A stretch of 64,000 nt of DNA from positions 62,001-126,000 of the forward strand of contig JAOAAY010000006.1 of the NCBI GenBank assembly GCA_026418615.1. The letters are read 5' to 3'. This document shows, one piece after another, positions 1-64,000 of this stretch. The position numbers and the translations under genes are program-made. Below the pieces are notes generated by a model, which was not told the DNA's origin, did not search any database, and worked only from the letters and a program-made list of their open reading frames with translations. The first letter of the stretch is position 1; the number at the start of each line of letters is the position of its first letter. This stretch comes from Candidatus Sumerlaeaceae bacterium. Its GTDB lineage: Bacteria; Sumerlaeota; Sumerlaeia; Sumerlaeales; Sumerlaeaceae.

Positions 1-768
1 GGCGTAACAACGACCGTTCAGGCCATCCTTGCGCACCCGACGCTCCATGTGCTGCTAAGCGACGAGGGCACCATCGCCGATCCTCGCTACCCCGTGCCCG
101 CGCCGCCGCGGACCTTTCCCTACCGTGACAACTTTCCCTCGACGGGGACGGAATTAAGTTGGACGGGCCGGTTTACGGCGCCGGCCGTGGTCGCGTTCAG
201 TCCCGTGGCCCCGGGCGGCGACGGGTGGGTCCTGCGGGTGCGCGACACCAGCGGCGGCATCGAGACGGCGCGCACGGGCCGCGTGACGGATACCGATTAC
301 ATGGTCGAGTGCGACATTTACTGCCATTACCGCCCCGCGCTGGCGGGCGACGGTTTCGAGCGCGTGGGCATTTTCGTTCGCGACAACGGCAACGGGATGT
401 TTGAGGGGATTTCCGGCGGGGGCGTGCAGGGCAACAATTACGCTCTGACCTGGGACTCGCACAACGGGCGCGTGCAGTGCTTGCGGACGGTGGCGGGCGT
501 GCCGGAGGACCTGCTGCCGGCAGCGCAGTTCCGCGCGTCCTCGGGGTGGCGTCGCATGAGAATCGAGGCGGTCGGGACGCAGATTACTTTCCAACTCGAC
601 GGCGCGACGCTGGTCTCGACGGCGGACAGCACGCACGCGGCCGGGCAGTTTGGCATCGGGTATCACGAGTACTTCGCGACGAACGCGAACATTGTTGGCA
701 CGCACGCCGAGTCGTTCTCGGCCACGACGCCCGCGGGCGCCGGCATCGGGAACTGGGAAGCCTACTGA
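1..768 (+). CDS. Secreted protein, C-terminal part with LamG/concanavalin-like domain (5' end outside window)
   Basis: The frame is open from base 1, so the gene starts upstream; the GTG at 49 in the ORF track is only the first start-like codon inside the window. The visible part ends at a TGA at 766-768. After a proline-rich linker, roughly 200 residues alternate beta-strand-like segments with Gly, Trp and Tyr (for example GIFVRDNGNG and ITFQLDGATLV). This resembles the concanavalin/LamG sandwich found at the C-terminus of many exported glycan-binding or hydrolase proteins. No catalytic residues can be assigned because the N-terminal part is missing. It could equally be a surface adhesin. 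Confidence 0.5.
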   Translation, partial: GVTTTVQAILAHPTLHVLLSDEGTIADPRYPVPAPPRTFPYRDNFPSTGTELSWTGRFTAPAVVAFSPVAPGGDGWVLRVRDTSGGIETARTGRVTDTDYMVECDIYCHYRPALAGDGFERVGIFVRDNGNGMFEGISGGGVQGNNYALTWDSHNGRVQCLRTVAGVPEDLLPAAQFRASSGWRRMRIEAVGTQITFQLDGATLVSTADSTHAAGQFGIGYHEYFATNANIVGTHAESFSATTPAGAGIGNWEAY

Positions 769-782
769 CCGTTGCGCGCGGA

Positions 783-801
783 CCCCGCCGCGGAGGCGGG
801 G
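783..801 (+). terminator. GC-rich hairpin after the first gene
   Basis: A perfect 7-bp stem (CCCCGCC / GGCGGGG) with a 5-base loop lies 14 bases after the stop codon of the first gene. No T-run follows, so intrinsic termination is uncertain; it may only protect the 3' end of the mRNA. Confidence 0.35.
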
Positions 802-826
802 CGTAAGCAGGGCGCCTCAGTGTTCG

Positions 827-1012
827 TCAAGCAGTGTCGGAACTGGCGGCATCGCACTGAACCCATGCCTCGGGCATAGCCAGATGTTTCCCAAGGATGC
901 CGAGCACTACCATGAACTCGACGAGCGTGAACACCCTGTCATTCGAGCCAGATTTCGTATCTGCCACCGTGCTCTCCGGGCCGGAACTCCAATCTGTTTG
1001 CAAGGACATCAC
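827..1012 (-). pseudogene. Fragment with type IV prepilin / pseudopilin N-terminal motif
   Basis: The 61-residue frame contains VFTLVEFMVVLGILG around bases 890-934. This closely matches the class III signal of type IV pilins and type II secretion pseudopilins, where a prepilin peptidase cuts before F and the E at +5 aids assembly. The leader would be unusually long (about 27 residues), and only about 20 residues follow the hydrophobic stretch before the stop, whereas real pilins continue for 100 or more. The upstream minus-strand frame (939-1397) ends just inside the motif in another frame. I read this as a remnant of a pilin-like gene, but chance cannot be excluded. Confidence 0.3.
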
Positions 1013-1556
1013 CTCTCGGTTCCGAGTCCGACACCACCTCTTCCATAGGGGCTACGATCATGCCCACCACCACATCGCGTGACAGCGCCCGTAATCTGTC
1101 CCTGAGTGACGCCATCTGCTGCCAGTCTGCCTCGTCAGAAGCAGTCTTTGAACCACCGGTGTGAAGAGTCATGCAACCCAGCGCGTCCCGGTCCGAGCAG
1201 TACTGCGTGATGCTCTCATGCAGGAAGCAGTTCCGCTTCTCCACGACCGCGGTGCAAATGATTCCCTCGCAATGAGTCCTCCTTGTGGCGTTTCGGGTTA
1301 CAAAGCCCCCTAAGCAACCTGCGCAAGCCAGGTTGCCGCCGAGCCTATGCGCGCCTTGCGCCTCAAGATTTGAGAATAAGCGCGCAGGAGATTGCAAAAA
1401 GGATCCCCGTGCGCCCGTGGGTGCGGAGGCTACCTTAGGCTGGTTTCCACTGATGTCCCGTCGTCTTCGTGTCGGGTGCCGGCCGGTTGGCTATTGTGAC
1501 AACGCGGTTGCGGTATGCGCCCGCATACCCTGCCTACGCGGCTTTCCGACATGCGG

Positions 1557-3986
1557 TTACCGCTGCTTTCCCGTGGGCGCTTTAGGATGCGGCCTCCTTG
1601 CGTTTTTCTCCTCCAGAGCCAGCGCCAGCACTTCGTCCATGTGTTTGACGAAATGCAGTTTGAGCCGTTCGCGGGCGTCGGCGGGCAGCGACTCGAGGTC
1701 GCGCCGATTGCGCTCGGGCAGGATGACCTCGCGCACGCCCGCGCGGGCGGCGGCGAGCAGTTTTTCTTTGATGCCGCCGACGGGCAGCACATTACCGCGC
1801 AGCGAGATTTCGCCCGTCATGGCGAGGTAATTCCTGACGCGGCGCCCCGTGAACAGCGACGCGAGGGCTGCGGCGAGCGTGATGCCGGCGGAGGGGCCGT
1901 CCTTGGGGATGGCGCCGGCCGGGATGTGGATGTGGATGTCGCGCTGAGTGAAGAGGGCGTCTTCGATGCCAAGGCGGGCGGCCTGTGCGCGCAGGTAGGT
2001 CAGCGCGGCCTGCGCGCTCTCGCGCATGACTTCACCCAGTTGTCCGGTCAGCGTGAATTTGCCGGTGCCGGGGGTCATCATGGTCTCGATGAAAAGGATT
2101 TCGCCGCCGACGGGTGTCCAGGCAAGGCCGATGGCGACGCCGGGCATTCCCATGCGCTCGGCCATGTCGCCGTGGAACTTGGGCGGACCAAGGAATCCGG
2201 GCACTTCCTTAGCCGTGACCGTGACTTTGCGAAAGTCGCTGTTTTCGGCGGCCTTGCGGGCCACTTTGCGGCAGACGCTGCCGATCTCGCGCTCGAGGTT
2301 GCGCAGGCCGGCCTCACGCGTGTACTCCTCGATGATGCGTCGCAGGCCCGCGTCCGTGAAGCGCACATGGGCCGGCGTGAGGCCGTTTTCCTTCATTTGC
2401 TTAGGCACGAGGTATTTGCGTGCGATGGCAAGTTTTTCGGCGGCGGTGTAGCCGGGCAGTTCGATGACCTCCATGCGGTCGCGCAGGGGCGGGGGCACGG
2501 TGTCGAGCATGTTGGCGGTTGTGATGAACAGCACGCGCGACAGGTCAAACGGCAGATCGAGGTAGTTGTCTGTGAACGAGTAGTTTTGTTCCGGGTCGAG
2601 CACCTCGAGCAGGGCGGCGGATGGGTCGCCGCGGTAGTCGGCGCCAAGTTTGTCAATTTCGTCGAGCATGATGACGGGGTTGTTGGCGCCGGCCTGTTTG
2701 AGGGCCTTGATGATGCGGCCGGGCATGGCGCCGACATAGGTGCGGCGGTGGCCGCGGATTTCGGCTTCGTCGCGCATGCCACCCAAGGCGATGCGGTGGA
2801 AGCGGCGGCTGAGCGCGCGGGCGATGGACCGGCCCAGCGAGGTCTTGCCGACGCCGGGCGGTCCGGCAAAGCACAGGATCGGGCCTTTCATGTCGCCCGT
2901 CATGCGGCGCACACTCAGGTATTCGAGAATGCGCTCCTTGATCTTCTCCAGACCGTAATGGTCTTCGTCGAGCACTTCGCGGGCGCGGGAGATGTCGAGA
3001 GTATCCGTGGTGCTCTCCGTCCATGGCAGGTCGAGAATCCAGTCAAGGTAGGTGCGTGCGACGCTGTATTCGCCAGCGCCGGGCTGCATGTTGCGCAGGC
3101 GCCGGAGTTCCCGGTCAGCGGCCTGACGCGCTGCTTCGGGCAGGCCCTTGGCCTCGATGCGCGCGGCCAATTCTTCGAGTTCCTGCGAGGCGCCCTCCTC
3201 CTCGCCCAATTCGCGGCGAATGGCCTTGAGTTGCTCGCGCAGGACATACTGGCGCTGGTTTTTGTCCATCTCGCTTTTGACCTGCGACTGGATCTTGCTG
3301 CCGAGTTCCATGACCTCGAGTTCGCGGCTGAGGATGAAATGAACGCGCTGCAGCCGTTTTTTCACATCGGTGAGTTCAAGGATTTCCTGCTGCTCGGCGA
3401 TCTTGAGCGAGAGGTTGGAGGCCACCATGTCGGCCAGTTTTGAGGGATCGTTGAGATTGAGCGCCGCCGTTTTGAGATCCTCCGGCAGGGAGGCGAGTTC
3501 CACCGCGCGGCTGAGTTGCCCAAGGAGATTCTTGACGAGGGCCTCCGTCTCGGTGTCGTTGGCGGGCGTCTCGTGCAGCACCTCGATGCGTGCGCGCAGG
3601 AACGGCTCCTCTTGCAGCGGCTCGACGAGGCGCACGCGGTGGGTGCCATGCAGCAGCAGCCGCACGGAACCGTCGGGCATTTTCAGCATGCGCAGGATGT
3701 TGGCCGCCGTGGCCACTGTGTAGAGGCTTCTGAAATGGGTCAGATCCTCGCCGTCGGGCCGCTTGCAAACGACGGCAATGACGCGCTGGGAACTGAGCGC
3801 ATCGTCCACGAGGCGCTTGCTTTTGTCGTCGCCGATGAGCACGGGCGCCACCATGGAGGGAAACAAGACAAACGCATCCATGGGCAGGACCGACAGTTCC
3901 GAGGGAGGAATGTCCTCCTTGTCCTGCTCGTCCCCGGGTTTGTCAGATGTTTGAGTGTCTGGCGTGCCGGATGAGTCCTCGGACAT
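1557..3986 (-). CDS. lon: ATP-dependent endopeptidase La (Lon)
   Basis: This 809-residue protein has the full Lon layout: an N-terminal substrate-binding LON domain (about residues 30-230), a coiled-coil linker, an AAA+ module with Walker A GPPGVGKTS, and a C-terminal protease domain. The Ser-Lys dyad is visible as Ser699 in DGPSAGIT and Lys742 in GGIKEKL, with the 43-residue spacing known from E. coli Lon. It is a cytoplasmic hexamer degrading misfolded and regulatory proteins. It starts at ATG 3986, 21 bases after the hsp20 stop, so the two are probably co-transcribed. The length is normal and all motifs are intact. Confidence 0.97.
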   Translation of the reverse strand: MSEDSSGTPDTQTSDKPGDEQDKEDIPPSELSVLPMDAFVLFPSMVAPVLIGDDKSKRLVDDALSSQRVIAVVCKRPDGEDLTHFRSLYTVATAANILRMLKMPDGSVRLLLHGTHRVRLVEPLQEEPFLRARIEVLHETPANDTETEALVKNLLGQLSRAVELASLPEDLKTAALNLNDPSKLADMVASNLSLKIAEQQEILELTDVKKRLQRVHFILSRELEVMELGSKIQSQVKSEMDKNQRQYVLREQLKAIRRELGEEEGASQELEELAARIEAKGLPEAARQAADRELRRLRNMQPGAGEYSVARTYLDWILDLPWTESTTDTLDISRAREVLDEDHYGLEKIKERILEYLSVRRMTGDMKGPILCFAGPPGVGKTSLGRSIARALSRRFHRIALGGMRDEAEIRGHRRTYVGAMPGRIIKALKQAGANNPVIMLDEIDKLGADYRGDPSAALLEVLDPEQNYSFTDNYLDLPFDLSRVLFITTANMLDTVPPPLRDRMEVIELPGYTAAEKLAIARKYLVPKQMKENGLTPAHVRFTDAGLRRIIEEYTREAGLRNLEREIGSVCRKVARKAAENSDFRKVTVTAKEVPGFLGPPKFHGDMAERMGMPGVAIGLAWTPVGGEILFIETMMTPGTGKFTLTGQLGEVMRESAQAALTYLRAQAARLGIEDALFTQRDIHIHIPAGAIPKDGPSAGITLAAALASLFTGRRVRNYLAMTGEISLRGNVLPVGGIKEKLLAAARAGVREVILPERNRRDLESLPADARERLKLHFVKHMDEVLALALEEKNARRPHPKAPTGKQR

Positions 3987-4007
3987 GTTCGCAGTCTCCA
4001 GTCCGGA

Positions 4008-4472
4008 CTACTCGATGTTGATGCGGATCTCGCCCTGCTGGGCACCGCGGGGGATGGTGACGGTGAGGAAGCCGTCGCGCAGGACGGCCGACACATCGCG
4101 CAGTTCCATCGAGTCGGGCAGGCGGAAGACGCGCTCGAACGGGCCGTAGTGGATCTCCATCAGGTGATAGTTCTCGTTCTTGGCCTGGGGCGTGTGCAGC
4201 CGGCGTCCGCGCACGATGAGAAAGTTGTCGCTCACCTTCACCTCGATGTCCGACTCGGCCACGCCGGCGATTTCCATGCGGATGACGATGCAGTCGTCCG
4301 TCTCGAAAACATCCGTCGGCGGAATCCAGGCGCGGCTGCTGGGCCAGAAGCCCGTCTTGCGCAAAGAAAAGAAATTGTCGAGCACGCGCCCGAACACGGA
4401 CGAATCGCTCAGGTCGTCTGGCTGGGCCTCGAGGGTCACCAGTCCGGAGTCATACTTTTTCACGGCTGTCAT
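4008..4472 (-). CDS. Small heat shock protein, Hsp20 / alpha-crystallin family
   Basis: I chose the ATG at 4472 (MTAVKKYDSG, 154 residues) instead of the 226-residue ORF, whose first 72 residues are Gly/Arg-rich low-complexity read-through. An N-terminal arm of about 45 residues is followed by an alpha-crystallin domain with the usual strands (DCIVIRMEIAGV, FLIVRGRR, GPFERVFRLP, DGFLTVTIPR) and a C-terminal I-x-I anchor (IRINI) that docks neighbouring subunits in the oligomer. The protein is an ATP-independent holdase for unfolding clients. It sits directly upstream of lon, so holding and degrading of damaged proteins are likely expressed together. Confidence 0.93.
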   Translation of the reverse strand: MTAVKKYDSGLVTLEAQPDDLSDSSVFGRVLDNFFSLRKTGFWPSSRAWIPPTDVFETDDCIVIRMEIAGVAESDIEVKVSDNFLIVRGRRLHTPQAKNENYHLMEIHYGPFERVFRLPDSMELRDVSAVLRDGFLTVTIPRGAQQGEIRINIE

Positions 4473-4693
4473 CCTGCCGGTCAACAAGGAATCCGGGCGC
4501 CCGCCGCCGCACCACCGCCGCCGCCCACCCCGACTATCAACCACGCCGCACAGGCCAATCGCAACAGGTAAGTCCAAGCACCACCCGCGTCCCGGCAAGG
4601 TGCCCCGGAGCGGCCAAGGCCCGCGCCCCCCACCGAGGGGGTCGGACGAGTCGTCATGGTCGCGTCCGCTGCCGGCACGAGAGGCCATGGGCT

Positions 4694-4741
4694 AAAATCA
4701 GGGGCGGTTGAAAAATTGAAAGCAAATTTGTGGACGGTTGG
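4694..4741 (-). repeat. Two diverged minus-strand copies of the TCAACCGTCCCCGTATTT repeat
   Basis: Read on the minus strand, 4711-4694 is TCAACCGCCCCTGATTTT and 4741-4724 is CCAACCGTCCACAAATTT. Each matches the plus-strand repeat further right at 14 of 18 positions. They form the left, inverted end of the repeat cluster. Confidence 0.55.
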
Positions 4742-4910
4742 AAAATGAGGCACTGAGGTTAGTGTGACTGCAGCCTGTGCTCAGAGCCTGCTCACCAGAC
4801 TCGCGGACAGGCGAGCCGATAAAGAGGTTTTCATCGTGACACTCGTGAAGCCGTGCGAGGGCAATGCACGCGTATTGAATGCCGAAGAGTTTGGATGCGC
4901 AACCCGTGAA

Positions 4911-4934
4911 ATTGGTCAACCGTCCCCGTATTTA
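4911..4934 (+). repeat. Single plus-strand copy of the TCAACCGTCCCCGTATTT repeat
   Basis: ATTGGTCAACCGTCCCCGTA followed by TTTA contains the exact 18-base core. The bases before it (GTTTGGATGCGCAACCCGTGAA) also resemble those before the next copy at 5099 (GGTTCGCATGTGCAACTCTAAA), so the repeated unit is longer than the core. Confidence 0.75.
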
Positions 4935-5085
4935 GCCCACGGCACGGTCGGCTCTTCAGCGCGCTCATGACCGCGTATGTGCCCGGGTGGCGCGGGATGG
5001 ACCTCGAGCGGCGCAACGGCCGCCCACCGAAAAAAGCGAGGTGCAGTCGGTGACACGCTTGGTGGCGAATGGTTCGCATGTGCAA

Positions 5086-5176
5086 CTCTAAAAATTGATC
5101 AACCGTCCCCGTATTTTTTAATTGATCAACCGTCCCCGTATTTTTTAGAGAAATTAGTCAACCGTCCCCGTATTTG
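5086..5176 (+). repeat. Triple tandem TCAACCGTCCCCGTATTT repeats inside a palindrome
   Basis: Three exact 18-base cores start at 5099, 5126 and 5158 (spacings 27 and 32). The first two are enclosed by a perfect 9-base inverted repeat, CTCTAAAAA (5086-5094) and TTTTTAGAG (5142-5150). The pattern of short GC core, A/T-rich flanks and inverted partner copies at 4694-4741 looks like REP-type elements that are mobilised in trans by IS200-like Y1 (RAYT) transposases. No such transposase lies in this window. Confidence 0.75.
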
Positions 5177-5215
5177 GTGCCACGAGTGATTGTGATACGA
5201 ATGGGCTTCGTGCGC

Positions 5216-6463
5216 TCACTTGAGTCGCTGTCGTCGGGGGGGCGGGTTGAGGATGGCTTCGGCGCGGCCTTTGATGGCGGTGAGGGGAACGGCGGTGGCG
5301 GCGTCGTAGCCTTTGAGGATACAACCTCCGGTGAGGCTGAGGCCGCCGACTCCGTGCATGCCTTGCACGAGGAGGTCGTCGGGGATAGCGGTGACGGGGG
5401 CGAAATAATGGCCCTCGGGGACGCTGAACTCCCACGGGGGCAGTTGTTCAACACCTATGGGTTGGAGGCTGTCGGGCAGTTCGGCGCCGTTACGCCACAG
5501 GCGGCCGTTGCGGACGGCAAGGCGATCGCCGGGCAGCCCGCAGATGCGCTGGAAGTAGTCGCGGATGTTGACGCTGTACACATTGCTTTGGAAGCCCGGG
5601 CACTCGATGGAGAACCGGGGCGGGTCAAAATAGATGATCTCGCCGAGGCGCGGCTCGCGTAAGAAGAAGGCGGCATGGTTCACCAGGACGAGGTCGCCAG
5701 CCTTGATGACGGGGGCTGAGGAGGACTTGAAGACCCGCACGAGTGAGAATAGGTTGGAGTTACGCGTACTGGTGGCGAGGAAGCCGATGAGGGCAAAGAC
5801 GATGGCCCCGCCAATGAGGATAGCGCTGGCGCGGGTGCTCCAATGGTTGCGGTCGAGCCATTTGACGGAGCGCGCGACGGTCGCCCAGAGGAGGAGGATC
5901 ATCAGGATGAGGACGGGGAGCAGGTACTGGATGCCCGTGAAGAAGATGCCGGCAAAGAACAGAAGAGCGAACCACATGGCGATAGAGTTGCGCGCGGACC
6001 ATTGCTGACCGTTGATGCGGACGGCGGTGACGACGGCGTCGTTCCAAATGAACAGGTGTAGCAACAGGAGGGTGAGCAGGAGGAAGTTCGAATAGGGCTC
6101 GAAGAAGGTTGCGATGCAGAGGGCGAGCAGGGCGGCCCACGCGGCGGCAAACAGGGCGGCTTTTGCCAGTTGGTGATTGTAGCACTGGCCGAGCCCGGGC
6201 ACGATGCTGAGCAGGCCTGCTCCAAAGGGGAACCGGTAGGGCAAGTTTTCGGGCAAGGCCCAGTAACGGCGAAGCGGGTTGCGGCGCCAAAGGCGCTCGA
6301 GGGTGCCGCGGGCGATCAGTGCGAGGTCGGATTCCCGGTCGCGGTCGGCCTGACGGAGGGATTTCTTCACCTCGGCCTCGTCGTGCACCAGCAGGGCGTT
6401 ACACTTCAGGCACCGGGTGCTCGTGTCGGTGTTGCGGAAGTCGCAGACGGGGCAGACTCTCAT
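5216..6463 (-). CDS. Zinc-ribbon multi-pass membrane protein with signal-peptidase-I-like domain lacking the catalytic lysine
   Basis: The N-terminus carries a zinc ribbon (CPVC at 4-7, CLKC at 18-21). Several membrane segments follow between about residues 82 and 232, and then a periplasmic S26 signal-peptidase-like domain. The serine box aligns as SSAPVIKAGD (248-257), equivalent to SMxPTLxxGD, so the nucleophile position is kept as Ser248. The general-base lysine of the KRxxGLPGD motif is replaced by Gln305 in DYFQRICGLPGD, and the C-terminal GDN box is not recognisable. By family knowledge this should not cleave preproteins. It may be a pseudo-enzyme or binding protein. ATG 6463; the 89-residue gene precedes it on the same strand. 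Confidence 0.75.
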   Translation of the reverse strand: MRVCPVCDFRNTDTSTRCLKCNALLVHDEAEVKKSLRQADRDRESDLALIARGTLERLWRRNPLRRYWALPENLPYRFPFGAGLLSIVPGLGQCYNHQLAKAALFAAAWAALLALCIATFFEPYSNFLLLTLLLLHLFIWNDAVVTAVRINGQQWSARNSIAMWFALLFFAGIFFTGIQYLLPVLILMILLLWATVARSVKWLDRNHWSTRASAILIGGAIVFALIGFLATSTRNSNLFSLVRVFKSSSAPVIKAGDLVLVNHAAFFLREPRLGEIIYFDPPRFSIECPGFQSNVYSVNIRDYFQRICGLPGDRLAVRNGRLWRNGAELPDSLQPIGVEQLPPWEFSVPEGHYFAPVTAIPDDLLVQGMHGVGGLSLTGGCILKGYDAATAVPLTAIKGRAEAILNPPPRRQRLK

Positions 6464-6634
6464 GGCATAATTGGCGGGGGTTGACCCGGGCGGTCAGGTT
6501 CGCATGGCGGTAGGCCAAGGGGCAGGCAGGCGGGTGTGTCTCGGGGCGGGGTTATTCGTGCGACCGCGGCGCCGCCTCGGGGCGGATGGCGGCGGGTGCG
6601 GGCGCCGGCGCTCGGATTGCTCGTGGGCATGCGG

Positions 6635-6904
6635 TCAGCGCTCGAGTTCCTGTTCGCGGCGGCGCTTTTCCTCTTCGGTTTCGACCCGTTCGGCAGGCTT
6701 TTCCCAGTCGGGGCGCTGGATGCGGATCTCCCGGTGGATGGGGCCGATAATCTCTTCGAGGAAAGCGCGATAGTCGCGCAGGCGCTGCTCGTCGGCGCCG
6801 TCAATCTGGACAAAGATTTCGCCCGATTTGGTGATGCGGATTTCGATGTCTTCGTAAGGCAAGACGGTCCGGCTCCCGCTCGATGCTGCCGTTTTGTCGT
6901 ACAT
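6635..6904 (-). CDS. Small conserved-looking protein of unknown function
   Basis: This 89-residue protein starts at ATG 6904. It has a beta-strand pair (DIEIRITKSGEIFVQIDG), a central helix rich in charged residues (EQRLRDYRAFLEEIIG) and a highly charged C-terminal helix ending in EEEKRRREQELER. The fold suggests a small cytoplasmic binding protein, but I do not recognise the family with certainty. It lies 171 bases upstream of the signal-peptidase-like gene on the same strand. The clear domain-like character, and the absence of a better frame, support it being real. Confidence 0.6.
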   Translation of the reverse strand: MYDKTAASSGSRTVLPYEDIEIRITKSGEIFVQIDGADEQRLRDYRAFLEEIIGPIHREIRIQRPDWEKPAERVETEEEKRRREQELER

Positions 6905-7182
6905 TCAGACGGATGAGGGCAAGCCTCGTTGCATGAAAAAAGCGGCGGGTCTGTCAAAGTCTCGGCCGGGCCTGCCAAAGCCCGCGCCTGAAAGGGGCCG
7001 TTTGGCTCTCATCGGGGGTCATTAAGGGGTGCGGGCGCGGCCGTTTGGGTCTGTGGCCGCGGTTGGGGCGGCGGGGCGCCCTCTCAAAGCCTTTCCGCTT
7101 ACTTTGGTGCTGTAAGGGAATTCTCAAGCCTGCGCGCGGCTGTGCAACCTCGCCTGCGAACCATTTGGAGGAGGATCGGCAG

Positions 7183-8067
7183 GTGAATCCGGCATTCAGG
7201 CGCGGGGCGCGCGGTTATCTCGTAGCCCGCCTGCAAGAGGCGCTGGGCGGGCTGCGATGCGATGGTGTGTTTGGCGTTCGCACGGACGAGGCCGTTCGCG
7301 CGTTGCAGGAGCGTTCGGGTTTGCCGCCCGACGGGGAGGCGGACGCGGCGCTGTGGCGGGCGACGGGTCTCGATTGGCCCGACGAGTTCGAGCGGTGCCT
7401 TTCGCTGACCGGCGCATTCGAGGGCACGGGTTATGGCGGCTGCAACGCGACGGACATTGACGGTGCAGGGCTGACCTTTGGGATCGCGGGGTTTACCACG
7501 GCCAGCGGCGAGGTTCAACGATTGGTGGCGGAGTTTGCTCGGCGCGCACCCGAGCCGCTGGGTTTGCTGACGCCGGATCGTCGGGCCGAGTTCCAAACGC
7601 TGACCGAAGGGCGCGCGGAACGCGAGGCTTGGGAGCGGTTCGTGTTTGGCGAGACGGGGCGCGTCGGGGCTGATGTGCGGGCCTTGTTCGCCGCGTGGGG
7701 TGAGAACCCGCAGGTGCAGGCGATCCAGCGGGCGTTCGTTCGGCGGCGGTTCTGGGAGCCGGCCGTCCGTTGCGCGTCGGCGCTGGGCCTGCGCTCGATG
7801 GCGGCCCGCGGGCTGATGCTCGATGTCTGGGTGCAGAACGGCGGTTGGCGTCCGGCACACGATGCGGCGTTGCGCGCCATGGATCGTCCGGGCGCGCCGG
7901 AACCCCTGCGGCTTCGCCATGCCGCGTTGGCTGTCGCGTCGCAGGCGCGGGCGCGGTGGCGAGCCGATGTGCTCGCCCGCAAACTCGTCTTTGCGGCCGG
8001 CGCGGGGAGCGTCCACGGCACGCGCTATGCGCTCGAGGCACACGGATTCAGCCGGTTCGAGTCCTGA
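7183..8067 (+). CDS. Peptidoglycan-binding, GH46 chitosanase-like endolysin
   Basis: The start is GTG 7183, preceded by a strong GGAGGAGG site; the longer ORF in the track begins without one. The 294 residues contain a PG_binding_1 repeat (about 8-62, GVFGVRTDEAVRALQ) and then a chitosanase/lysozyme-like domain. Glu80 (GAFEGTG) and the Asp91/Asp93 region (TDIDGAGLTFGIAGF) match the positions of the catalytic Glu and Asp of GH46 enzymes. The likely substrate is a beta-1,4-linked aminosugar chain, here probably peptidoglycan. There is no signal peptide, and the next gene is holin-like, an arrangement typical of phage lysis modules. Confidence 0.75.
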   Translation: MNPAFRRGARGYLVARLQEALGGLRCDGVFGVRTDEAVRALQERSGLPPDGEADAALWRATGLDWPDEFERCLSLTGAFEGTGYGGCNATDIDGAGLTFGIAGFTTASGEVQRLVAEFARRAPEPLGLLTPDRRAEFQTLTEGRAEREAWERFVFGETGRVGADVRALFAAWGENPQVQAIQRAFVRRRFWEPAVRCASALGLRSMAARGLMLDVWVQNGGWRPAHDAALRAMDRPGAPEPLRLRHAALAVASQARARWRADVLARKLVFAAGAGSVHGTRYALEAHGFSRFES

Positions 8068-8105
8068 TGGCAATGAACTATGAGCCTGCGAAGGAGGCAT
8101 GATCT

Positions 8106-8327
8106 ATGAAACAGTTCGGCATCACGCTTCACGAATTCTTCACCAGTGCGCGCACCTACATTTTCTTCACCACGCTGCTGTCCGGAGCGGTGGCACTGCA
8201 TCTGCTCAACCAGCAGCAGGCCGATGCGATCCTGAAAGCGGCCGTGGAGATTGGCATCGCGTTTTTCGGCGGGACTTGGACCTATAGCGTCGGCCGGCGC
8301 GACATTGGCCGGAGTGGCGAACAGTGA
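8106..8327 (+). CDS. Holin-like small membrane protein
   Basis: This 73-residue protein begins at ATG 8106, shortly after AAGGAGGC at 8090-8097. Two hydrophobic segments (about 18-34, YIFFTTLLSGAVALHLL, and 45-62, AVEIGIAFFGGTWTYSVG) are separated by a short polar turn, and the tail is charged (GRRDIGRSGEQ). This is the shape of a class II phage holin, which opens the inner membrane to let an endolysin out. The position between an endolysin without a signal peptide and a small lipoprotein supports the role. Sequence alone cannot exclude another small membrane protein. Confidence 0.6.
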   Translation: MKQFGITLHEFFTSARTYIFFTTLLSGAVALHLLNQQQADAILKAAVEIGIAFFGGTWTYSVGRRDIGRSGEQ

Positions 8328-8683
8328 GCCGATCGGCATTGGCCCCGCTGGCGCTGATCTTGATGACGGTGCCGGCGGCGTGTACTTGGACCCGGGTTGG
8401 GGACATCCGCCATACGACATTTCTGACCAGGACCCGGCTGACGCTGCCCGCCGGCGACTGCGGCGACGCCGCGGGACGCGAAACGGCTGTGCAATCGGAC
8501 TCTGAGCAGGCGTTGGCGACCCTTGAGCGGGCGGTCCGAAGCCTGCCGTCGGCAACGCGCGACAGCATGCTCGATCGCGTGCTGCCTGCGACTTTCGCCG
8601 ACACCTACGCTTCTGGCGGGGCGGGTTTGGAGCGCGGCGAAGGCGCGGGCGGTCAGGCCCCGCCCGCGTCCGACCGCAACTGA
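8324..8683 (+). CDS. Small lipoprotein, possible spanin-like third lysis gene
   Basis: The GTG at 8324 overlaps the TGA of the holin-like gene (GTGA), so translation is probably coupled. Residues 1-20 form a lipoprotein signal ending in the lipobox PAAC. The mature part of about 100 residues is polar, with one helical stretch (SEQALATLERAVRSLP) and a Gly/Ala/Pro-rich tail. In phage lysis cassettes this place is often taken by an o-spanin or Rz1-type lipoprotein, which is the basis of the suggestion; the sequence itself is not diagnostic. The last 31 bases overlap the 3' end of the convergent beta-helix gene. Confidence 0.5.
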   Translation: MSRSALAPLALILMTVPAACTWTRVGDIRHTTFLTRTRLTLPAGDCGDAAGRETAVQSDSEQALATLERAVRSLPSATRDSMLDRVLPATFADTYASGGAGLERGEGAGGQAPPASDRN

Positions 8684-10470
8684 TCCAGCCAGCGCCGGAC
8701 CTCAGGATCCGACGGGTTTTCGCGTGCGAGGCGTTCGTACTCGGCCAACGCCGCCTCCTTCTGTCCGGCGGCAGCAAGCCAATGGGCATAGTGGCCGCGA
8801 AACCAGACGAAGTCCGGAAACTCGTTCAGTAATTCGGCGCCGTCGCGCAGGCCTGCGTCGAGATTCCCTGCCCGAACCGCGCGGATGATGGCGCACGCCC
8901 GTGCCATGCGCACGAACTCCGTGTTGGGTTGGCGGGTGGCCGTGGCCCTCATCCAACGCAAGGCACCGGCCCGCGCCCGCGAGAGCCACCCTACCCCCAG
9001 CAAGGGGTCGCGGGCGCGGTTGCGGCGCACCTTGTTGCCTTGTCCCGTGCCATAAAAGGCCAAGGCCCACCGGTGGTTGAGCAGGACATTGTCCTCGATT
9101 CGGTTGTAACTGCTGTCGGCCGCGAGGCACACGCCGGTGTCGTGATCGGCGATCAGGTTGCCGGATATAAGATTTCCATGGCTTCCCGCGAAGTCGAGAT
9201 CGGGATTGGCGCAATCGGCCGGGGCGCCGTCGAGCAGGACGCCGTGAAAACGCCAGTCATCCGTGCGCCAGGGGCTGTTGCCCTCGATCAGGTTGTTCTC
9301 GATGCGATTGAGAAAGGCCGTGCGGACCATTTTGACTCCGCCGCCCCAATTGCCGCGGAGGAGATTCTGGCGCACGACATTGGCCAGGGCATTGTCCATC
9401 GAGATGCCGGGCAGTTTCGACCGGCTGGATCCGTCGGGAGCGCGCCCCGCAGGCAAAACGAAATCGAGGAACAAGTCCTCGTCGGTCTGGCGGGCGCGCC
9501 GGCCATTGTGCTCGATGAGATTGCCCGCGACGACGGTGCGGAAGGTGCCGTTGTCGAGGCAAAGACCTTCTTTATCGCACCTGCGCAGGATGTTGCCCGT
9601 CACCACGGTGTCATACGAACCGTCGCAGTAGATCCCGCTGGACCGGCTGTTGACGACGGTGTTGCTCTCGACCAGCACGGCATGCGGTCCCCGCAGGCAG
9701 GCGCGCAGCGGCCCGTGTTTGGGCCAATGATAATCTTCCCAGAAATCCCGCGCGAGGTCTTCCGTGTCGTGTATCGGCACGGAGGCGAGCACGATCCCCG
9801 CTGCCCAATTCGACGCCGCGTGCAGGGTATCAATCAGGTTTTCGAGGATCCAGATCAAACGGTTTTCTCCCTGAACGAAAACACCGGCCCGGGCAGTGTT
9901 GCGGATGGTGTTTGCGCTCAGGACGACGCCCGTATTGTTGTCGCGCAGAACGATGCCAAAGGTGCCGTTCTCGATGTGGCAATCGGTGACGCGCACATGG
10001 CGGCATTGCCGCATGCGAACGCCGCCAGCCGAGTGCCGGTCGAGAATGACGCGGGCCTGAGCCAGGGCGACTTCCTCGCAGTCATCCAGTTCGAATATGA
10101 AGGGCATGGGAGCGGTCGGGCGCAGGACGACGCCCCCGAAATCATACTGACATCCGCTTTTCAGGCGCAGCGGCTCATCGAGGCAGATTTCGGCGGGCCG
10201 CGGAATCGGCAGCGGTGCGGTGCTGCGGTTGAGGTCGGAAGCCAGCATGATCCGTGCTTCCCCGCGGGAGGGGCTGACGGGATCGAAGACCGGCCGCGCC
10301 AATTTCGCCGCGGGCTCGGCCATTTTTCGAATGTCTTCTGTCAGGACGGCGGCATCCGGTGGCTTAGGCACCGCCGATCCCGTTAACCGCTGACAGCGCT
10401 CCATGACCTGACTTCGCGTGATGACCGCCCAAGCCGTGGAGCCCGTCGGGATATGGATGCAGTCGCTCAT
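8653..10470 (-). CDS. Right-handed parallel beta-helix protein with C-terminal TPR-like helices
   Basis: This 605-residue protein (ATG 10470) has many repeats of about 22 residues with asparagine-ladder motifs (NTIRNTARAGVFVQG, SNTVVNSRSSGIYCDG, GNLIEHNG, ENNLIEGN, GNLISGNLIADHDTGVCL). These are typical of pectate-lyase-like or NosD-type beta-helices that bind or cut polysaccharides. Around residues 530-600, helix pairs with TPR spacing end the protein (AAAGQKEAALAEYERLA). No clear signal peptide is visible at the N-terminus, which is odd for this fold; either export is by another route or the start is elsewhere. The substrate cannot be inferred. It is convergent with the lysis-like cassette. 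Confidence 0.75.
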   Translation of the reverse strand: MSDCIHIPTGSTAWAVITRSQVMERCQRLTGSAVPKPPDAAVLTEDIRKMAEPAAKLARPVFDPVSPSRGEARIMLASDLNRSTAPLPIPRPAEICLDEPLRLKSGCQYDFGGVVLRPTAPMPFIFELDDCEEVALAQARVILDRHSAGGVRMRQCRHVRVTDCHIENGTFGIVLRDNNTGVVLSANTIRNTARAGVFVQGENRLIWILENLIDTLHAASNWAAGIVLASVPIHDTEDLARDFWEDYHWPKHGPLRACLRGPHAVLVESNTVVNSRSSGIYCDGSYDTVVTGNILRRCDKEGLCLDNGTFRTVVAGNLIEHNGRRARQTDEDLFLDFVLPAGRAPDGSSRSKLPGISMDNALANVVRQNLLRGNWGGGVKMVRTAFLNRIENNLIEGNSPWRTDDWRFHGVLLDGAPADCANPDLDFAGSHGNLISGNLIADHDTGVCLAADSSYNRIEDNVLLNHRWALAFYGTGQGNKVRRNRARDPLLGVGWLSRARAGALRWMRATATRQPNTEFVRMARACAIIRAVRAGNLDAGLRDGAELLNEFPDFVWFRGHYAHWLAAAGQKEAALAEYERLARENPSDPEVRRWLDQLRSDAGGA

Positions 10471-10684
10471 CCGTGGGGTCGTTGGTGAGCGTCTCGTGCC
10501 GATTCGTCAACTCTGGTCGGTGCGGCGACGGGTCCCTCAGGGCCTGCCCCAGCGACAGCCGGGTGGCAGCATAATGGCGTGAGATGTCATGTAGGTTTCA
10601 ATGGACTTTGCCGTTGGCCTGTGTTTGGTTGCATAGGTCGCGAGGCGGATGTCGGTATTGTAAGAGGAGGCTCGGACCGGCAAT

Positions 10685-11782
10685 TTGAGCAGGACATTTG
10701 AAGATGTGATCGAGTTGAACCAGCGCGAGTTGCTGGATTTTTGCGGAAAGAACGACCAGCGGTTGCGCGAGTTAGAGGGTCAACTCGGCATTCGGATCGT
10801 GCCCCGGGGCACGACGCTGAAATTGATGGGTTCGGCGGACGAGGTGGCGCGGGCGCGCGAGGCGATCGAGAAATTGCTGTCCATAGCGCGCGGCGACAGG
10901 AATCTGAGCCGCCAGCAAATGAGTTATGTGGTGGAGTCGGTGAAGTCCGACCGGCGCGAGGATCTGGAATCCATTTTTACGGATCGCGTTTCCGTTCCGT
11001 TGCGCAAGCGCGGCGTGACGCCGATGACGGCGGGTCAAAAGCGTTATCTGGATGCGATCCGCCGTTCCGACATTGTGTTTGGCATCGGGCCGGCGGGCAC
11101 GGGCAAGACCTATCTGGCGATGGCCATGGCCGTGAATTACCTTGTCAGCAATTTGGTGCGCCGGATTATTCTTGTGCGTCCGGCTGTCGAGGCGGGCGAG
11201 AAACTCGGCTTCCTCCCCGGCGACATCGCGGCCAAGTTCGATCCGTATGTGCGTCCTCTGTACGACGCGCTGCACGACATGGTGGATCCCGATCGTGTCA
11301 AGCAGTATCTGGAAACCGGTATCGTTGAGGTGGCGCCGCTGGCTTTCATGCGCGGGCGCACGCTCAACAGTTCGTTCGTGATCCTCGACGAGGCGCAAAA
11401 CACCTCGGTCGAGCAGATGAAGATGTTCCTGACGCGCCTCGGTTTTGACTCGAAGGCCGTCATCACGGGAGATGTGACGCAGATTGACCTGCCGGCGGGC
11501 AAGGAGTCGGGGTTGGTCCATGTCCAGAGCGTGCTGAGCCGCATTTCGGGCATCGACTTCATTCACTTCGAGCAGTCGGATGTCGTGCGCCACGCGCTGG
11601 TGCAAAAGATCGTGAAAGCCTACGAGGCTGCAGATGCGCGGGCGCGCGGTGCGATGCAGCAGGAATTGACTTTTGAGGGCGGCGGCGCCGAGCCGGGGGG
11701 CGGTGCAGGCTCCGCCGAGGCAATCCGGCTGGATTCTGACGAGAACGGGAGGCAGGCGCGCATCGCTGCCAGTGGTCATTGA
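10685..11782 (+). CDS. phoH: PhoH-family ATPase (PhoH-like, KH-related N-terminus)
   Basis: The start is TTG 10685 with GAGGAGG about 13 bases upstream. Residues 25-65 look like a small KH-like nucleic-acid-binding domain (LGIRIVPRGTTLKLMG). The rest is the PhoH ATPase core with Walker A GPAGTGKT (135-142) and Walker B FVILDEAQN. The C-terminal Gly/Glu-rich tail is unconserved. PhoH proteins act on RNA in the cytoplasm and often sit beside pgpH-type HD phosphohydrolases and ybeY. The pgpH-type gene follows here, but no ybeY does. Confidence 0.92.
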   Translation: MSRTFEDVIELNQRELLDFCGKNDQRLRELEGQLGIRIVPRGTTLKLMGSADEVARAREAIEKLLSIARGDRNLSRQQMSYVVESVKSDRREDLESIFTDRVSVPLRKRGVTPMTAGQKRYLDAIRRSDIVFGIGPAGTGKTYLAMAMAVNYLVSNLVRRIILVRPAVEAGEKLGFLPGDIAAKFDPYVRPLYDALHDMVDPDRVKQYLETGIVEVAPLAFMRGRTLNSSFVILDEAQNTSVEQMKMFLTRLGFDSKAVITGDVTQIDLPAGKESGLVHVQSVLSRISGIDFIHFEQSDVVRHALVQKIVKAYEAADARARGAMQQELTFEGGGAEPGGGAGSAEAIRLDSDENGRQARIAASGH

Positions 11783-11819
11783 CAACGGCTTTTGTGCGGT
11801 GAGCGGATAGGCCAAACGC

Positions 11820-14105
11820 ATGGCAAAAATCCTCCGATTGGCGGGGCGGGGCGATAGCGGATCCCGTCCGCCGAAACGCCTTCCCGGCGGTCTGCTCGTA
11901 GCGGGTCGCCGGACGCGGCTTGCTGGTGTCCTGACGGCAGTGTTCATCCTGCTGGTCACGGTTGTTTCTCCGCGACTTCCGTTGAGGGTGCCGGATGTCT
12001 CCGTCGGCGAGCCGTGGGGCGGGCCGACGATTGTGGCGCCGTTCGACATTCGTGTGGTTGATGCTGCAACGGCGGAGGATGCCCGGCGGCTCGTCGAGCA
12101 ACGCCATGAGACGGTGTTTGTGCTGGATGCGACAGTGGAGGCGGACGCTCTGAGGCGGTTGGAGCGGATGCTGGCGCTGGTGCGCGATGCGGCCAAAGAT
12201 CGCTCGACCACGGTGGCAGCCTTGCGTCGCGACTTGGCCGCAAAGGCTGGTGTCGCGTTGGAACCGACGACTGTGGAGGTGTTGCTCGATCAGGCGGGCA
12301 GCGAGCGGCTGCAGGCCGATTTGACGGCCGTGTTGTCTCACATGTACTCGTCGCGGGTCCTGTGCGCGGAAAAGAGTCTTTATGATGCGGCCGGCCGGTC
12401 GGGGCGGCTGGCGGTGATGGCCGATCGCGAGGGGCGCACGGCAACCACGGTGACGCAGGGCGTGATCCTTGGTTTTCCGGGCGAAGCGATGGATTATTTG
12501 CAGCGCAACTATTTGCCCGAGTTTCGGCTGCCCTCCGGGTTGCAATCGGCTTATGCAGACATCGTCCGGCAATTGCTGCGGCCTAATCTGATCTATGACC
12601 GTGACCTGACGCAGCGGCGCAAGTCGCTGATGCTGGCTTCGCTTGATGAGAGCGTGACGATTGGCGCCGGCGAGCAGGTGGTGGCGGCCGGCGAGTTGGT
12701 GACGCCTTTGCAGGCGCAAGCCCTGAGGCAACTGGTCTTGGAAACCCGCTCGCGCGGACTGATGCGTATCGGAGGCTCCGCCCTGCTGGTAGCGTTGATG
12801 CTGGGGTTTGCGGCGCGCTACCTGCCGCGGTTTCAGGCCCGAGTGCCGCTTTCGCCGCGCCATGTTCTCTTGATGGCCGTCCCCGTCGCGGCGGCGGTGA
12901 TGCTGGGGCGTCTGGCTCTGGCACTGGGGCTTGCGGAGGGGGCGCGGCCGTTTGTGCTGCCAACGGCTTTTGTGGCAATGGTTCTGTTGCTGGTGTACAA
13001 CGCCCGGCTGGCGCTGGTCATGACGGTGTTCACGACTGTGTTGTTCGCGATGGCCGTGGGTTCGGATACGCCGCTTCTCCTCGCGTCGCTGGCCGGCGGT
13101 TTTGCAGGCACGGCGGCGCTGATGAAAGTGAGCGAGCGTCAGCAGGTCCTGACGGCCGGCCTTTGGGTGTCGCTGGCCAATGTCGTCGTTGCGGTTGCGT
13201 CATCGCTGATGAGCGGGCGGCTCTTGCCCCCGATGCCGGTGCTGGCGGCCGCCGCGGGCAACGGTATTGCCTGCTACTTGCTTGCTGTTGGCGCCCTGCC
13301 GGCAATCGAAAAACTGTTCGGTGTCGTGACAGGCTGGCGCCTGATGGAACTGACCAGCACCTCCCATCCGCTGTTGCGGCAGATGGAGGAAAAGGCCCCG
13401 GGATCGTACCAGCATGTCCTGAATGTGACCAAACTGGCCGAGTCGGGGGCGGAGGCGGTGGAGGCGGACCGGCTGCTGGTGCGCGCCGGGGCTTTGTTTC
13501 ATGATGTGGGGAAGATGCTGAAGCCTAAGTATTTTACGGAGAATCAGGTCACGGCGGACGAGCGGCGCATCCACTCGCGGCTGTCACCGTACATGAGCGC
13601 GCTCATCATTAAGAACCATGTGAAGGACGGGGTGGAATTGGCGCGCAGCAACGGGCTGCCGGAAACGGTTGTGGAGTTCATCCCGCAGCACCACGGCACG
13701 AGTCTGATCCGGTATTTCTATATGCAGGCCAAGGCTCGGGCAGAGGCTAACGATCAGGTGTTGGAGGACGAGTTCCGTTACCCCGGTCCGAAGCCGCAAA
13801 GCATCGAGGCTGCCATCGTGATGATCGCCGATGCGGTGGAGGCGTCGGCCACGGCAAAATTGCGGACGCCCGTGGTGCGGGAGGAGGATGTGCGGCGGGT
13901 GGTGCGCGATGCCATCAACGACAAGTTCCAGGATGGCCAGTTTGACGAGTGTCACATGACGCTGCGCGACCTGCACGAGATCAACGAGGCCCTAGTGCGG
14001 GCGTTGCTCAGCCGCTATCATCAGCGGGTGGACTATCCGAACGCTCCCCGGCGGGAAGTGCGGGATGTCCTGCGAGCGGAGGGCCCGCCAGCCGCTGCCC
14101 TCTGA
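11820..14105 (+). CDS. 7TM-7TMR-HD family phosphohydrolase (PgpH-like)
   Basis: This 761-residue membrane protein has one N-terminal transmembrane helix (about residue 35), an extracellular 7TMR-HDED-type domain, seven membrane helices (about 315-490) and a cytoplasmic HD phosphohydrolase domain. The metal ligands are visible in GSYQHVLNVTKLAE and LFHDVGKMLKP, and later in IIKNHVKDGVELA and FIPQHHGTSL. In Firmicutes, PgpH degrades c-di-AMP; that activity is inferred here from the architecture. The gap to phoH is 37 bases, so the two form one operon. The next gene is convergent. Confidence 0.92.
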   Translation: MAKILRLAGRGDSGSRPPKRLPGGLLVAGRRTRLAGVLTAVFILLVTVVSPRLPLRVPDVSVGEPWGGPTIVAPFDIRVVDAATAEDARRLVEQRHETVFVLDATVEADALRRLERMLALVRDAAKDRSTTVAALRRDLAAKAGVALEPTTVEVLLDQAGSERLQADLTAVLSHMYSSRVLCAEKSLYDAAGRSGRLAVMADREGRTATTVTQGVILGFPGEAMDYLQRNYLPEFRLPSGLQSAYADIVRQLLRPNLIYDRDLTQRRKSLMLASLDESVTIGAGEQVVAAGELVTPLQAQALRQLVLETRSRGLMRIGGSALLVALMLGFAARYLPRFQARVPLSPRHVLLMAVPVAAAVMLGRLALALGLAEGARPFVLPTAFVAMVLLLVYNARLALVMTVFTTVLFAMAVGSDTPLLLASLAGGFAGTAALMKVSERQQVLTAGLWVSLANVVVAVASSLMSGRLLPPMPVLAAAAGNGIACYLLAVGALPAIEKLFGVVTGWRLMELTSTSHPLLRQMEEKAPGSYQHVLNVTKLAESGAEAVEADRLLVRAGALFHDVGKMLKPKYFTENQVTADERRIHSRLSPYMSALIIKNHVKDGVELARSNGLPETVVEFIPQHHGTSLIRYFYMQAKARAEANDQVLEDEFRYPGPKPQSIEAAIVMIADAVEASATAKLRTPVVREEDVRRVVRDAINDKFQDGQFDECHMTLRDLHEINEALVRALLSRYHQRVDYPNAPRREVRDVLRAEGPPAAAL

Positions 14106-14247
14106 GGGACAGCCCAGGCTCTGTTTCCTGTCGCCGGACGGTTCCGACCTTTCCCTGCGCGGCTGGCGATGGGGACTGATACCCCTGCGGTGAAGCCGCG
14201 GGCAGGCTCAGGTCGGCGGTTGCACCCTTTCGCGACGGAGGAGGCTA

Positions 14248-14718
14248 TCAGGCGTTCGCGGCGCGCAATTCGTCGAGGATTTCGTCCACATGGCCCTCGA
14301 CTTTGACTTTGCGCCATACCCGGACGATTCGACCTTCGGGATCGATCAAAAAGGTGCTGCGCTCGATGCCCATGACTTTACGCCCGTACATGTTCTTTTC
14401 CTTCCACACGCCGTATTTCGTCGCCACGGCGTGGTCGGGATCCGAAAGCAAAAGGAACGGCAGGTCGTATTTGTGGATGAACTTGTCGTGGGATTTCAGG
14501 TCGTCGCCGCTGACGCCGAGCACGACAGCGCCGAGTGCCTCCAGCCGCTTGTAGTTGTCGCGAAAAGAACAGGCTTCGCGCGTGCATCCGGGGGTGTCGT
14601 CTTTCGGGTAAAAGTACAGCACCACCCATTTGCCGGCCAAGTCTGCCAGTTTGAGCGTTTTTCCATTTGACGCCTCCAGCGAAAAAGCCGGGGCGGCTTT
14701 CCCTGCGTCGACTGCCAT
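14248..14718 (-). CDS. bcp: Thioredoxin-dependent thiol peroxidase (Bcp/PrxQ peroxiredoxin)
   Basis: The 156 residues show the AhpC/TSA fold with the peroxidatic motif DTPGCTREACSFRD: Cys in PGCT is the peroxidatic residue, and the Cys five positions later matches the resolving residue of the PrxQ helix-2 type. The supporting Arg lies in GIERSTFLIDPEG. It reduces hydrogen peroxide and organic peroxides in the cytoplasm at the expense of thioredoxin. It starts at ATG 14718. The DUF4912 gene lies upstream on the same strand across a 57-base gap. An aerobic respirer would use it for oxidant defence. Confidence 0.95.
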   Translation of the reverse strand: MAVDAGKAAPAFSLEASNGKTLKLADLAGKWVVLYFYPKDDTPGCTREACSFRDNYKRLEALGAVVLGVSGDDLKSHDKFIHKYDLPFLLLSDPDHAVATKYGVWKEKNMYGRKVMGIERSTFLIDPEGRIVRVWRKVKVEGHVDEILDELRAANA

Positions 14719-14775
14719 TATAGAGGTCCTCGCGCACCCGTTAAGTCATGCGCAAGTATTCTTTCGCTGGATGAA

Positions 14776-16155
14776 TTATTTTGTTTCTTTTCGCACGACC
14801 GGGGTCACGGCCCGCTCCATAGTTCCATCCGCGCTGACGGCTTTGACATCAAGCACCTGCTGACCGTCGGGGAGAGCGTAGCGCAGACTGAAGGTGCCGT
14901 CGGGATTAAGCCGGACGGGGCGGCCTTGGACGGTGACCGTGGCGTCGGGTTCGGTGGCGCCGTAAAGGATCAGTTCGGTGTGAACCTGCAGCCAGAAATC
15001 CTTGACGGCTGCCTCGCTGCGAGCCGGCGCAAACGAACCGCTAAAAAGCGGTCCGCTGGTCGGGGCCTCGCCTCGCAGGCCGGAGTCCACTTGTTTCTGC
15101 AAGTGGCGAAGGATTTCCTCGCTGCCCCGTTGCTCGCGAAGGGTAAACCCGCCGCTCAGGCCGTACAGTTTCTGGAAAGTGGCCTCGACGGTCATCCAGT
15201 CGCTGTCCACGACATCGCTGATCCGGTCGCGGGGCGTAGTGACCGGGTTGGAGCGCGCGATGACAATGTAATTGTTGTCTTCGTCGTACATGCCCAGTTC
15301 GGCGCACCAGGAGCACGCCGTCTCGGGCACCCGAATGTACCAATTGTTCGAGTACGGGCCGACATCGAGGTCGAAGAAGTAATGGGCTGCCTCATTGGGC
15401 CAGTCGCGGCCGTCAATGCGGTACATGCGCACGATGATGCGGCGCTCATGCCCCGTGCGCGGCAGACGAAGTTCGGCGCGTGTGGCGTCGTTGATTTCCC
15501 AGTAGGCGAACACCCATTCCGGATCGCGAACGAGGAGGACGATTTTCGTGTCGCCATATTCGTCGGGGAGTTCGCGCGCCGGCGGACCTTCGGGCAGTCC
15601 GCGGTGCTCGTGGAAGAAATGTTCCCGCACATCGGTCGGGACGGCCGGTGAGATCTGAGCCTCGGGCTTGAGGGTGCGCTCGGCTGCGGCGGGCTCGGCT
15701 TTGTTAGCCGCCGCGGCGGTTTTGCGACGCGATGCGCTGGCGGGTGCGGCGGAGGCCGTCGTCCGTTTGGCGGAGGTTACGCGTTTGGGCTTGGCGGCGT
15801 CAGCCGCAACGGTTTCCGTTGCCGGAGTCGTCTTGACACTGGTTCGCGAGACGCCACGAGCGGGCGCGCGTTTGACGGAGGCCGGTGAGGGCTCCGGAGG
15901 AGCCGTCTTGCTCTTGGGGGTCGCCGTCTTTTTAGCAGCCCCGGCCGTCGTTTTCTTCGTCTCGGGGGCCTTTACCGCCTTCGTCCCCGCAGCAGATGTC
16001 TTGGCCTTGGACTCTGCCGACTTTGTCTTAGGAGCCGTTGCAGCCTTTACAGCCTTGGACTTTGCCGATCCAGCCGCCGCGGTTTTCGAGGCGGCCTCTT
16101 CAGACTTCTTGGAAGTCGCCTTTTTGGTGCTTTTCTTTTCGGCTTCTTTTTTCAA
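14776..16155 (-). CDS. DUF4912 protein with long Lys/Ala-rich histone-H1-like N-terminal tail
   Basis: The first 165 or so residues of this 459-residue protein are almost only Lys, Ala, Thr, Ser and Pro (KKATSKKSEEAASK, AKSKAVKAATAPKTK), like histone H1 or chlamydial Hc2 tails. From about residue 175 comes a DUF4912 domain (KIVLLVRDPEWVFAYWEI and later NNWYIRVPETACSWCAELG), then a short beta-sandwich-like end (VTVQGRPVRLNPDGTFSLRYALPDG). The function of DUF4912 is unknown. The tail suggests DNA or polyanion binding, which is inference. The start is TTG 16155 with only a weak G-rich ribosome site, so the true start is less certain. Confidence 0.8.
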   Translation of the reverse strand: MKKEAEKKSTKKATSKKSEEAASKTAAAGSAKSKAVKAATAPKTKSAESKAKTSAAGTKAVKAPETKKTTAGAAKKTATPKSKTAPPEPSPASVKRAPARGVSRTSVKTTPATETVAADAAKPKRVTSAKRTTASAAPASASRRKTAAAANKAEPAAAERTLKPEAQISPAVPTDVREHFFHEHRGLPEGPPARELPDEYGDTKIVLLVRDPEWVFAYWEINDATRAELRLPRTGHERRIIVRMYRIDGRDWPNEAAHYFFDLDVGPYSNNWYIRVPETACSWCAELGMYDEDNNYIVIARSNPVTTPRDRISDVVDSDWMTVEATFQKLYGLSGGFTLREQRGSEEILRHLQKQVDSGLRGEAPTSGPLFSGSFAPARSEAAVKDFWLQVHTELILYGATEPDATVTVQGRPVRLNPDGTFSLRYALPDGQQVLDVKAVSADGTMERAVTPVVRKETK

Positions 16156-16449
16156 GTCAACAACCCCCGTTTCGTGGTCATGGCATCACGCGAAGTGGCC
16201 GGAGGGCCGCAAGCGTGAGCCTTGTCCTGACAAGGTTTGGAGCACAAAACTCCACCTTTACGAGGCGACCAATACCAGCGTTGACGCAAAACAATCTCTG
16301 CGTGCGGCGATGATACCGGTTACGCCGAAAAATGCCATCTTCTGGCCTTATTTGACCATCTCCGGGCCCGGCAATTCAGGCGTGTATGCTGCTGTTTTTG
16401 AGGTTTGGCATACATTAGGGGCGGCGGCAATGTAAATGGAGGGGTACTC

Positions 16450-17727
16450 TTGATTAGAAAGGCGGAGATTTTGGCGGAGAGGATTTACCAGAGGTTGCCC
16501 AACGGGCTGACGGTGATTGCTCGACGCGTTCCGAACAGAGTGGTGACGGTGGATGTGTGGGTCGGGACGGGTTCGGCGAACGAGGACGAACGGCTTAACG
16601 GTGTGACGCATTTTCTGGAGCACATGCTTTTCAAAGGCACTCCGCGCTTCGGGCCGGGAGAACTGGACCGGACGATTATGGAGATCGGCGGGGTCTGGAA
16701 CGCAGGGACATCGAAGGATTTTACACACTACTATGTGACCGTGGCGTCGCCGTTTTTTCATCGCGCCTTGGACGCCGTATCGGACATGATTCAGCACGCG
16801 GTTGTTGACCCTGTGGAGTTTGAGCGCGAGCGGCCGGTGATTCTCGAAGAGATCCGCCGCAAGCAGGACAGTCCCGGCGGAGTGCTGGTCGATACGCTGT
16901 ATGCCGTCTCATTTCGCAAGGGGCCTTATAAACGGTCGGTCCTGGGAACGCATGAGTCGGTGTCGGCGCTGAGCCGGGATGAGATGTATGCGTATTACAA
17001 GTCGCATTACACGGCGGATAACATGGTGGTGCTGGTTGTGGGGGATATGGATCCGGAGGCGGCGGTGGCCAGCATAGCGGAGTCGTTCGGGGGGCTGCCC
17101 CCGGCCCCTGCCGGTCTGTCCCGCCTCAACAACGGCCTGTGCGAACGCGCGGCGGGCGAATCGTGCGTCATCAAGTTAGCCGTGGGGGAAACCTACGCAG
17201 CGCTGGGGTTCCCGGCGCCGGCGGTTGACCAAGCCGATGCCGTGCTGGCGTTGGATTTGGCGGCGACCATTCTTGCCGATGGGCGCAGTTCGCGACTGTA
17301 TCGTGTGCTCAAAGAGGATTTGCGGTTGGTGAGCGCAGTGTGGGCGGGCAGCCCGACGCATCGGCATGAGAGCCTGTTTTATGTCTTGATGACTTTGGAA
17401 CGGGCCAAATGGGCGGAGGCGCGGCGCGCCGCGCTGGAGGTTGTGCGCGACCTCGCCGCCCGTCCCCCCTCGGAGGCTGAAATGGCCAAGGCCCGGCGCA
17501 TCATCCGCAACGGGTTGTTTTTCTCGACGGAGACGAACACCGGCCAAAGCGCCACGATCGGCTATTACCACACACTGACGGGAAGCATGGAATTCTACGA
17601 CACCTACTTGGAGCGGCTTGGGCATGTGACGGCCGAAGATGTTTCGCGGGCCTGTGCCGTGTTCGAAGCGGAACCGAACGAAGTCATCGTGGAGCCTTTG
17701 GGCGGGGTCGAAGGGAGCGGGGCATGA
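16450..17727 (+). CDS. M16 family zinc peptidase (catalytic subunit)
   Basis: I start at TTG 16450 because GGAGGGG lies just upstream; the track's TTG at 16405 lacks a ribosome site and gives a Gly/Asn leader. The protein of 425 residues has the inverted zinc motif HFLEH at 54-58, the second glutamate about 76 residues later (ERERPVILEEIRR), and the two-lobed M16 architecture. M16B peptidases degrade short peptides or process precursors. The stop overlaps the start of a second M16 gene by four bases, the usual arrangement for a catalytic/non-catalytic heterodimer. Confidence 0.93.
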   Translation: MIRKAEILAERIYQRLPNGLTVIARRVPNRVVTVDVWVGTGSANEDERLNGVTHFLEHMLFKGTPRFGPGELDRTIMEIGGVWNAGTSKDFTHYYVTVASPFFHRALDAVSDMIQHAVVDPVEFERERPVILEEIRRKQDSPGGVLVDTLYAVSFRKGPYKRSVLGTHESVSALSRDEMYAYYKSHYTADNMVVLVVGDMDPEAAVASIAESFGGLPPAPAGLSRLNNGLCERAAGESCVIKLAVGETYAALGFPAPAVDQADAVLALDLAATILADGRSSRLYRVLKEDLRLVSAVWAGSPTHRHESLFYVLMTLERAKWAEARRAALEVVRDLAARPPSEAEMAKARRIIRNGLFFSTETNTGQSATIGYYHTLTGSMEFYDTYLERLGHVTAEDVSRACAVFEAEPNEVIVEPLGGVEGSGA

Positions 17728-18971
17728 GCAGCGACACGCGAACGCAGGCGCCCATCGTCTCGGCGCTGCCATCCGGCATGCGCGTCGTCATGCGGCCGGA
17801 AACAGCCAACGAAATTGTGTCGGTTCTGGTGTTTTTCCCCGTCCCGGGTGCCATCGAGCGGACCGAGGAGGCGGGCCTTGTCCAATTTACGGCCGCGATG
17901 ATGGTCCGTGGCACGACATCTCGAACCCACGCGGAGTTAGCAGAGGCCATTGATGGCCTTGGCATCTCGCTGACCTGCTCGGCGGCCGACGACTATTCGC
18001 TGGCGAGCCTGGATTGCACGAGCGACACGCTGGAGGAATCGCTAGCCCTGCTGGCGGAAGTGATCCTCAGTCCGTCATTCGAACCCGAAGAAATCGAGAA
18101 AGAGCGCCAGAGCACGCTTGCGGCGATTCGCCGTCGGGACGACGACCGTCTGGCCTTTGCGGTCCGTCACATGATGCAGGACCTGTACGCCGGGCACTCG
18201 TACGGGCTTCCGCGGCTGGGCCATGCGGAGACCGTGGCGGAGTTTACGCGTGATCAAATTCTGACGGTTCACGGAGAATTATTAGATGCACCCCGGATGC
18301 TCGCGGTGTGTTTGGGGCATTTCGAACCGTCGCGAATGGAGTCGCGGCTCGCCGAACTGTTTTCTGGCATTACGGGGCGCGGCGGCGAAGCCTTGCAGGT
18401 GGCGCAACCGGGTCCGCCGCGGCCGGGGCGGCGAACTCTGGAGCGCCCGGGTGAGCAGGCGGTCTTGGCCGCGGGTTGGCGGGCATGCGGGTTGGCGGAT
18501 CCGGCGGGTCCGGCGGTGCGCTTGCTCAACGCCGTGGCTGGGGAGGGGATGAACTCCCGGCTGTTCCAGCGTTTACGCGAGCAACAGGGACTGGCCTACG
18601 CGACGGGCAGTTATGTTCATCTGCTGGTGCAAGGCGGGCACATCGTGGCTCACATCGGCACCCGTCCGGATGCGCGTGAGCAGGCATTGGAGGGCTTGTT
18701 GGGGATTTTTGCGCAACTGCGCCGCGAGCGCGTACCCCGCGAGGAACTTGACCGGGCACGCAACTATGTGACGGGCAAGTATCTGATTGACCACCAGAGC
18801 AATCACCGGCGCGCGTTTTACCTCGGCCATTACGAAATGACAGGTCTGGGGCTGGCAGCGGATGAGGATTTCCCCGAGCGTCTGGCCCGGGTGACGGCGG
18901 ACGATGTGTTGGCCGCCGCAGAGCAGTTTCTTGGCGACGCCACGGTGGCTGAGGTCCTGCCGCCGGAGTGA
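17724..18971 (+). CDS. M16 family peptidase-like protein, non-catalytic partner
   Basis: The ATG at 17724 overlaps the upstream TGA (ATGA), so translation is coupled. The 415-residue protein has the same two-lobed fold, but where the first gene has HFLEH this one reads GLVQFTAAMMVRG, with none of the zinc ligands. The C-terminal lobe keeps a recognisable motif (GEGMNSRLFQRLREQQGLAYATGSY) that closes the substrate cavity in the family. By analogy with two-subunit M16B peptidases it should bind substrate and complete the chamber formed with the preceding product. Confidence 0.9.
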   Translation: MSSDTRTQAPIVSALPSGMRVVMRPETANEIVSVLVFFPVPGAIERTEEAGLVQFTAAMMVRGTTSRTHAELAEAIDGLGISLTCSAADDYSLASLDCTSDTLEESLALLAEVILSPSFEPEEIEKERQSTLAAIRRRDDDRLAFAVRHMMQDLYAGHSYGLPRLGHAETVAEFTRDQILTVHGELLDAPRMLAVCLGHFEPSRMESRLAELFSGITGRGGEALQVAQPGPPRPGRRTLERPGEQAVLAAGWRACGLADPAGPAVRLLNAVAGEGMNSRLFQRLREQQGLAYATGSYVHLLVQGGHIVAHIGTRPDAREQALEGLLGIFAQLRRERVPREELDRARNYVTGKYLIDHQSNHRRAFYLGHYEMTGLGLAADEDFPERLARVTADDVLAAAEQFLGDATVAEVLPPE

Positions 18972-18976
18972 AAACA

Positions 18977-19018
18977 ATCGGCCCGCCGGTCGCCACGGAG
19001 GGTGGCGGCGGCGGGCCA
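18977..19018. terminator. Long hairpin between convergent genes, probable bidirectional terminator
   Basis: GGCCCGCCGGTCGCCAC pairs with GTGGCGGCGGCGGGCC across a 5-base loop, with one mismatch/bulge. It lies between the stop of the M16 gene and the end of the convergent redoxin gene. On the minus strand it is followed by GATTGTTTTC, which would help termination of the redoxin transcript. Confidence 0.6.
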
Positions 19019-19049
19019 GCGATCTGCTGCGGAACGAAAGGGCTGGAGT

Positions 19050-19670
19050 TTAGTTGGCCTTGTACTTGACCGAGCAGCCGTAAGGCTTCGTGGCGGGATT
19101 TTCGACCGGCTTGCCCTCAAGGAGAGCGTCCACGGCAGCCGCCACATAATTGGTGGCACCCTTAACGGCCTCGGGGTCGCGGCTGCTATCGCTGTCAATG
19201 GCGCCCTGATAGGCTAGGTTGCCATCCTTATCTATGACAAACATGTGAGGTGTGGTGCGGGCGCCATAGGCCTTGCCCACTTTGCCATCGGGATCCTGCA
19301 GGACAGGATGTTCGATCTTCCACTCCTTGGCAATGTTCTGGGAATCCTCGGGGGTGTTAAAGTGGCTGCTGTTGACGGCCAGCCAAACGACACCCTTGTC
19401 CTGATACTTCTTGGCGAGGGCCTGCATGTCGCCGTTTTTGTAATGCTTGACGACGAACGGGCACTGGGGGTTGGTCCACTCGAGCACAACGACCTTGCCC
19501 TTGTAGTCGGCCAGTTTGTGCTCCTTCCCGCTGGCGTCCTTGAGTGCGAAGGCCGGTGCCGGTTCGCCAACCTTAAGGGTGGCAACGCTGCCGGTGGTGT
19601 CCTGCGCCGTGGCGGCGCCAGCAAGGGCAAGGGTGGCCGCCGCAGCGGCTGCGATCTGGCGAATCTTCAT
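19050..19670 (-). CDS. Exported redoxin (thioredoxin-like / AhpC-TSA family)
   Basis: ATG 19670 follows a clear GAGGAGG site. A Sec signal peptide ([23 protein letters not shown]) leads to a thioredoxin-fold domain with the motif NPQCPFVVKHY. The peroxidatic-type Cys stands alone, without the CxxC pair; a second Cys is near the C-terminus in KPYGCSVKYK, a conserved ending in this redoxin subfamily. The protein probably acts in the periplasm on peroxides or protein thiols. The exact substrate cannot be read from sequence. It stands alone, divergent from the GH130 gene. Confidence 0.85.
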   Translation of the reverse strand: MKIRQIAAAAAATLALAGAATAQDTTGSVATLKVGEPAPAFALKDASGKEHKLADYKGKVVVLEWTNPQCPFVVKHYKNGDMQALAKKYQDKGVVWLAVNSSHFNTPEDSQNIAKEWKIEHPVLQDPDGKVGKAYGARTTPHMFVIDKDGNLAYQGAIDSDSSRDPEAVKGATNYVAAAVDALLEGKPVENPATKPYGCSVKYKAN

Positions 19671-19902
19671 AATTCACATCCTCCTCGGATTGTGCAAGAG
19701 TGCGACACTGTGACGCGGTGATGCGCAAAATCGGTACAACAATTGTCCCGTTTGTCCGATTCACGACCGCCATCGCGGTGCCGTGCAGTACGGAGAGCGA
19801 AAACCGGGCCAGCGGGTGCGAGGACAAGTCTGGCGATTGACAGGCCGAGGGCAGGTGTTCAGTGTCCGCCCCATCTTGAGGTTGGAGACCACCGAATTGC
19901 CC

Positions 19903-20838
19903 ATGGCTGACGAACTGCTAAAGCGCCACGAGAAGAATCCGATTCTCACTTACAAAGATCTGCCGTATCATGTGAACGCGATCTATAATCCGGGGGCCAT
20001 CAAGCACGGCGACAAGTATGTGCTGGTGCCGCGCGTCGAATATGCAAACCGCGACAACGACCTGCATGTCGCGTGGAGCGATGACGGGGTGAATTTCAAG
20101 GTGTCGCCGGATGCGATCAAGGTGCCGGGCACGGACGAAGAATTGGCGTGGGAGAAGCACCGCTATGATGCGCGGGTGACCAAGATTGATGAGTGGTATT
20201 ACCTGGCTTATTGCGCCCAGACGATGACGGAGACCGTACGCATTGGTTTGGCGCGCACGCGCGACTTTCAGTCGTTCGAGCGCATGCCGTTCCAAACGCC
20301 CCCGTGGAGCCGCAACTGCGCCCTGTTTCCGGAGAAAATCAACGGCCTGTTTGCCCGGCTGGAGCGGCCGATGAACGGACCGGATGCCATTACCTTCATT
20401 TCCTATTCCCCTGACCTGACCTACTGGGGTGGGTGGCAGCCGATCAATCTGGTTCCGCAGACTTGGACGCGCGCGAAATGGGGCATTGGGCCCACCCCCA
20501 TCAAGACAAGCCACGGCTGGCTGCTGATCATCCACGGGGTCTGGTACGCGCTCAACTATGTTTACCGGCTCGGCGTTGTGCTGCTGGACCTTGAGGATCC
20601 GAGCCGTGTGATCGGCCAGTGTCCAGATTTTATATTTACGCCGCGCGAGTACTACGAGCGCGTCGGCGAGGTGCCCAACTGTGTCTTCTCGAACGGCGCC
20701 ATCGTGGAACCCGACGGCGAAGTAAAGATTTATTATGGAGCAGCAGACACCTGCATCGGGCTGGCCACGGCGCGGCTCAACGATCTGATTCAGGTGTGTC
20801 TCGACGGGATCCAGCCGCCGCGGATCATTACCTATTAG
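19903..20838 (+). CDS. Glycoside hydrolase family 130 phosphorylase (beta-mannoside type)
   Basis: I use ATG 19903 (MADELLKRHEKNP, 311 residues); the extra 40 residues of the track ORF are unconserved leader. The five-bladed propeller signature of GH130 is clear: NPGAIKHGDKYVLVPRVE, an Asp in RYDARVTKIDEWYYL at the position of the general acid, KWGIGPTPIKT and IYYGAADTCIGLATA. Family members use phosphate to cleave beta-1,2- or beta-1,4-mannosides, releasing mannose 1-phosphate in the cytoplasm. The linkage preference cannot be told from sequence. uvrB follows 94 bases downstream but is unrelated in function. Confidence 0.88.
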   Translation: MADELLKRHEKNPILTYKDLPYHVNAIYNPGAIKHGDKYVLVPRVEYANRDNDLHVAWSDDGVNFKVSPDAIKVPGTDEELAWEKHRYDARVTKIDEWYYLAYCAQTMTETVRIGLARTRDFQSFERMPFQTPPWSRNCALFPEKINGLFARLERPMNGPDAITFISYSPDLTYWGGWQPINLVPQTWTRAKWGIGPTPIKTSHGWLLIIHGVWYALNYVYRLGVVLLDLEDPSRVIGQCPDFIFTPREYYERVGEVPNCVFSNGAIVEPDGEVKIYYGAADTCIGLATARLNDLIQVCLDGIQPPRIITY

Positions 20839-20932
20839 TCGCCGCCGGTTCGGCACGGGAGGATGCGGGCTGCCGCCTCAGGGGACGGGCGCAAATTCGC
20901 GGAGCGGGCACGGGTAGATGGAGGCTGCCCCC

Positions 20933-23029
<2,097 letters not shown>

Positions 23030-23124
23030 GCGTTGCGCGGTTCACGCTTGCCAAACATGGCCCGCCCGTATCGGGTGAGGGCCTACTGAGAAGGCATGAG
23101 GGGTAAAAGGCGAGCCGGTGGCGC

Positions 23125-24069
23125 ATGACAGACGAACGCGACAGGGACGACTCGACGCTGGTTGATCTGAGCGCTACGAAGGCGCGGCGGCGCGATGACG
23201 GCCAGAAGTATACGCCGGTGCTGGTGGTCGTGGACGGTCCGCGTCGCGGGCAGCGTTACCCGATCACTCAGCGCGAGACGATCATTGGGCGCGGGACGAA
23301 GGCCGACATTTGTATTTCCGACGATCTGGCCTCGCGCTCCCATGCCCGGATTATCTATTACAATTATGACAAACCGGGGGAGCGGCCGCGCTGCGAGGTG
23401 GAGGATCTCAACAGCCGAAACGGCACGGAAGTCAACGGGCGGACGGTGTCGGGACTTGTTGGGCTGCATGAACGCGACCGCATCCTGATCGGCTCGACCA
23501 TGTTCGGGTTTTTTTTGCGCGACGAGGGGGAGTTTCAACTGGAGCGGACGCTGTACGAGATGGCGGCACACGATGCGCTGACGGGTCTCGCCAACCGCCA
23601 TCAGTTCACGGCGCTTTTGGCGCACCATGTGGAGCGGGCACGGCGTTATCAGCGGCCGTTGTCGCTCATGATGGTGGACGCGGATCACTTCAAGGAAATC
23701 AACGATCAATACGGCCACGATGTGGGTGATGCGGCTCTGATTCATCTGTCGCATCTTATAGTGACCAGTTGCCGTGCCAGCGAAGTGGTGGCGAGGTGGG
23801 GCGGCGAGGAGTTTGCAGTTTTGCTGACCGAGAGTGACGCGGCGGCGGCTGGTGTGTTGGCGGAGCGGATCCGACAGATCGTCGAGCGAACGCCGTTGGA
23901 GACGCGCGGTGCAACGGTGCGCATCAGCGTCAGCATCGGCGCTGCACAGTTGCATCAGGACGAAAACGCCGACGATTTTTTCCGGCGGGCTGATTCGGCC
24001 TTGCGACAGGCCAAACTGGCCGGGCGAAACCGGGTCGTGAACGCGGAAACCTGCGAGGCAAATGAGTAG
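23125..24069 (+). CDS. FHA-domain diguanylate cyclase (GGDEF)
   Basis: After a charged N-terminus, residues about 35-125 form an FHA domain (TIIGRGTKADICISDDLASRSHARI, DLNSRNGTEVNG), which binds phosphothreonine peptides. Residues about 150-310 form a GGDEF domain with the active signature GGEEF (ARWGGEEFAVLL), so c-di-GMP synthesis is expected. Five residues before it stands RASE in place of the RxxD inhibitory site, so product inhibition may be weakened. The combination would link Ser/Thr phosphorylation to c-di-GMP in the cytoplasm. The gene ends 13 bases from the convergent methyltransferase. Confidence 0.93.
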   Translation: MTDERDRDDSTLVDLSATKARRRDDGQKYTPVLVVVDGPRRGQRYPITQRETIIGRGTKADICISDDLASRSHARIIYYNYDKPGERPRCEVEDLNSRNGTEVNGRTVSGLVGLHERDRILIGSTMFGFFLRDEGEFQLERTLYEMAAHDALTGLANRHQFTALLAHHVERARRYQRPLSLMMVDADHFKEINDQYGHDVGDAALIHLSHLIVTSCRASEVVARWGGEEFAVLLTESDAAAAGVLAERIRQIVERTPLETRGATVRISVSIGAAQLHQDENADDFFRRADSALRQAKLAGRNRVVNAETCEANE

Positions 24070-24082
24070 GTCGGTGCGCGCC

Positions 24083-25651
24083 TCAGACGAGGCGCATCCA
24101 CCGGACGCCCACGCACCCTGCCTGTGCCCCGGGGTCGTCCAGTTCCATGGTGACATCCACCACGGCTCCAGTCGCATGAAGAGGTAAAACGATCAGTTTC
24201 CAAGCGGGCTCGAGCGAGAATCGGCCGACGGGCACCTCGTTGGCGAGGATTCTTCCCGCGACGGGCGCGGGCGTGGCGGCGCAGGCCAGAATCTCGATCC
24301 TTTGGGCACCCGTTGGTCTGGCGAGTGAGACGACGGCGCGCCGCGTGATTGTTCGGCAGGCATGTCCGAGGATAATCTGGCGTCGGCGCCACCCGATTCG
24401 AAGTTCCCGCTCGGGCGTGAGCGTGGGAATGAAGGCCGCCGTGCCACGCCGGGTGAGAGCGGCGAGGCGTCGGGTTGCATCCGCAAAAGCGTTGGTCGCC
24501 GCTTCGTGAGTTTCAATGGCGTCGCGAAGAGTGGCCGGGGTGGACCAGTTGGCGACATGCCTCATGTCGAAGTCCCCGAGCAGGTTGCCACTTCTGGGCG
24601 GCGGAGGCACGCGAACAAGGTTTCGTCGCGCACTGATGTTGGCGGAGAGGCTCATGGGAAGAATCGTGAGGAGCCCGAGACCCGAGGCTGAAGCGCCGGG
24701 AGGGAGGCGTCGCTGGACGGCGCTGACGAGCCGGCGCAGCGGCGTTCGGCGGCCCGGGGGCGGATCGCTGGGCCAATGGTGGACGGTGGCGCCGCGGGTG
24801 ACACCGCGCAGCGGAGCCAGATAGTCGGTCAATGCGGGCGTCTGTTCGTTCAACCCTTCTTCCTTGTCCACATTGTCAACTAAATACTCGTCTTCCGGAT
24901 CGAGGATGCTGCGCACGGGCTCGCTGCAGGCGAGGAACAGGCCGCCGGGCTTGAGCACGCGGAGCATCTCGCGGATCGCGCGGGAGAGATCGTGGAGATG
25001 ATGCAGCACGGATCGGCAAAACACCACATCGAACGACGCCTCGAGAAACGGCAGGCGGTGGGCTGGCGCGGTGATGCGCGAGAAATAGGCGGGCGCGGGG
25101 GTTTCCGGCTTGGTGCGGTAGGTGATGCCGTCCATGACGAGCGTCTCGGGGGGGTCGGGGTCCACAGGCCTGAGATTGACATGCAGGAGGTGAGCCGGCT
25201 CGGTCTCGACGGCCACCACCTCGGCGCCGCGGGCGGCGAGGGCGGCAGATGTGGGACAGGTGCCGGCTCCGACATCGAGGACGCGCAACCCGCGTAAGGG
25301 CTCCATCTGGCGGAGAGCAGCATTGAAAAGGGTTTGCATGAGGTCGCGCGAAGTTTCGTTTTGCTGGGCGAGGAGTTCCTGCCGTTGGGGTTCGAGTGCG
25401 CCGCCGCGCAGTTGCCTGAGGACAATCAGGCGCCGGGCTACCGACTCGCGCAGCGTGGGGAGCCAGTCGGCATCGAGCACGGAGAGGAACGCCACGCCGC
25501 GCCGGTGGGGAAAGGCCGTGCCGCAGGCGCTGCAGGTCCAGTCCCCTGTCCAGAGGATGGCGCCGTTGTCGCGCAGGGTGCCGGGTTCAAGGCGCAGCCC
25601 AGCCCAACAGCAGGGGCTGAGCAATAGCGGCTGGATCGTGGCGAGGCGCAT
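24083..25651 (-). CDS. SAM-dependent methyltransferase with Cys-rich N-terminus and C-terminal beta-domain
   Basis: I choose ATG 25651 (MRLATIQPLL, 522 residues); the track start at 25687 is a TTG. Near the N-terminus SPCC and CSACG form a possible Trm112-like zinc site. A class I methyltransferase follows, with motif I VLDVGAGTCPTSAALAARG and FDVVFCRSVLHHLHDLSRAIREMLRVLKPGG. The last 200 residues resemble a beta-sandwich (WKLIVLPLHATGAVVDVTMELDD), as seen in methyltransferases from glycan or O-antigen clusters. The acceptor is unknown. It is the last gene of the long minus-strand string. Confidence 0.8.
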   Translation of the reverse strand: MRLATIQPLLLSPCCWAGLRLEPGTLRDNGAILWTGDWTCSACGTAFPHRRGVAFLSVLDADWLPTLRESVARRLIVLRQLRGGALEPQRQELLAQQNETSRDLMQTLFNAALRQMEPLRGLRVLDVGAGTCPTSAALAARGAEVVAVETEPAHLLHVNLRPVDPDPPETLVMDGITYRTKPETPAPAYFSRITAPAHRLPFLEASFDVVFCRSVLHHLHDLSRAIREMLRVLKPGGLFLACSEPVRSILDPEDEYLVDNVDKEEGLNEQTPALTDYLAPLRGVTRGATVHHWPSDPPPGRRTPLRRLVSAVQRRLPPGASASGLGLLTILPMSLSANISARRNLVRVPPPPRSGNLLGDFDMRHVANWSTPATLRDAIETHEAATNAFADATRRLAALTRRGTAAFIPTLTPERELRIGWRRRQIILGHACRTITRRAVVSLARPTGAQRIEILACAATPAPVAGRILANEVPVGRFSLEPAWKLIVLPLHATGAVVDVTMELDDPGAQAGCVGVRWMRLV

Positions 25652-25819
25652 GGGGCGAGAAGATGGGGCTGCCAGCACCGGAAACAAGGCGAAAGAGACA
25701 AACCACCCGCCGGGCGGTTGCGTGTCCGGATGCAGGCGATATCAGCCGTGCGCCCTACGCTAACCTGATCCCGGGCCCGCGTTCACGCGCGGCCGGATGT
25801 CTCCGGGGTGCCGGACAGA

Positions 25820-27439
25820 TTACTTCTTTTCCGATGCCTGCGCCACTGTCTCGTTGCGGGCCGGGCCGGTGACCTTGGGCATTCCCGAGTCCACATGGTA
25901 GAAGTCGAGGTTGCGCTCGATTTTGTCGAGCAGCAGCCGTTTGGCGACTTCGAGTTGGTAATCAATAAACTTGTCTTTGTCGGTCTTTTTGACCTCTTCC
26001 TTTCTGGGCGCGCCCTCGACCTCGGCGTCGGGGAACAGGGCGCGGTCGAGGGGGATGATCTTCTTTGGCTCGGGCGCCGTTGTGTCCTTGTCCTTGGATT
26101 TGATGGCGCTGGCGGGGTTGTCGCCTTCCTCCTCGTCGCCGGGTTCCTCGCTGCTCACGGTCTCGGTTGTCCCTGTCGTCTGGTTGTCCCAGCGGAACCT
26201 GGAGACGGTGGTGACCACATCTTTCTCCTCGGTGACAGGTTCGCCGAAAAGGTGCCCGCGCAGGAGATCCATTTCGTTGCCCTTGGGCAGTTCCACGGCG
26301 ATGTCGGGAGTGACGCCCACTTTGTCAATTTTGACACCGGCCGGTGTGAGGTAGCGGGCGGTGGTGAGCCGGATGGCGGCCGGCCGGTAGTTGCCGTTTT
26401 CGTCCTTCTCGAAGGAGTGAGTCAGTTCCTCGATGGTTTGCACGGAGCCTTTGCCGAAGGTGCGCTGGCCTTTGACGCCGAGCACAATGCCGCGCTGATG
26501 GTCTTTGATGGCGCCGGCGAAGATTTCCGAGGCACTGGCGCTGGCGCGGTTGATGAGGACGACGAGGGGCAGGTCCGTGACGGGGTCGTTTTCCGCGCGC
26601 AACTCCTGATTCTGGCTTTTGATGCGTCCTTGCGTGGAGACGATGAGTTTGCCTCTCGGGAGGAAGAGATTGCTGGTCTCGATGGCCTCTTTCAGCAATC
26701 CGCCGGAGTTGAAGCGCAGATCCACAATGAGGCCCTTGGCTCCCTTCTGCTGGCAATCTTCGATGGCCTTGCGCAAGTCGCGCGTCGTGTTGTCGCTGAA
26801 CTTGGCGATGCGAATGTAGCCGATGTTGTTGTCCAGCATTTTGTGGTAAACGCTCTCGATGCGGATGTTCCCGCGGACGAGTTCGAAGTGAAGAACCTCG
26901 GGTTCGCCCTCGCGATACACTCCGATTTTGACCGTCGTGCCGGCCGGTCCGGTCAGTTTTTTTACGGCCTCCATGACGGTGATGCCCTTGGTTTCCTTGC
27001 CATCAATCTCGATGATGCGGTCCCAGGGCATGACGCCGGCCTTGGCGGCGGGCGATCCCGGGATCGGGGCGATGACGGTCAGCACGCCGTCGCGAATCTG
27101 AATGTGAATCCCGACGCCGCTGAACGCGCCCTCGGTGTCCTTCTCCAACTGCGAGTAATTGTCGGGGTCCATGTATTGGGAGTGCGGGTCGAGGGTCAGG
27201 AACATCCCCTGCAGCGCTCCCTCAAAAAGTTTCTTGGAATCCACTTCCTCGACATACCGTTCGCGGACCTCGCGATAGATCTCGCTGAACATCGCGGTGA
27301 ACTCCCAGAACTGGTCGTCGTCGGCCTCCTTGACGGAGCGGGCGAACAGCCCCATGATAAGAAATGACGATACGATAAGAGCGGCGGCAGCGACGAAAAG
27401 TCCGCGCTCAGCAGCGGAACGCACAGGCTTCTGCGACAT
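25820..27439 (-). CDS. ctpA: Carboxy-terminal processing protease (S41, CtpA type)
   Basis: ATG 27439 follows AAAGGTGA. The 539 residues comprise an N-terminal signal-anchor (LFVAAAALIVSSFLIMGLFA), a PDZ domain (GVGIHIQIRDGVLTVIAPIPGSPAAKAGV) and an S41 core with the catalytic Ser in NRASASASEIFAGAI and the Lys in QRTFGKGSVQ. A long acidic region (SSEEPGDEEEGDNP) precedes the C-terminal helix. These enzymes trim C-termini of exported proteins and control peptidoglycan hydrolases. It lies 118 bases after the rhomboid gene on the same strand. Confidence 0.95.
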   Translation of the reverse strand: MSQKPVRSAAERGLFVAAAALIVSSFLIMGLFARSVKEADDDQFWEFTAMFSEIYREVRERYVEEVDSKKLFEGALQGMFLTLDPHSQYMDPDNYSQLEKDTEGAFSGVGIHIQIRDGVLTVIAPIPGSPAAKAGVMPWDRIIEIDGKETKGITVMEAVKKLTGPAGTTVKIGVYREGEPEVLHFELVRGNIRIESVYHKMLDNNIGYIRIAKFSDNTTRDLRKAIEDCQQKGAKGLIVDLRFNSGGLLKEAIETSNLFLPRGKLIVSTQGRIKSQNQELRAENDPVTDLPLVVLINRASASASEIFAGAIKDHQRGIVLGVKGQRTFGKGSVQTIEELTHSFEKDENGNYRPAAIRLTTARYLTPAGVKIDKVGVTPDIAVELPKGNEMDLLRGHLFGEPVTEEKDVVTTVSRFRWDNQTTGTTETVSSEEPGDEEEGDNPASAIKSKDKDTTAPEPKKIIPLDRALFPDAEVEGAPRKEEVKKTDKDKFIDYQLEVAKRLLLDKIERNLDFYHVDSGMPKVTGPARNETVAQASEKK

Positions 27440-27557
27440 GGGTCACCTTTCGGGCGCTGGGGTGGAGGCACGCCCGTTGTCTGGAGTGTTGCCAGGTAAC
27501 AGCACGCCTTTTCTTACCGACCGGGCACGCAACATATTTGAGCGGTAGCGGCTCGGC

Positions 27558-28235
27558 TCAGCGCCAATATTCGCGGCCCCACGAGGCCCCGCGGCGGAAG
27601 ATTGCCGGCACGGGTATCCAGCCGAAGGCTCCGGGCGCGCGGATGAAGAGGAAGCCGAGGATGAGACCGCCGAGATGGGTCAGGTGGGCCACGCCGCCGC
27701 CGCCGGAGCCGGCCGAAGCCATCAGCGTGAACAGGCCAAGGATGGCGACGAAGTATTTCACCTTCATCGGCAGCATGAAGTAGAGGAAGATTGTGTCGTC
27801 AGGATAATAGTAGGCATAGGCAAACAGGATGCCGTACACCACCCCCGAGATGCCAACGATGGAGATGTAGGGCTGGCCGATGAGCAGGGCGACCACGAGA
27901 TGGGTGGCGACGGCGCCGGCAGCCACGGCGATGACGAAGCGGAAAAATGTCTCGGAGCCCCAGCGCTGCTCGAGACGCACGCCGAAGAAATAGATGGAAA
28001 GCAGATTGAAAAACAGATGCGGGAAGTTGGCATGCACCAGCGCGTAGGTGACCAACTGCCACACCTGCCCGCCGAGCAGGGTGGTGGCAGGACGGGCGGC
28101 GAGCCATGTCAGCACCGTAGCGGGGGCAAACATCGCCACGAGAAAAACGGCGATGCAGACATAGAAAATGTACTTTACGACGGGTGTCAGGGCGCTGCTG
28201 ACATTGCGGTCCAGTTCCTGAAAATACTCTTTCAT
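27558..28235 (-). CDS. Rhomboid family intramembrane serine protease
   Basis: The start is ATG 28235, overlapping the aroA stop by four bases (ATGA); the longer ORF is aroA read out of frame. The 225-residue protein has six membrane segments, the catalytic serine in GISGVVYG and the histidine in HLTHLGG, plus HANFPHLFFNLLS, which matches the conserved HxxxxHxxxN helix. It would cut transmembrane proteins within the membrane. The translational coupling to aroA is unexpected from a functional view. The C-terminal tail is cytoplasmic and basic. Confidence 0.93.
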   Translation of the reverse strand: MKEYFQELDRNVSSALTPVVKYIFYVCIAVFLVAMFAPATVLTWLAARPATTLLGGQVWQLVTYALVHANFPHLFFNLLSIYFFGVRLEQRWGSETFFRFVIAVAAGAVATHLVVALLIGQPYISIVGISGVVYGILFAYAYYYPDDTIFLYFMLPMKVKYFVAILGLFTLMASAGSGGGGVAHLTHLGGLILGFLFIRAPGAFGWIPVPAIFRRGASWGREYWR

Positions 28236-29605
28236 CCTGCGTCCCCATGGTCTGAGCGGTCGAGGCTGATGCGCGCCCCCAGCGCGAGAAGGTGGCGGAA
28301 GAACGCGGGATAGGACTTGGCCACTGCCTCGGCGCCCGAGATGACGAGGCCGCGCCGCGAGCCAAGGCCCACGATGGTTTCCAGCATGATGACGCGGTGA
28401 TCCCCGCATCCGTCCACCTCGACGCCTCCGTCATAGCCGTCCGGGCGTCCCTCAATCCAAATGGCATCGGGGTCGGGGTCGCCCGTCTCCCGGCCCTCGC
28501 CGCAAACGACCCCCACCTTTTTCAATTCGCGCAGCGGCTCGGAGATGCGGTCGCACTCCTTGATGCGGAGATTGGCGACATTGTGGAAGCGCGAGCGGCC
28601 GCGAGCGAAGCAGGCGGCCCCCTCGAGGGCGAGTACGGCGTCCGTGGCGGTGTCGCCATCGAAGTCCACAGCCTGAAGGGGGCGCCCCTCGATGGTCACA
28701 CGGCCGGCGGGGCAGGCTGGCGAGGGCGGTTCCAGTTCGATGCGCGCGCCCATCTCTCGCAGGACGCGGGCTGCGGCGCGCTCGCCCTGATTGTCCTCGA
28801 TGAGGCCGGTCATGGATATGGTGGAACCGGTGACGGCGGCGGCGGCCAGAATGGCGGCGCTCCCGGGCCAGTCGCCGTTCACTTGGTATTCGCCGGGGGC
28901 GTACCGGCCGGGTTTGGCAGCAAACCTCATCAGATCAGTTGCCGCCTCGACGACCACTCCGGCGCGGGCCAGCACCTCGAGCGTCTGCTGCACGGGGGCC
29001 CTCGAGACTAGGCGATCTGCCACGACGATCTCGAGCGGTTCGCCGATGAGCGGTGCGAGGAAAAGCAGGCTGCTGATGAACTGGGAACTGCGGGCGCCGC
29101 TGACCTCGATACGCCCACCGCGGAGGTTCCCGCCTCGAAGCGTGACGGGTAGGCAGCCGCCTCGCGATTCGACGCTGCAGCCGAGCGCGGCGAGCGCAGC
29201 GAGCAATTCGTCGTTCGGGCGCCGTCCGAGTGAGTCGTGGTACTGGGTGGAGAAAGTGACCTGCTGCGTCAGCGCGCCAACACCCAGAAGCAAGCGCAGA
29301 ACGGCTCCGGCATTGCCGACATCCACCGGACCCTCCCCGATGACGCGTGGCCGTCCCGCAACACCCTCCACCTCAATATCCCACGCGTCTGCTTCAGGGT
29401 TCAGGATGCGAATGCCCGCCCCAAGTCGGCGCAGGGCGCTGATGAGCGCGCGCGCGTCGTCGCTGGTGGCGGCGTTTCGGACGATGCTGCGCCCGTCGGC
29501 CAGAGCCGCGGCCAGAAGCCAGCGAGTCGTATAATTCTTTGAAGGTTGGGCGACAATCGTGCCGGAGAGTCGCTGCGGCCCCGGCTCGATCACAGCGCGG
29601 CTCAT
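28232..29605 (-). CDS. aroA: 3-phosphoshikimate 1-carboxyvinyltransferase (EPSP synthase)
   Basis: The 457-residue protein catalyses the sixth shikimate step, joining PEP to shikimate 3-phosphate. Substrate residues are kept: the Lys of PSKNYTTR, SSQF for the phosphate, the Asp of TATDAVL, Lys-Glu-x-Asp-Arg in RIKECDR, GDHRV and the late Lys of AKSYPAFF. The PEP-site loop, however, reads VGNAGAVLRLL where E. coli has LGNAGTAMRPL, so Thr97 becomes Ala and Pro101 becomes Leu; Ser23 is Asn. Changes at these loop positions reduce glyphosate binding in well-studied enzymes. It starts at ATG 29605, 15 bases after the small membrane gene. Confidence 0.94.
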   Translation of the reverse strand: MSRAVIEPGPQRLSGTIVAQPSKNYTTRWLLAAALADGRSIVRNAATSDDARALISALRRLGAGIRILNPEADAWDIEVEGVAGRPRVIGEGPVDVGNAGAVLRLLLGVGALTQQVTFSTQYHDSLGRRPNDELLAALAALGCSVESRGGCLPVTLRGGNLRGGRIEVSGARSSQFISSLLFLAPLIGEPLEIVVADRLVSRAPVQQTLEVLARAGVVVEAATDLMRFAAKPGRYAPGEYQVNGDWPGSAAILAAAAVTGSTISMTGLIEDNQGERAAARVLREMGARIELEPPSPACPAGRVTIEGRPLQAVDFDGDTATDAVLALEGAACFARGRSRFHNVANLRIKECDRISEPLRELKKVGVVCGEGRETGDPDPDAIWIEGRPDGYDGGVEVDGCGDHRVIMLETIVGLGSRRGLVISGAEAVAKSYPAFFRHLLALGARISLDRSDHGDAG

Positions 29606-29620
29606 GATCCCGAGCCGGCC

Positions 29621-29923
29621 TCAGCCCTGATCGGCGGGCGCGAGATAGCGGTCGTAAAGGTAATCGAAGACCGACACGAGGAGAAAACCGGCCATGAGCA
29701 ACCCGAAGAAGAAGTAAAGCCCGCGGGTTTCGCGGACAAAGACCTGAACGAGAACGAGTTGGATGACGAGAAACGCTGCAAACAGGGCGTTCATGACCGC
29801 ATACTGGGCGATGGTGAACCGGTGCGGTTGAGCGGCCGGCTGGTCGGCGGTTTGCTGCGGCCTCTGCGGCTCCTCGGCCGGCGGCGCAGTTTGCAACGGT
29901 GTTTTCTGGCGTTTGGCTGCCAT
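29621..29923 (-). CDS. Small membrane protein of unknown function
   Basis: ATG 29923 is preferred over the GTG at 29938, because GAGGTGAG in the end of the TPR gene then sits at a workable distance. The 100-residue product has a basic, Pro/Gln-rich cytoplasmic N-terminus of about 40 residues and two membrane helices (AVMNALFAAFLVIQLVLVQVFV and LYFFFGLLMAGFLLVSVFDYLYD). No family was recognised. It lies between the TPR gene and aroA in the same transcript, with gaps of 11 and 15 bases, so it is likely translated. Confidence 0.65.
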   Translation of the reverse strand: MAAKRQKTPLQTAPPAEEPQRPQQTADQPAAQPHRFTIAQYAVMNALFAAFLVIQLVLVQVFVRETRGLYFFFGLLMAGFLLVSVFDYLYDRYLAPADQG

Positions 29924-29934
29924 GCGTCCGTGTC

Positions 29935-32568
29935 TCACCTCTGATAAGTGGCGATTTTCTCGCGCACATCCTGCTGGTTCGCGTCAATGGCGAGCGAGCG
30001 GCGCCAATACTCCAGCGCACGATCGCGATTGCCAAGCGCAGAGTGAATGTCTCCGAGGTGCTCGAGGATCTCAGCGTCGTCGCCCATCAGCCGGTGAGCC
30101 TTCTCCACATACTCCAGCGCCTTTGCGTACTGGCCTTTTCTGAAAAAGACCCATCCCATACTGTCAAGGATGTGGGGTGCGGCCGGGTTGAGTTGGAGCG
30201 CCCGGCGGATGAGTTCTTCGGCCTCGTCGAGTTTGACATTGTTGTCGGCGAACATGTAGCCGAGCGCGTTGAGTGCGCTGTCGTTTGTCGGGTTGCGCTC
30301 GATGGCCTTGCGGAAGGCGTTTTCCGCGGCGTCATAGCGCTTTTGATCCAAATACACGGACCCAAGAAAATAGTAGTACACATCGGCATTCTTGGACCCG
30401 CGCTTGGCGAGTTCCCTCAGGCGACGCTCGGCTTCGGCATAGCGCTTCTGCTGGTACAGGCTGATGGCCTCGAGGCTTTCGAGTTCCTCGCTCTGACCCA
30501 GTTTTGCCGCCGCCTGAGCCAGAACCGGCCGGGCTTCGTCGAAGCGTTTGGCCCGGTTGAGGGTGTCTACGAGGACCCGGTAGGCGTTGATGGAGTTTGG
30601 GTTGGACTCGACGAGTTGGCGCGCAGCGGCGACGGCTCGATCAAAATCTTTTGCGGCGACATAGGCGTCCACATACAGCCGCAGGAATTCCTCCTGCCCG
30701 GCAAACGAGGGCCGGGTGCGGTCGAGCAAGGCGACGCTGTCCGCCGCGCGCCCCAAGGCGTTGTACACCTGCACGAGGCGCGCCACCGTGGCGAGGCGCT
30801 TGGGATCGAAGGCGAGGGCCTGCTCATACTCCGCTGCGGCGTCGCTGGTGCGCCCGTCGGCATAGTAGGTGTCGCCAACAAGGGCGCGGAAGTCGGCCTT
30901 GCGATCCTCGAATGCGGCAGCGGCCGATGTGACAAAATCCCGCACGGCATCGTCGCGGCCAAGTTTCAGGTTCAAAGTGATGGTTCGCACGATTACGCCG
31001 GGATTGGTGGGTGCGATGGAGTGAGCCTTGAGAAACGCGGCGAGAGCCTCGTCGGGCCTGCCCAGCGTGTCGAGAATCTGGCCCATGAGAATATAGGCCT
31101 CGAGTATGTCGCCCTTTTCGAGGGCCTGCTTGAGGGTGTCGAGCGCTTCGTCGTACCGCTGATTCTGCTCAAGCAGGAGGGCGAGGCTGAGATAGAGGCG
31201 CTGGGCCTGCGGGTTGGCCTTGATGGCCTTCTGGTAGGTCTTAATCGCCTCTGTCGGGTTTTTTTGTCCCAACAGGCTCGTCGCGATGGCGTCGTAGACC
31301 TCAATGCGCTCGGGATCAATCTCGACGGCCTTGCCAAACAGTTCGAGGGCCTGCGGGAATTCCCCGCGCAGCAGGTGCAGCCGGCCCACGGCGAGCAGTG
31401 TTTCGGGATTGTCCGGCTCGAGTTTGAGCACCTTGCGGTATTGGGGCAGAGCAAGATCGAGTTTTTTTGCGGCAATGAGTTTTTCGGCGTAGAGGCGCTG
31501 AATCTCGGCCGAGTGAGGATAGTCCCGGGCGAACCGCTCATACTGTTTCAGGGGCGACAGAGCGCCGGGACGCTTGGCGATTTCCTCGAGTAGGAGATCG
31601 AAGCGCTTGATGAGTTCCTCGTTTCGCGGCTCAACGAGGAGAGCATCCTTGAGGGTTCGGATGGCGTCGGCCGGGCGGTCGAGGTCATAGTAAAGTTGGG
31701 CAAGGTAGATGTAGCCCTGAATGAATCCGCGGCGCTGCTCGACCACGCGCTCGAAATACGGCAATGCCTCCTGCTTGCGCCCGGTCCGGGCGAGAACATT
31801 GGCGAGGACGAGGACGGCGTGAGTGTCGCGCGGGTTGAGTTCGACAAGTTTGCGATAGGTGTCCACAATGGCATCGCCATCGTTGAGGGCAAAGTAGGCT
31901 GTGGCCAGTCCGCGCAACACTTCGACATTGCGCGGCTGAATCTCGAGCGCCTTTTTGTAGGCCTCGATGCCCTGCTGGACGAGTTTTTGCCGCTCGGCAC
32001 CGGTGGCCTGCTCGCCGCGCTCGACGAGCAAGCGCGCCTTGCGAATGATCGCGGCGACATTGTTTGGACTGGAGGTCAGGACATCTTCGATGGTTTTGCG
32101 TGCGCCGGCATAGTCGCGCGTGGCGGCCTGCGCATCGGCAATCGCGAGGAGGATGCGCTCGTTGCCCGGTTGCTCCTCGAGCGCGGCCCGGAACTCTCCG
32201 AGTGCGTGGACCGGCTGATCCATTTCGAGCAGGTATTGTCCAAAGAAAAAGTGGCGTTTAGCGTTGATGATGCGTTTCTCGTCCTCGCGCTGTTCGGGCG
32301 AAAGGGCGAATTTGAACAGATCGGCGGCGGTGAGGCCAATCTCGCCGAGCAAGCGCTGGAAGCCTTTACTGATGCGCCCAAGGCCCGCCGTGGTTTCGTC
32401 GGTCGGCGGCGGGCTGGGAGGCCCGATGTCGGCATCCGGGGCCGTTGTCTCGGCGGCGACGGTGGTCAGGTCGGCCGAAGCGCTGGTCTCAACCCGGAAG
32501 ACGACGCTTTGAGCGCTGACGGCCAGAGTGCTTGCGATAAGGAGACAAGTGAGAATCGAAGACTTCAT
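29935..32568 (-). CDS. Large exported tetratricopeptide-repeat protein
   Basis: This 877-residue protein begins at ATG 32568 with a Sec signal (MKSSILTCLLIASTLAVSAQS). Almost all of the remainder consists of 34-residue TPR units (for example HALGEFRAALEEQPGNERILLAIADAQ, AFRKAIERNPTNDSALNALGYMFA, AKALEYVEKAHRLMGDDAEILEHLGDI), which build a superhelical scaffold for protein-protein contacts. The last repeats resemble those of PEP-CTERM/XrtA TPR proteins and outer-membrane assembly scaffolds. Its partner is not apparent. It follows nadK by eight bases, and no ribosome site is visible, suggesting translation by re-initiation. Confidence 0.85.
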   Translation of the reverse strand: MKSSILTCLLIASTLAVSAQSVVFRVETSASADLTTVAAETTAPDADIGPPSPPPTDETTAGLGRISKGFQRLLGEIGLTAADLFKFALSPEQREDEKRIINAKRHFFFGQYLLEMDQPVHALGEFRAALEEQPGNERILLAIADAQAATRDYAGARKTIEDVLTSSPNNVAAIIRKARLLVERGEQATGAERQKLVQQGIEAYKKALEIQPRNVEVLRGLATAYFALNDGDAIVDTYRKLVELNPRDTHAVLVLANVLARTGRKQEALPYFERVVEQRRGFIQGYIYLAQLYYDLDRPADAIRTLKDALLVEPRNEELIKRFDLLLEEIAKRPGALSPLKQYERFARDYPHSAEIQRLYAEKLIAAKKLDLALPQYRKVLKLEPDNPETLLAVGRLHLLRGEFPQALELFGKAVEIDPERIEVYDAIATSLLGQKNPTEAIKTYQKAIKANPQAQRLYLSLALLLEQNQRYDEALDTLKQALEKGDILEAYILMGQILDTLGRPDEALAAFLKAHSIAPTNPGVIVRTITLNLKLGRDDAVRDFVTSAAAAFEDRKADFRALVGDTYYADGRTSDAAAEYEQALAFDPKRLATVARLVQVYNALGRAADSVALLDRTRPSFAGQEEFLRLYVDAYVAAKDFDRAVAAARQLVESNPNSINAYRVLVDTLNRAKRFDEARPVLAQAAAKLGQSEELESLEAISLYQQKRYAEAERRLRELAKRGSKNADVYYYFLGSVYLDQKRYDAAENAFRKAIERNPTNDSALNALGYMFADNNVKLDEAEELIRRALQLNPAAPHILDSMGWVFFRKGQYAKALEYVEKAHRLMGDDAEILEHLGDIHSALGNRDRALEYWRRSLAIDANQQDVREKIATYQR

Positions 32569-32576
32569 GAGGAGAT

Positions 32577-33479
32577 TCAGTTGAGGCCTCCCCAGGCCAG
32601 TTTCTCCCGCAATTTGCGGAAGAAATCGTCTTTGAATGTGATGAGCGGCAGGTACACATCCGCCCGCGAAATCTTTAGCGTCTCGTCGTCAAGTGCGTCG
32701 AGCCACGGTTGGCCGTCCACGAGCACCTGAGCGAGTTCGATCGGCTTGCGCTGCTGCAGTCGCACTCGCACGACGGAGTTGCCCGACAGCACCAGCGGAG
32801 TGAACGAGATGCGGTGCGGACATACGGCGTTGAGGACGATGGCCTCGAGGCTGGGCGCGAGGATGGGACCGCCCGCGGCGTAGTTGTAGGCGCTGGAACC
32901 GGTGGGGGTGGCGACGAGAAGCGCATCTGCCGATACATTGGACACAGTGTAGCCGTCAACGAGCACGGTCAAATGCACCATGCGTCCCCAGACGCGCTTC
33001 GACACGACGACATCGTTGAGGGCCAACAGTCGCGATTGGGCGGCGTTGTCCGCGGTGGAGCCGTTGGGTTTCTCGATAGTGGTTTCGAGCAAGAGTCGCG
33101 GCTCGGTCAGGAAGTTGCCGCTCGCGACCGCCGTGAGACATTGGAGCATGGTTGCGGCCGTGGCCTGAGTGTGAAATCCGAGGCTACCCAGATTGACCGG
33201 CAAGACCGGGATGCCCAGCGGGCCGATGATGTGGACGGCGTAGAGGAGCGTCCCGTCGCCGCCCAAGGTGACGGCTGCGTCGCAGCCTGCAAACCTTCGG
33301 GCGAGGGCCGCGCGCCGCTCGGCGTCAAAGGCGCGGGCAGGCGGCTCGGCAATCCCCTCGTTTTCATCGAGGTTGCTTGAAAGTTGGACGCCGTGCTGCG
33401 CAGCCCACTCCCGCAGTTGTTCGAGGGCCTCGGCTGCGCCGGTTTTGTGGGGATTTGCAATGACGGCTAAGCGTTTCAC
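32577..33479 (-). CDS. nadK: NAD kinase (ATP or polyphosphate dependent)
   Basis: The GTG at 33479 overlaps the tlyA stop (GTGA). The 300 residues carry the family's signature: VTLGGDGTLLYAVHIIG with the catalytic Asp, a LNDVVVSK motif, and ATPTGSSAYNYAAGGPIL, which forms the NAD site. It makes NADP in the cytoplasm, the only known route. N-terminal residues start with the usual AVIANPHK. The gene is the second of the minus-strand string beginning with tlyA, a pairing seen in many bacteria. Confidence 0.96.
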   Translation of the reverse strand: MKRLAVIANPHKTGAAEALEQLREWAAQHGVQLSSNLDENEGIAEPPARAFDAERRAALARRFAGCDAAVTLGGDGTLLYAVHIIGPLGIPVLPVNLGSLGFHTQATAATMLQCLTAVASGNFLTEPRLLLETTIEKPNGSTADNAAQSRLLALNDVVVSKRVWGRMVHLTVLVDGYTVSNVSADALLVATPTGSSAYNYAAGGPILAPSLEAIVLNAVCPHRISFTPLVLSGNSVVRVRLQQRKPIELAQVLVDGQPWLDALDDETLKISRADVYLPLITFKDDFFRKLREKLAWGGLN

Positions 33480-34414
33480 TGCGGTTGACCCGGCGGCGCA
33501 GCCGGCTTTTCAGGGTTTGAGTTGTCCTTCACAGTGTCGTTACAGGCCGGGCTAGGCAGTCCGTCAATATCCAAACCGCTGTGGCCGGCTCGGGAGGGGT
33601 CCGGCGCGGTGATCTCGCGGACGAGCGCGTCCGCATCCATGGCCTGCACATCGGACTGGCGTTTGAGCAGCAGGAGCCATTCCCGGTTGCCGGAGGTGCC
33701 TTGAACGGGGCAGGGAATCGCCCGCAGGGGTCGCCACTGCGCGGCGAGCGCGGCGGCTACGGCGGCGCGAAGCGCCCGGCCGCGCAGCGATTCGTCGCGG
33801 ATGACGCCGCGCCCGCGCGACACCTCGGCCGGTGTGGCCTCGAACTGCGGTTTGACCAGCACGACGGCGTGCGCCTGCGGTTGGGCAATGACGCTCAGCG
33901 CCGGAAGGATTTTGGTCACGGAGATGAACGACACATCCACGACAATCAGGTCCACGGGTTCTGGCAGTGTGTCCGCGGCAAGGTTGCGCGCGTTGCATTG
34001 TTCGATGAGAACGACCCGGGTGTCAGCCCGCAGGCGGGGATGAAGTTGCGAACGGCCCACATCCACGGCGTAAACGCGGGCCGCGCCGTGTTGAAGCAGA
34101 CAGTCGGTAAAACCCCCGGTGGATGCGCCGATGTCGGCACAGACGCGTCCGGCGGGATCGAGGGCGAAGGCGGCAAGGGCGGCTTCGAGTTTGAGTCCGC
34201 CGCGGCTGACATAGCGCTCGGGAGCGGCCACCTCGATGACAGCGTCGGGCGGCGTTTTCATCCCGGGTTTGACTCGGGTCGTTCCGGCGACGGAGACCAA
34301 ACCGGCGAGGATTAGGCGTTGGGCTTGTTCGCGGGTGTCGGCCAGACCGCGGGCCACCATTTCCAGATCGAGGCGGCGTGCACCGCCGGGGCGGCGTGGC
34401 GGAGGGCTATTCAT
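33476..34414 (-). CDS. tlyA: TlyA family rRNA 2'-O-methyltransferase
   Basis: ATG 34414 is chosen; the upstream 30 residues of the track ORF are leader. An S4 RNA-binding domain (RRLDLEMVARGLADTREQAQRLIL, about residues 10-70) precedes an FtsJ-like methyltransferase with ADIGASTGGFTDCLLQHGAARVYAVDVG and a Lys/Asp/Lys/Glu-type core (VVDVSFISV, VLVKPQFEA). TlyA methylates 16S and 23S rRNA 2'-hydroxyls. At 312 residues it is longer than usual (about 270) because of a low-complexity C-terminal tail rich in Pro and Asn. It heads the long minus-strand string. Confidence 0.93.
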   Translation of the reverse strand: MNSPPPRRPGGARRLDLEMVARGLADTREQAQRLILAGLVSVAGTTRVKPGMKTPPDAVIEVAAPERYVSRGGLKLEAALAAFALDPAGRVCADIGASTGGFTDCLLQHGAARVYAVDVGRSQLHPRLRADTRVVLIEQCNARNLAADTLPEPVDLIVVDVSFISVTKILPALSVIAQPQAHAVVLVKPQFEATPAEVSRGRGVIRDESLRGRALRAAVAAALAAQWRPLRAIPCPVQGTSGNREWLLLLKRQSDVQAMDADALVREITAPDPSRAGHSGLDIDGLPSPACNDTVKDNSNPEKPAAPPGQPQ

Positions 34415-34533
34415 GTGTTTTTTGTTGGACACTTTAGGGTTGACCGGTCTCCCACACCGTAAGTACACCGCACCGAGAAGGTGTACGAGCACAATATGCC
34501 CCAAGCGATTGAGGCTGGAGGAAAGGAAAGGTT

Positions 34534-34809
34534 ATGACCAAACAAGACCTGATTGATGCGGTCGCGAATGCGGCTGGCGAGGGTATAAGCAAGGCGGCAG
34601 TCAAGGAGATCATTGACGCCACATTTGAGGAAATCGCGAAGGCGATCAAGAAAGACAAGCGTTTTCAGGTTCCCGGCTTTGGGACCTTCACGGTTCGCCA
34701 GCGCAAAGCCCGCACCGGCCGCAATCCGAAGACGGGCGAGACCTTGAAAATCAAGGCCAGCAAGACCATCGGTTTCAAGCCCGCTCCCTCACTCAAGGAA
34801 AAACTCTGA
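34534..34809 (+). CDS. hup: DNA-binding protein HU
   Basis: This 91-residue protein starts at ATG 34534 after GGAGGAAAGGAAAGG. It has the whole HU/IHF fold: the helical dimer base (TKQDLIDAVANAAGEG, KAAVKEIIDATFEEI), the beta-saddle (FQVPGFGTFTVRQRKARTGRNPKTGE) with the Pro of the DNA-intercalating arm, and a short C-terminal helix. It bends and compacts DNA. It stands alone between divergent neighbours and is followed by an intrinsic terminator, so it is a monocistronic transcript. A TTGACC sequence at 34440-34445 could be part of its promoter. Confidence 0.96.
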   Translation: MTKQDLIDAVANAAGEGISKAAVKEIIDATFEEIAKAIKKDKRFQVPGFGTFTVRQRKARTGRNPKTGETLKIKASKTIGFKPAPSLKEKL

Positions 34810-34847
34810 CAGCGCGGGCGGCTGCGCCTGAAAAAACTGTTTTTTGG

Positions 34848-34881
34848 CGGGAGGCCCCTTGCGGGTCTCCCGCTTTTTTGT
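34848..34881 (+). terminator. Intrinsic terminator after HU gene
   Basis: GCGGGAG (34848-34854) pairs with CTCCCGC (34868-34874), extended inward by GGCCCC/GGGT-like pairs, and is followed directly by TTTTTTG. This is the clearest rho-independent terminator in the window. Confidence 0.85.
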
Positions 34882-34915
34882 CCGGGCCTGCCGACGCAGC
34901 CGTGCGGCCGCCCTC

Positions 34916-35305
34916 TCAGTCTTGCCAGATCTCGTTGATCAGATCCAGCAGCGCCTTCTCCTCCGGATGGATCTTGCGATCAGCGCCAGCCACATAGCGG
35001 AGAATTTGCTTCACGCCCCGCAACTGATCGTGGTTCAATTTCGCTTTCAGGTTGGCCAACGAGAAGGCGATGACATCCGGCACGCTCGTGTCGCGGATCG
35101 CCTCCTGCGCATTGTCGGTAAGGGCGGCGATGTCCTGCGGCCCCAGACCCAGTCCGAACCCGAGCCGCGTGAGCGTTTCGCCCTCCTTGTCAGTCATTTG
35201 GCCGTCAACGCAGGTCAGGCACAAGGCGAGGCAAAACACATGGTAGATGTCGTCCGGCCTCAGATGCAGGATCTTCATTAATTTGCGTGTCTCGTTCTCG
35301 AGCAT
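34916..35305 (-). CDS. TerB-like helical protein
   Basis: I start at ATG 35305 (MLENETRKLM, 129 residues), 7 bases after AAGGAG; the longer ORF lacks a site. The sequence is all-helical, with two acidic motifs typical of TerB-like proteins (CVDGQMTDKEGETL and AGADRKIHPEEKALLDLI) that can bind divalent metal. TerB-family proteins are linked to tellurite or stress responses, but most such chromosomal copies have no proven role. It is divergent from pdxA and convergent with the HU gene. Confidence 0.75.
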   Translation of the reverse strand: MLENETRKLMKILHLRPDDIYHVFCLALCLTCVDGQMTDKEGETLTRLGFGLGLGPQDIAALTDNAQEAIRDTSVPDVIAFSLANLKAKLNHDQLRGVKQILRYVAGADRKIHPEEKALLDLINEIWQD

Positions 35306-35468
35306 GTTGCCGCTCCTTTTGCCAGTCCGATGCTGGGATCCGCCTGCGATGTTCACTGAGAACCGTCTGTCCGCCGGCGCGGGGAGTAAAGACAAAAGCC
35401 AAACGGAAGCGGTTAGCCGAGGTTTGGGATGATTGGAAAGTCGGGGGGACTGTTAGAGCATGTAAACC

Positions 35469-36491
35469 ATGACCAAGACGCCCGCCGCCTCTTCACTGCC
35501 GGTTGTCGCCATCACCCTTGGCGATCCCGGCGGCATTGGACCCGAAATTGTCGCCAAAGCCGTCTGCCGCGAGCAAGTGCGGCGTATGTGCCGGCCGCTG
35601 ATCATTGGCGATTCGGTTCTGGTGCGAGACATTGACCGGAGCCTTCAACTGCCGCTCGATTACGATGCCGTCAGCGATGTGGATAGTGCTCTTCCCTGCG
35701 GCATTGTGGGCGTTCTGGAACCGCCCGACTCACCGCGGACGACCTTTGTTCAGGGGCGGGCGTGTGCCGCCAACGGGGAGGCAGCGTACCGTTGGATTGT
35801 CGCAGCGGCACAATTGGCTTTGGCGGGGCGGGTGTCGGCCGTCTGCACGGCGCCCATCTCGAAGGAGGCGATGGTGGCCGCCGGCCATGCTTTTCCGGGA
35901 CATACAGAATTGCTGGCGGAATTGGCTGGCGGGGCGGATGTGCGCATGATGCTCGAGGGTGGCGGTTTGCGCGTCGTGCTGGAGACCATTCATGTCGCCC
36001 TCGCTGAGGTTCCAGCGCGTCTGTCAACCCAGCGGATTCAACAGTCGTTGGCCATGGCGCGTGAGTGGGGGCGGCGTCATCTGGGGACGGACCCGCGCAT
36101 CGCCGTCTGCGGGCTGAACCCGCATGCGGGGGAAGCCGGGCGGTTCGGGCGCGAGGAAATCGAGATCATAGCGCCCGCGGTGGCCGCCGCCCGGGCTGCC
36201 GGTGCCCGAGTGGCGGGGCCGCTGCCTGCCGACACCGTGTTTCATCGGCAGCGTCAGGGAGAGTTTCACATCGTACTGGCTATGTACCATGATCAGGGAC
36301 TGATTCCCGTAAAAACCCTGGATTTTCACGGCGGCGTCAATATCACGCTGGGGTTGCCGTTTGTCCGGACTTCGCCCGACCATGGCACGGCGTTTGACAT
36401 AGCGGGCCGGGGCATCGCGGATGACTCATCCATGGCTGCGGCGATCGTGCGTGCGGCGACGCTGGCCCAAGTTTCTGCGGTTGGCCGGTGA
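35469..36491 (+). CDS. pdxA: 4-hydroxythreonine-4-phosphate dehydrogenase (PdxA)
   Basis: The 340 residues start with ITLGDPGGIGPEIVAKAV, the PdxA signature. Zinc-binding histidines appear in PGHTELLAEL, VLETIHVALAEV and MYHDQGLIPVKTLDF, and the nucleotide part in GLPFVRTSPDHGTAFDIAG. It oxidises 4-phosphohydroxy-L-threonine in the DXP-dependent pyridoxal phosphate pathway. It starts at ATG 35469 without an obvious ribosome site. An intrinsic terminator follows, separating it from rplS. No other pyridoxine gene is in the window. Confidence 0.96.
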   Translation: MTKTPAASSLPVVAITLGDPGGIGPEIVAKAVCREQVRRMCRPLIIGDSVLVRDIDRSLQLPLDYDAVSDVDSALPCGIVGVLEPPDSPRTTFVQGRACAANGEAAYRWIVAAAQLALAGRVSAVCTAPISKEAMVAAGHAFPGHTELLAELAGGADVRMMLEGGGLRVVLETIHVALAEVPARLSTQRIQQSLAMAREWGRRHLGTDPRIAVCGLNPHAGEAGRFGREEIEIIAPAVAAARAAGARVAGPLPADTVFHRQRQGEFHIVLAMYHDQGLIPVKTLDFHGGVNITLGLPFVRTSPDHGTAFDIAGRGIADDSSMAAAIVRAATLAQVSAVGR

Positions 36492-36526
36492 ATAACTGGC
36501 ATGGCTCGCGTACTAAATTGTTATTT

Positions 36527-36546
36527 GCCGGCTACGGCCGGTTTTT
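36527..36546 (+). terminator. Intrinsic terminator after pdxA
   Basis: CCGGC pairs with GCCGG around a TACG loop and is followed by TTTTT, about 35 bases after the pdxA stop. The short stem makes it moderately strong. Confidence 0.7.
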
Positions 36547-36646
36547 ATCGCCCCTGTTGTTTCGGGGGACAGGGTAAGCGAGCCGCCAGCCCGTCCGGGC
36601 GCGGGGGTGTTCGCCAATGCCGACTACAACCGGAAGGATCGCGACC

Positions 36647-37075
36647 GTGAGCAACCAACTCATCCGCGACTATGAAGCCAAGTTCCTGAAGACGGACATC
36701 CCCGACTTTCGCCCCGGCGACACGCTGCGTGTTTCCGTGAAAATCGTGGAAGGCGACAAGGAACGCATCCAGGATTTTGAGGGTGTCTGCATCCGCCGCA
36801 AGGGTAGCGGCATCGCCGAGACGGTGACGGTCCGGCGTGTCAGTTATGGCGTCGGCATGGAGCGCATTTTTGCAATCCATTCGCCTAAGGTGGACAAGAT
36901 CACTGTGACGCGGCGTGGCCGGGTTCGTCGTGCGAAACTTTACTATCTGCGCGAGTTGCGCGGCAAGAAGGCGCGGATCACCGAATTGAAAGATGTGGAG
37001 AGGCAGTTGGTCGTGACGCCAGCCGCGGAGGAACCCACCGCCCCGGCTGCCGAGCCGCCGGCGACCGAGGCCTAA
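36647..37075 (+). CDS. rplS: 50S ribosomal protein L19
   Basis: GTG 36647 is chosen ([15 protein letters not shown]) because GGAAGGA lies nine bases before it; the ATG at 36617 has none. The L19 core is complete ([74 protein letters not shown]). A 25-residue Ala/Pro/Glu-rich tail extends the usual length of about 115. L19 sits at the 30S-50S interface. The usual rpsP-rimM-trmD neighbours are absent, so the operon is split in this genome. Confidence 0.96.
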
Positions 37076-37147
37076 GCCTTCCGTTGACGGCCCGCCCCGC
37101 TGTCGCGAACACTCCCGTACTGAATCCTGTCCCCGCTGGAGCGACTG

Positions 37148-38371
37148 ATGCTGACTTTCCTGAAGGGCGTCTTGTTTGCCGGGCTTTTCGCTCTGTTTCT
37201 TGTGGCCGGCTTTTACGGTTTCCGAGCGTATCTGGAGACTCATCGCGACGGCGGTCTGTTTTCGACGGTCCTTGATGTCGTCCTCCAGACCGACCGCTCC
37301 GCGGCCGTGAAAGCCACCGGCCCGAAGCGCGGCGGCAACATGGACGCGATCGTTCAGGATTACGAGCGCAAGAAGGAACTGGCTAAAGCCGGAGCATCCG
37401 CGGCGGCGACTGGCGCGACTACCGGCGGGGATGCAGTTCCGGGCGTGGCTGCGGCGGGCGACTCCAAGCCGGGACAGCGTCCCATCCCCAAGCCTACGGA
37501 CAAGGATGTTGTCATTCGCGAATGGCCGACGGGCCGCAAATGGGTCGCCCTGACCTTCGACGACGGGCCGCACCCTGAGTACACGCAGAAATTCATTGAA
37601 CTGCTGCAATCCAAGAACGCGAAGGCCACCTTTTTTCTGATTGGCAAGCAGGCCAGCGCTTTCCCCGATTTAGTCAAACAATTGGCTGACGCCGGGTTTG
37701 AGGTAGCCAACCACAGTTGGTCCCACCCCCAGTTGACGCGGATCAGCCCGGAGAAGGCGCGCGAGGAACTGTCGAAAACATCGCAGGCCATCGCCGACGC
37801 CTGCGGGGCTGAGGTGACGCTGTTGCGGCCGCCGTACGGCTCCACCAATGCCAAGGTGCAGGCGCTGACTGGCGAGTTGGGTCTCCGGATTATCAACTGG
37901 AGCATCGACACCAACGACTGGCGTTCCAACACGACAGCCGACTCGATGACTTCGGAGATTCTCAAGAATGTGCGCGATGGCTCGATCATTTTAATGCATG
38001 ACCGGCACGAAAAAAGCCTCAAGACGACGGAGCGGGTCATAGACAAACTTCGCGCGGAGGGGTACGAATTTGTCACCGTGAGCGAGTTGCTTGGCCTGCG
38101 TGATCACGGTCAGGCGCAACCGCGTCGCGATGTGGCTCAAGCGCCGCCGGCCGAGGCCGTCGCTCGGGCGGCTGCGACCGCTGCGGGCCAAACGACGGTT
38201 TGGGCGAGTGCGCATGAGGGGGCGTTGCCCTCTCTGCCTGTGCCCGGATTGGTGACGGCTGCGCCCGCCATCGCCGCCGAGGCAGTGACCTCTGCGAGCA
38301 CCTTTGCCGGTGACATTCTGCCGGGGATCCCGGCGGACAAACTCACGGTCCCTGCTCCCACTGTCCGGTAG
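37148..38371 (+). CDS. Exported polysaccharide deacetylase (NodB / CE4)
   Basis: ATG 37148 gives a signal-anchor (MLTFLKGVLFAGLFALFLVAGFYGF), a spacer with Ala/Gly-rich low complexity, and a CE4 domain of about 200 residues with all its motifs: TFDDGPH (catalytic base Asp and metal Asp), NHSWSHPQLT (zinc histidines), RPPYGSTN and a late LMHDRHEKSL. It removes acetyl groups from N-acetylglucosamine in peptidoglycan or exopolysaccharide outside the membrane. The last 100 residues are Ala-rich and unconserved. It is 72 bases from rplS on the same strand. Confidence 0.92.
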   Translation: MLTFLKGVLFAGLFALFLVAGFYGFRAYLETHRDGGLFSTVLDVVLQTDRSAAVKATGPKRGGNMDAIVQDYERKKELAKAGASAAATGATTGGDAVPGVAAAGDSKPGQRPIPKPTDKDVVIREWPTGRKWVALTFDDGPHPEYTQKFIELLQSKNAKATFFLIGKQASAFPDLVKQLADAGFEVANHSWSHPQLTRISPEKAREELSKTSQAIADACGAEVTLLRPPYGSTNAKVQALTGELGLRIINWSIDTNDWRSNTTADSMTSEILKNVRDGSIILMHDRHEKSLKTTERVIDKLRAEGYEFVTVSELLGLRDHGQAQPRRDVAQAPPAEAVARAAATAAGQTTVWASAHEGALPSLPVPGLVTAAPAIAAEAVTSASTFAGDILPGIPADKLTVPAPTVR

Positions 38372-38383
38372 CGCGCACGGGCT

Positions 38384-39208
38384 CTACACCGTAAAATCGC
38401 GCATGCGCCAGACGGCCGCCGCAAAGGCGGCAGTCACCAGGGCCGAGGCAGCCAACACCATGAGATCGCGCGCTGGATCATGCGTTCCCAGAAAATACCG
38501 AGACGGCGCGTAGTAGCGAAACAGGGACGCATCACCCCAGCCGGCCGCCGCGGGCCATACCTGGGCGGTGAAATTCAGGACATACATGAGCAGGATGATC
38601 GTGACCGTCCAGCCGACGGCATCGGTTTGCTCGCTTGACGCGGCTGAAAAGAGCAGGCCGATTCCGCCCACGGCGAGCATCAGCGTAAAAAGGTTGAATG
38701 TGATGCCGGCCACGGCCCCCGGGCTGACTTGCGCCGAGAGCCCCATGAGCCCTGCTCCCGCGAGTGACCCGGCTGCGCCCGCTCCGGCGGCTACTGCGCA
38801 CCAGACAGCCACGGCCGTGGCTGCCGAGACCACCTGGGCGACGCGGCCCACTGGACGCGAGAGGATCAGCGACAGGGTGCGCCGTTCGACCTCGCCGGCA
38901 AGGAGCGAAGCGGTCAGGGCAATGGGCAAGGCCAGCAAGGCTGCCAGCAGGAATGGATGCTGCCACGCGACCGACATGAAACCGGCAAGCGTGTTGAGCG
39001 GCAACCGGTCAATGCCGAGGAACTGGCGGAGGGCTTGGGGGATGTGTCGGCCGAAGACTTGTGCCTCGGCACCCGAGCCGAGCGCGACATAAATTCGCAC
39101 AACAAGCATGTGAAACCCGAACGCTGCCGCAGCCACGACGAGCCCCGGCAGCAAACCGCGGCGCAGGTGATGGAGGAACAGGCGACCGATGGCGCGGGGC
39201 GCGGACAT
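38384..39208 (-). CDS. ABC-2 type transporter permease
   Basis: This 274-residue protein shows six hydrophobic segments, among them FLLALLALPIALTASLLAG, VVSAATAVAVWCAVAAGAGAAG and LMVLAASALVTAAFAAAVW. This is the ABC-2 permease pattern, with a large extracytoplasmic loop after the first helix. The start ATG 39208 overlaps the stop of the ATPase gene by four bases (ATGA), so the two form one exporter. The substrate is unknown; such pairs move antibiotics, lipids, copper-related factors (NosFY-like) or polymers. Confidence 0.85.
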   Translation of the reverse strand: MSAPRAIGRLFLHHLRRGLLPGLVVAAAAFGFHMLVVRIYVALGSGAEAQVFGRHIPQALRQFLGIDRLPLNTLAGFMSVAWQHPFLLAALLALPIALTASLLAGEVERRTLSLILSRPVGRVAQVVSAATAVAVWCAVAAGAGAAGSLAGAGLMGLSAQVSPGAVAGITFNLFTLMLAVGGIGLLFSAASSEQTDAVGWTVTIILLMYVLNFTAQVWPAAAGWGDASLFRYYAPSRYFLGTHDPARDLMVLAASALVTAAFAAAVWRMRDFTV

Positions 39209-40146
39209 CAGGACGGCTCCGGTGGCGTGGCAATGGCGGCCTCGCCTTCGGTCCTGCGGTACAGGCTGAGGAAACCCTCCTCGAATGCGGACTCGAGGCG
39301 AAAGTCCAATGGATAGATGTCTGCAAGGTCTGCGATGATGGTTTGCACATGTCCCGCGGGGACGCGATAAAGGAGCCAGTCGTCCTGAGCGCGGAGAAAC
39401 TCAGCGCCCCGGATGGCGGGCGGATTGGTGACGGCTCCCCGCACGGGCGGCGGCATGCGCAGCCAGAGTCGTCGCTCGGCAGCGGCGGCGAGTTCGGTCA
39501 CGGCGGATTCGAGGATGATGCGGCCGTCGCGCAGGACGGTCACCCGGTCGCAGAGGGCTTCGACCTCGGAGAGCACATGGGAGGAGAAAAAGACCGTCTT
39601 GCCGCGGGCGCGGTGTTCGCGCAGCGCGTCCATAAAATCGGATTGAACGAGGGGGTCGAGGCCCGTGGTTGGCTCGTCGAGGATGAGCAGATCGGGGTCA
39701 TGCTGCATGGCGGCGGCGATAACAATTTTTTGTTTTACGCCACGCGAGCACGAGTGCGCGGGTTTGGCCAGATCTTCGGCCGAAAGACCGAGCATGTCGC
39801 AGGCCCATCCGCGCAGGGGTGCGGGTCTGGCGCCAAGGCCTGCGCACAGGTTGAGAATCTGGCGGCCGGTGAGGTGGCCGGGCAGGCCGGGTTCGCCCGG
39901 CACATAGCCGATGCGCGCCAGCAGCGGGCTGCCGGAGCGTGGCGTTTGGCCGAGCACGCGCACGACTCCGCGCGTCGGGCGGATCAGGCCCAGCAGCAAC
40001 CGGATGGTCGTCGTTTTGCCGGCGCCGTTGGGGCCGAGGTAGCCAAAGATCTCACCCGGACGCACATCAAAATTGAGGCTGTCCACGGCTGCTTGACGCC
40101 CGTACAGCCGTGTCAGGCCGCGCGCAACGACGACGGGTTCGCTCAT
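39208..40146 (-). CDS. ABC transporter ATP-binding protein
   Basis: I start at ATG 40146 (MSEPVVVARGLTRLYG, 312 residues); the leader in the track ORF comes from yraN. Walker A GPNGAGKTT, a Q-loop around IGYVPGEPGLPG, a degenerate signature (SRGVKQKI instead of LSGGQ) and Walker B LLILDEPTTGLDP are visible, followed by a C-terminal extension of about 90 residues. It energises the ABC-2 permease encoded just downstream. The weak signature motif is common among CcmA/NosF-type ATPases and does not argue against function. Confidence 0.93.
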   Translation of the reverse strand: MSEPVVVARGLTRLYGRQAAVDSLNFDVRPGEIFGYLGPNGAGKTTTIRLLLGLIRPTRGVVRVLGQTPRSGSPLLARIGYVPGEPGLPGHLTGRQILNLCAGLGARPAPLRGWACDMLGLSAEDLAKPAHSCSRGVKQKIVIAAAMQHDPDLLILDEPTTGLDPLVQSDFMDALREHRARGKTVFFSSHVLSEVEALCDRVTVLRDGRIILESAVTELAAAAERRLWLRMPPPVRGAVTNPPAIRGAEFLRAQDDWLLYRVPAGHVQTIIADLADIYPLDFRLESAFEEGFLSLYRRTEGEAAIATPPEPS

Positions 40147-40156
40147 GGGGTTACCA

Positions 40157-40534
40157 CTACCGCCCAAACGCCGAGTGTTCGATGTCAATCTGAGCGATGC
40201 GGTCGCTCTCGTCGAGGCAGACACTGGCGATGTCGAACCGGTGGGGTGACGGTTCACGGTAGCGCCGCAGATAGGTGCGGGCTGCGGCGGTCAGGCGATG
40301 TTGTTTCGTCTCGTCCACGGCCTCAGCAGGCCGCTGCCAAGCGCGGGGCGATCGGGCCTTCACCTCGATGAAGACTATCTGGCCGTGATCCTCGGCGATG
40401 ATGTCAATTTCACCGGCGCGGCAGCGGAAGTTGCGCTCGAGGATGCGCCAACCTTGGGCCTGCAGCATATCGGCGACGGCTTGTTCGGCGGCGTTGCCGA
40501 GGGCACGATTGAGGGATTTACGGGGGACTGACAT
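40157..40534 (-). CDS. yraN: YraN family protein (UPF0102, endonuclease-like fold)
   Basis: The 125 residues follow the YraN pattern: ALGNAAEQAVADMLQAQGWRILERNFRC, then GEIDIIAEDHGQIVFIEVKAR, which matches the D-(E/Q)xK restriction-endonuclease-like core. It starts at ATG 40534, eight bases after the glycosyltransferase stop. The biochemical role is not settled; roles in nuclease activity or DNA uptake have been suggested for relatives. It lies in the same string as serS, def and the ABC exporter. Confidence 0.92.
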   Translation of the reverse strand: MSVPRKSLNRALGNAAEQAVADMLQAQGWRILERNFRCRAGEIDIIAEDHGQIVFIEVKARSPRAWQRPAEAVDETKQHRLTAAARTYLRRYREPSPHRFDIASVCLDESDRIAQIDIEHSAFGR

Positions 40535-40542
40535 GACCGCCT

Positions 40543-41289
40543 TTAGCCGGCCTGCGGCGGGCGCGGCCGGAACCGGATGCGCAGAAGGTCGGTGAACATT
40601 TTCACCGAGTCGCGCAAGGCGTGCACGCGTGTGTCGGGGGAGTTGATCCAGCGAACCGGGACCTCGTGCACGCGGAATCCGGCGCGGCGCGCGAGCACCA
40701 GAATTTCCACATCAAAGGAAAAGCCGTCGAGCGTCTGATGCGGGAAAACGGCCTCTGCGGCGGCAGCCGTGAATATCTTGAAGCCGCATTGGGTGTCGCG
40801 GATGCCCGGGAGGAGCAGGGCCTGAACGAGGAGGTTGAACGCGCGGCCCATGAGTTCGCGGTAAGGTGCCTGACGGACTTCGAGCCGCGACTCCTTAAGG
40901 GCGCGCGATCCGATGGCCACGCCACAGCCGCCGGCCAGGACCGGCCAGAATTTGTCCAGTTCTTCGATGGGTGTGGAAAGGTCAGCGTCGCTGAACAGGC
41001 GGTGGCGCCCACGCGCCTCCATCATGCCGCGGCGGATGGAAAAACCTTTTCCGCGGTTTGGGTCGTTGCGCAAAACCCGCACGGGCAGGCCCGCGCCGAG
41101 CCGGCGGGCCACCTCCCCCGTGGCGTCGCGGCTGCCGTCGTCCACGACGAGCACCTCCCAGTCATAGGGCTGGCGCCGGAGATAGTCGAAAACAACGGGC
41201 AGTGACTGCTGGAGGCGATGCTCCTCGTTGTAAGCCGGAATGATGACCGAAAGGTGGGGGGTAGCGGGGGTCTGATCGGGGGCAGTCAC
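40543..41289 (-). CDS. Family 2 glycosyltransferase, polyprenyl/dolichyl-phosphate hexose synthase type
   Basis: GTG 41289, with GAGG ten bases upstream, begins a 248-residue GT-A fold: SVIIPAYNEEHRLQQSLP, VVDDGSRDAT and FSDADLSTPIEELDKF with the metal DxD, then GRAFNLLVQALLLPGIRDTQCGFKIF. This last motif is typical of dolichyl-phosphate glucosyltransferase (ALG5)-like enzymes, which make polyprenyl-phosphate sugars for envelope glycans. There is no C-terminal membrane anchor. It lies between def and yraN with short gaps. Confidence 0.9.
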   Translation of the reverse strand: MTAPDQTPATPHLSVIIPAYNEEHRLQQSLPVVFDYLRRQPYDWEVLVVDDGSRDATGEVARRLGAGLPVRVLRNDPNRGKGFSIRRGMMEARGRHRLFSDADLSTPIEELDKFWPVLAGGCGVAIGSRALKESRLEVRQAPYRELMGRAFNLLVQALLLPGIRDTQCGFKIFTAAAAEAVFPHQTLDGFSFDVEILVLARRAGFRVHEVPVRWINSPDTRVHALRDSVKMFTDLLRIRFRPRPPQAG

Positions 41290-41294
41290 GCGCG

Positions 41295-41867
41295 TCAGAC
41301 CTCGATGGGATACACGGGTCCGAGAGCCTCGAACTCGGCCAGTGACTCGCGTCTCATGCGGCCGAGTTTTCCGGCAAGCAGGCGGCGTCTGAGGGCGGGC
41401 AGGCGGTCCACGAACAGCACGCCGTTGAGGTGGTCGAGTTCGTGTTGGATGACTCGGGCAAGCAGTTGGTCCGCATCGGCCACGAACGGCTCGAAGTTTT
41501 CATCGCGTGCGGCGATGCGAATGGCTTTCGGCCGGTAAACCTCGCCTTCGATCCCCGGGATGCTCAGGCAGCCCTCCGTGAAAGGCTCGTCTTCATGCGA
41601 CTCCTCGATGATTTCCGGATTGATGAACACGCGCAGCCGGCGAGAGAGCGTCTCGTTGGGCGCATCGCGGTCCTGGTCCACATCCACCACGAAGATGCGC
41701 TCGAGCACTCCCACCTGGTTGGCGGCAAGACCGATTCCCCGGGCGGCGTACATGGTTTCGGCCATGGCCGCGATGAGTGCGCGCTCCCGCGAGCCAACCT
41801 TTTTGATGTCCAATGCCTTCTCCCGCAAAAGCGGGTGGCCGTAGTTGATGATCTTAAGCCGCGCCAT
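41295..41867 (-). CDS. def: Peptide deformylase
   Basis: ATG 41867 gives 190 residues; the larger ORF adds arginine- and proline-rich leader. All three deformylase motifs are present: GIGLAANQVG, EGCLSIPG (metal Cys) and HELDHLNG (two metal His and the catalytic Glu). The enzyme removes the formyl group from the N-terminal methionine of new proteins as they leave the ribosome. The usual partner fmt is not beside it. The gap to the glycosyltransferase is five bases. Confidence 0.96.
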   Translation of the reverse strand: MARLKIINYGHPLLREKALDIKKVGSRERALIAAMAETMYAARGIGLAANQVGVLERIFVVDVDQDRDAPNETLSRRLRVFINPEIIEESHEDEPFTEGCLSIPGIEGEVYRPKAIRIAARDENFEPFVADADQLLARVIQHELDHLNGVLFVDRLPALRRRLLAGKLGRMRRESLAEFEALGPVYPIEV

Positions 41868-42034
41868 AATGATTTGCCCCTGACAAAACGCCGTCCGCCG
41901 CAGACAGGCAAAGAAAAATCGTGGGGCTCGGGCGCGGCCTGACGGCCGGAGCGTTCGCGAGTGTCCATCTCGCGGGATGCGGTGCCCGAGCGGCTGCAAG
42001 GGCGCTGCGGGCCGCGGGGGCCTTCCGGTGTGGC

Positions 42035-43306
42035 TTAGAGCGTTTCCCGTCCGAAGACGGCCTGAAGGGGCTCGGGGAGTCGGACGGAACCGTCGGCCTG
42101 CTGGCCGTTTTCGAGGATGGCAATCATGGTGCGCGGCAAGGCGAGGCCGCTGCCGTTCAGCGTGTGGACAAACTCCGGCTTGGCCTTGGGCTCGCGGCGG
42201 AAGCGGATGCCGGCGCGCCGGGCCTGATAGTCGGTGAAATTCGAGCAGGAGGACACCTCGAGGTAGCGCCCCATGCCGGGCGCCCAGACTTCGATGTCGT
42301 ATTGTTTTGCGTTGGAGAAGCCCATTTCCGCGGTGCACATTTCCATGACGCGGTAATGCAATCCGAGCGCCTGCAAGACGGCTTCGGCATTTTGTAGCAG
42401 CGTCTCGAGTTCCGCGTAGGAGTCCTCGGGGCGGACAATTTTGACGAGTTCAACCTTGTCAAACTGGTGGACACGGGTGATGCCGCGGGTGTCGCGACCC
42501 GCGGCTCCCGCCTCGCGGCGGAAGCAAGGGGTGTAGGCGGCGTAGTAGAGGGGCAGTTCGGGGTCGCCGAGGATCTCGTCGCGGCGGAGATTCGTGACGG
42601 GCACCTCGGCCGTGGGGATGAGGTAAAGTTCGTCTCCTTCCACCTTGTAAGCCCCGTCGGTTTCGACGAACTTCGGGTATTGTCCGGTGCCGGTCATGGA
42701 TTCGACATTGACGAGGAAAGGCGGGTAAACCTCGCGGTAGCCATGGCGGGTGGTGTGGAGATCGAGCATGAAGTTGATGAGGGCGCGCTGAAGCCGGGCG
42801 CCTGCGCCGGAATAAACGATGAATCCGGATCCGGTGACCTTGGCTCCTTGCTCGAAATTGATGATGCCCAGGTGTTCGGCGATCTCCCAATGGGGCTTTG
42901 GTTCAAAGTCGAAATTGGGTTTGGCGCCCCACTCGCGCACAAAACGGTTGTCGGCTTCGCTCTCGCCCACGGGCACGGATTCGTGGGGCAGATTGGGAAT
43001 GCGCAGCAGGCGATCGCGCATCTGAGGTTCGATGGCGGCGAGTCGTTCGTCAAGTTTTTTGATTTCGTCGCCGAGATTCCGGACGCGCTGTTTCAAATCG
43101 TCAGCATTTTCTTTGGCGCGCAGCCGCCTGCCGACCTCCTCGGACAGCGCGTTGCGTTCCTGTTTGAGTTCGTCGGCCCGTGTCGTGATCTGGCGGCGCT
43201 CGGCATCAAGCGCGAGCAGGCCGTCCACATCGGCTTCCTGCTTTTTCAGCGCGGCTCCGCGGCGCACGGCCTCGGGATTCTCGCGAACGAACTTCAGGTC
43301 GAGCAT
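42035..43306 (-). CDS. serS: Seryl-tRNA synthetase
   Basis: This 423-residue class II synthetase has an N-terminal antiparallel coiled-coil arm (about 30-105) that reads the long variable arm of tRNA-Ser. It also has motif 2 ([25 protein letters not shown]) and motif 3 ([18 protein letters not shown]), and the specific [13 protein letters not shown] segment. It starts at ATG 43306. It is the promoter-proximal gene of a minus-strand string, divergent from the respiratory operon by 293 bases. Confidence 0.97.
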
Positions 43307-43599
43307 GGGGCATCCTGGTTGGTCAGATGGTGTTGACGATCGGGCGAAGGTTTTGGGGGCCAGACCAGCCTGTCAAGACCAGCGGCACGACGGCGCAAGC
43401 GCCGCGAACGGATATTTTTCGATTGCGTGAACATCGGCTGATCATGCTACATCTCGCACTGTCGGTTGGGGTGGGCGCTTTGCAAACGACTGATTTAGAA
43501 GCCGTTGGCGTTTTCTGTTGCAATGCGCACCAATTTAGTCTGAGAAAAATTTCACGAAGATTGTTATAGTCGGGCAGAGATCGCAGACAGACCAACACC
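43307..43599. promoter_or_regulatory. Divergent promoter region, serS and respiratory operon
   Basis: These 293 bases contain no ORF worth calling. The half next to actA is A/T-rich compared with the surroundings (CAATTTAGTCTGAGAAAAAT, then GATTGTTATAGT at 43559-43570). TATAGT may be a -10 element, but no matching -35 box is evident, so I mark only the region. The half near serS is GC-rich. Confidence 0.45.
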
Positions 43600-44250
43600 G
43601 TGCCGCAGATATTTCACCGCAGTTTCAACTACTTATCGAGAATCAGCATCGTGGCCGTCCTGGCGTTGGTAGCCAGCACGGGCACGGTGGCCGCTCTGGT
43701 TTATCACTCGCCGTTCATCCGTGGGCACCGGGTGCCGAAAGATCAGCCGGTGCCGTTCTACCATGAGCATCATGTGGCGGGTCTCGGGCTGGACTGCCGG
43801 TACTGTCACTGGTCGGTCGAGAAGTCCTCGTTTGCCGGCATTCCGCCGACGAGCGTATGCATGACCTGTCATTCGCAGATTTATACGGATGTTCCGGTGC
43901 TGGAGCCGGTGCGGGAGAGTTGGCGCACGGGCAAGCCCATCGAATGGGTGAAGGTTCACGACTTGGCCGACTTCGTGTACTTCAATCACGCCATTCACAT
44001 CAACAAGGGCATTGGATGCAACGAGTGCCACGGACGCGTGGACAAGATGTCGGCCATGTATCAGGACTCGACCCTGTACATGAGGTGGTGTCTCGACTGC
44101 CACCGCAATCCGGAGAAATTTGTGCGTCCTCGCGAAGAGGTGTTTAACATGGCCTACGAGAAGCCGGCCAATCAGGAAGAGATCGGCAGGAAACTCGTGG
44201 CTGAGTACGAAATTGGGAACAAGGTGAACTGCTCGACTTGTCATCATTGA
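43600..44250 (+). CDS. actA: Alternative complex III subunit ActA, pentaheme cytochrome c
   Basis: GTG 43600 gives a 216-residue protein with an N-terminal membrane anchor (ISIVAVLALVASTGTVAAL) and five CxxCH heme sites: CRYCH, CMTCH, CNECH, CLDCH and CSTCH, the last at the very end. This is the ActA pattern, a membrane-attached multiheme cytochrome facing the periplasm that passes electrons from the quinol-oxidising part of the complex to ActE or to the oxidase. No ribosome site is obvious. The stop overlaps the actB start (TGATG). Confidence 0.95.
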   Translation: MPQIFHRSFNYLSRISIVAVLALVASTGTVAALVYHSPFIRGHRVPKDQPVPFYHEHHVAGLGLDCRYCHWSVEKSSFAGIPPTSVCMTCHSQIYTDVPVLEPVRESWRTGKPIEWVKVHDLADFVYFNHAIHINKGIGCNECHGRVDKMSAMYQDSTLYMRWCLDCHRNPEKFVRPREEVFNMAYEKPANQEEIGRKLVAEYEIGNKVNCSTCHH

Positions 44251-47200
44251 TGCCAGAAGACAGAGCGCAGGCGCCGTCGGGCGCTGCTGAGATAGCGGCG
44301 TTGCACGCCGAGCGTGCGGCGGAGTTGCAGCGGATCAAAGGCCGTCTTGCCGGTTTGGGCGAGGGGAAGCGCTATTGGCGCAGTCTCGACGAATTGGCCG
44401 AATCACCGGAATTTCTCGAGATGCTGCACCGCGAGTTTCCGCAGGGTGCGTCGGAGTGGTCGGATCCGGTCTCGCGGCGTCAGTTCCTGACGCTCATGGG
44501 CGCGTCCCTGGCGCTGGCGGGTCTGACCGGTTGCGTCAAGGGTCCGAAGGAAAACATTTACCCGTACATCCGGCAGCCTGAGCAGATCATTCCGGGCAAG
44601 CCGCTGTTTTTTGCGTCGGCCATGACCTTTCTGGGCTACGCAGAGCCGTTGCTGGTGGAGAGCCACATGGGCCGCCCGACGAAAATCGAGGGCAACCCCG
44701 ACCACGGTTCGAGCCTCGGCTCCACAAGCCTGTACGCGCAGGCGTCCATCCTTTCCATGTATGACCCGGACCGGCCTCGGACGATCACTCATCTGGGCGA
44801 GATCCGGCCTTGGAGCGAGTTTTCGGCGCAAATGGCACCCGTGCTGGAGGAGCAAAAGAAGCAGCAAGGGTCCGGCATTCGGCTGCTCACGCCGACGGTG
44901 ACCTCGCCGTCATTGGCGGCGGCGATCCGGCGGATGCTGGCTGTCTATCCTCAGGCGAAGTGGGTGCAGTTCGAGCCGGCGGGCCGGGACAACGCGCGGG
45001 AGGGTGCCCGCCGGGCCTTCGGCGAGGTCGTGGATACGGTTTACAAGTTTGAGGACGCCGATGTGGTGCTGTCTCTGGACGCGGACTTCATGGTCTGCGG
45101 CCCGGGTGCGGTGCGTCATGCCCGCGATTTTGCCGCGCGACGCAAGGTTCGCAGCGCCGATCCGGCCATGAACAGGCTTTATATGGTCGAGCCGATGCCT
45201 TCAAGCACGGGTTCGCTGGCCGACCACCGGATTGCGATGCGCGCCTCGGACATCGGGGCGTTTGCGTCAGCCGTCGCTGCCGGCGTGGGTGTGGCGGGCG
45301 TGGAGGCGCCGGCGTCGCTCTCGCCCCGTCAGCGGCGCCAAGCGGAGGTCATTGCCCGCGATCTTGCCGCGCACAAGGGACGGTCGTTGGTGATCGCGGG
45401 CGAATGGCAGCCGCCCGAGGTTCACGCGCTGGCCCATGCCATCAACGGCGCGCTTGGCAATGCGGGCAAAACGGTCGTGTACCTGCCCAGCGCCGAGGCT
45501 CAGCCAGTCAACCAGTGGACAGCGATCAAGGACCTCGCCGAGGAGATGGAGCAGGACAAGGTCCAGTTGCTCGTCATCGCCGGCTGCAACCCGGTGTATG
45601 ACGCGCCGGCCGATCTGGAGTTTGCGCGGCGCATGGAAAAGGTGGGGTTGCGGATTCATCTTGGATTGCTGGCGGATGAGACGGCGGCCTTGTGCCAGTG
45701 GCAGATCCCCGAGTGCCATTTCCTGGAGTCTTGGGGGGATGCCCGAGCGCACGATGGCACGGTGACGCTGGTCCAGCCGCTGATCGCGCCGCTGTTTGGG
45801 TCCAAGACGCTGATCGAACTGGTGGCGCTGCTTGCGGGGGAAGGTGCAAAATCTAATTATGAATTGGTGCGCGACTATTGGAAGTCGCAATTGAATCGTC
45901 CTGACTTTGATCAGTTCTGGGCGAAGTGCATTCATGACGGTTTTATTCCCGACACAGCGTCGCAGCCCAAGGCGGTGACGGCCTCGACGGATCGGGCCGC
46001 GTTTGCGCCCACGGCGCCGGGGGCGGACGGCATCGAGGTGGTGCTGCGTCCCGACCCGTGCGTTTTCGACGGCCGTTTTGCTAACAACGGGTGGCTGCAA
46101 GAGGTGCCCAAGCCGTTTAGCAAGGTCACCTGGGACAACACGGCGCTGATGAGTCCGGCCACGGCGAAGCGTCTGGGTGTTCAGGACGAGGATGTCGTGG
46201 AGATTGCCGTCGCCGGGCGGAAAGTGACGCTGCCCGTATGTATTCAGCCAGGGCATGCGGATGACAGCGTGACGGTTCACCTGGGCTTCGGGCGCACGCG
46301 CGCGGGCAAAGTGGGGAACAAGGTAGGCGTTAACACCTATGTGCTCCGCACCTATGAGGCGCCGTGGGTGTTGACGGGCGCGGCCGTTCGCAAGACCGGG
46401 AAGCGCTACGCCCTCGCCCGCACGCAGATGCACTGGAATATGGAGGGGCGCAATCTCGTCCGCCACACGGATCTCGAGCATTTCCGCAAGGAACCGGACT
46501 TTGTCAAAAAGTATGACTACATCCCGCCGGCGTCCATTACCCCGCGCCACGAGTATCGGGACAACTCGTGGGGCATGGTGGTGGATCTGAACGCGTGCAA
46601 CGGGTGCAACGCCTGCGTGGTGGCGTGCAATGCGGAGAACAATATTGCGATCGTGGGCAAGGATCAGGTTCGCCGCGGCCGCGAAATGCACTGGATCCGC
46701 ATTGACCAGTATTACGAGGGCGATCCGGAGTCGCCCTCGCTGCACACGCAGCCGGTGGCCTGTCAGCACTGCGAGAATGCGCCGTGCGAAGTCGTGTGTC
46801 CCGTGGCCGCAACGGTGCATGGCGACGAGGGCACCAACGACATGGTTTACAACCGGTGCGTGGGTACGCGGTTTTGCGCGAACAACTGCCCGTACAAGGT
46901 GCGGCGGTTCAACTTTTTCCAGTATCAGGATTACACGACGGATTTGCTTAAGATGGCCCGCAATCCGGATGTGACGGTCCGTTCGCGGGGTGTGATCGAG
47001 AAGTGCTCGTTCTGCATCCAGCGGCTGAATGCGGCGCGCATTGATTCGAAACTCGAGGGCCGGCCGATCCGCGACGGGGAGGTCAAGACAGCCTGTCAGG
47101 CCGCCTGTCCGCCGCAGGCCATCATTTTTGGCAACATGAATGACCCGGAGAGCGAGGTGGCCAAGGCCAAGACGCTTGGCCACAACTACGCGCTCCTGAC

Positions 47201-47276
47201 CGAGTACAACACGGAGCCGCGGCTGACCTACCTCGGGTCGGTGCGCAACCCCAACCCCGAGTTCGGGGAGGCCTGA
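44250..47276 (+). CDS. actB: Alternative complex III subunit ActB, molybdopterin-type and iron-sulfur fusion
   Basis: I start at ATG 44250, overlapping the actA stop; the track TTG at 44238 lies inside actA. The twin-arginine signal is not at the N-terminus but at residues 76-77 (SRRQFLTLMGASLALAGLTGC), preceded by about 70 residues and followed by a lipobox Cys, as known for extended-TAT members of this family. The first two thirds resemble a molybdopterin oxidoreductase without evident cofactor. The last third is a ferredoxin-like part with Cys clusters (CNGCNACVVAC, CQHCENAPCEVVCP, CVGTRFCANNCPY, CSFCIQR) for Fe-S centres. 1008 residues, periplasmic. Confidence 0.95.
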   Translation: MPEDRAQAPSGAAEIAALHAERAAELQRIKGRLAGLGEGKRYWRSLDELAESPEFLEMLHREFPQGASEWSDPVSRRQFLTLMGASLALAGLTGCVKGPKENIYPYIRQPEQIIPGKPLFFASAMTFLGYAEPLLVESHMGRPTKIEGNPDHGSSLGSTSLYAQASILSMYDPDRPRTITHLGEIRPWSEFSAQMAPVLEEQKKQQGSGIRLLTPTVTSPSLAAAIRRMLAVYPQAKWVQFEPAGRDNAREGARRAFGEVVDTVYKFEDADVVLSLDADFMVCGPGAVRHARDFAARRKVRSADPAMNRLYMVEPMPSSTGSLADHRIAMRASDIGAFASAVAAGVGVAGVEAPASLSPRQRRQAEVIARDLAAHKGRSLVIAGEWQPPEVHALAHAINGALGNAGKTVVYLPSAEAQPVNQWTAIKDLAEEMEQDKVQLLVIAGCNPVYDAPADLEFARRMEKVGLRIHLGLLADETAALCQWQIPECHFLESWGDARAHDGTVTLVQPLIAPLFGSKTLIELVALLAGEGAKSNYELVRDYWKSQLNRPDFDQFWAKCIHDGFIPDTASQPKAVTASTDRAAFAPTAPGADGIEVVLRPDPCVFDGRFANNGWLQEVPKPFSKVTWDNTALMSPATAKRLGVQDEDVVEIAVAGRKVTLPVCIQPGHADDSVTVHLGFGRTRAGKVGNKVGVNTYVLRTYEAPWVLTGAAVRKTGKRYALARTQMHWNMEGRNLVRHTDLEHFRKEPDFVKKYDYIPPASITPRHEYRDNSWGMVVDLNACNGCNACVVACNAENNIAIVGKDQVRRGREMHWIRIDQYYEGDPESPSLHTQPVACQHCENAPCEVVCPVAATVHGDEGTNDMVYNRCVGTRFCANNCPYKVRRFNFFQYQDYTTDLLKMARNPDVTVRSRGVIEKCSFCIQRLNAARIDSKLEGRPIRDGEVKTACQAACPPQAIIFGNMNDPESEVAKAKTLGHNYALLTEYNTEPRLTYLGSVRNPNPEFGEA

Positions 47277-47284
47277 GGCGTCGT

Positions 47285-48673
47285 ATGGAAGCCAGAGTCA
47301 TTCACGAATCACTGAAACCGGCACCGGTCATCGCTCCGGGACACACCTTCGAATCGGTCACCGAAAAGATTAACGCGGTTGTCCTGACGAAGAAGTTCGG
47401 GTTTGGCTGGATTGTCGGTTTGGCCATCGCCTTCATGCTGGCCAACCTGCTGCTGCTCTCGACGGCGGTGATCCTCATCGGGGGCGTCGGCGGATTCGGC
47501 ATCAATGCCCCGGTGGGTTGGGGCTTTGACATTGTGAACTTCGTGTGGTGGATCGGTATCGGCCACGCGGGTACGCTGATCTCCGCGATTCTGCTGCTGC
47601 TCAACCAGAGTTGGCGGACTTCGATCAACCGTTTTGCCGAAGCGATGACGCTGTTTGCGGTGGCGTGCGCGGGTCTGTTTCCGCTAATCCACATGGGGCG
47701 CCCGTACTTCTTCTACTGGCTGCTGCCGTATCCGAATGTGATCGCTCTCTGGCCGCAGACGCGCAGCCCGCTCGTCTGGGATGTGTTCGCCGTGACGACC
47801 TACGCCACGGTGTCGCTGATGTTTTGGCTGGTGGGATTGATCCCGGACATCGCCACGCTTCGCGACCGGACAAAGAGCACGGTTCTCAAATATGTGTACG
47901 GAATCCTCTCGATGGGATGGCGCGGGTCGGCGCGCCACTGGCACAATTACGAAAGTGCCTACCTGCTGCTGGCCGGTCTGGCGACGCCGCTGGTCGTGTC
48001 GGTGCACACGGTGGTGAGTTTCGACTTTGCCGTGGGCATCATCCCGGGTTGGCACTCGACAATATTTCCGCCGTACTTTGTGGCGGGGGCGATCTTCTCC
48101 GGGTTTGCCATGGTGCTGACGCTGATCATTCCGGTGCGTGCCTATTACAAGATGCACGATTTCATCACGGACCGCCACCTCGACAACATGGCCAAGGTTA
48201 TGCTGGCGACCGGTCTGATCGTCTTCTATGGTTATGCAAACGAGGTGTTCTATGCCTGGTACTCGGCCAGCAAGTGGGAACAGTACATGATGTTTGGCAA
48301 CCGGATGCAGGGTCCGTACATGTGGTTTTACTGGGCGCTGATCCTGTGCAACGGCCTGGTGCCGCAAATCCTGTGGTCGAAAAAGATGCGGCTGAATGTC
48401 TATGTGCTGTTTATCGTCTCGATCATCGTCAACATCGGGATGTGGCTGGAGCGCTTCATCATCGTTGTGACGAGCCTGGCGCAGGACTTTCTGCCTTCGT
48501 CATGGGGCATGTATTACCCCACAGTGTGGGACTTCGGGTTTTTCATCGGCACCATCGGATTCTTCCTGTCGCTCATGTTCCTGTTCGTGCGGTTTGTGCC
48601 CATGATCTCGGTGTTTGAGGTTCGCATGCTGTTGCCCGAATCGAAGCCAAAGGGGGCTGCCGCTCATGAGTGA
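47285..48673 (+). CDS. actC: Alternative complex III subunit ActC, NrfD-like quinol-interacting membrane protein
   Basis: The 462 residues hold about ten membrane helices in the NrfD/PsrC pattern (GFGWIVGLAIAFMLANLLLLSTAV, WWIGIGHAGTLISAILLLLNQSWRTSINRFAEAMTLFAVACAG). The quinol site of ACIII is attributed to ActC, near the conserved His-Ala-Gly-Thr turn, and this turn is present. It passes electrons to the Fe-S clusters of ActB. Start ATG 47285, eight bases after actB. The stop overlaps the actD start by eight bases. Confidence 0.95.
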   Translation: MEARVIHESLKPAPVIAPGHTFESVTEKINAVVLTKKFGFGWIVGLAIAFMLANLLLLSTAVILIGGVGGFGINAPVGWGFDIVNFVWWIGIGHAGTLISAILLLLNQSWRTSINRFAEAMTLFAVACAGLFPLIHMGRPYFFYWLLPYPNVIALWPQTRSPLVWDVFAVTTYATVSLMFWLVGLIPDIATLRDRTKSTVLKYVYGILSMGWRGSARHWHNYESAYLLLAGLATPLVVSVHTVVSFDFAVGIIPGWHSTIFPPYFVAGAIFSGFAMVLTLIIPVRAYYKMHDFITDRHLDNMAKVMLATGLIVFYGYANEVFYAWYSASKWEQYMMFGNRMQGPYMWFYWALILCNGLVPQILWSKKMRLNVYVLFIVSIIVNIGMWLERFIIVVTSLAQDFLPSSWGMYYPTVWDFGFFIGTIGFFLSLMFLFVRFVPMISVFEVRMLLPESKPKGAAAHE

Positions 48674-49217
48674 CCGGTGGGACGAGAAGGCCCCTCTGTA
48701 TGGAATCATTGCCGAGTTCGACAACCCGACCGACCTCGTGGTGGCGGCGGAGCGGGCTTATGCGGCCGGTTACCGCAAGATGGACGCCTACACGCCCTAT
48801 CCGATTGAGGAGGTGGCTCATGCGATCGGCCATCACCGCTCGCTGGTGCCGCTGCTGGTGCTGATCGCAGGAGTGACGGGCGGTGTGTTTGCGTTTGTCT
48901 CGCAGTGGTGGGCGGCGGAGATTGACTATCCGCTCATCATCGGCGGCAAGCCGTTCAATTCCTGGCCGATGTTCATCCCGATCACTTTCGAGGTGACCAT
49001 TCTTTTTGCGGCACTGACGGCGGTTGTCGGGATGATTCTGCTCAACGGGCTTCCGCTGCCTTATCATCCTGTGTTCAACCACAAACGGTTCGAGCGGGCG
49101 ACGCAGGACGGATTTTTCCTCTGCATTGAGGCGGCCGATCCGATGTTTGATCGCACCCATACCATGAATTTCCTCAAGAGCCTGAACCCGCGGGAGGTGG
49201 CCGAAGTTGAGTCGTAG
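48666..49217 (+). CDS. actD: Alternative complex III subunit ActD (DUF3341)
   Basis: ATG 48666 lies inside the end of actC. The 183-residue protein has a cytoplasmic ferredoxin-like N-terminus (YGIIAEFDNPTDLVVAAERAYAAGYRKMDAYTPYPIEEVAHAIG) and two membrane helices (VPLLVLIAGVTGGVFAFVSQW, PMFIPITFEVTILFAALTAVVGMILL). This is the DUF3341 family, always found in ACIII operons, with a structural role and no cofactor. It ends in PREVAEVES, overlapping actE by 11 bases. Confidence 0.95.
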   Translation: MSDRWDEKAPLYGIIAEFDNPTDLVVAAERAYAAGYRKMDAYTPYPIEEVAHAIGHHRSLVPLLVLIAGVTGGVFAFVSQWWAAEIDYPLIIGGKPFNSWPMFIPITFEVTILFAALTAVVGMILLNGLPLPYHPVFNHKRFERATQDGFFLCIEAADPMFDRTHTMNFLKSLNPREVAEVES

Positions 49218-49851
49218 CAGGGGCCATTTCGCGTGGATTGGCGGAGTGCTGTTGCTTGTTGCGGCGGCGTCCGTCCTCGGCGGTTGCCGGCAAAAGATGG
49301 CCGATCAGCCGTATTACCAGCCGCTCTCCAAGCAGAAGTCGGAAATCTTTGCGGACAACCGGTCGTCGCGCCCTCTGGTGGAGCACACCGTCGCGCGCGG
49401 GCATTTGCGCGACGGCTCGCTGTTGTACACGGGGCGCGTCAACGGGCAGTTCGCCGAAGTGTTTCCGTTCCCGGTGACGCGGGAGGTGCTCCGGCGCGGT
49501 CAGGAGCGGTACAATATTTTTTGCGCCCCGTGCCACGGGCAAACGGGCCTCGGCAACGGCATGATTGTGCAGCGGGGTCACGCGCCGGCGGCGTCGTACC
49601 ACGACGACCGTCTCGTCACTGCGCCCGTAGGCTATTTCTTTGATGTCATCACGAACGGCTTCGGGCGCATGTACGCGTACAATGCGCAGATTGCTCCGGA
49701 GGACCGGTGGGCGATCGTGGCGTATGTGCGAGCGCTGCAGTACAGCCGCCGCGCCACTCTGGAAGATGTGCCCGAGGCGGAGCGGGTGAAACTGACGGCA
49801 CAGGCTCAGGCCGCGGACGCGGCGCCGGGCGCAGCGGGCGGAGGTCACTGA
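49207..49851 (+). CDS. actE: Alternative complex III subunit ActE, monoheme cytochrome c lipoprotein
   Basis: TTG 49207 is supported by GGAGGTGG about six bases upstream and by a signal peptide that needs this start (GGVLLLVAAASVLGGC, lipobox ending at Cys). The mature protein carries one heme site, CAPCHG, and a later methionine in GFGRMYAYNAQI that can serve as axial ligand. It hands electrons from ActA to the oxidase at the outer face of the membrane. The overlap with actD is 11 bases and actF follows after two. Confidence 0.94.
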   Translation: MSRSRGHFAWIGGVLLLVAAASVLGGCRQKMADQPYYQPLSKQKSEIFADNRSSRPLVEHTVARGHLRDGSLLYTGRVNGQFAEVFPFPVTREVLRRGQERYNIFCAPCHGQTGLGNGMIVQRGHAPAASYHDDRLVTAPVGYFFDVITNGFGRMYAYNAQIAPEDRWAIVAYVRALQYSRRATLEDVPEAERVKLTAQAQAADAAPGAAGGGH

Positions 49852-49853
49852 TC

Positions 49854-51074
49854 ATGGCCGACGGACAAAAGTCTTATCTGGCGCCAGACCTTGCGGCCAG
49901 CGGCTCGCGCTACCTCATTGTGGCGGCGGCCGGCGCGGCCGGCTTGGCGGCCGGATGGTTCATCAATCACGACCAGTTTTTCCTGTCGTACCTTGTCGGG
50001 TATGTTTTCTGGATCAACATGGCGCTGGGCATGCTGTTTTTGCTCATGATTCAGCACCTGACAGGCGGAGCATGGGGGGTGTTGACGCGGCGGGTGCTGG
50101 AGTCGGGTGCGCGCACGCTGCCGGCGCTGGCTGTGCTGTTTGTGCCGGTCATCGTCGGGATGCACAGTCTGTACGAGTGGACGCACGCCGACGCCGTCGC
50201 CGCCGACAAAATTCTGCAGCACAAGGCGCCGTATCTGAATACAACGGGTTTTCTGACGCGTGCGGCGGTTTATTTCGTCGTATGGGGTGCGGTGGCGCTG
50301 CTGCTGGCGGCCTGGTCGCGCGGTCAGGACCTGACGGGCCGTCCGGAGTTTACACACCGCATGCGCACCCTGAGCGGTCCGGGCGTGGTCATGTACGGCC
50401 TGACGGTCACTTTTATGTCCACGGATTGGTTCATGTCGCTCGAGCCGCACTGGTTTTCGACGATGTATCCGGTGCTGTTCGTTGTGGGACAGGGGCTGGC
50501 GGCGTTCACTTTGACGATCATCACGGTGGTGTGGCTGTCGGGTCGCGCGCCGCTGGCGGGGGTTGTCACGCAAAAACATTTGCACGACTTGGGCAAACTC
50601 ATGTTGGCCTTCGTCTTGTTGTGGGCCTACACGAACTTCTCGCAGTTCCTGATCACCTGGTCAGGCAATCTGCGCGAGGAAGTGCCGTGGTATCTCAAGC
50701 GCACTCAGGAGGGGTGGCTGGCGGTGGCGCTGATTCTGGTGATCTTCCATTTCGCGCTGCCGTTTGTGTTGCTGCTGTCGCGCAAGGTGAAACAGAACGC
50801 CCGTCTGCTGGCGGGGATTGCCGCGGTCTTGCTGGTTATGCGGGCGGTGGATCTGTTCTGGTTCCTGCGCCCGGCGGTGCCGCACGGCGGCGGTGAGGGG
50901 CATCACGGGTTATCGCTGATGACGGCGCTGTCAACGGTTTGGATTGATCTCTCGGCGCTGGCGGCAATCGGGGGCTTGTGGATGTTTCTCTTCATGAGAG
51001 GACTGTCCAAGAGGCCGTTGCTGCCTGTGAACGATCCGCATTTTGAGGAGGCGCTCGCCCATGGCCGGCACTGA
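49854..51074 (+). CDS. actF: Alternative complex III subunit ActF, second NrfD-like membrane protein
   Basis: ATG 49854 (MADGQKSYLAPD, 406 residues); the longer ORF lies inside actE out of frame. About ten membrane helices (for example FINMALGMLFLLMIQHLTGG-like first half, and TLSGPGVVMYGLTVTFMSTDWFMSLEPHWFSTMYPVLFVVGQGLAAFTLTII) match ActF, the paralogue of ActC that lacks the quinol site and probably forms a proton path. The stop overlaps the next start by 14 bases. Confidence 0.94.
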   Translation: MADGQKSYLAPDLAASGSRYLIVAAAGAAGLAAGWFINHDQFFLSYLVGYVFWINMALGMLFLLMIQHLTGGAWGVLTRRVLESGARTLPALAVLFVPVIVGMHSLYEWTHADAVAADKILQHKAPYLNTTGFLTRAAVYFVVWGAVALLLAAWSRGQDLTGRPEFTHRMRTLSGPGVVMYGLTVTFMSTDWFMSLEPHWFSTMYPVLFVVGQGLAAFTLTIITVVWLSGRAPLAGVVTQKHLHDLGKLMLAFVLLWAYTNFSQFLITWSGNLREEVPWYLKRTQEGWLAVALILVIFHFALPFVLLLSRKVKQNARLLAGIAAVLLVMRAVDLFWFLRPAVPHGGGEGHHGLSLMTALSTVWIDLSALAAIGGLWMFLFMRGLSKRPLLPVNDPHFEEALAHGRH

Positions 51075-51534
51075 GCACAAGCCTGATCACGGCCCGGGCG
51101 GCGGCTACGAAAAGCGCGACGCGCACCTGCGCCCGCTCGTCCTGAGCACGGTCGGGATCATCATGCTGGTCGTGGTGACGGCGGCGGTGGTGTGGCTGCT
51201 GCTCGCGGGTTACGACCGCTTTGCCCGGGGGCGCGCAGCGGCCCCTTCGCCGCTTCGCCCGGCGGGTCAGGTGACCTTGCCGCCGAGTCCCCGGCTTCAG
51301 GTGGACCCTGCGGGCGACATGGCCCGCTTCCTCGCCGAGGAGAAGGCGATCCTGACCACCTATGCGTGGGAGAACGAGACCTCGGGCATCGTGCGCATTC
51401 CCATTGAGCGCGCCATGGACATTGTTTTGGAAAAAGGTTTTCCCGTCGCGCAGGAGGCGGTCACGACCGGTACTCCCGGATCTTCCGGTCAGCAAAAGAT
51501 GTGGGACTCCAGCGGCGGGCAAAGGGGGCGTTAG
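51061..51534 (+). CDS. Small membrane protein of the ACIII-caa3 cluster
   Basis: ATG 51061 overlaps actF by 14 bases. The 157 residues have a short polar N-terminus, one membrane helix (VGIIMLVVVTAAVVWLLLAGY) and a periplasmic part with the motif GIVRIPIERAMDIVLEKG. I recall similar IPIxxAM proteins in ACIII-oxidase operons of other phyla, where their function is not known. Its position between actF and the copper chaperone suggests a role in assembly or as an accessory subunit. No heme or copper motif is present. Confidence 0.8.
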   Translation: MAGTEHKPDHGPGGGYEKRDAHLRPLVLSTVGIIMLVVVTAAVVWLLLAGYDRFARGRAAAPSPLRPAGQVTLPPSPRLQVDPAGDMARFLAEEKAILTTYAWENETSGIVRIPIERAMDIVLEKGFPVAQEAVTTGTPGSSGQQKMWDSSGGQRGR

Positions 51535-51535
51535 G

Positions 51536-52369
51536 ATGGCTTTGATCAGGTGCGCTGCCGTGTTGGGACTGCTTGGGATTCTGCCGCTGGGGTTGCGGGC
51601 GGAGACGCGGCCGGCTGGCGCCATCCCGCCGGCGCTGCGGGAGGTGGCCATTGACCAGAAACTCAACAATCAGATCCCGCTGGACCTGAAGTTTACGGAC
51701 GAGAACGGCGAGGAAGTGACGCTTGGCAAATATTTCAAAGACAAGCCGGTCATCATCACGCCCGTCTATTACGAGTGCCCGATGCTCTGCAACCAGACGC
51801 TCAACGGCCTGCTCAAGGCGATGCGCGTACTGCGTTTCGAGGTCGGCGAAAAGTTTGAAGTCGTGACCGTCAGTTTCGATCCGACGGAGTCGTCGCCCTT
51901 GGCCGCGGCCAAAAAGGCCAACTATGTGGAGCAACTGGGCAAGGAAGGCGCCCGGACCGGTTGGCATTTTCTTACGGGAACCGAGGAAAACATCAAGCCG
52001 CTCATGGATGCGCTCGGGTTCATCTACACCTATGATGAGAAGCGCGGCGAGTATGCCCACGCGGCTGGCATCATGGTCCTGACACCGCAGGGGCGTGTGT
52101 CGCGTTATTTTTACGGGGTGGAGTTTTCGCCGAAGGATCTGCGACTCGGCCTGGTCGAGGCATCGGAGGGCAAGATTGGCTCGCCGGTGGATCAGTTGCT
52201 GCTGTTCTGCTACATGTACGACCCGCTGACGGGCAAATACGGTGCGGTGGTCATGCGCATGGTGCAGGTGGGCGGTCTGGTGACGGTGTTGTGTCTCGGA
52301 ACATTCATGTTTGTCATGTTCCGGCGGGATTTCAGGAAAAAGCGCAGCACAGCGCCGGAGGCGAAGTAA
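51536..52369 (+). CDS. SCO1/SenC-type copper chaperone for cytochrome oxidase
   Basis: ATG 51536 gives 277 residues with a signal peptide, a thioredoxin-fold SCO domain and a C-terminal membrane helix (VGGLVTVLCLGTFMFVMF). The copper-binding pair CPMLC and a His in YAHAAGIMVL are kept. SCO proteins deliver copper to the CuA site of subunit II and may reduce its cysteines; coxB follows after four bases. The C-terminal anchor and the total length differ from mitochondrial Sco1 but are common in bacterial ACIII-linked copies. Confidence 0.93.
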   Translation: MALIRCAAVLGLLGILPLGLRAETRPAGAIPPALREVAIDQKLNNQIPLDLKFTDENGEEVTLGKYFKDKPVIITPVYYECPMLCNQTLNGLLKAMRVLRFEVGEKFEVVTVSFDPTESSPLAAAKKANYVEQLGKEGARTGWHFLTGTEENIKPLMDALGFIYTYDEKRGEYAHAAGIMVLTPQGRVSRYFYGVEFSPKDLRLGLVEASEGKIGSPVDQLLLFCYMYDPLTGKYGAVVMRMVQVGGLVTVLCLGTFMFVMFRRDFRKKRSTAPEAK

Positions 52370-52373
52370 GGCC

Positions 52374-53381
52374 ATGCAAGGCGGTCTCAAATTCTTCCCC
52401 GATCAGGCCTCGACGATGGCCGGGCCGGTGGATGCATTTTTCTTTTACCTCGTCGGGGTGAGCGTTTTCTTCACGGTGCTCATCTTCACGCTGGTGGCGG
52501 TGTTTGCCGTCAAGTACCGGCGCCGTCCGGGCAACGAACAGGGAGCCCACATCGAAGGATCCAAACTGCTGGAGATCACCTGGACGGTCATTCCGCTGGG
52601 GCTGGTGGCCATCATGTTTTTCTGGGGCGCCAAGTTGTATTATGATCAGGAGCGCGCGCCGGCCAACGCCCTTGATGTGCTGGTGACGGGCAAGAAATGG
52701 ATGTGGAAATTCCAGCACAGCAACGGTCGCCGCGAGATCAACACGCTGCACATCCCCGCGCGGACGCCCATCAAACTGACCATGGGCTCGGAGGATGTGA
52801 TTCACAATGTTTTTGTGCCGGCATTCCGCGTGAAGCAGGATGTGGTGCCCGGACGCCTGACGACCGTCTGGTTCGAAGCCACCAAGACCGGCTCGTTCCA
52901 TCTGTTTTGCAATCAATATTGCGGCAAGGATCACAGCCGGATGGTGGGCAAGGTGATCGTGATGGAGCCGAATGAATTTCAGGCCTGGCTGGCCGGCGAC
53001 ACGGGTCTTCCGCCAGTGGCGTCGGGCGAGTTGCTGTTCAATCAATTGGCCTGCAACTCGTGCCACATGGGAGAAGGCATGCTGCGCGGCCCCTCGCTGG
53101 CGGGACTGCATGGCAGCAGGGTGGCGCTGCTCGGAGGCGGTTCAGTGATCGCCGACGATGATTACATCCGCGAGTCCATTGTGAACCCGGCGGCCAAAAT
53201 TGTGGACGGCTACCAGCCCATCATGCCCACCTTCAAGGGGTTGGTGACGGAAGAACAGTTGATGCACCTTGTGGCATATGTGAAATCTCTCGAGGCGCCG
53301 AGCGGCGCAAAGGCGGGTGCGGCCGAAACAACATCCGGCGCGACGCTGGCGGTAGATGCCGCCACGACGGCAGGACAGTGA
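52374..53381 (+). CDS. coxB: Cytochrome c oxidase subunit II with fused cytochrome c domain (caa3 type)
   Basis: ATG 52374 gives 335 residues. Two N-terminal membrane helices (about 24-48 and 66-88) are followed by the CuA domain with its ligands in HNVFVPAFRVKQD and FCNQYCGKDHSRM. A C-terminal cytochrome c domain carries CNSCH and a late Met in QPIMPTFKG. The fusion marks a caa3 oxidase, which takes electrons directly from a cytochrome or from ACIII. The last 35 residues are Ala/Thr-rich and unconserved. Confidence 0.96.
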   Translation: MQGGLKFFPDQASTMAGPVDAFFFYLVGVSVFFTVLIFTLVAVFAVKYRRRPGNEQGAHIEGSKLLEITWTVIPLGLVAIMFFWGAKLYYDQERAPANALDVLVTGKKWMWKFQHSNGRREINTLHIPARTPIKLTMGSEDVIHNVFVPAFRVKQDVVPGRLTTVWFEATKTGSFHLFCNQYCGKDHSRMVGKVIVMEPNEFQAWLAGDTGLPPVASGELLFNQLACNSCHMGEGMLRGPSLAGLHGSRVALLGGGSVIADDDYIRESIVNPAAKIVDGYQPIMPTFKGLVTEEQLMHLVAYVKSLEAPSGAKAGAAETTSGATLAVDAATTAGQ

Positions 53382-53396
53382 CGGAGTGATGCGGTT

Positions 53397-55028
53397 ATGA
53401 CGACAGACTCAGCCGAGCCCAAGTATCCCGAGCACACCTACCTCAACGACGGGTACAGCCTGAAATCCTGGCTGCTGACGAAGGATCACAAACGCATCGG
53501 GATTCTCTACCTGATCAGCATCACCTTTTTCTTTGCGCTGGGCGGTCTGTTTGCGCTGCTCATCCGCCTCGAACTGCTCACGCCTCAGGGCGACCTGATG
53601 CAGTCCGACACTTACAACAAGATGTTCACGATGCACGGCATCGTGATGATCTTTTTCTTCCTTGTGCCGTCCATACCCGCAGTGTTCGGCAATTTTCTGG
53701 TTCCGATCATGATCGGTGCGCGCGACCTCGCGTTTCCGCGCCTTAATCTGGCCAGTTGGTACATGTACATGGCTGGCGCGGTGTTCGCCCTGTACGCGAT
53801 CGTGAGTGGCGGCGTGGATACCGGGTGGACTTTTTACACGCCTTACAGTACGGCCCATGCCGACTCGCATGTCATCTCGACGGCCGTTGGCATTTTGATC
53901 ATGGGCTTTTCGTCCATTTTCACCGGCTTGAACTTCATTGTCACGATCCACCGGATGCGCGCGCCGGGCATGACTTGGTTCCGGCTTCCGCTTTTCATCT
54001 GGGCGCATTACGCAACGAGCCTGATTATGATCCTGGGCACTCCGGTGCTGGGGATCACGATCGCACTGGTGGGCGTCGAGCGCGCGCTGGGTTTGGGGAT
54101 CTTTGATCCCGCGAATGGCGGTGACCCCCTTCTGTTCCAGCACCTGTTCTGGTTCTATTCGCATCCGGCCGTGTACATCATGATTCTGCCGGCCATGGGG
54201 GTGATCAGTGAAGTCATCACCTGCTTTGCGCGCAAGGTGATCTTCGGCTACGGCTTCATCGCGACCTCGAGCATGCTGATCGCCATTCTTGGCTTTTTCG
54301 TATGGGGCCATCACATGTATGTCAGCAGCCAGTCGGAATATGCGGGCCTCATTTTCTCGGCGCTGAGTTTTCTTGTGGCCATTCCTTCAGCCATCAAAGT
54401 TTTCAACTGGACGGCCACTCTGTATAAGGGTTCCATTACCTTTGAGGCGCCGATGCTGTATGTGTTCGGATTCATCGGTGTGTTCACCATCGGAGGCCTG
54501 ACAGGTCTGTTCCTTGCCGCACTGGGCATGGACCGCCATGTCCACGACACTTATTTCGTCGTGGCCCACTTTCACTACATCATGGTGGGCGGCGCGCTGA
54601 TGGCCTATCTGGCGGCCATGCATTTCTGGTGGCCGAAGATGACGGGCAAGCGCTATCCTGAGGGGCTGGCGATGGTCGGCGCCATTGCCGTGTTTGTCGG
54701 CTTTAACATGACCTTTTTCCCGCAGTTTATCCTCGGATATCTGGGGATGCCGCGCCACTACCACGAGTATGTGCCCGAGTTTCAGTTCCTGCACATCATG
54801 TCCACGGCGGGAGCCTCTGTGCTGGGGGTGGGCTACCTGATCCCCGGTGTTTGCTTTCTCTGGTCGTTGATCCATGGCCGCAATGCCGGCCCGAATCCGT
54901 GGGAAGCCAAGGGGCTGGAATGGACCATCCCATCGCCGCCACCGACCCACAATTTTGAGGAGATTCCCGTGGTGACGGAGGAGCCGTACCAGTACACGAG
55001 CGAGGCGAGCAGTGTCCGACACTCTTAA
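53397..55028 (+). CDS. coxA: Cytochrome c oxidase subunit I, A2-type
   Basis: This 543-residue, 12-helix protein carries the heme a and a3-CuB centre: His in [11 protein letters not shown], the CuB region [13 protein letters not shown] and WGHHMYVSS, and the heme ligands in [17 protein letters not shown]. At the end of the D-channel it has YSHPAVY instead of the GHPEVY of mitochondrial enzymes, the A2 pattern, where a Tyr-Ser pair replaces the glutamate. It reduces oxygen and pumps protons. ATG 53397; 17 bases overlap with coxC. Confidence 0.97.
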
Positions 55029-55701
55029 CGGTCAATCGCGGCTGGCCCATCATTTTGTTGATCTGCAGCAGCAGAAGTCGGCCGCCACGCTGGGCATGTG
55101 GCTGTTTCTGGCGACGGAAGTGCTGTTTTTTGGCGGGCTGTTTGTCGCGTACACGCTGTACAAGTTGAAATACTATGAGGCGTTCGTTGCGGGCAGCCAC
55201 GAGTTGTCCATCACGCTGGGCTGTGTCAACACCGCCATCCTGATCACGAGCAGCCTGACCATGGCGCTGGGCGTTTACGGAGCGCAGACGGGCCGCAAGG
55301 CGTTTGCCTGCAACTCGCTGTTGGCCACGCTGGCGCTGGCCGGGGCCTTTCTCGTAGTAAAATACTTTGAGTGGTCGGCCAAGTTCGAGCATCATCTTGT
55401 TCCCGGGCCGGACTTCCAGTTCGATGTCACCCATGCGGCGGCCGTGGTCGCCAACCCCGAGTTGCTGCGGATCGAGCATGTCAAGATGTTCTTTATCCTC
55501 TACTACATCATGACAGGTCTGCACGGCATCCATGTGGTGGCTGGCATCGGTGTCATCGCGTGGCTTTATACGCAGGCGCGCAAGGGCGTGTACTCGGCCG
55601 AGTATTACACGCCGGTCGAACTGGTGGGCCTGTACTGGCATTTTGTGGACATTGTCTGGATATTCCTGTTCCCGCTGCTGTACTTGCTGGGACGCCATTG
55701 A
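55012..55701 (+). CDS. coxC: Cytochrome c oxidase subunit III
   Basis: GTG 55012 lies inside the coxA end. The 229 residues form about five membrane helices with the usual signatures: [24 protein letters not shown] near the start, [23 protein letters not shown] and [24 protein letters not shown] at the end. Subunit III supports proton uptake and stability of subunit I. The length between helix 3 and 4 is slightly larger than in mitochondrial forms. coxD follows after 11 bases. Confidence 0.96.
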
Positions 55702-55712
55702 GGCTGGAGCCG

Positions 55713-56024
55713 ATGAGTCTCGATCACATACTGACCCCCCGGGCCTACCTGACGGTCTTTTTCATGTTGTTGGTGCTGACGGCCGTCACCGTTTATGTGG
55801 CCTTCATTGATTTTGGAGCGTGGAGCACGCCGGTAGCCATGGCTATCGCCATCATCAAGGCGACGCTCGTCCTTCTCTACTTCATGCATCTTCGGTACAG
55901 TGACGGGCTGACCTGGCTGGTGATCGTTTCGAGTTTCATCATGCTCGTGGCGCTGGTTCTCATTACGCTGGGTGATGTGTTTACCCGCACGATGACCACG
56001 GCGCCGCCAGCGCTCGGGATGTAG
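55713..56024 (+). CDS. coxD: Cytochrome c oxidase subunit IV (prokaryotic, CoxD/CyoD-like)
   Basis: ATG 55713, preceded by GGCTGGAGCCG, gives 103 residues with three membrane helices (LTVFFMLLVLTAVTVYVAFID, VAMAIAIIKATLVLLYFMHLRYSD, LTWLVIVSSFIMLVALVLITLGDV). The IKATLVLLYFMHL motif is typical of small subunit IV proteins that stabilise bacterial heme-copper oxidases. It is the last gene of the respiratory operon; surE begins 48 bases later and may share the transcript. Confidence 0.92.
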   Translation: MSLDHILTPRAYLTVFFMLLVLTAVTVYVAFIDFGAWSTPVAMAIAIIKATLVLLYFMHLRYSDGLTWLVIVSSFIMLVALVLITLGDVFTRTMTTAPPALGM

Positions 56025-56072
56025 GGTTGAGATGCGCCGCTCCGCTGGCGGCACTCGTGGCGGTATGACACG

Positions 56073-56975
56073 GTGAGAGTCCTGCTTTCCAACGACGACG
56101 GGGGGGATGCGCCGGGACTTGCGGCCCTCTACGACGCCGTGAGTCTGGTGGCCGAGACCACCGTAGTGGCTCCCGCCTCGGAGCGGAGCGCCGTGGGGCA
56201 TGCCATCAGCGTGTACAATAATATCACGCTTCAGACGCGCGAACGCGACGGGCGCGTGTGGGCCTACGCCATAGACGGCACGCCGGCCGATTGTGTGAAA
56301 ATGGCGCTGACGACCATCATGAAGGACGCGCCGCCCGACCTCGTGATCTCCGGCGTGAACCGCGGACAGAACACGGGCACAAGCATCCTGTACTCGGGCA
56401 CGGTGGCGGCCGCGCTGGAGGCCACGATGGCCGGGTTTCCGGCGATGGCCGTATCACTGGCGGTGCATGCGCCATTCATGGGAGACCCGGCCGGACTGGG
56501 TCTGCCGGCTGATTCGCGCCACCTCGCCCGAACGCCGGAAGAGTTCGCCTATGCGGCGCGGTTTGCGGCGCGGCTGGCGCAACTGGTTGCGAAGCGCGGC
56601 CTGCCCAAAGGCGTGCTGCTCAATGTGAATGTTCCCATGCTGCCGGCGGAGAAGATCGCCGGCGTAGCCATCAGCAAAATGGGCCATTCGGTTTTTGTGG
56701 ACGAGTTCAAGATCGTCGGCGAGACGGCCGGAGTCGTAGCCTACAAAAACATTGGCAACCAGTTGATTCATTCGGCTGAGGGCGACGATTGGGACGATCT
56801 TGTGCTGAGGCAGCGCAAGATCTCGATCACGCCGCTGCACTATGACCTGACGCACCACCATTTTCTGGAGGAACTGCGCGCGTGGTGGGCCGCGGAGGAG
56901 CAGGCGGGGCGCAAACTGGCTGAGTCGGTGGCAGAGGGGCTGTCGCGAGACCTCGGGGCTGAAGTGGTCGGCTGA
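56073..56975 (+). CDS. surE: 5'/3'-nucleotidase SurE
   Basis: GTG 56073 begins with RVLLSNDDGGDAPGLAALYDAV, the metal site of SurE (the Asp-Asp pair), followed by VVAPASERSAVGHAIS, TPADCVKMAL and DLVISGVNRGQNTG. The 300 residues exceed the usual 250-260 because of an inserted segment around residues 140-160 and a C-terminal helix. SurE dephosphorylates nucleoside monophosphates and helps stationary-phase survival. No ribosome site is obvious. Its usual neighbours pcm and rpoS are not here. Confidence 0.95.
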   Translation: MRVLLSNDDGGDAPGLAALYDAVSLVAETTVVAPASERSAVGHAISVYNNITLQTRERDGRVWAYAIDGTPADCVKMALTTIMKDAPPDLVISGVNRGQNTGTSILYSGTVAAALEATMAGFPAMAVSLAVHAPFMGDPAGLGLPADSRHLARTPEEFAYAARFAARLAQLVAKRGLPKGVLLNVNVPMLPAEKIAGVAISKMGHSVFVDEFKIVGETAGVVAYKNIGNQLIHSAEGDDWDDLVLRQRKISITPLHYDLTHHHFLEELRAWWAAEEQAGRKLAESVAEGLSRDLGAEVVG

Positions 56976-57043
56976 ACGGGCGCCGGCCCCGAACCTGATT
57001 AAAGGGTTTGCAAAACGGACGAGTGGCCGGCAGCCAATATGGC

Positions 57044-57835
57044 ATGATGGCTCGTTACGAAAATGCCGGATGCGGGTGTGCACTGCTGCTGGCAGTGTTG
57101 GTCTTAGCCAGTCTTGGGCAGGCCCTTGAGCGAAACGATTGGAGCGCTGTGACGGCTCTTGTCGTGCTGATTGGTGTCATTCTTGCGGCCGTGGGAGGTT
57201 CGAGGTGGTTGTCACGCCGCCGGCTGAATGCTTGGTTGGAGACCGCACCGGCCCGCCTCGCGGCCGAACTGCCGGAGGGAGAATCTGTCGAATGGTGCGG
57301 GGTAGCGCTGCTGCATCGCCCATCGCCTAAAGGCGGGTCGGTCAGCCATGCTGTTGTTGGGATCTCGCAAAGTTGCCTTGTTGTGCTGAGCGTTGATGCG
57401 TACGGGTCGAATGAATATGTGTCGGTTCACCATGCCGAGGGAGTGGTTTCCTGGAAGAGGGAGGGTGCGGGCGAGGGAATGGTCGTGACGGTGGACTTAG
57501 CCGGAGGCCGGACGGAGGCTCTCGCCATGAAGCGTGAGGATGCCGTCGAATTCACCAAGCAGTTGTCGCTCTTGCGCGACCGTGCCAACCGCCGGGCGGA
57601 GAGGGTGCCAACAGAAAGGCTGGCCGAGGAATTGGCCGAGTTGCAGGAACTGGTCAAACGAGGCGTGTTGACCGCCGAGGACTGGGAGACGGCCAAGCGA
57701 AACCTGCTGGGTGCGCCGCGCGACCGTGTGGCGGAGTGTGCCGCGTCGCTCGAACAGTTGCACGCCCTGATGAAGCGCGGCGTGCTGAGCGAGGCCGAGT
57801 TCAATATGAAGAAATGGGATTTGCTGAGCCGCTGA
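57044..57835 (+). CDS. Membrane protein with two C-terminal SHOCT motifs
   Basis: ATG 57044 is chosen (a second ATG follows directly); the track TTG has no ribosome site either. Two membrane helices (about 10-32 and 40-56) precede a PH-like beta-domain (VVGISQSCLVVLSVDAYGSNEYVSVHHAEGVVSWK). At the end are two tandem SHOCT-type segments, LQELVKRGVLTAEDWETAKRNLL and LHALMKRGVLSEAEFNMKKWDLL. SHOCT segments mediate oligomerisation in many unrelated proteins. The function is unknown; it is cytoplasm-facing and stands between surE and the TolB-like gene. Confidence 0.75.
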   Translation: MMARYENAGCGCALLLAVLVLASLGQALERNDWSAVTALVVLIGVILAAVGGSRWLSRRRLNAWLETAPARLAAELPEGESVEWCGVALLHRPSPKGGSVSHAVVGISQSCLVVLSVDAYGSNEYVSVHHAEGVVSWKREGAGEGMVVTVDLAGGRTEALAMKREDAVEFTKQLSLLRDRANRRAERVPTERLAEELAELQELVKRGVLTAEDWETAKRNLLGAPRDRVAECAASLEQLHALMKRGVLSEAEFNMKKWDLLSR

Positions 57836-57943
57836 CACGCCGGGCGGTGCATAGCACAGCGTGTAGCAGCGTATTTCTGGCACAGATGCCCCGAGACGGG
57901 CTTGTGTGGCAGGCTGATTGTTCCGGTTGGGAGTGCAGAAGAG

Positions 57944-59290
57944 ATGCTGTTGATGCCGTGGTTACGGATTGCCGCCTTTGTGGGCGTATTGTGCCTGATT
58001 GCGCCGGCAAGTGTTGATGCGCAGTCGGCTGAGGGGAGCGCGGGAAAACCGGCGGGCGCGAGCCGCGGGGGCAGCGGTTCCCAGAGTCTGGGCGCTGTGC
58101 GTCCGAGCAATCTGGTCCTGCCGCAATTGGGAATCTCCTCGTTTACAGGCGACGGCCATGCAGCCGGGATGGCTGAGGTCATCCAAAATGATCTGGCGCT
58201 GGCGGATGTGGCGGTGCGTCCGGCTGACAAGGCTGCTGCTGCTGCCGCCGCTGAGGCGGATCGGCGTGCGGGCAGCGTCCAGTTTGACGGTTGGACGGCG
58301 GCTGGCGTTTCGTATGTGGTGCGCGGCAGCGTGTCGGGCGGCGAAGCGCGCCTGGAACTCTACGATGTGGTGACAAAACAGCGCCTGCTGGGGCAGGCCT
58401 ACTCGGGCGCCCAAGTTCGCGATGCGCGGCGCCTTGCGCACCGCATGGCCGACGATGTGATGACCGCGCTGACGCAAGCGCCGGGTATTTTCTCGACCCG
58501 CATTGCCTTTCTCGTGGACCGTGGCCCTTCGCGCAAGGAGGTCAGTGTCATGGACGCCGACGGCGCGGGGGTGCGGCAGTTGACAAACGAGTCTGCGCTG
58601 GTGGCCGCGCCGGCTTGGGGGTTGAATGGCACAGAAATTTATTATACATCCTACCGTGACAACAACCCCGATCTCTACGGCATCACACTCGACGGGCGGC
58701 GGTTTGAGATCAGTCGGCGTCCCGGGTTGAACACATCGCCATCGTGGTGCGAGGCACTGGGGCGGATTGCCGTTTCACTCTCCAAGGATGGCAATTCGGA
58801 AATTTACACGATGTCGAGGGACGGCCGGGATCTGGCGCGACTGACGAATTCTCCGGATGCGGACACGGCGCCGGCGTGGAGTCCCGACGGGTCGCGGATT
58901 GCATTCACCTCCGACCGCGGAGGTCAGCCGCAGATCTACATCATGGATGCAAGCGGTGGGCCGGCCCGGCTTGTCAGCCACGGCGGCTATTGCGACTCGG
59001 CGGCTTGGAGTCCCGATGGCCGCCGGCTGGCCTATGTGGCCCGGGAACAGGGCGAGTTCAATATTTATGTGGTTGATCTCGCGTCAGGCGGTCCTGCCGT
59101 CCAGATGACCCGGGGTCAGCGCGACAACCGGGATCCTTCGTGGGGGCCAAGTTCGAAACATCTCGTTTTCAGTTCCAATCGCAGCGGACGCCATGAGATT
59201 TACATGATGAACACCGACACACGGGCGGCCAAGCCACTGACGCGCTCGGGCGGTGCGACCTCGCCGGTTTGGGGTCCGCCGATGCGCTGA
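57944..59290 (+). CDS. tolB: TolB-like periplasmic beta-propeller protein
   Basis: ATG 57944 starts a signal peptide (WLRIAAFVGVLCLIAPASVDAQ) in a 448-residue protein. A TolB N-terminal domain (about 60-180) is followed by a six-bladed propeller with the WSPDG repeats (TAPAWSPDGSRIAFTSDRGG, DSAAWSPDGRRLAYVAREQG, NRDPSWGPSSKHLVFSSNRSG). TolB belongs to the Tol-Pal envelope system, but no pal, tolA, tolQ or tolR is adjacent, so the assignment to that system rests only on architecture. Confidence 0.85.
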   Translation: MLLMPWLRIAAFVGVLCLIAPASVDAQSAEGSAGKPAGASRGGSGSQSLGAVRPSNLVLPQLGISSFTGDGHAAGMAEVIQNDLALADVAVRPADKAAAAAAAEADRRAGSVQFDGWTAAGVSYVVRGSVSGGEARLELYDVVTKQRLLGQAYSGAQVRDARRLAHRMADDVMTALTQAPGIFSTRIAFLVDRGPSRKEVSVMDADGAGVRQLTNESALVAAPAWGLNGTEIYYTSYRDNNPDLYGITLDGRRFEISRRPGLNTSPSWCEALGRIAVSLSKDGNSEIYTMSRDGRDLARLTNSPDADTAPAWSPDGSRIAFTSDRGGQPQIYIMDASGGPARLVSHGGYCDSAAWSPDGRRLAYVAREQGEFNIYVVDLASGGPAVQMTRGQRDNRDPSWGPSSKHLVFSSNRSGRHEIYMMNTDTRAAKPLTRSGGATSPVWGPPMR

Positions 59291-59346
59291 ACAAGGCTTG
59301 CATGGTGCGGCGGCGCCGTGCATCCACACGCGGCGAAAGCGAGGGC

Positions 59347-60069
59347 ATGGTGACCGAGCAACTGATTCAGTATATCGAATGGGCCGCCGCGCAGGCACCT
59401 GCGTGGGGTTTTGTGATCATCTTTGTTCTGATGACCATCGAGAGTTCGTTCATCCCGTTTCCCAGCGAGGTTGTCATGATCCCCGCCGGGTTTCTGGCGG
59501 CTCGCGGCGACCTGACTTTCGGCCACGGGGGCTTGGACGCCTCGGTTGCGGTTGCGGCGGGGGTGCTGGGATCGCTGGCGGGGGCGTATGTCAATTATTT
59601 TCTATTTTTATGGCTTGGAAGACCTTTCCTTTACAAATACGGCCGATACTTCTTCCTGCCGCCGCCGACGGTTCGCCGCGCCGAAGAGATCTTTCTGGAA
59701 TATGGCCCCGGCACGACCTTCGTCTGCCGCCTGCTGCCGGCCATCCGTCAGTTGATTTCCATCCCGGCCGGCCTGTCGCGGATGCCCTTGGGCATCTTCA
59801 CCCTTTGCACCGGACTGGGTGCGGGAATCTGGGTGGTCATCCTGACGGGTATCGGCTATTATTTTGGCGTAAAAACAGCGGACATGTCGTATGCCGACCT
59901 GGTGCACCGCGGCAAAGACATCCTGCACGAAAACCTTGTCTGGATCATCCTCGGATGTGCGGCGTTTTTTGCGGCTTATGTGTATGTGCATAAGGCGGTG
60001 ATGCATGGTAAAGCGCCGTCCGCGGCCGGAGAGACCGACGCCGGTATCCGGACGCCGCCTGATTGCTGA
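59347..60069 (+). CDS. DedA family membrane protein (SNARE-associated / VTT domain)
   Basis: ATG 59347 (MVTEQLIQYIEW, 240 residues) is preferred to the upstream start at 59302, which would add an arginine-rich stretch. The VTT features are present: ESSFIPFPSEVVMIPAGFLA, a GSLAGAYVNYFLFLWLGRPF segment, FVCRLLPAIRQLISIPAGLSRM and GAGIWVVILTGIGYYFG. Such proteins move or flip lipids, including undecaprenyl phosphate or phosphatidylethanolamine, across the membrane and support proton-motive-force homeostasis. The substrate here is not determined. Confidence 0.92.
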   Translation: MVTEQLIQYIEWAAAQAPAWGFVIIFVLMTIESSFIPFPSEVVMIPAGFLAARGDLTFGHGGLDASVAVAAGVLGSLAGAYVNYFLFLWLGRPFLYKYGRYFFLPPPTVRRAEEIFLEYGPGTTFVCRLLPAIRQLISIPAGLSRMPLGIFTLCTGLGAGIWVVILTGIGYYFGVKTADMSYADLVHRGKDILHENLVWIILGCAAFFAAYVYVHKAVMHGKAPSAAGETDAGIRTPPDC

Positions 60070-60113
60070 GTTTCTCTTTACGGCCCTGCCCTTTTGCGAA
60101 TACGCTGAGTGCA

Positions 60114-61817
60114 ATGGCTCGTCTGATCATTGATAGCGGTGCCGAGGCCGGCATGGTATTTCCTATCCGGGAGCCGACTGTCGCCATCGGCCGCGCCTCG
60201 ACCTGCACGGTGCAAGTGCTCGACCGTCGCGTCAGCCGCCGCCACGCCACCGTCTTTCGGGAGGGCGGGATCTATTACATCGAGGACCTTGGCAGCAAGA
60301 ACGGGCTGCTGCTCAACGGCGAGTTGATTTCGAACAGGCGCGTTCCGTTGAACAACGGCGACCACATTGTTGTGGGCGACACGACGCTGATCTTCGAGCG
60401 GGAGCCGGAGGGCCCTCCGGGCGCATCAGACGCGGCCGCGACGGACGGCCGTGCATCCTCGACGGGCTCCGGTTCGGTGAAACTGGCCGAGGATCACCCG
60501 GCGGTCATGCAGGAGGAGATCAAGGCGGATTCGGGATCGCTGGACGCCGTGACGCCAATCATGCGGGAGGGCCTTCGCGACCCGTTTGAACGTCTGAAAA
60601 TCCTTTACCGGGTCAGCGATGCGGTTCGCATGATCCTCGACACGCGCCAGTTGCTCGAGCGCATCATGGACTTTATCTGGGAGGCTCTGAGTCCGACGCG
60701 CGGGGTCATTCTTCTGCGCGGCGTGGAGACAACGGACCTCGAGCCGGTCGTCATCCGCTCGCAGGAGACCCGGCCGGACGACATCGTCATCAGCACAGGC
60801 GTCGTGGACCGGTGTCTTCGGGATCGGGTCACCGTACTTGTCACGGACGCTCCGACGGACCGGCGTTTCGCGGACAACGAGAGCGTGGTGGCGGGGCGTA
60901 TCCGGTCGGCCATTTGCGCGCCGCTCATCCATAAGGACGAGGTGCTGGGGGTCATCTATATTGATGCCCAAGGCGGCGTGGGCGTGCGTTACACGAACGA
61001 CGAAATGGAGTTGCTGAGCGGCATTGCGAACCAGGCGGCCATCGCCATCCAGAACGCCCGCCTGTACCGCGAGGCCATTCAGCGCCAGCGGTTGGAGAAG
61101 GAACTGGAGATCGCACGCTCCATCCAGATGAACCTGCTGCCGACCACTTATCCGGCGCTGCCGGGGCTTTCTCTGAGTGCGATGAGTTTGCCGGCGCGGC
61201 AGGTGGGCGGTGACTATTATGATTTTCTGCCGCTGTCAGACGGTCGTCTGGCGCTGGTGGCGGCGGATGTCAGCGGCAAGGGCGTACCGGCTGCCATGCT
61301 GACGGCATCGGTGCGGGCCTCGGTTCACATGGAAATGCAGCGGCCGCAGGGGGGGCCGCTGGCCGAGGTGGTCTCCGCTGTGAACCGGTGGGCGTGCCGT
61401 ACGGCCAGCGCGGGCATCTTTGTGACGCTGTTCATCGGCGTATTCGACCCGGAGCGCCGGCTCATCGAGTATGTGAACGCGGGGCACTGCTTCCCCCTGC
61501 TGTTTCACGCGGACGCAACTTATGCGGCGCTGGAAACGGGCGGTCCGGTGCTGGCGGTCGAGGAGACAGCGCAGTATGAATCCGGCTTGGCCGATGTCGC
61601 CGAGGGTGACACACTTATCATTTACACGGACGGCGTGGTGGACACTCTGGCTCCGACGCAGGAACTGTTTGGGTTCGAGCGTTTTGTGGATGTGATTCGC
61701 CGCAACCTTGGGCGCGATGCGCAGGGGGTGCGCGATGCCGTGCACGAAGCCACTGAGGCGTTCCGGGCGGGTCACGAACCTTTCGACGATTTCACCCTGA
61801 TCGTTGCACGGTTCTGA
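60114..61817 (+). CDS. FHA-GAF-PP2C (RsbU/SpoIIE-type) serine/threonine phosphatase
   Basis: ATG 60114 gives 567 residues. An FHA domain (about 1-95; PTVAIGRAST, RRVSRRHATVFREG, GSKNGLLLNGE) is followed by a GAF domain (about 185-335) and a PP2C-like SpoIIE phosphatase domain (about 350-567) with the metal motifs GGDYYDFLPLSDGRLALVAADVSGKG, NAGHCFPLL, IIYTDGVVDTL and PFDDFTLIVARF. Such proteins release anti-sigma-factor antagonists from phosphorylation. The FHA part would recruit it to phosphothreonine proteins. No partner anti-sigma gene is adjacent. Confidence 0.93.
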   Translation: MARLIIDSGAEAGMVFPIREPTVAIGRASTCTVQVLDRRVSRRHATVFREGGIYYIEDLGSKNGLLLNGELISNRRVPLNNGDHIVVGDTTLIFEREPEGPPGASDAAATDGRASSTGSGSVKLAEDHPAVMQEEIKADSGSLDAVTPIMREGLRDPFERLKILYRVSDAVRMILDTRQLLERIMDFIWEALSPTRGVILLRGVETTDLEPVVIRSQETRPDDIVISTGVVDRCLRDRVTVLVTDAPTDRRFADNESVVAGRIRSAICAPLIHKDEVLGVIYIDAQGGVGVRYTNDEMELLSGIANQAAIAIQNARLYREAIQRQRLEKELEIARSIQMNLLPTTYPALPGLSLSAMSLPARQVGGDYYDFLPLSDGRLALVAADVSGKGVPAAMLTASVRASVHMEMQRPQGGPLAEVVSAVNRWACRTASAGIFVTLFIGVFDPERRLIEYVNAGHCFPLLFHADATYAALETGGPVLAVEETAQYESGLADVAEGDTLIIYTDGVVDTLAPTQELFGFERFVDVIRRNLGRDAQGVRDAVHEATEAFRAGHEPFDDFTLIVARF

Positions 61818-61926
61818 CAGGCGACGGCTGTGCCTTTCACCTTGATTGGCGAAGGGGCAGGCGGTGACTGTGCAGGTGCGTGCGGCCCCTGAGTGAGGGC
61901 CGTCCCGACGAAGGAGGCATTGAGCC

Positions 61927-63684
61927 ATGAGGCAGTCCATCTCCCGTCCCGCAACGGCGTTATGCACCGCGATCCTGATGTTTCTTGCTCCGGCATGGTC
62001 ACCGGTCGAGGCCCGCGTGGCCAATCCGGACCTCATCCCCACCAACTGTGTCTATGTGTTATCTGTACCGGATACTGCGTCGTGCTGGACTGCCATCAAA
62101 GGCAATGCGGGATACGAATCGCTCTGGAAACTGCTGCAACAGCCTCAATTCGCGGCCCAAGTGGATGAGGTGCAGCGGCAGTTGAAGGATGTCGAGTCAG
62201 GCCTGGGGTTCGGGCTGGATCCGGATTCGCTATCGAAAGTCGTGAGCGCCCTCGATGTCTTCATTGAACCGGGCAAAACGCCGGGCGAAGTGAACGGTGC
62301 ATTGGTGCTCAAGGTCGCCGATCGCGGCCGGCTCGACAAATTGGTCATGCTGATCGAGAAAGCAGCCGAGCGAGCACTGACTCCTGATGATAAGGCCTCC
62401 ACCGGCAGCAAAGAGTCCGTGCCGACGACGACGAGTGTGGTGACGCGCAGGGACCGCAACGGTTTGATTGTGACCGAGTTCAACCTTGGGGGTGCGCAGC
62501 CTGTGTTCAGCGCTTCGCAGGACGACTTATTTATCGTTGCCAATTCCGAAGCGGTTGTTTTGGGGGCACTCCAGCGGGTCAAGACGCCGGGAAAAGGTTT
62601 CGGGGCACGCTCCGATTATGAGGCTGTATCGGCCAAGATTGGTGCCGAAGGGCACATTTATGTCTATGCTGACCAGCAAGCGGCGTTTAGTGCGGCCGGT
62701 CCAGTGCCCGAGCCGATGGAGCGCGCTCAGGCGATGATGCGCCAGATGTTCCCCCTGGGCCTGAGCGGAACCGCCGTAACCTTCAGTCCCGCGGCAGTGT
62801 CTTACCGCAGTTGTACGAGGCTGACCGGTGAGGGTTCGGCCGGCTGGGTATCATTGGGCTCAAAATTCCCGGCCAATAAACCCATGGGGATTGTCGCCTA
62901 CGCCCCGGCAGACACTTGCCTGGTGGCCGCTGCAAGCCTGCTGGATGCGCGTGGAATTCTGAGCGGCGTGCGCACCTTGGCCGAAAACTTTGGGGTTGTG
63001 GACCTCGATGCGCAATTGGCGGCAGCGGAAAAGACTCTCGGATTTTCGATCACAAAGGACCTTGTGCCTGCTCTCGGAAACGAGGTTGCACTGATTGTGA
63101 ATTCCATTCGCATGTCCGGCGGAATTCCGCAGGTGGATGCCGCGTTGGCGGTGAGTGTCGCCGACGACCAGCGCATGAAAACCGTCCTTCTTGCGCTTGA
63201 AAAGGCTTTGGAAGCGCAGTTGGCTTCCAGCCCCTTCGTGAAGGCGGCCAACCCGGATGGGCGGAAGTCCATGTCGCTAAAAACCATGACAGACGGGCCG
63301 CTGACCATCCGCTACGCGGAGTTGCCGTTTGGTCCCGGCTTCACACCCTGCTATGCGTTCGACGAGAACTACCTTCTCCTGGCCACCAGCACCGATTCGC
63401 TCAAGCGCCTGATCTCCGTGAAGAGTTCCGGTTCCGGAATTCCTGCGTCGGATGCGGTCCGGGCGTTGGCGCCTCGGATCAGCACCAGCGCCCACATGTT
63501 CCAATATATGAATCTTGGCCAAGTGGTTGATGCGGCGCTTGGACTGGCCGAGACCTCCGGAGCGAATCTGGGCGAGGCGAAGGCGCTGGTTTCCGGCCTG
63601 AAGGTGCTGGACACGGCGGTGTCGAGCGGGTCGGTCGGCGAGGACGGAATCGTCTCAGAAGGCATCATTACCCTCAAACGGTGA
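61927..63684 (+). CDS. Exported protein of unknown function (DUF3352-like)
   Basis: ATG 61927 follows GAAGGAGG at a good distance. A signal peptide (MRQSISRPATALCTAILMFLAPAWSPVEA) is followed by about 555 residues. These begin VANPDLIPTNCVYVLSVPDTASCW and recur in helix-strand segments with WKLLQQPQF and DKLVMLIEKAAERAL, resembling DUF3352 proteins, which are predicted periplasmic or surface proteins without known activity. The second half (SITKDLVPALGNEVALIVNSI, TIRYAELPFGPGF) repeats the theme. The stop overlaps the hemC start (GTGA). Confidence 0.7.
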   Translation: MRQSISRPATALCTAILMFLAPAWSPVEARVANPDLIPTNCVYVLSVPDTASCWTAIKGNAGYESLWKLLQQPQFAAQVDEVQRQLKDVESGLGFGLDPDSLSKVVSALDVFIEPGKTPGEVNGALVLKVADRGRLDKLVMLIEKAAERALTPDDKASTGSKESVPTTTSVVTRRDRNGLIVTEFNLGGAQPVFSASQDDLFIVANSEAVVLGALQRVKTPGKGFGARSDYEAVSAKIGAEGHIYVYADQQAAFSAAGPVPEPMERAQAMMRQMFPLGLSGTAVTFSPAAVSYRSCTRLTGEGSAGWVSLGSKFPANKPMGIVAYAPADTCLVAAASLLDARGILSGVRTLAENFGVVDLDAQLAAAEKTLGFSITKDLVPALGNEVALIVNSIRMSGGIPQVDAALAVSVADDQRMKTVLLALEKALEAQLASSPFVKAANPDGRKSMSLKTMTDGPLTIRYAELPFGPGFTPCYAFDENYLLLATSTDSLKRLISVKSSGSGIPASDAVRALAPRISTSAHMFQYMNLGQVVDAALGLAETSGANLGEAKALVSGLKVLDTAVSSGSVGEDGIVSEGIITLKR

Positions 63685-64000
63685 CGCATCCCCGGCCATG
63701 GGGCGCTCAGACGCCTGCGGTCGTTCGTCTTGCCACGCGCGGCAGCGCATTAGCGATGGCGCAGACGCGGTTGGTGGCGGACGCTATCGCTCGTGCTGTG
63801 CCCCAATGCCGGGTGGAGGTTGTTGTCGTCCGCACGACCGGCGACCGCATCGTGGACCGCCCGCTGCGTTCGTTCGGCGACAAGGCGGTCTTCGTTCGGG
63901 AGATCGAGGACGTCGTGCGAAGCGGGGCTGCGGATGCCGGCGTTCACAGCGCCAAGGATTTGCCTATTCATCTTGGCGGCGGGCTGGCCCTCGGCGCGGT
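63681..64000 (+). CDS. hemC: Porphobilinogen deaminase (hydroxymethylbilane synthase), N-terminal part, cut by window edge
   Basis: This frame is not in the ORF track because it runs past base 64000. It starts with GTG 63681, overlapping the TGA of the upstream gene. It reads VVRLATRGSALAMAQTRLVA near the start, then VVVVRTTGDRI, GDKAVFVREIEDVVRSGAADAGVHSAKDLP, which is the HemC signature with the active-site Lys/Asp region. The enzyme joins four porphobilinogens on the way to heme, as required by the cytochromes of the operon upstream. A leader of about 12 residues precedes the conserved start. Confidence 0.93.
   Translation, partial: MTHPRPWGAQTPAVVRLATRGSALAMAQTRLVADAIARAVPQCRVEVVVVRTTGDRIVDRPLRSFGDKAVFVREIEDVVRSGAADAGVHSAKDLPIHLGGGLALGA

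Follow-up and report, generated by a model that had tools for sequence, protein, structure and literature searches.

The locus described here raises the question of what a membrane protein with the fold of a signal peptidase does when the catalytic residues of that family are replaced, that is, whether it is a pseudoenzyme or a protease that uses a different base. It lies in a window of 64,000 nucleotides (the whole stretch of DNA analysed, from a genome of Candidatus Sumerlaeota, family Sumerlaeaceae), and the gene and the parts of its product, here called pseudo-S26, are the following:

5216..6463, minus strand: putative pseudo-signal-peptidase membrane protein, an ORF with an ATG start, 415 aa (PF10502; TIGR02227)
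6401..6454, minus strand: N-terminal zinc ribbon, residues 4-21, CxxC-x10-CxxC (C4, C7, C18, C21)
5768..6229, minus strand: DUF5683-like membrane region, residues 79-232 (weak PF18935 match, 0.0034; helices in the AF2 model)
5228..5761, minus strand: S26-like domain, residues 235-412 (Pfam stretch 226-354; AF2 core; Foldseek)

The 415-aa ORF matches Peptidase_S26 (PF10502) in Pfam with an E-value of 1e-12, scoring 48.8 bits where the cut-off is 22.9, and the NCBI equivalog TIGR02227 (signal peptidase I) with 52.8 bits, against a cut-off of 47. Pfam, TIGR02227 and Foldseek all place the protein in Peptidase family S26, which bears out its initial description, made from the DNA letters, as a signal-peptidase-like membrane protein; the CxxC-x10-CxxC motif and the helices likewise confirm the fusion to a zinc ribbon and extra membrane segments that had been claimed. 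The AF2 model, built from eight sequences, has a moderate overall quality (pLDDT 69, pTM 0.44); confidence is higher for the S26 core, with a pLDDT of about 80-92 over much of it. The best Foldseek match of the model was SipA from Streptococcus pyogenes, followed by SpsB and E. coli LepB. The cysteines C4, C7, C18 and C21 are invariant in 21 homologues from the class and in the wider alignment with other phyla. The DUF5683-like region contains a GLGQxYNxQxxKA motif followed by transmembrane helices, and hydropathy predicts roughly three membrane helices for most class members, with roughly two additional ones in the family of the window and in one other. A simple calculation from hydropathy and loop charges suggests a topology with the N-terminus and the zinc ribbon inside the cell and the S26 domain outside.

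With regard to catalysis, three sites of the S26-like domain are of interest:

5720..5722, minus strand: Ser248, in the column of LepB Ser90 (alignment with active S26 enzymes)
5549..5551, minus strand: Gln305, aligned with LepB Lys145 (Q in Sumerlaeaceae, usually E in other members, K in none)
5375..5392, minus strand: [S/T]358-x4-[D/E]363, residues 358-363, family-specific, replacing the GDN box

The sequence-only reading had put Gln305 in the place of the general base of LepB, and our alignment agrees in this with the register obtained against S. aureus SpsB and the B. anthracis SPase in a separate profile search of solved structures. It was also right in that the Met after the serine is lost, Ser249 standing at LepB Met91, and in that the GDN box is unrecognisable, its place being taken by PVTAIPDD. 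Ser248 does align with LepB Ser90, as had been proposed, but the serine did not hold up as a retained feature of the family. In fact, in an alignment of 26 members (21 from the class and 5 from other phyla), only three have Ser in this column, the others having T (7), V (5), L (3), A (2), Y (2) and further residues, and with such variation Ser248 has to be considered incidental. Gln is shared in the base column by 7/26 members; this column otherwise contains E (14), G (2), A (1), S (1) and one gap, and Lys in 0/26. The GDN box is gone in 26/26, with the glycine and the aspartate replaced in all and the asparagine in nearly all, and where active enzymes have box E (GDN...S.DSR) the family presents [ST]x4[DE], with S or T at 358 in 20/21 class homologues (23/26 in the wider set) and D or E at 363 in 19/21 class homologues. 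Several structural residues are kept, namely P251, G256, D257, P271, G274, G312, G326, P335, P349 and R411. The active controls, including two canonical S26 peptidases encoded by the same genome (L001 and L002), all have S and K, with either GDN or GDC. These two loci answer the call of the sequence-only reading for a second, normal lepB and rule out that pseudo-S26 is the sole signal peptidase of its genome.

The possibility of a protease with a different base, left standing by the initial reading, did not survive: the S26-like domain contains no Lys, His or Cys that is conserved across the aligned family members. Whether another Lys or His could approach Ser248 was judged from this conservation, and not from geometry, with the same negative outcome, and an alternative catalytic base was ruled out. 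The absence of Lys from the base column, the presence of Ser in 3/26, the loss of GDN and the lack of any substitute Lys, His or Cys strongly support a pseudoenzyme family, which was the other alternative offered, and it is very likely, as judged from these residues, that protease activity is missing throughout. The pattern extends to distant phyla and is kept in full-length homologues of 33-52% identity; therefore, it is due neither to chance nor to a one-off mutation or a sequencing error. At the family level, the S26 fold with both residues of the dyad replaced coexists with an active paralogue, as expected for a dead signal peptidase, and the window protein departs from this pattern in that its residue 248 is still a serine. 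In a tree of S26 domains the active enzymes cluster together (0.885); the deep branches are poorly supported and the module members from other phyla are long-branched, because of which one loss of the dyad and several losses are indistinguishable.

The conserved S/T358 and D/E363 at the former GDN box, together with E/Q305 at the old Lys column, could in principle form a new catalytic set replacing Ser90 and Lys145. We consider such a rearranged protease very improbable, given that it would work without any conserved Lys, His or Cys, that the Gln305 of Sumerlaeaceae is incapable of acting as a base, that S/T358 is missing in several module members of other phyla and that paralogous modules of two Sumerlaeaceae genomes, described below, have no detectable S26 domain. 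The loss of the catalytic residues might instead reflect a decaying, non-functional gene, an idea to which we attach practically no weight: most of the 26/39 class genomes with a relative, and distant phyla as well, carry full-length frames, the zinc cysteines are invariant and the structural S26 residues are retained. The [S/T]358-x4-[D/E]363 motif may rather line a binding pocket, by analogy with the polar pocket of SipA (PMC4049620).

The clue to a function comes from the neighbouring genes. Relatives of pseudo-S26, mostly full-length, were found in 26/39 class genomes, and a scan of genome contigs with a narrower alignment gave 7 loci, the named relatives being MAGs of Candidatus Sumerlaeota / BRC1. 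Tandem pseudo-S26 gene pairs were seen in G021 and G029 (L092, L093). The gene directly upstream in the window is:

6635..6904, minus strand: DUF2997-like small protein of 89 aa (intermediate HMM)

Its true start is probably the TTG before PYEDIEIRIT. This ORF has no Pfam match at the gathering score of DUF2997 (PF11211), and its homology is based solely on an intermediate HMM, which was built from Sumerlaeota copies only and recovered the bona fide DUF2997 of G300 at 1e-11 and a weaker one of G167 at 5e-9. The DUF2997-like gene adjoins pseudo-S26 in 10 class genomes and in 5 genomes of other phyla. Furthermore, in six genomes from five other phyla a protein without the dyad clusters with both DUF1257 and DUF2997; five of these clusters, each contiguous, add a Ycf46-like AAA ATPase and a TPR protein, and three add a PilT-like ATPase:

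G257: AAA, DUF1257, TPR, DUF2997, PilT, S26, contiguous
G339: DUF1257, TPR, DUF2997, S26, PilT, plus a fragment of AAA where the contig ends
G300: AAA, DUF1257, DUF2997, S26, TPR, followed by a PilT-like gene that spans two frames (named by reading)
G311: AAA, DUF1257, DUF2997, S26, TPR, contiguous
G167: AAA, DUF1257, TPR, DUF2997, S26, contiguous
G304: fused DUF1257-DUF2997 ORF adjoining the dead S26 (L198, 7664-8374)

According to phylum-wide searches, G257, G300, G339 and the pair G167/G304 each come from a different phylum, and G311 falls in none of these, so that there are at least six bacterial phyla in which dead S26 relatives stand beside the same gene set. For G339, the contig is short and the assembly carries about 5% contamination, and in G311 the S26 domain can hardly be recognised from its sequence, with no Pfam S26 match. 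Within the other phyla the dead S26 is sporadic (1/8, 1/35, 1/3 and 2/2 genomes), which suggests horizontal spread. A second DUF1257-DUF2997 pair occurs in G167 (L137, 6805-7571), and no S26-like gene was detected alongside it.

Within the class, a sensitive DUF1257 model detected the domain in 28/39 genomes, comprising all 26 with pseudo-S26 and 2/13 of the remainder (G023 and G036, both incomplete assemblies), and 11 genomes had neither. This co-occurrence gives a Fisher value of 5e-8, without phylogenetic correction, and together with the neighbourhoods it assigns pseudo-S26 to a module with DUF1257 and DUF2997. In the window genome the module is split, with AAA and DUF1257 on one contig (C69) and DUF2997 and pseudo-S26 on another (C80), and many class genomes have DUF1257 next to TPR. 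DUF1257 is also found without pseudo-S26, in cyanobacteria and in G023 and G036. In G257, in G339 and in the second module of G002, the PilT-like genes score above the curated PilT/PilU cut-off; every class genome has 6 to 20 matches to PilT-family ATPases, so that co-occurrence is uninformative for PilT and its link to the module relies on adjacency in a few genomes. Second modules in the Sumerlaeaceae genomes G002 and G003 keep AAA, DUF1257, DUF2997 and TPR (L145, 3431-8405; L179), with PilT seen in G002, and no S26 domain was found in their zinc ribbon-membrane proteins of 240 and 223 aa. The S26 part therefore looks accessory to the membrane subunit. An anti-phage defence module was considered and rejected, as PADLOC gave no match for pseudo-S26 or DUF2997, and its similarities to IetA and TRIP13 concerned the AAA domain alone.

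Downstream of pseudo-S26 lie two further ORFs, both named by reading, which are conserved as neighbours:

4008..4688, minus strand: Hsp20-like ORF (cluster 3, 6 loci; Sumerlaeaceae only)
1557..3986, minus strand: Lon-like ORF (cluster 2, 6 loci; Sumerlaeaceae only)

A 27-nt repeat (AATTGRTCAACCGTCCCCGTATTT-like) occurs four times (expected 0) in the spacer downstream of pseudo-S26, at 4910-4936 and 5093-5178; no copy was present elsewhere in the window, and the repeat may represent an element dispersed through the genome. No RNA fold was found in this spacer.

The reading that we favour, with a probability of about 0.72, is that this catalytically dead S26 homologue provides a conserved ATPase module with its membrane subunit. 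Since the same motor and adaptor genes accompany its relatives in at least six phyla, it seems to be a constant component of an unstudied membrane machine. The partners would be the Ycf46-like AAA ATPase, a DUF1257 protein (Ycf35-like, with a hydrophobic N-terminus), the TPR protein and DUF2997, with the PilT-like ATPase in three genomes of other phyla. A cytosolic zinc ribbon would be followed by three membrane helices (about five in Sumerlaeaceae) and by an S26 fold placed outside as in LepB. We infer that these proteins form a complex in which the cytosolic partners would dock on the zinc ribbon and the former active-site cleft would bind, but not cut, an exported peptide or protein, pseudo-S26 thereby coupling an outside client to ATPase work inside. 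A role in envelope assembly or client handling is our leading guess, by analogy with SipA and from the PilT neighbour. Only tentatively do we go as far as an undescribed machine, present in at least six phyla, in which the Ycf46-like AAA protein (with a PilT-type motor in some) is coupled, by way of DUF1257/DUF2997/TPR adaptors and the zinc ribbon, to a pseudo-signal-peptidase outside the membrane that holds exported clients, pilin-like or other, and leaves them uncut.

Two other roles would require a different set of partners. Pseudo-S26 could act independently of the AAA/DUF1257 module by binding signal peptides or preproteins, and so aid or regulate the active LepB of its genome, a proposal that fits the retained S26 fold, the presence of active S26 paralogues and the SipA precedent (PMC4049620). 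Nevertheless, it is unlikely, since the gene is unlinked to the lepB genes, and its linkage to DUF2997 and co-inheritance with DUF1257 over six phyla point elsewhere. The Hsp20-like and Lon-like ORFs downstream in six Sumerlaeaceae loci, and the fact that protein unfolding is common to Lon and AAA ATPases, would also suit a membrane receptor passing envelope proteins to ATP-dependent degradation; however, this linkage is confined to one family and the downstream genes differ in other families and phyla, which leaves such a proteostasis factor with little credit.

The proposed membrane subunit has several partial precedents. SipA (PDB 4N31), in which the nucleophile and the base are replaced (Asp48, Gly85), has no peptidase activity and is needed for pilus polymerisation (PMC4049620). 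Besides being the top structural match, it shares with pseudo-S26 the S26 fold and the replacement of both residues, but it is a Gram-positive sortase-pilus protein of one lineage and lacks the zinc ribbon, the extra helices and the AAA/DUF1257/DUF2997 partners. LepB and SpsB (MEROPS S26; TIGR02227) resemble it in fold, in the register of boxes B-D and in the predicted location outside, whereas they have the Ser/Lys dyad and GDN that it lacks, and pseudo-S26 adds the zinc ribbon and the DUF5683-like region. Active S26 proteins with a DUF5683-like membrane domain (L068, L069 and L072) have a similar hydrophobic N-terminal region, but retain S and K together with GDN or GDC and show no zinc ribbon; proteins of this type are a possible source of the pseudo-S26 architecture. 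To our knowledge, SpsA of Staphylococcus aureus is not fused to a zinc ribbon or to extra helices. SpsA is similar in being an inactive SPase paralogue that coexists with the active SpsB in one genome, and differs in that no association with a module is reported (PMC12445088). Finally, the cyanobacterial DUF2997-ycf35(DUF1257)-fed7 cluster has the same DUF2997 and DUF1257 neighbours but, as described, a ferredoxin in place of the zinc ribbon-TM-pseudo-S26 protein, TPR and PilT (PMC4284462).

Dead signal peptidases are known from a few Gram-positive bacteria, and here a whole family appears to be dead and is tied to a gene module. As these proteins pass the NCBI equivalog cut-off, automatic annotation will name them signal peptidase I. 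The linkage of pseudo-S26 to the DUF1257/DUF2997/AAA/TPR (/PilT) module, unseen in the sequence-only reading, is new, and no published description of such a module was found in the open-access literature, in which DUF2997 is mentioned by just 2 papers. Moreover, it suggests a membrane partner for the DUF1257 and DUF2997 proteins (Ycf35 and its relatives) of cyanobacteria and algal plastids.

Follow-up and report, generated by a model that had tools for sequence, protein, structure and literature searches.

Gene transfer agents (GTAs) have been recognised in a handful of lineages. Holins also serve in protein export, known as type 10 secretion, in which the holin adjoins a wall enzyme and structural phage genes are absent. 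GTAs are defined as caudoviricete-derived particles whose genes are endogenised, often at several loci, are inherited mostly vertically and co-diversify with their hosts, and the definition also includes that mostly random host DNA is packed, the agent's own genome not fully, and that this DNA is delivered to other cells (PMC9662315). In RcGTA, GafA binds both the core (structural) promoter and the lysis-cassette promoter (PMC6363796). A literature search found no paper on GTAs in Sumerlaeota or BRC1. Here, we describe an endolysin and a holin-like protein of the Sumerlaeaceae that probably serve as the lysis module for a GTA-like system, domesticated and inherited vertically, with at least three loci (head, terminase and lysis).

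The lysis locus lies in a window of 64,000 nucleotides (G000:C80:62001-126000), the whole stretch analysed, from the 3.57 Mb draft genome G000 of a Sumerlaeaceae bacterium in the phylum Sumerlaeota (Table 1). The PhoH-like gene in the window was recognised by eye, by comparing the relatives' sequence with the window's open reading frames. A preliminary description of this DNA had noted no capsid, tail or integrase gene nearby, which is true of the window flanks and of the 20 kb left of base 1. Particle genes, which it proposed to seek left of base 1, are found instead at two unlinked loci, the head cluster and the terminase (contigs C42 and C54 of G000, with the lysis locus on C80). Sigma-70 and terminator scans at the endolysin-holin cassette found nothing.

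Table 1. Coordinates of features at the lysis locus, numbered from the first base of the window.
Feature	Position	Strand	Basis or remark
Promoter-like element	7102..7150	+	TAAGGGAATT at 7113-7122, common to head cluster and terminase promoters
GH46-type endolysin (predicted), 294 aa	7183..8067	+	PF01471 and PF01374
Holin-like two-helix membrane protein, 73 aa	8106..8327	+	Size, topology and position; conserved in six genomes
ORF3, putative lipoprotein	8324..8683	+	Probably outside the conserved module
PhoH-like gene, anchoring the ancestral locus by its position (holin - phoH - HDIG)	10685..11782	+	

The endolysin gene starts with GTG and is preceded by a Shine-Dalgarno-like GGAGGAGG at 7167-7174. 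Its product matches PF01374 GH46 (E 1e-9) and, at residues 24-60, PF01471 PG_binding_1 (E 8e-10), both above the Pfam cut-off, and the top matches in a fold search are GH46 chitosanases (E 0.02, probability 1.00). Residues E80 and D93 are invariant across five homologues, and E80 aligns with the catalytic glutamate of GH46 chitosanases. A signal peptide was not seen in the protein. The predicted fold, two putative acidic catalytic residues, a wall-binding domain and the lack of a signal peptide are the features expected of a GH46-type endolysin. The preliminary description's GH46-like enzyme with no signal peptide is thus borne out, and its peptidoglycan-binding repeat proves to be a single domain. 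Phage forms of the endolysin occur on a Mu-like prophage contig of G002 (L010), which also carries Portal_Mu, and on the viral contig L033, with terminase-like genes downstream; none was found in a search of a phage collection. L010 (G002:C13, 12 kb), a Mu-like prophage or phage contig, encodes a transposase and a terminase in addition to the portal, and its own GH46-type endolysin is followed by a transmembrane/coiled-coil protein.

Within the module, conservation is highest in the holin-like protein, with 60-83% pairwise identity across six genomes and profile E values of 1e-35 to 1e-44. It contains two hydrophobic stretches (residues about 17-35 and 39-57), and its structure is modelled as three-helix at low confidence (pLDDT 67). 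No significant match was found in Pfam, PHROG or NCBIfam, and none in viral contigs; tblastn against phages and Foldseek comparison of the model with viral structures returned chance matches. The earlier wording, a 73-residue two-helix holin-like protein, holds for the size and the two hydrophobic stretches and does not extend to homology with a known holin family. We use the name holin because of the size, the two hydrophobic helices and the position, and the protein may work as one. That it lacks a significant holin-family match, that loci with only the holin-like gene exist and that the GH46 family is mainly chitosanases would all suit a non-lytic housekeeping membrane protein preceded by chance by a wall-remodelling enzyme. 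We consider this very unlikely, since endolysin homologues neighbour terminase genes, once in a Mu-like prophage and once in a viral contig, a distant holin homologue lies among phage-like genes in G003, and an enzyme with no signal peptide needs a path through the membrane.

ORF3, the putative lipoprotein, probably falls outside the conserved module. Its start overlaps the stop of the holin-like gene by GTGA, as described previously, and it also overlaps the end of an opposite-strand NosD-like open reading frame. Its coding score of 0.11 per codon is the lowest of the three genes (0.23 and 0.43 for the others), and its frame still scores best among its six frames. We leave ORF3 out of the module because no homologue is present at the lysis locus of relatives, which removes it as a conserved cassette member, and because of this weak coding score. 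A role as a spanin or third lysis gene was rejected on its absence from relatives and its non-consensus lipobox (P-A-A-C).

The holin-like gene is present in six of the eight Sumerlaeaceae genomes, at one ancestral site recognised because the neighbouring genes agree among genomes. Ahead of the lysis unit, G001, G007 and G005 all have an ABC-transporter permease. Downstream of the holin-like gene come phoH and HDIG genes in G000, G002 and G005, directly adjoining it in the last two. The endolysin directly precedes the holin-like gene in four of the six genomes (G000, G001, G004 and G007), and G002 and G005 carry the holin-like gene with no endolysin at the locus. Pairwise dN is 0.1-0.3 for the holin-like gene and 0.3-0.6 for the endolysin, with dS from about 1 to saturated, and the pair is under purifying selection at the protein level. 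G003, which is 92% complete, has no holin-like gene at the ancestral site and encodes the distant holin homologue (E 4e-9) beside phage-like genes; G006 has none, but this genome is only 66% complete. In other families, the holin-like gene occurs in none of 31 genomes, though most have the capsid.

These patterns bear on whether the pair is a decaying prophage remnant, as its phage-derived endolysin could indicate and as the preliminary description, with its remnant prophage lysis module, had entertained. The frames are intact and occupy one syntenic site in several genera, no prophage surrounds them, and a dN of 0.1-0.6 against a dS of about 1 to saturated is contrary to decay, which makes this reading extremely improbable. 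The condition set in the preliminary description, that the three genes travel together in relatives, holds for the endolysin and holin, in four genomes of three genera, and fails for the lipoprotein.

Head genes are found elsewhere in the chromosome. Portal_Mu is present in seven of the eight Sumerlaeaceae genomes, in single copy except in G002, whose second copy is in the prophage. In these seven genomes, the head cluster opens with the portal and also encodes a head maturation protease, a cement protein (PF09956), a major capsid protein and a gp36-type adaptor (PF07030), and most clusters add genes for a lipoprotein and for a small membrane protein with a coiled coil. The protease matches phrog_976 (E 3e-40) and the capsid phrog_1005 (E 1.5e-80), and the capsid is ~30-35% identical to those of YuA/RDJL-like and B3/JBD67-like siphophages. 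The head cluster is of the transposable-siphophage type; HK97-type Phage_portal (PF04860) is found in none of the eight genomes. The flanks are ordinary genes such as pheS, and no integrase or transposase was seen at the seven clusters, with genes called by a simple custom caller that may miss small or diverged ones. The Sumerlaeaceae loci examined, which are parts of the genomes, yielded no tail genes. A contractile injection system or tailocin was rejected, as tail sheath PF04984 is present in none of the eight genomes.

The large terminase (TerL; phrog_38, E 3.5e-77) was first recognised in two genomes of other families, G013 and G033, close to the head cluster, and lies at a separate locus in the same seven Sumerlaeaceae genomes that have the head cluster. 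G003 is without capsid, TerL and positional holin. On the single-contig chromosome of G004, the lysis cassette is only ~12 kb from terL (G004:C1:2188422-2202874), and the head cluster is ~130 kb away. G005 has two terL-like genes (G005:C90:2149-3810 and G005:C51:4671-6491), one of them with a motif promoter 69 bp upstream.

Across the phylum, 34 of 39 Sumerlaeota (class Sumerlaeia) genomes have a match to the capsid profile and 33 of the 39 to the TerL profile. The capsid tree sorts by GTDB family with 12 changes and the TerL tree with 9, both the minimum possible; branch support is SH-aLRT after a brief tree search, and the family labels take the place of a host tree. Capsid and TerL are thus mostly vertically inherited and co-diversify with their hosts. 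In other families (L159/L160 in G013, L161/L162 in G019 and L164 in G010), two further genes come after the head cluster, one for a 700-1100-aa tail-like protein and the other for a fibre-like protein that is secreted, and terL lies away from the cluster, a candidate phylum-wide viriform. In the capsid tree, two contigs listed as viral, L113 and L114 (IMG/VR 3300016457_000611 and 3300009034_003268), join G024 and G010 on branches of almost no length; both contigs are probably pieces of host chromosome.

The lysis and head loci are connected by a promoter motif. Six genomes have GGGAAT, mostly GGGAATT, ahead of the lysis unit, and six have it ahead of the head cluster. It often has AAGGG repeats, spaced at 10 bp, before it and a TAnnCT-like -10 element after it. 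In the window, TAAGGGAATT has one match in 64 kb at up to one mismatch; the exact motif TAAGGGAATTNTC was too strict as a search pattern. In G005, the lysis and head promoters are almost identical in sequence. Having been recognised on the lysis and head units, the motif was then tested as a prediction at other genes. GGGAAT lies at most 70 bp upstream of terL in three of five Sumerlaeaceae (G000, G002 and G006; p 6e-4) and is missing there in G001 and G004. It lies upstream of the portal in three of six genomes of other families (G019, G010 and G012), a count that for G010 and G012 holds only if the portal start was called too far upstream. Taken together, six of 11 predicted sites carry the motif against a background of 19 of 448 other genes (4.2%; p about 2e-6).

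Sequence models of the motif gave a more uneven picture. In G000, the head cluster and lysis cassette, both in that model's training set, are the only strong matches, the next having an E of 0.44. With a model built from head promoters only, the lysis site takes first rank in G007 and second rank in G004 (E about 0.2) and goes unlisted in G000, G001 and G002. The same model finds a third motif-bearing unit in G002 (L112:9940-11373, G002:C8:117921; E 4e-6), whose 101-aa protein resembles a 117-aa protein of the G000 head cluster and whose 70-aa lipoprotein and 236-aa protein resemble those beside the distant holin of G003. The 70-bp AAGGG-repeat/GGGAAT promoter occurs more than 100 times in G005, including before ribosomal protein genes (e.g. 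L102, L104 and L108), and two to five times in other Sumerlaeaceae. The motif is not specific in G005, because so many occurrences include unrelated genes, and its abundance there means either that the promoter has spread or that the regulon has widened.

A domesticated holin-endolysin pair acting alone, in programmed lysis or type 10 protein export and with no tie to the head genes, would account for several of these observations: no phage gene is linked to the lysis locus, the holin is more conserved than the enzyme and is kept alone in G002 and G005, and other families have head genes without this holin. We consider this rather unlikely, as the promoter motif is common to the head genes and, by prediction, terL, G003 lacks all of these parts jointly, and a conserved secreted cargo was not found beside the pair.

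We favour the reading of a GTA-like system with its own lysis module for several reasons. Firstly, the parts are jointly present within the family, and G003 is jointly without capsid, TerL and positional holin. Secondly, the capsid and TerL trees are congruent with host families, the lysis locus is inherited by position, and the pair is adjacent and selected in four genomes, with the holin in six. Finally, the promoter motif is shared, with a precedent in RcGTA, where GafA acts on structural and lysis promoters. The earlier suggestion of a domesticated module used for particle release gains support from the conserved, selected pair and the motif that it shares with the head genes. Several points weigh against the GTA-like reading, namely that the holin is missing from the 31 genomes of other families, most with capsid, that G002 and G005 have no endolysin at the locus, that the G005 promoter also precedes unrelated genes, that the head-only model is weak on lysis sites, that the terL genes of G001 and G004 are without the motif, and that the examined Sumerlaeaceae loci showed no tail genes. 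We write GTA-like rather than GTA because the three features readable from sequence are present, and DNA content and transfer need particles or experiment. These features are caudoviricete-derived proteins that would form particles, known here from their genes; endogenisation at several loci, with ordinary-gene flanks and separate TerL and lysis loci; and vertical inheritance.

For this system, we infer holin and endolysin activity, an activator, and DNA packing, release and transfer. A common activator would bind the 10-bp AAGGG repeats at the promoters and, in some of the cells, turn on the genes for head, terminase and lysis. Heads would then assemble, the terminase would pack chromosomal DNA, and the endolysin would accumulate in the cytoplasm. 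At a set time, the holin would open the inner membrane, allowing the endolysin to cut peptidoglycan, so that the cell bursts and particles are released. In G002 and G005, another wall enzyme may serve, or the holin may act alone. Delivery of DNA to other cells is open to doubt because tail genes were not found in the examined Sumerlaeaceae loci. A bolder proposal, which we regard as possible if doubtful, is a phylum-wide GTA of independent phage origin that lost its tail in Sumerlaeaceae, where lysis would free tailless, DNA-filled heads for a use other than injection.

If the GTA-like reading is true, domesticated particles would have a longer history and a wider occurrence than has been supposed, with one such system across most of a phylum, drawn from a different phage ancestor, with dispersed genes and one motif; the motif, the holin and the terminase offer handles for testing. 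Among known systems, RcGTA (Rhodobacter capsulatus, rhodogtaviriformids) is likewise phage-derived, vertically inherited and spread over several loci, with a lysis cassette apart from the head cluster (PMC6363796, PMC9662315). RcGTA differs in having a full tail and TerL within its core cluster, whereas in Sumerlaeaceae TerL stands apart and the loci examined yielded no tail genes, and the Sumerlaeaceae heads, described from gene sequences, resemble those of transposable B3/JBD67-like and YuA-like siphophages. In the Brachyspira GTA (BhGTA/VSH-1), terL also lies outside the delineated particle cluster, in single copy and conserved in relatives (PMC9662315), but this agent belongs to an unrelated phylum, has its endolysin inside the particle cluster and has proven gene transfer. 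The lysis modules of Mu-like or transposable siphophages (L010 and L033) share a GH46-type endolysin with an N-terminal peptidoglycan-binding domain, 35-36% identical, but in those modules the genes for the small and large terminase are its immediate neighbours, and another membrane protein takes the place of this holin. Type 10 secretion resembles the pair in placing a holin beside a wall enzyme without structural phage genes, whereas the Sumerlaeaceae pair is without a conserved spanin or cargo and shares its promoter motif with phage head genes.
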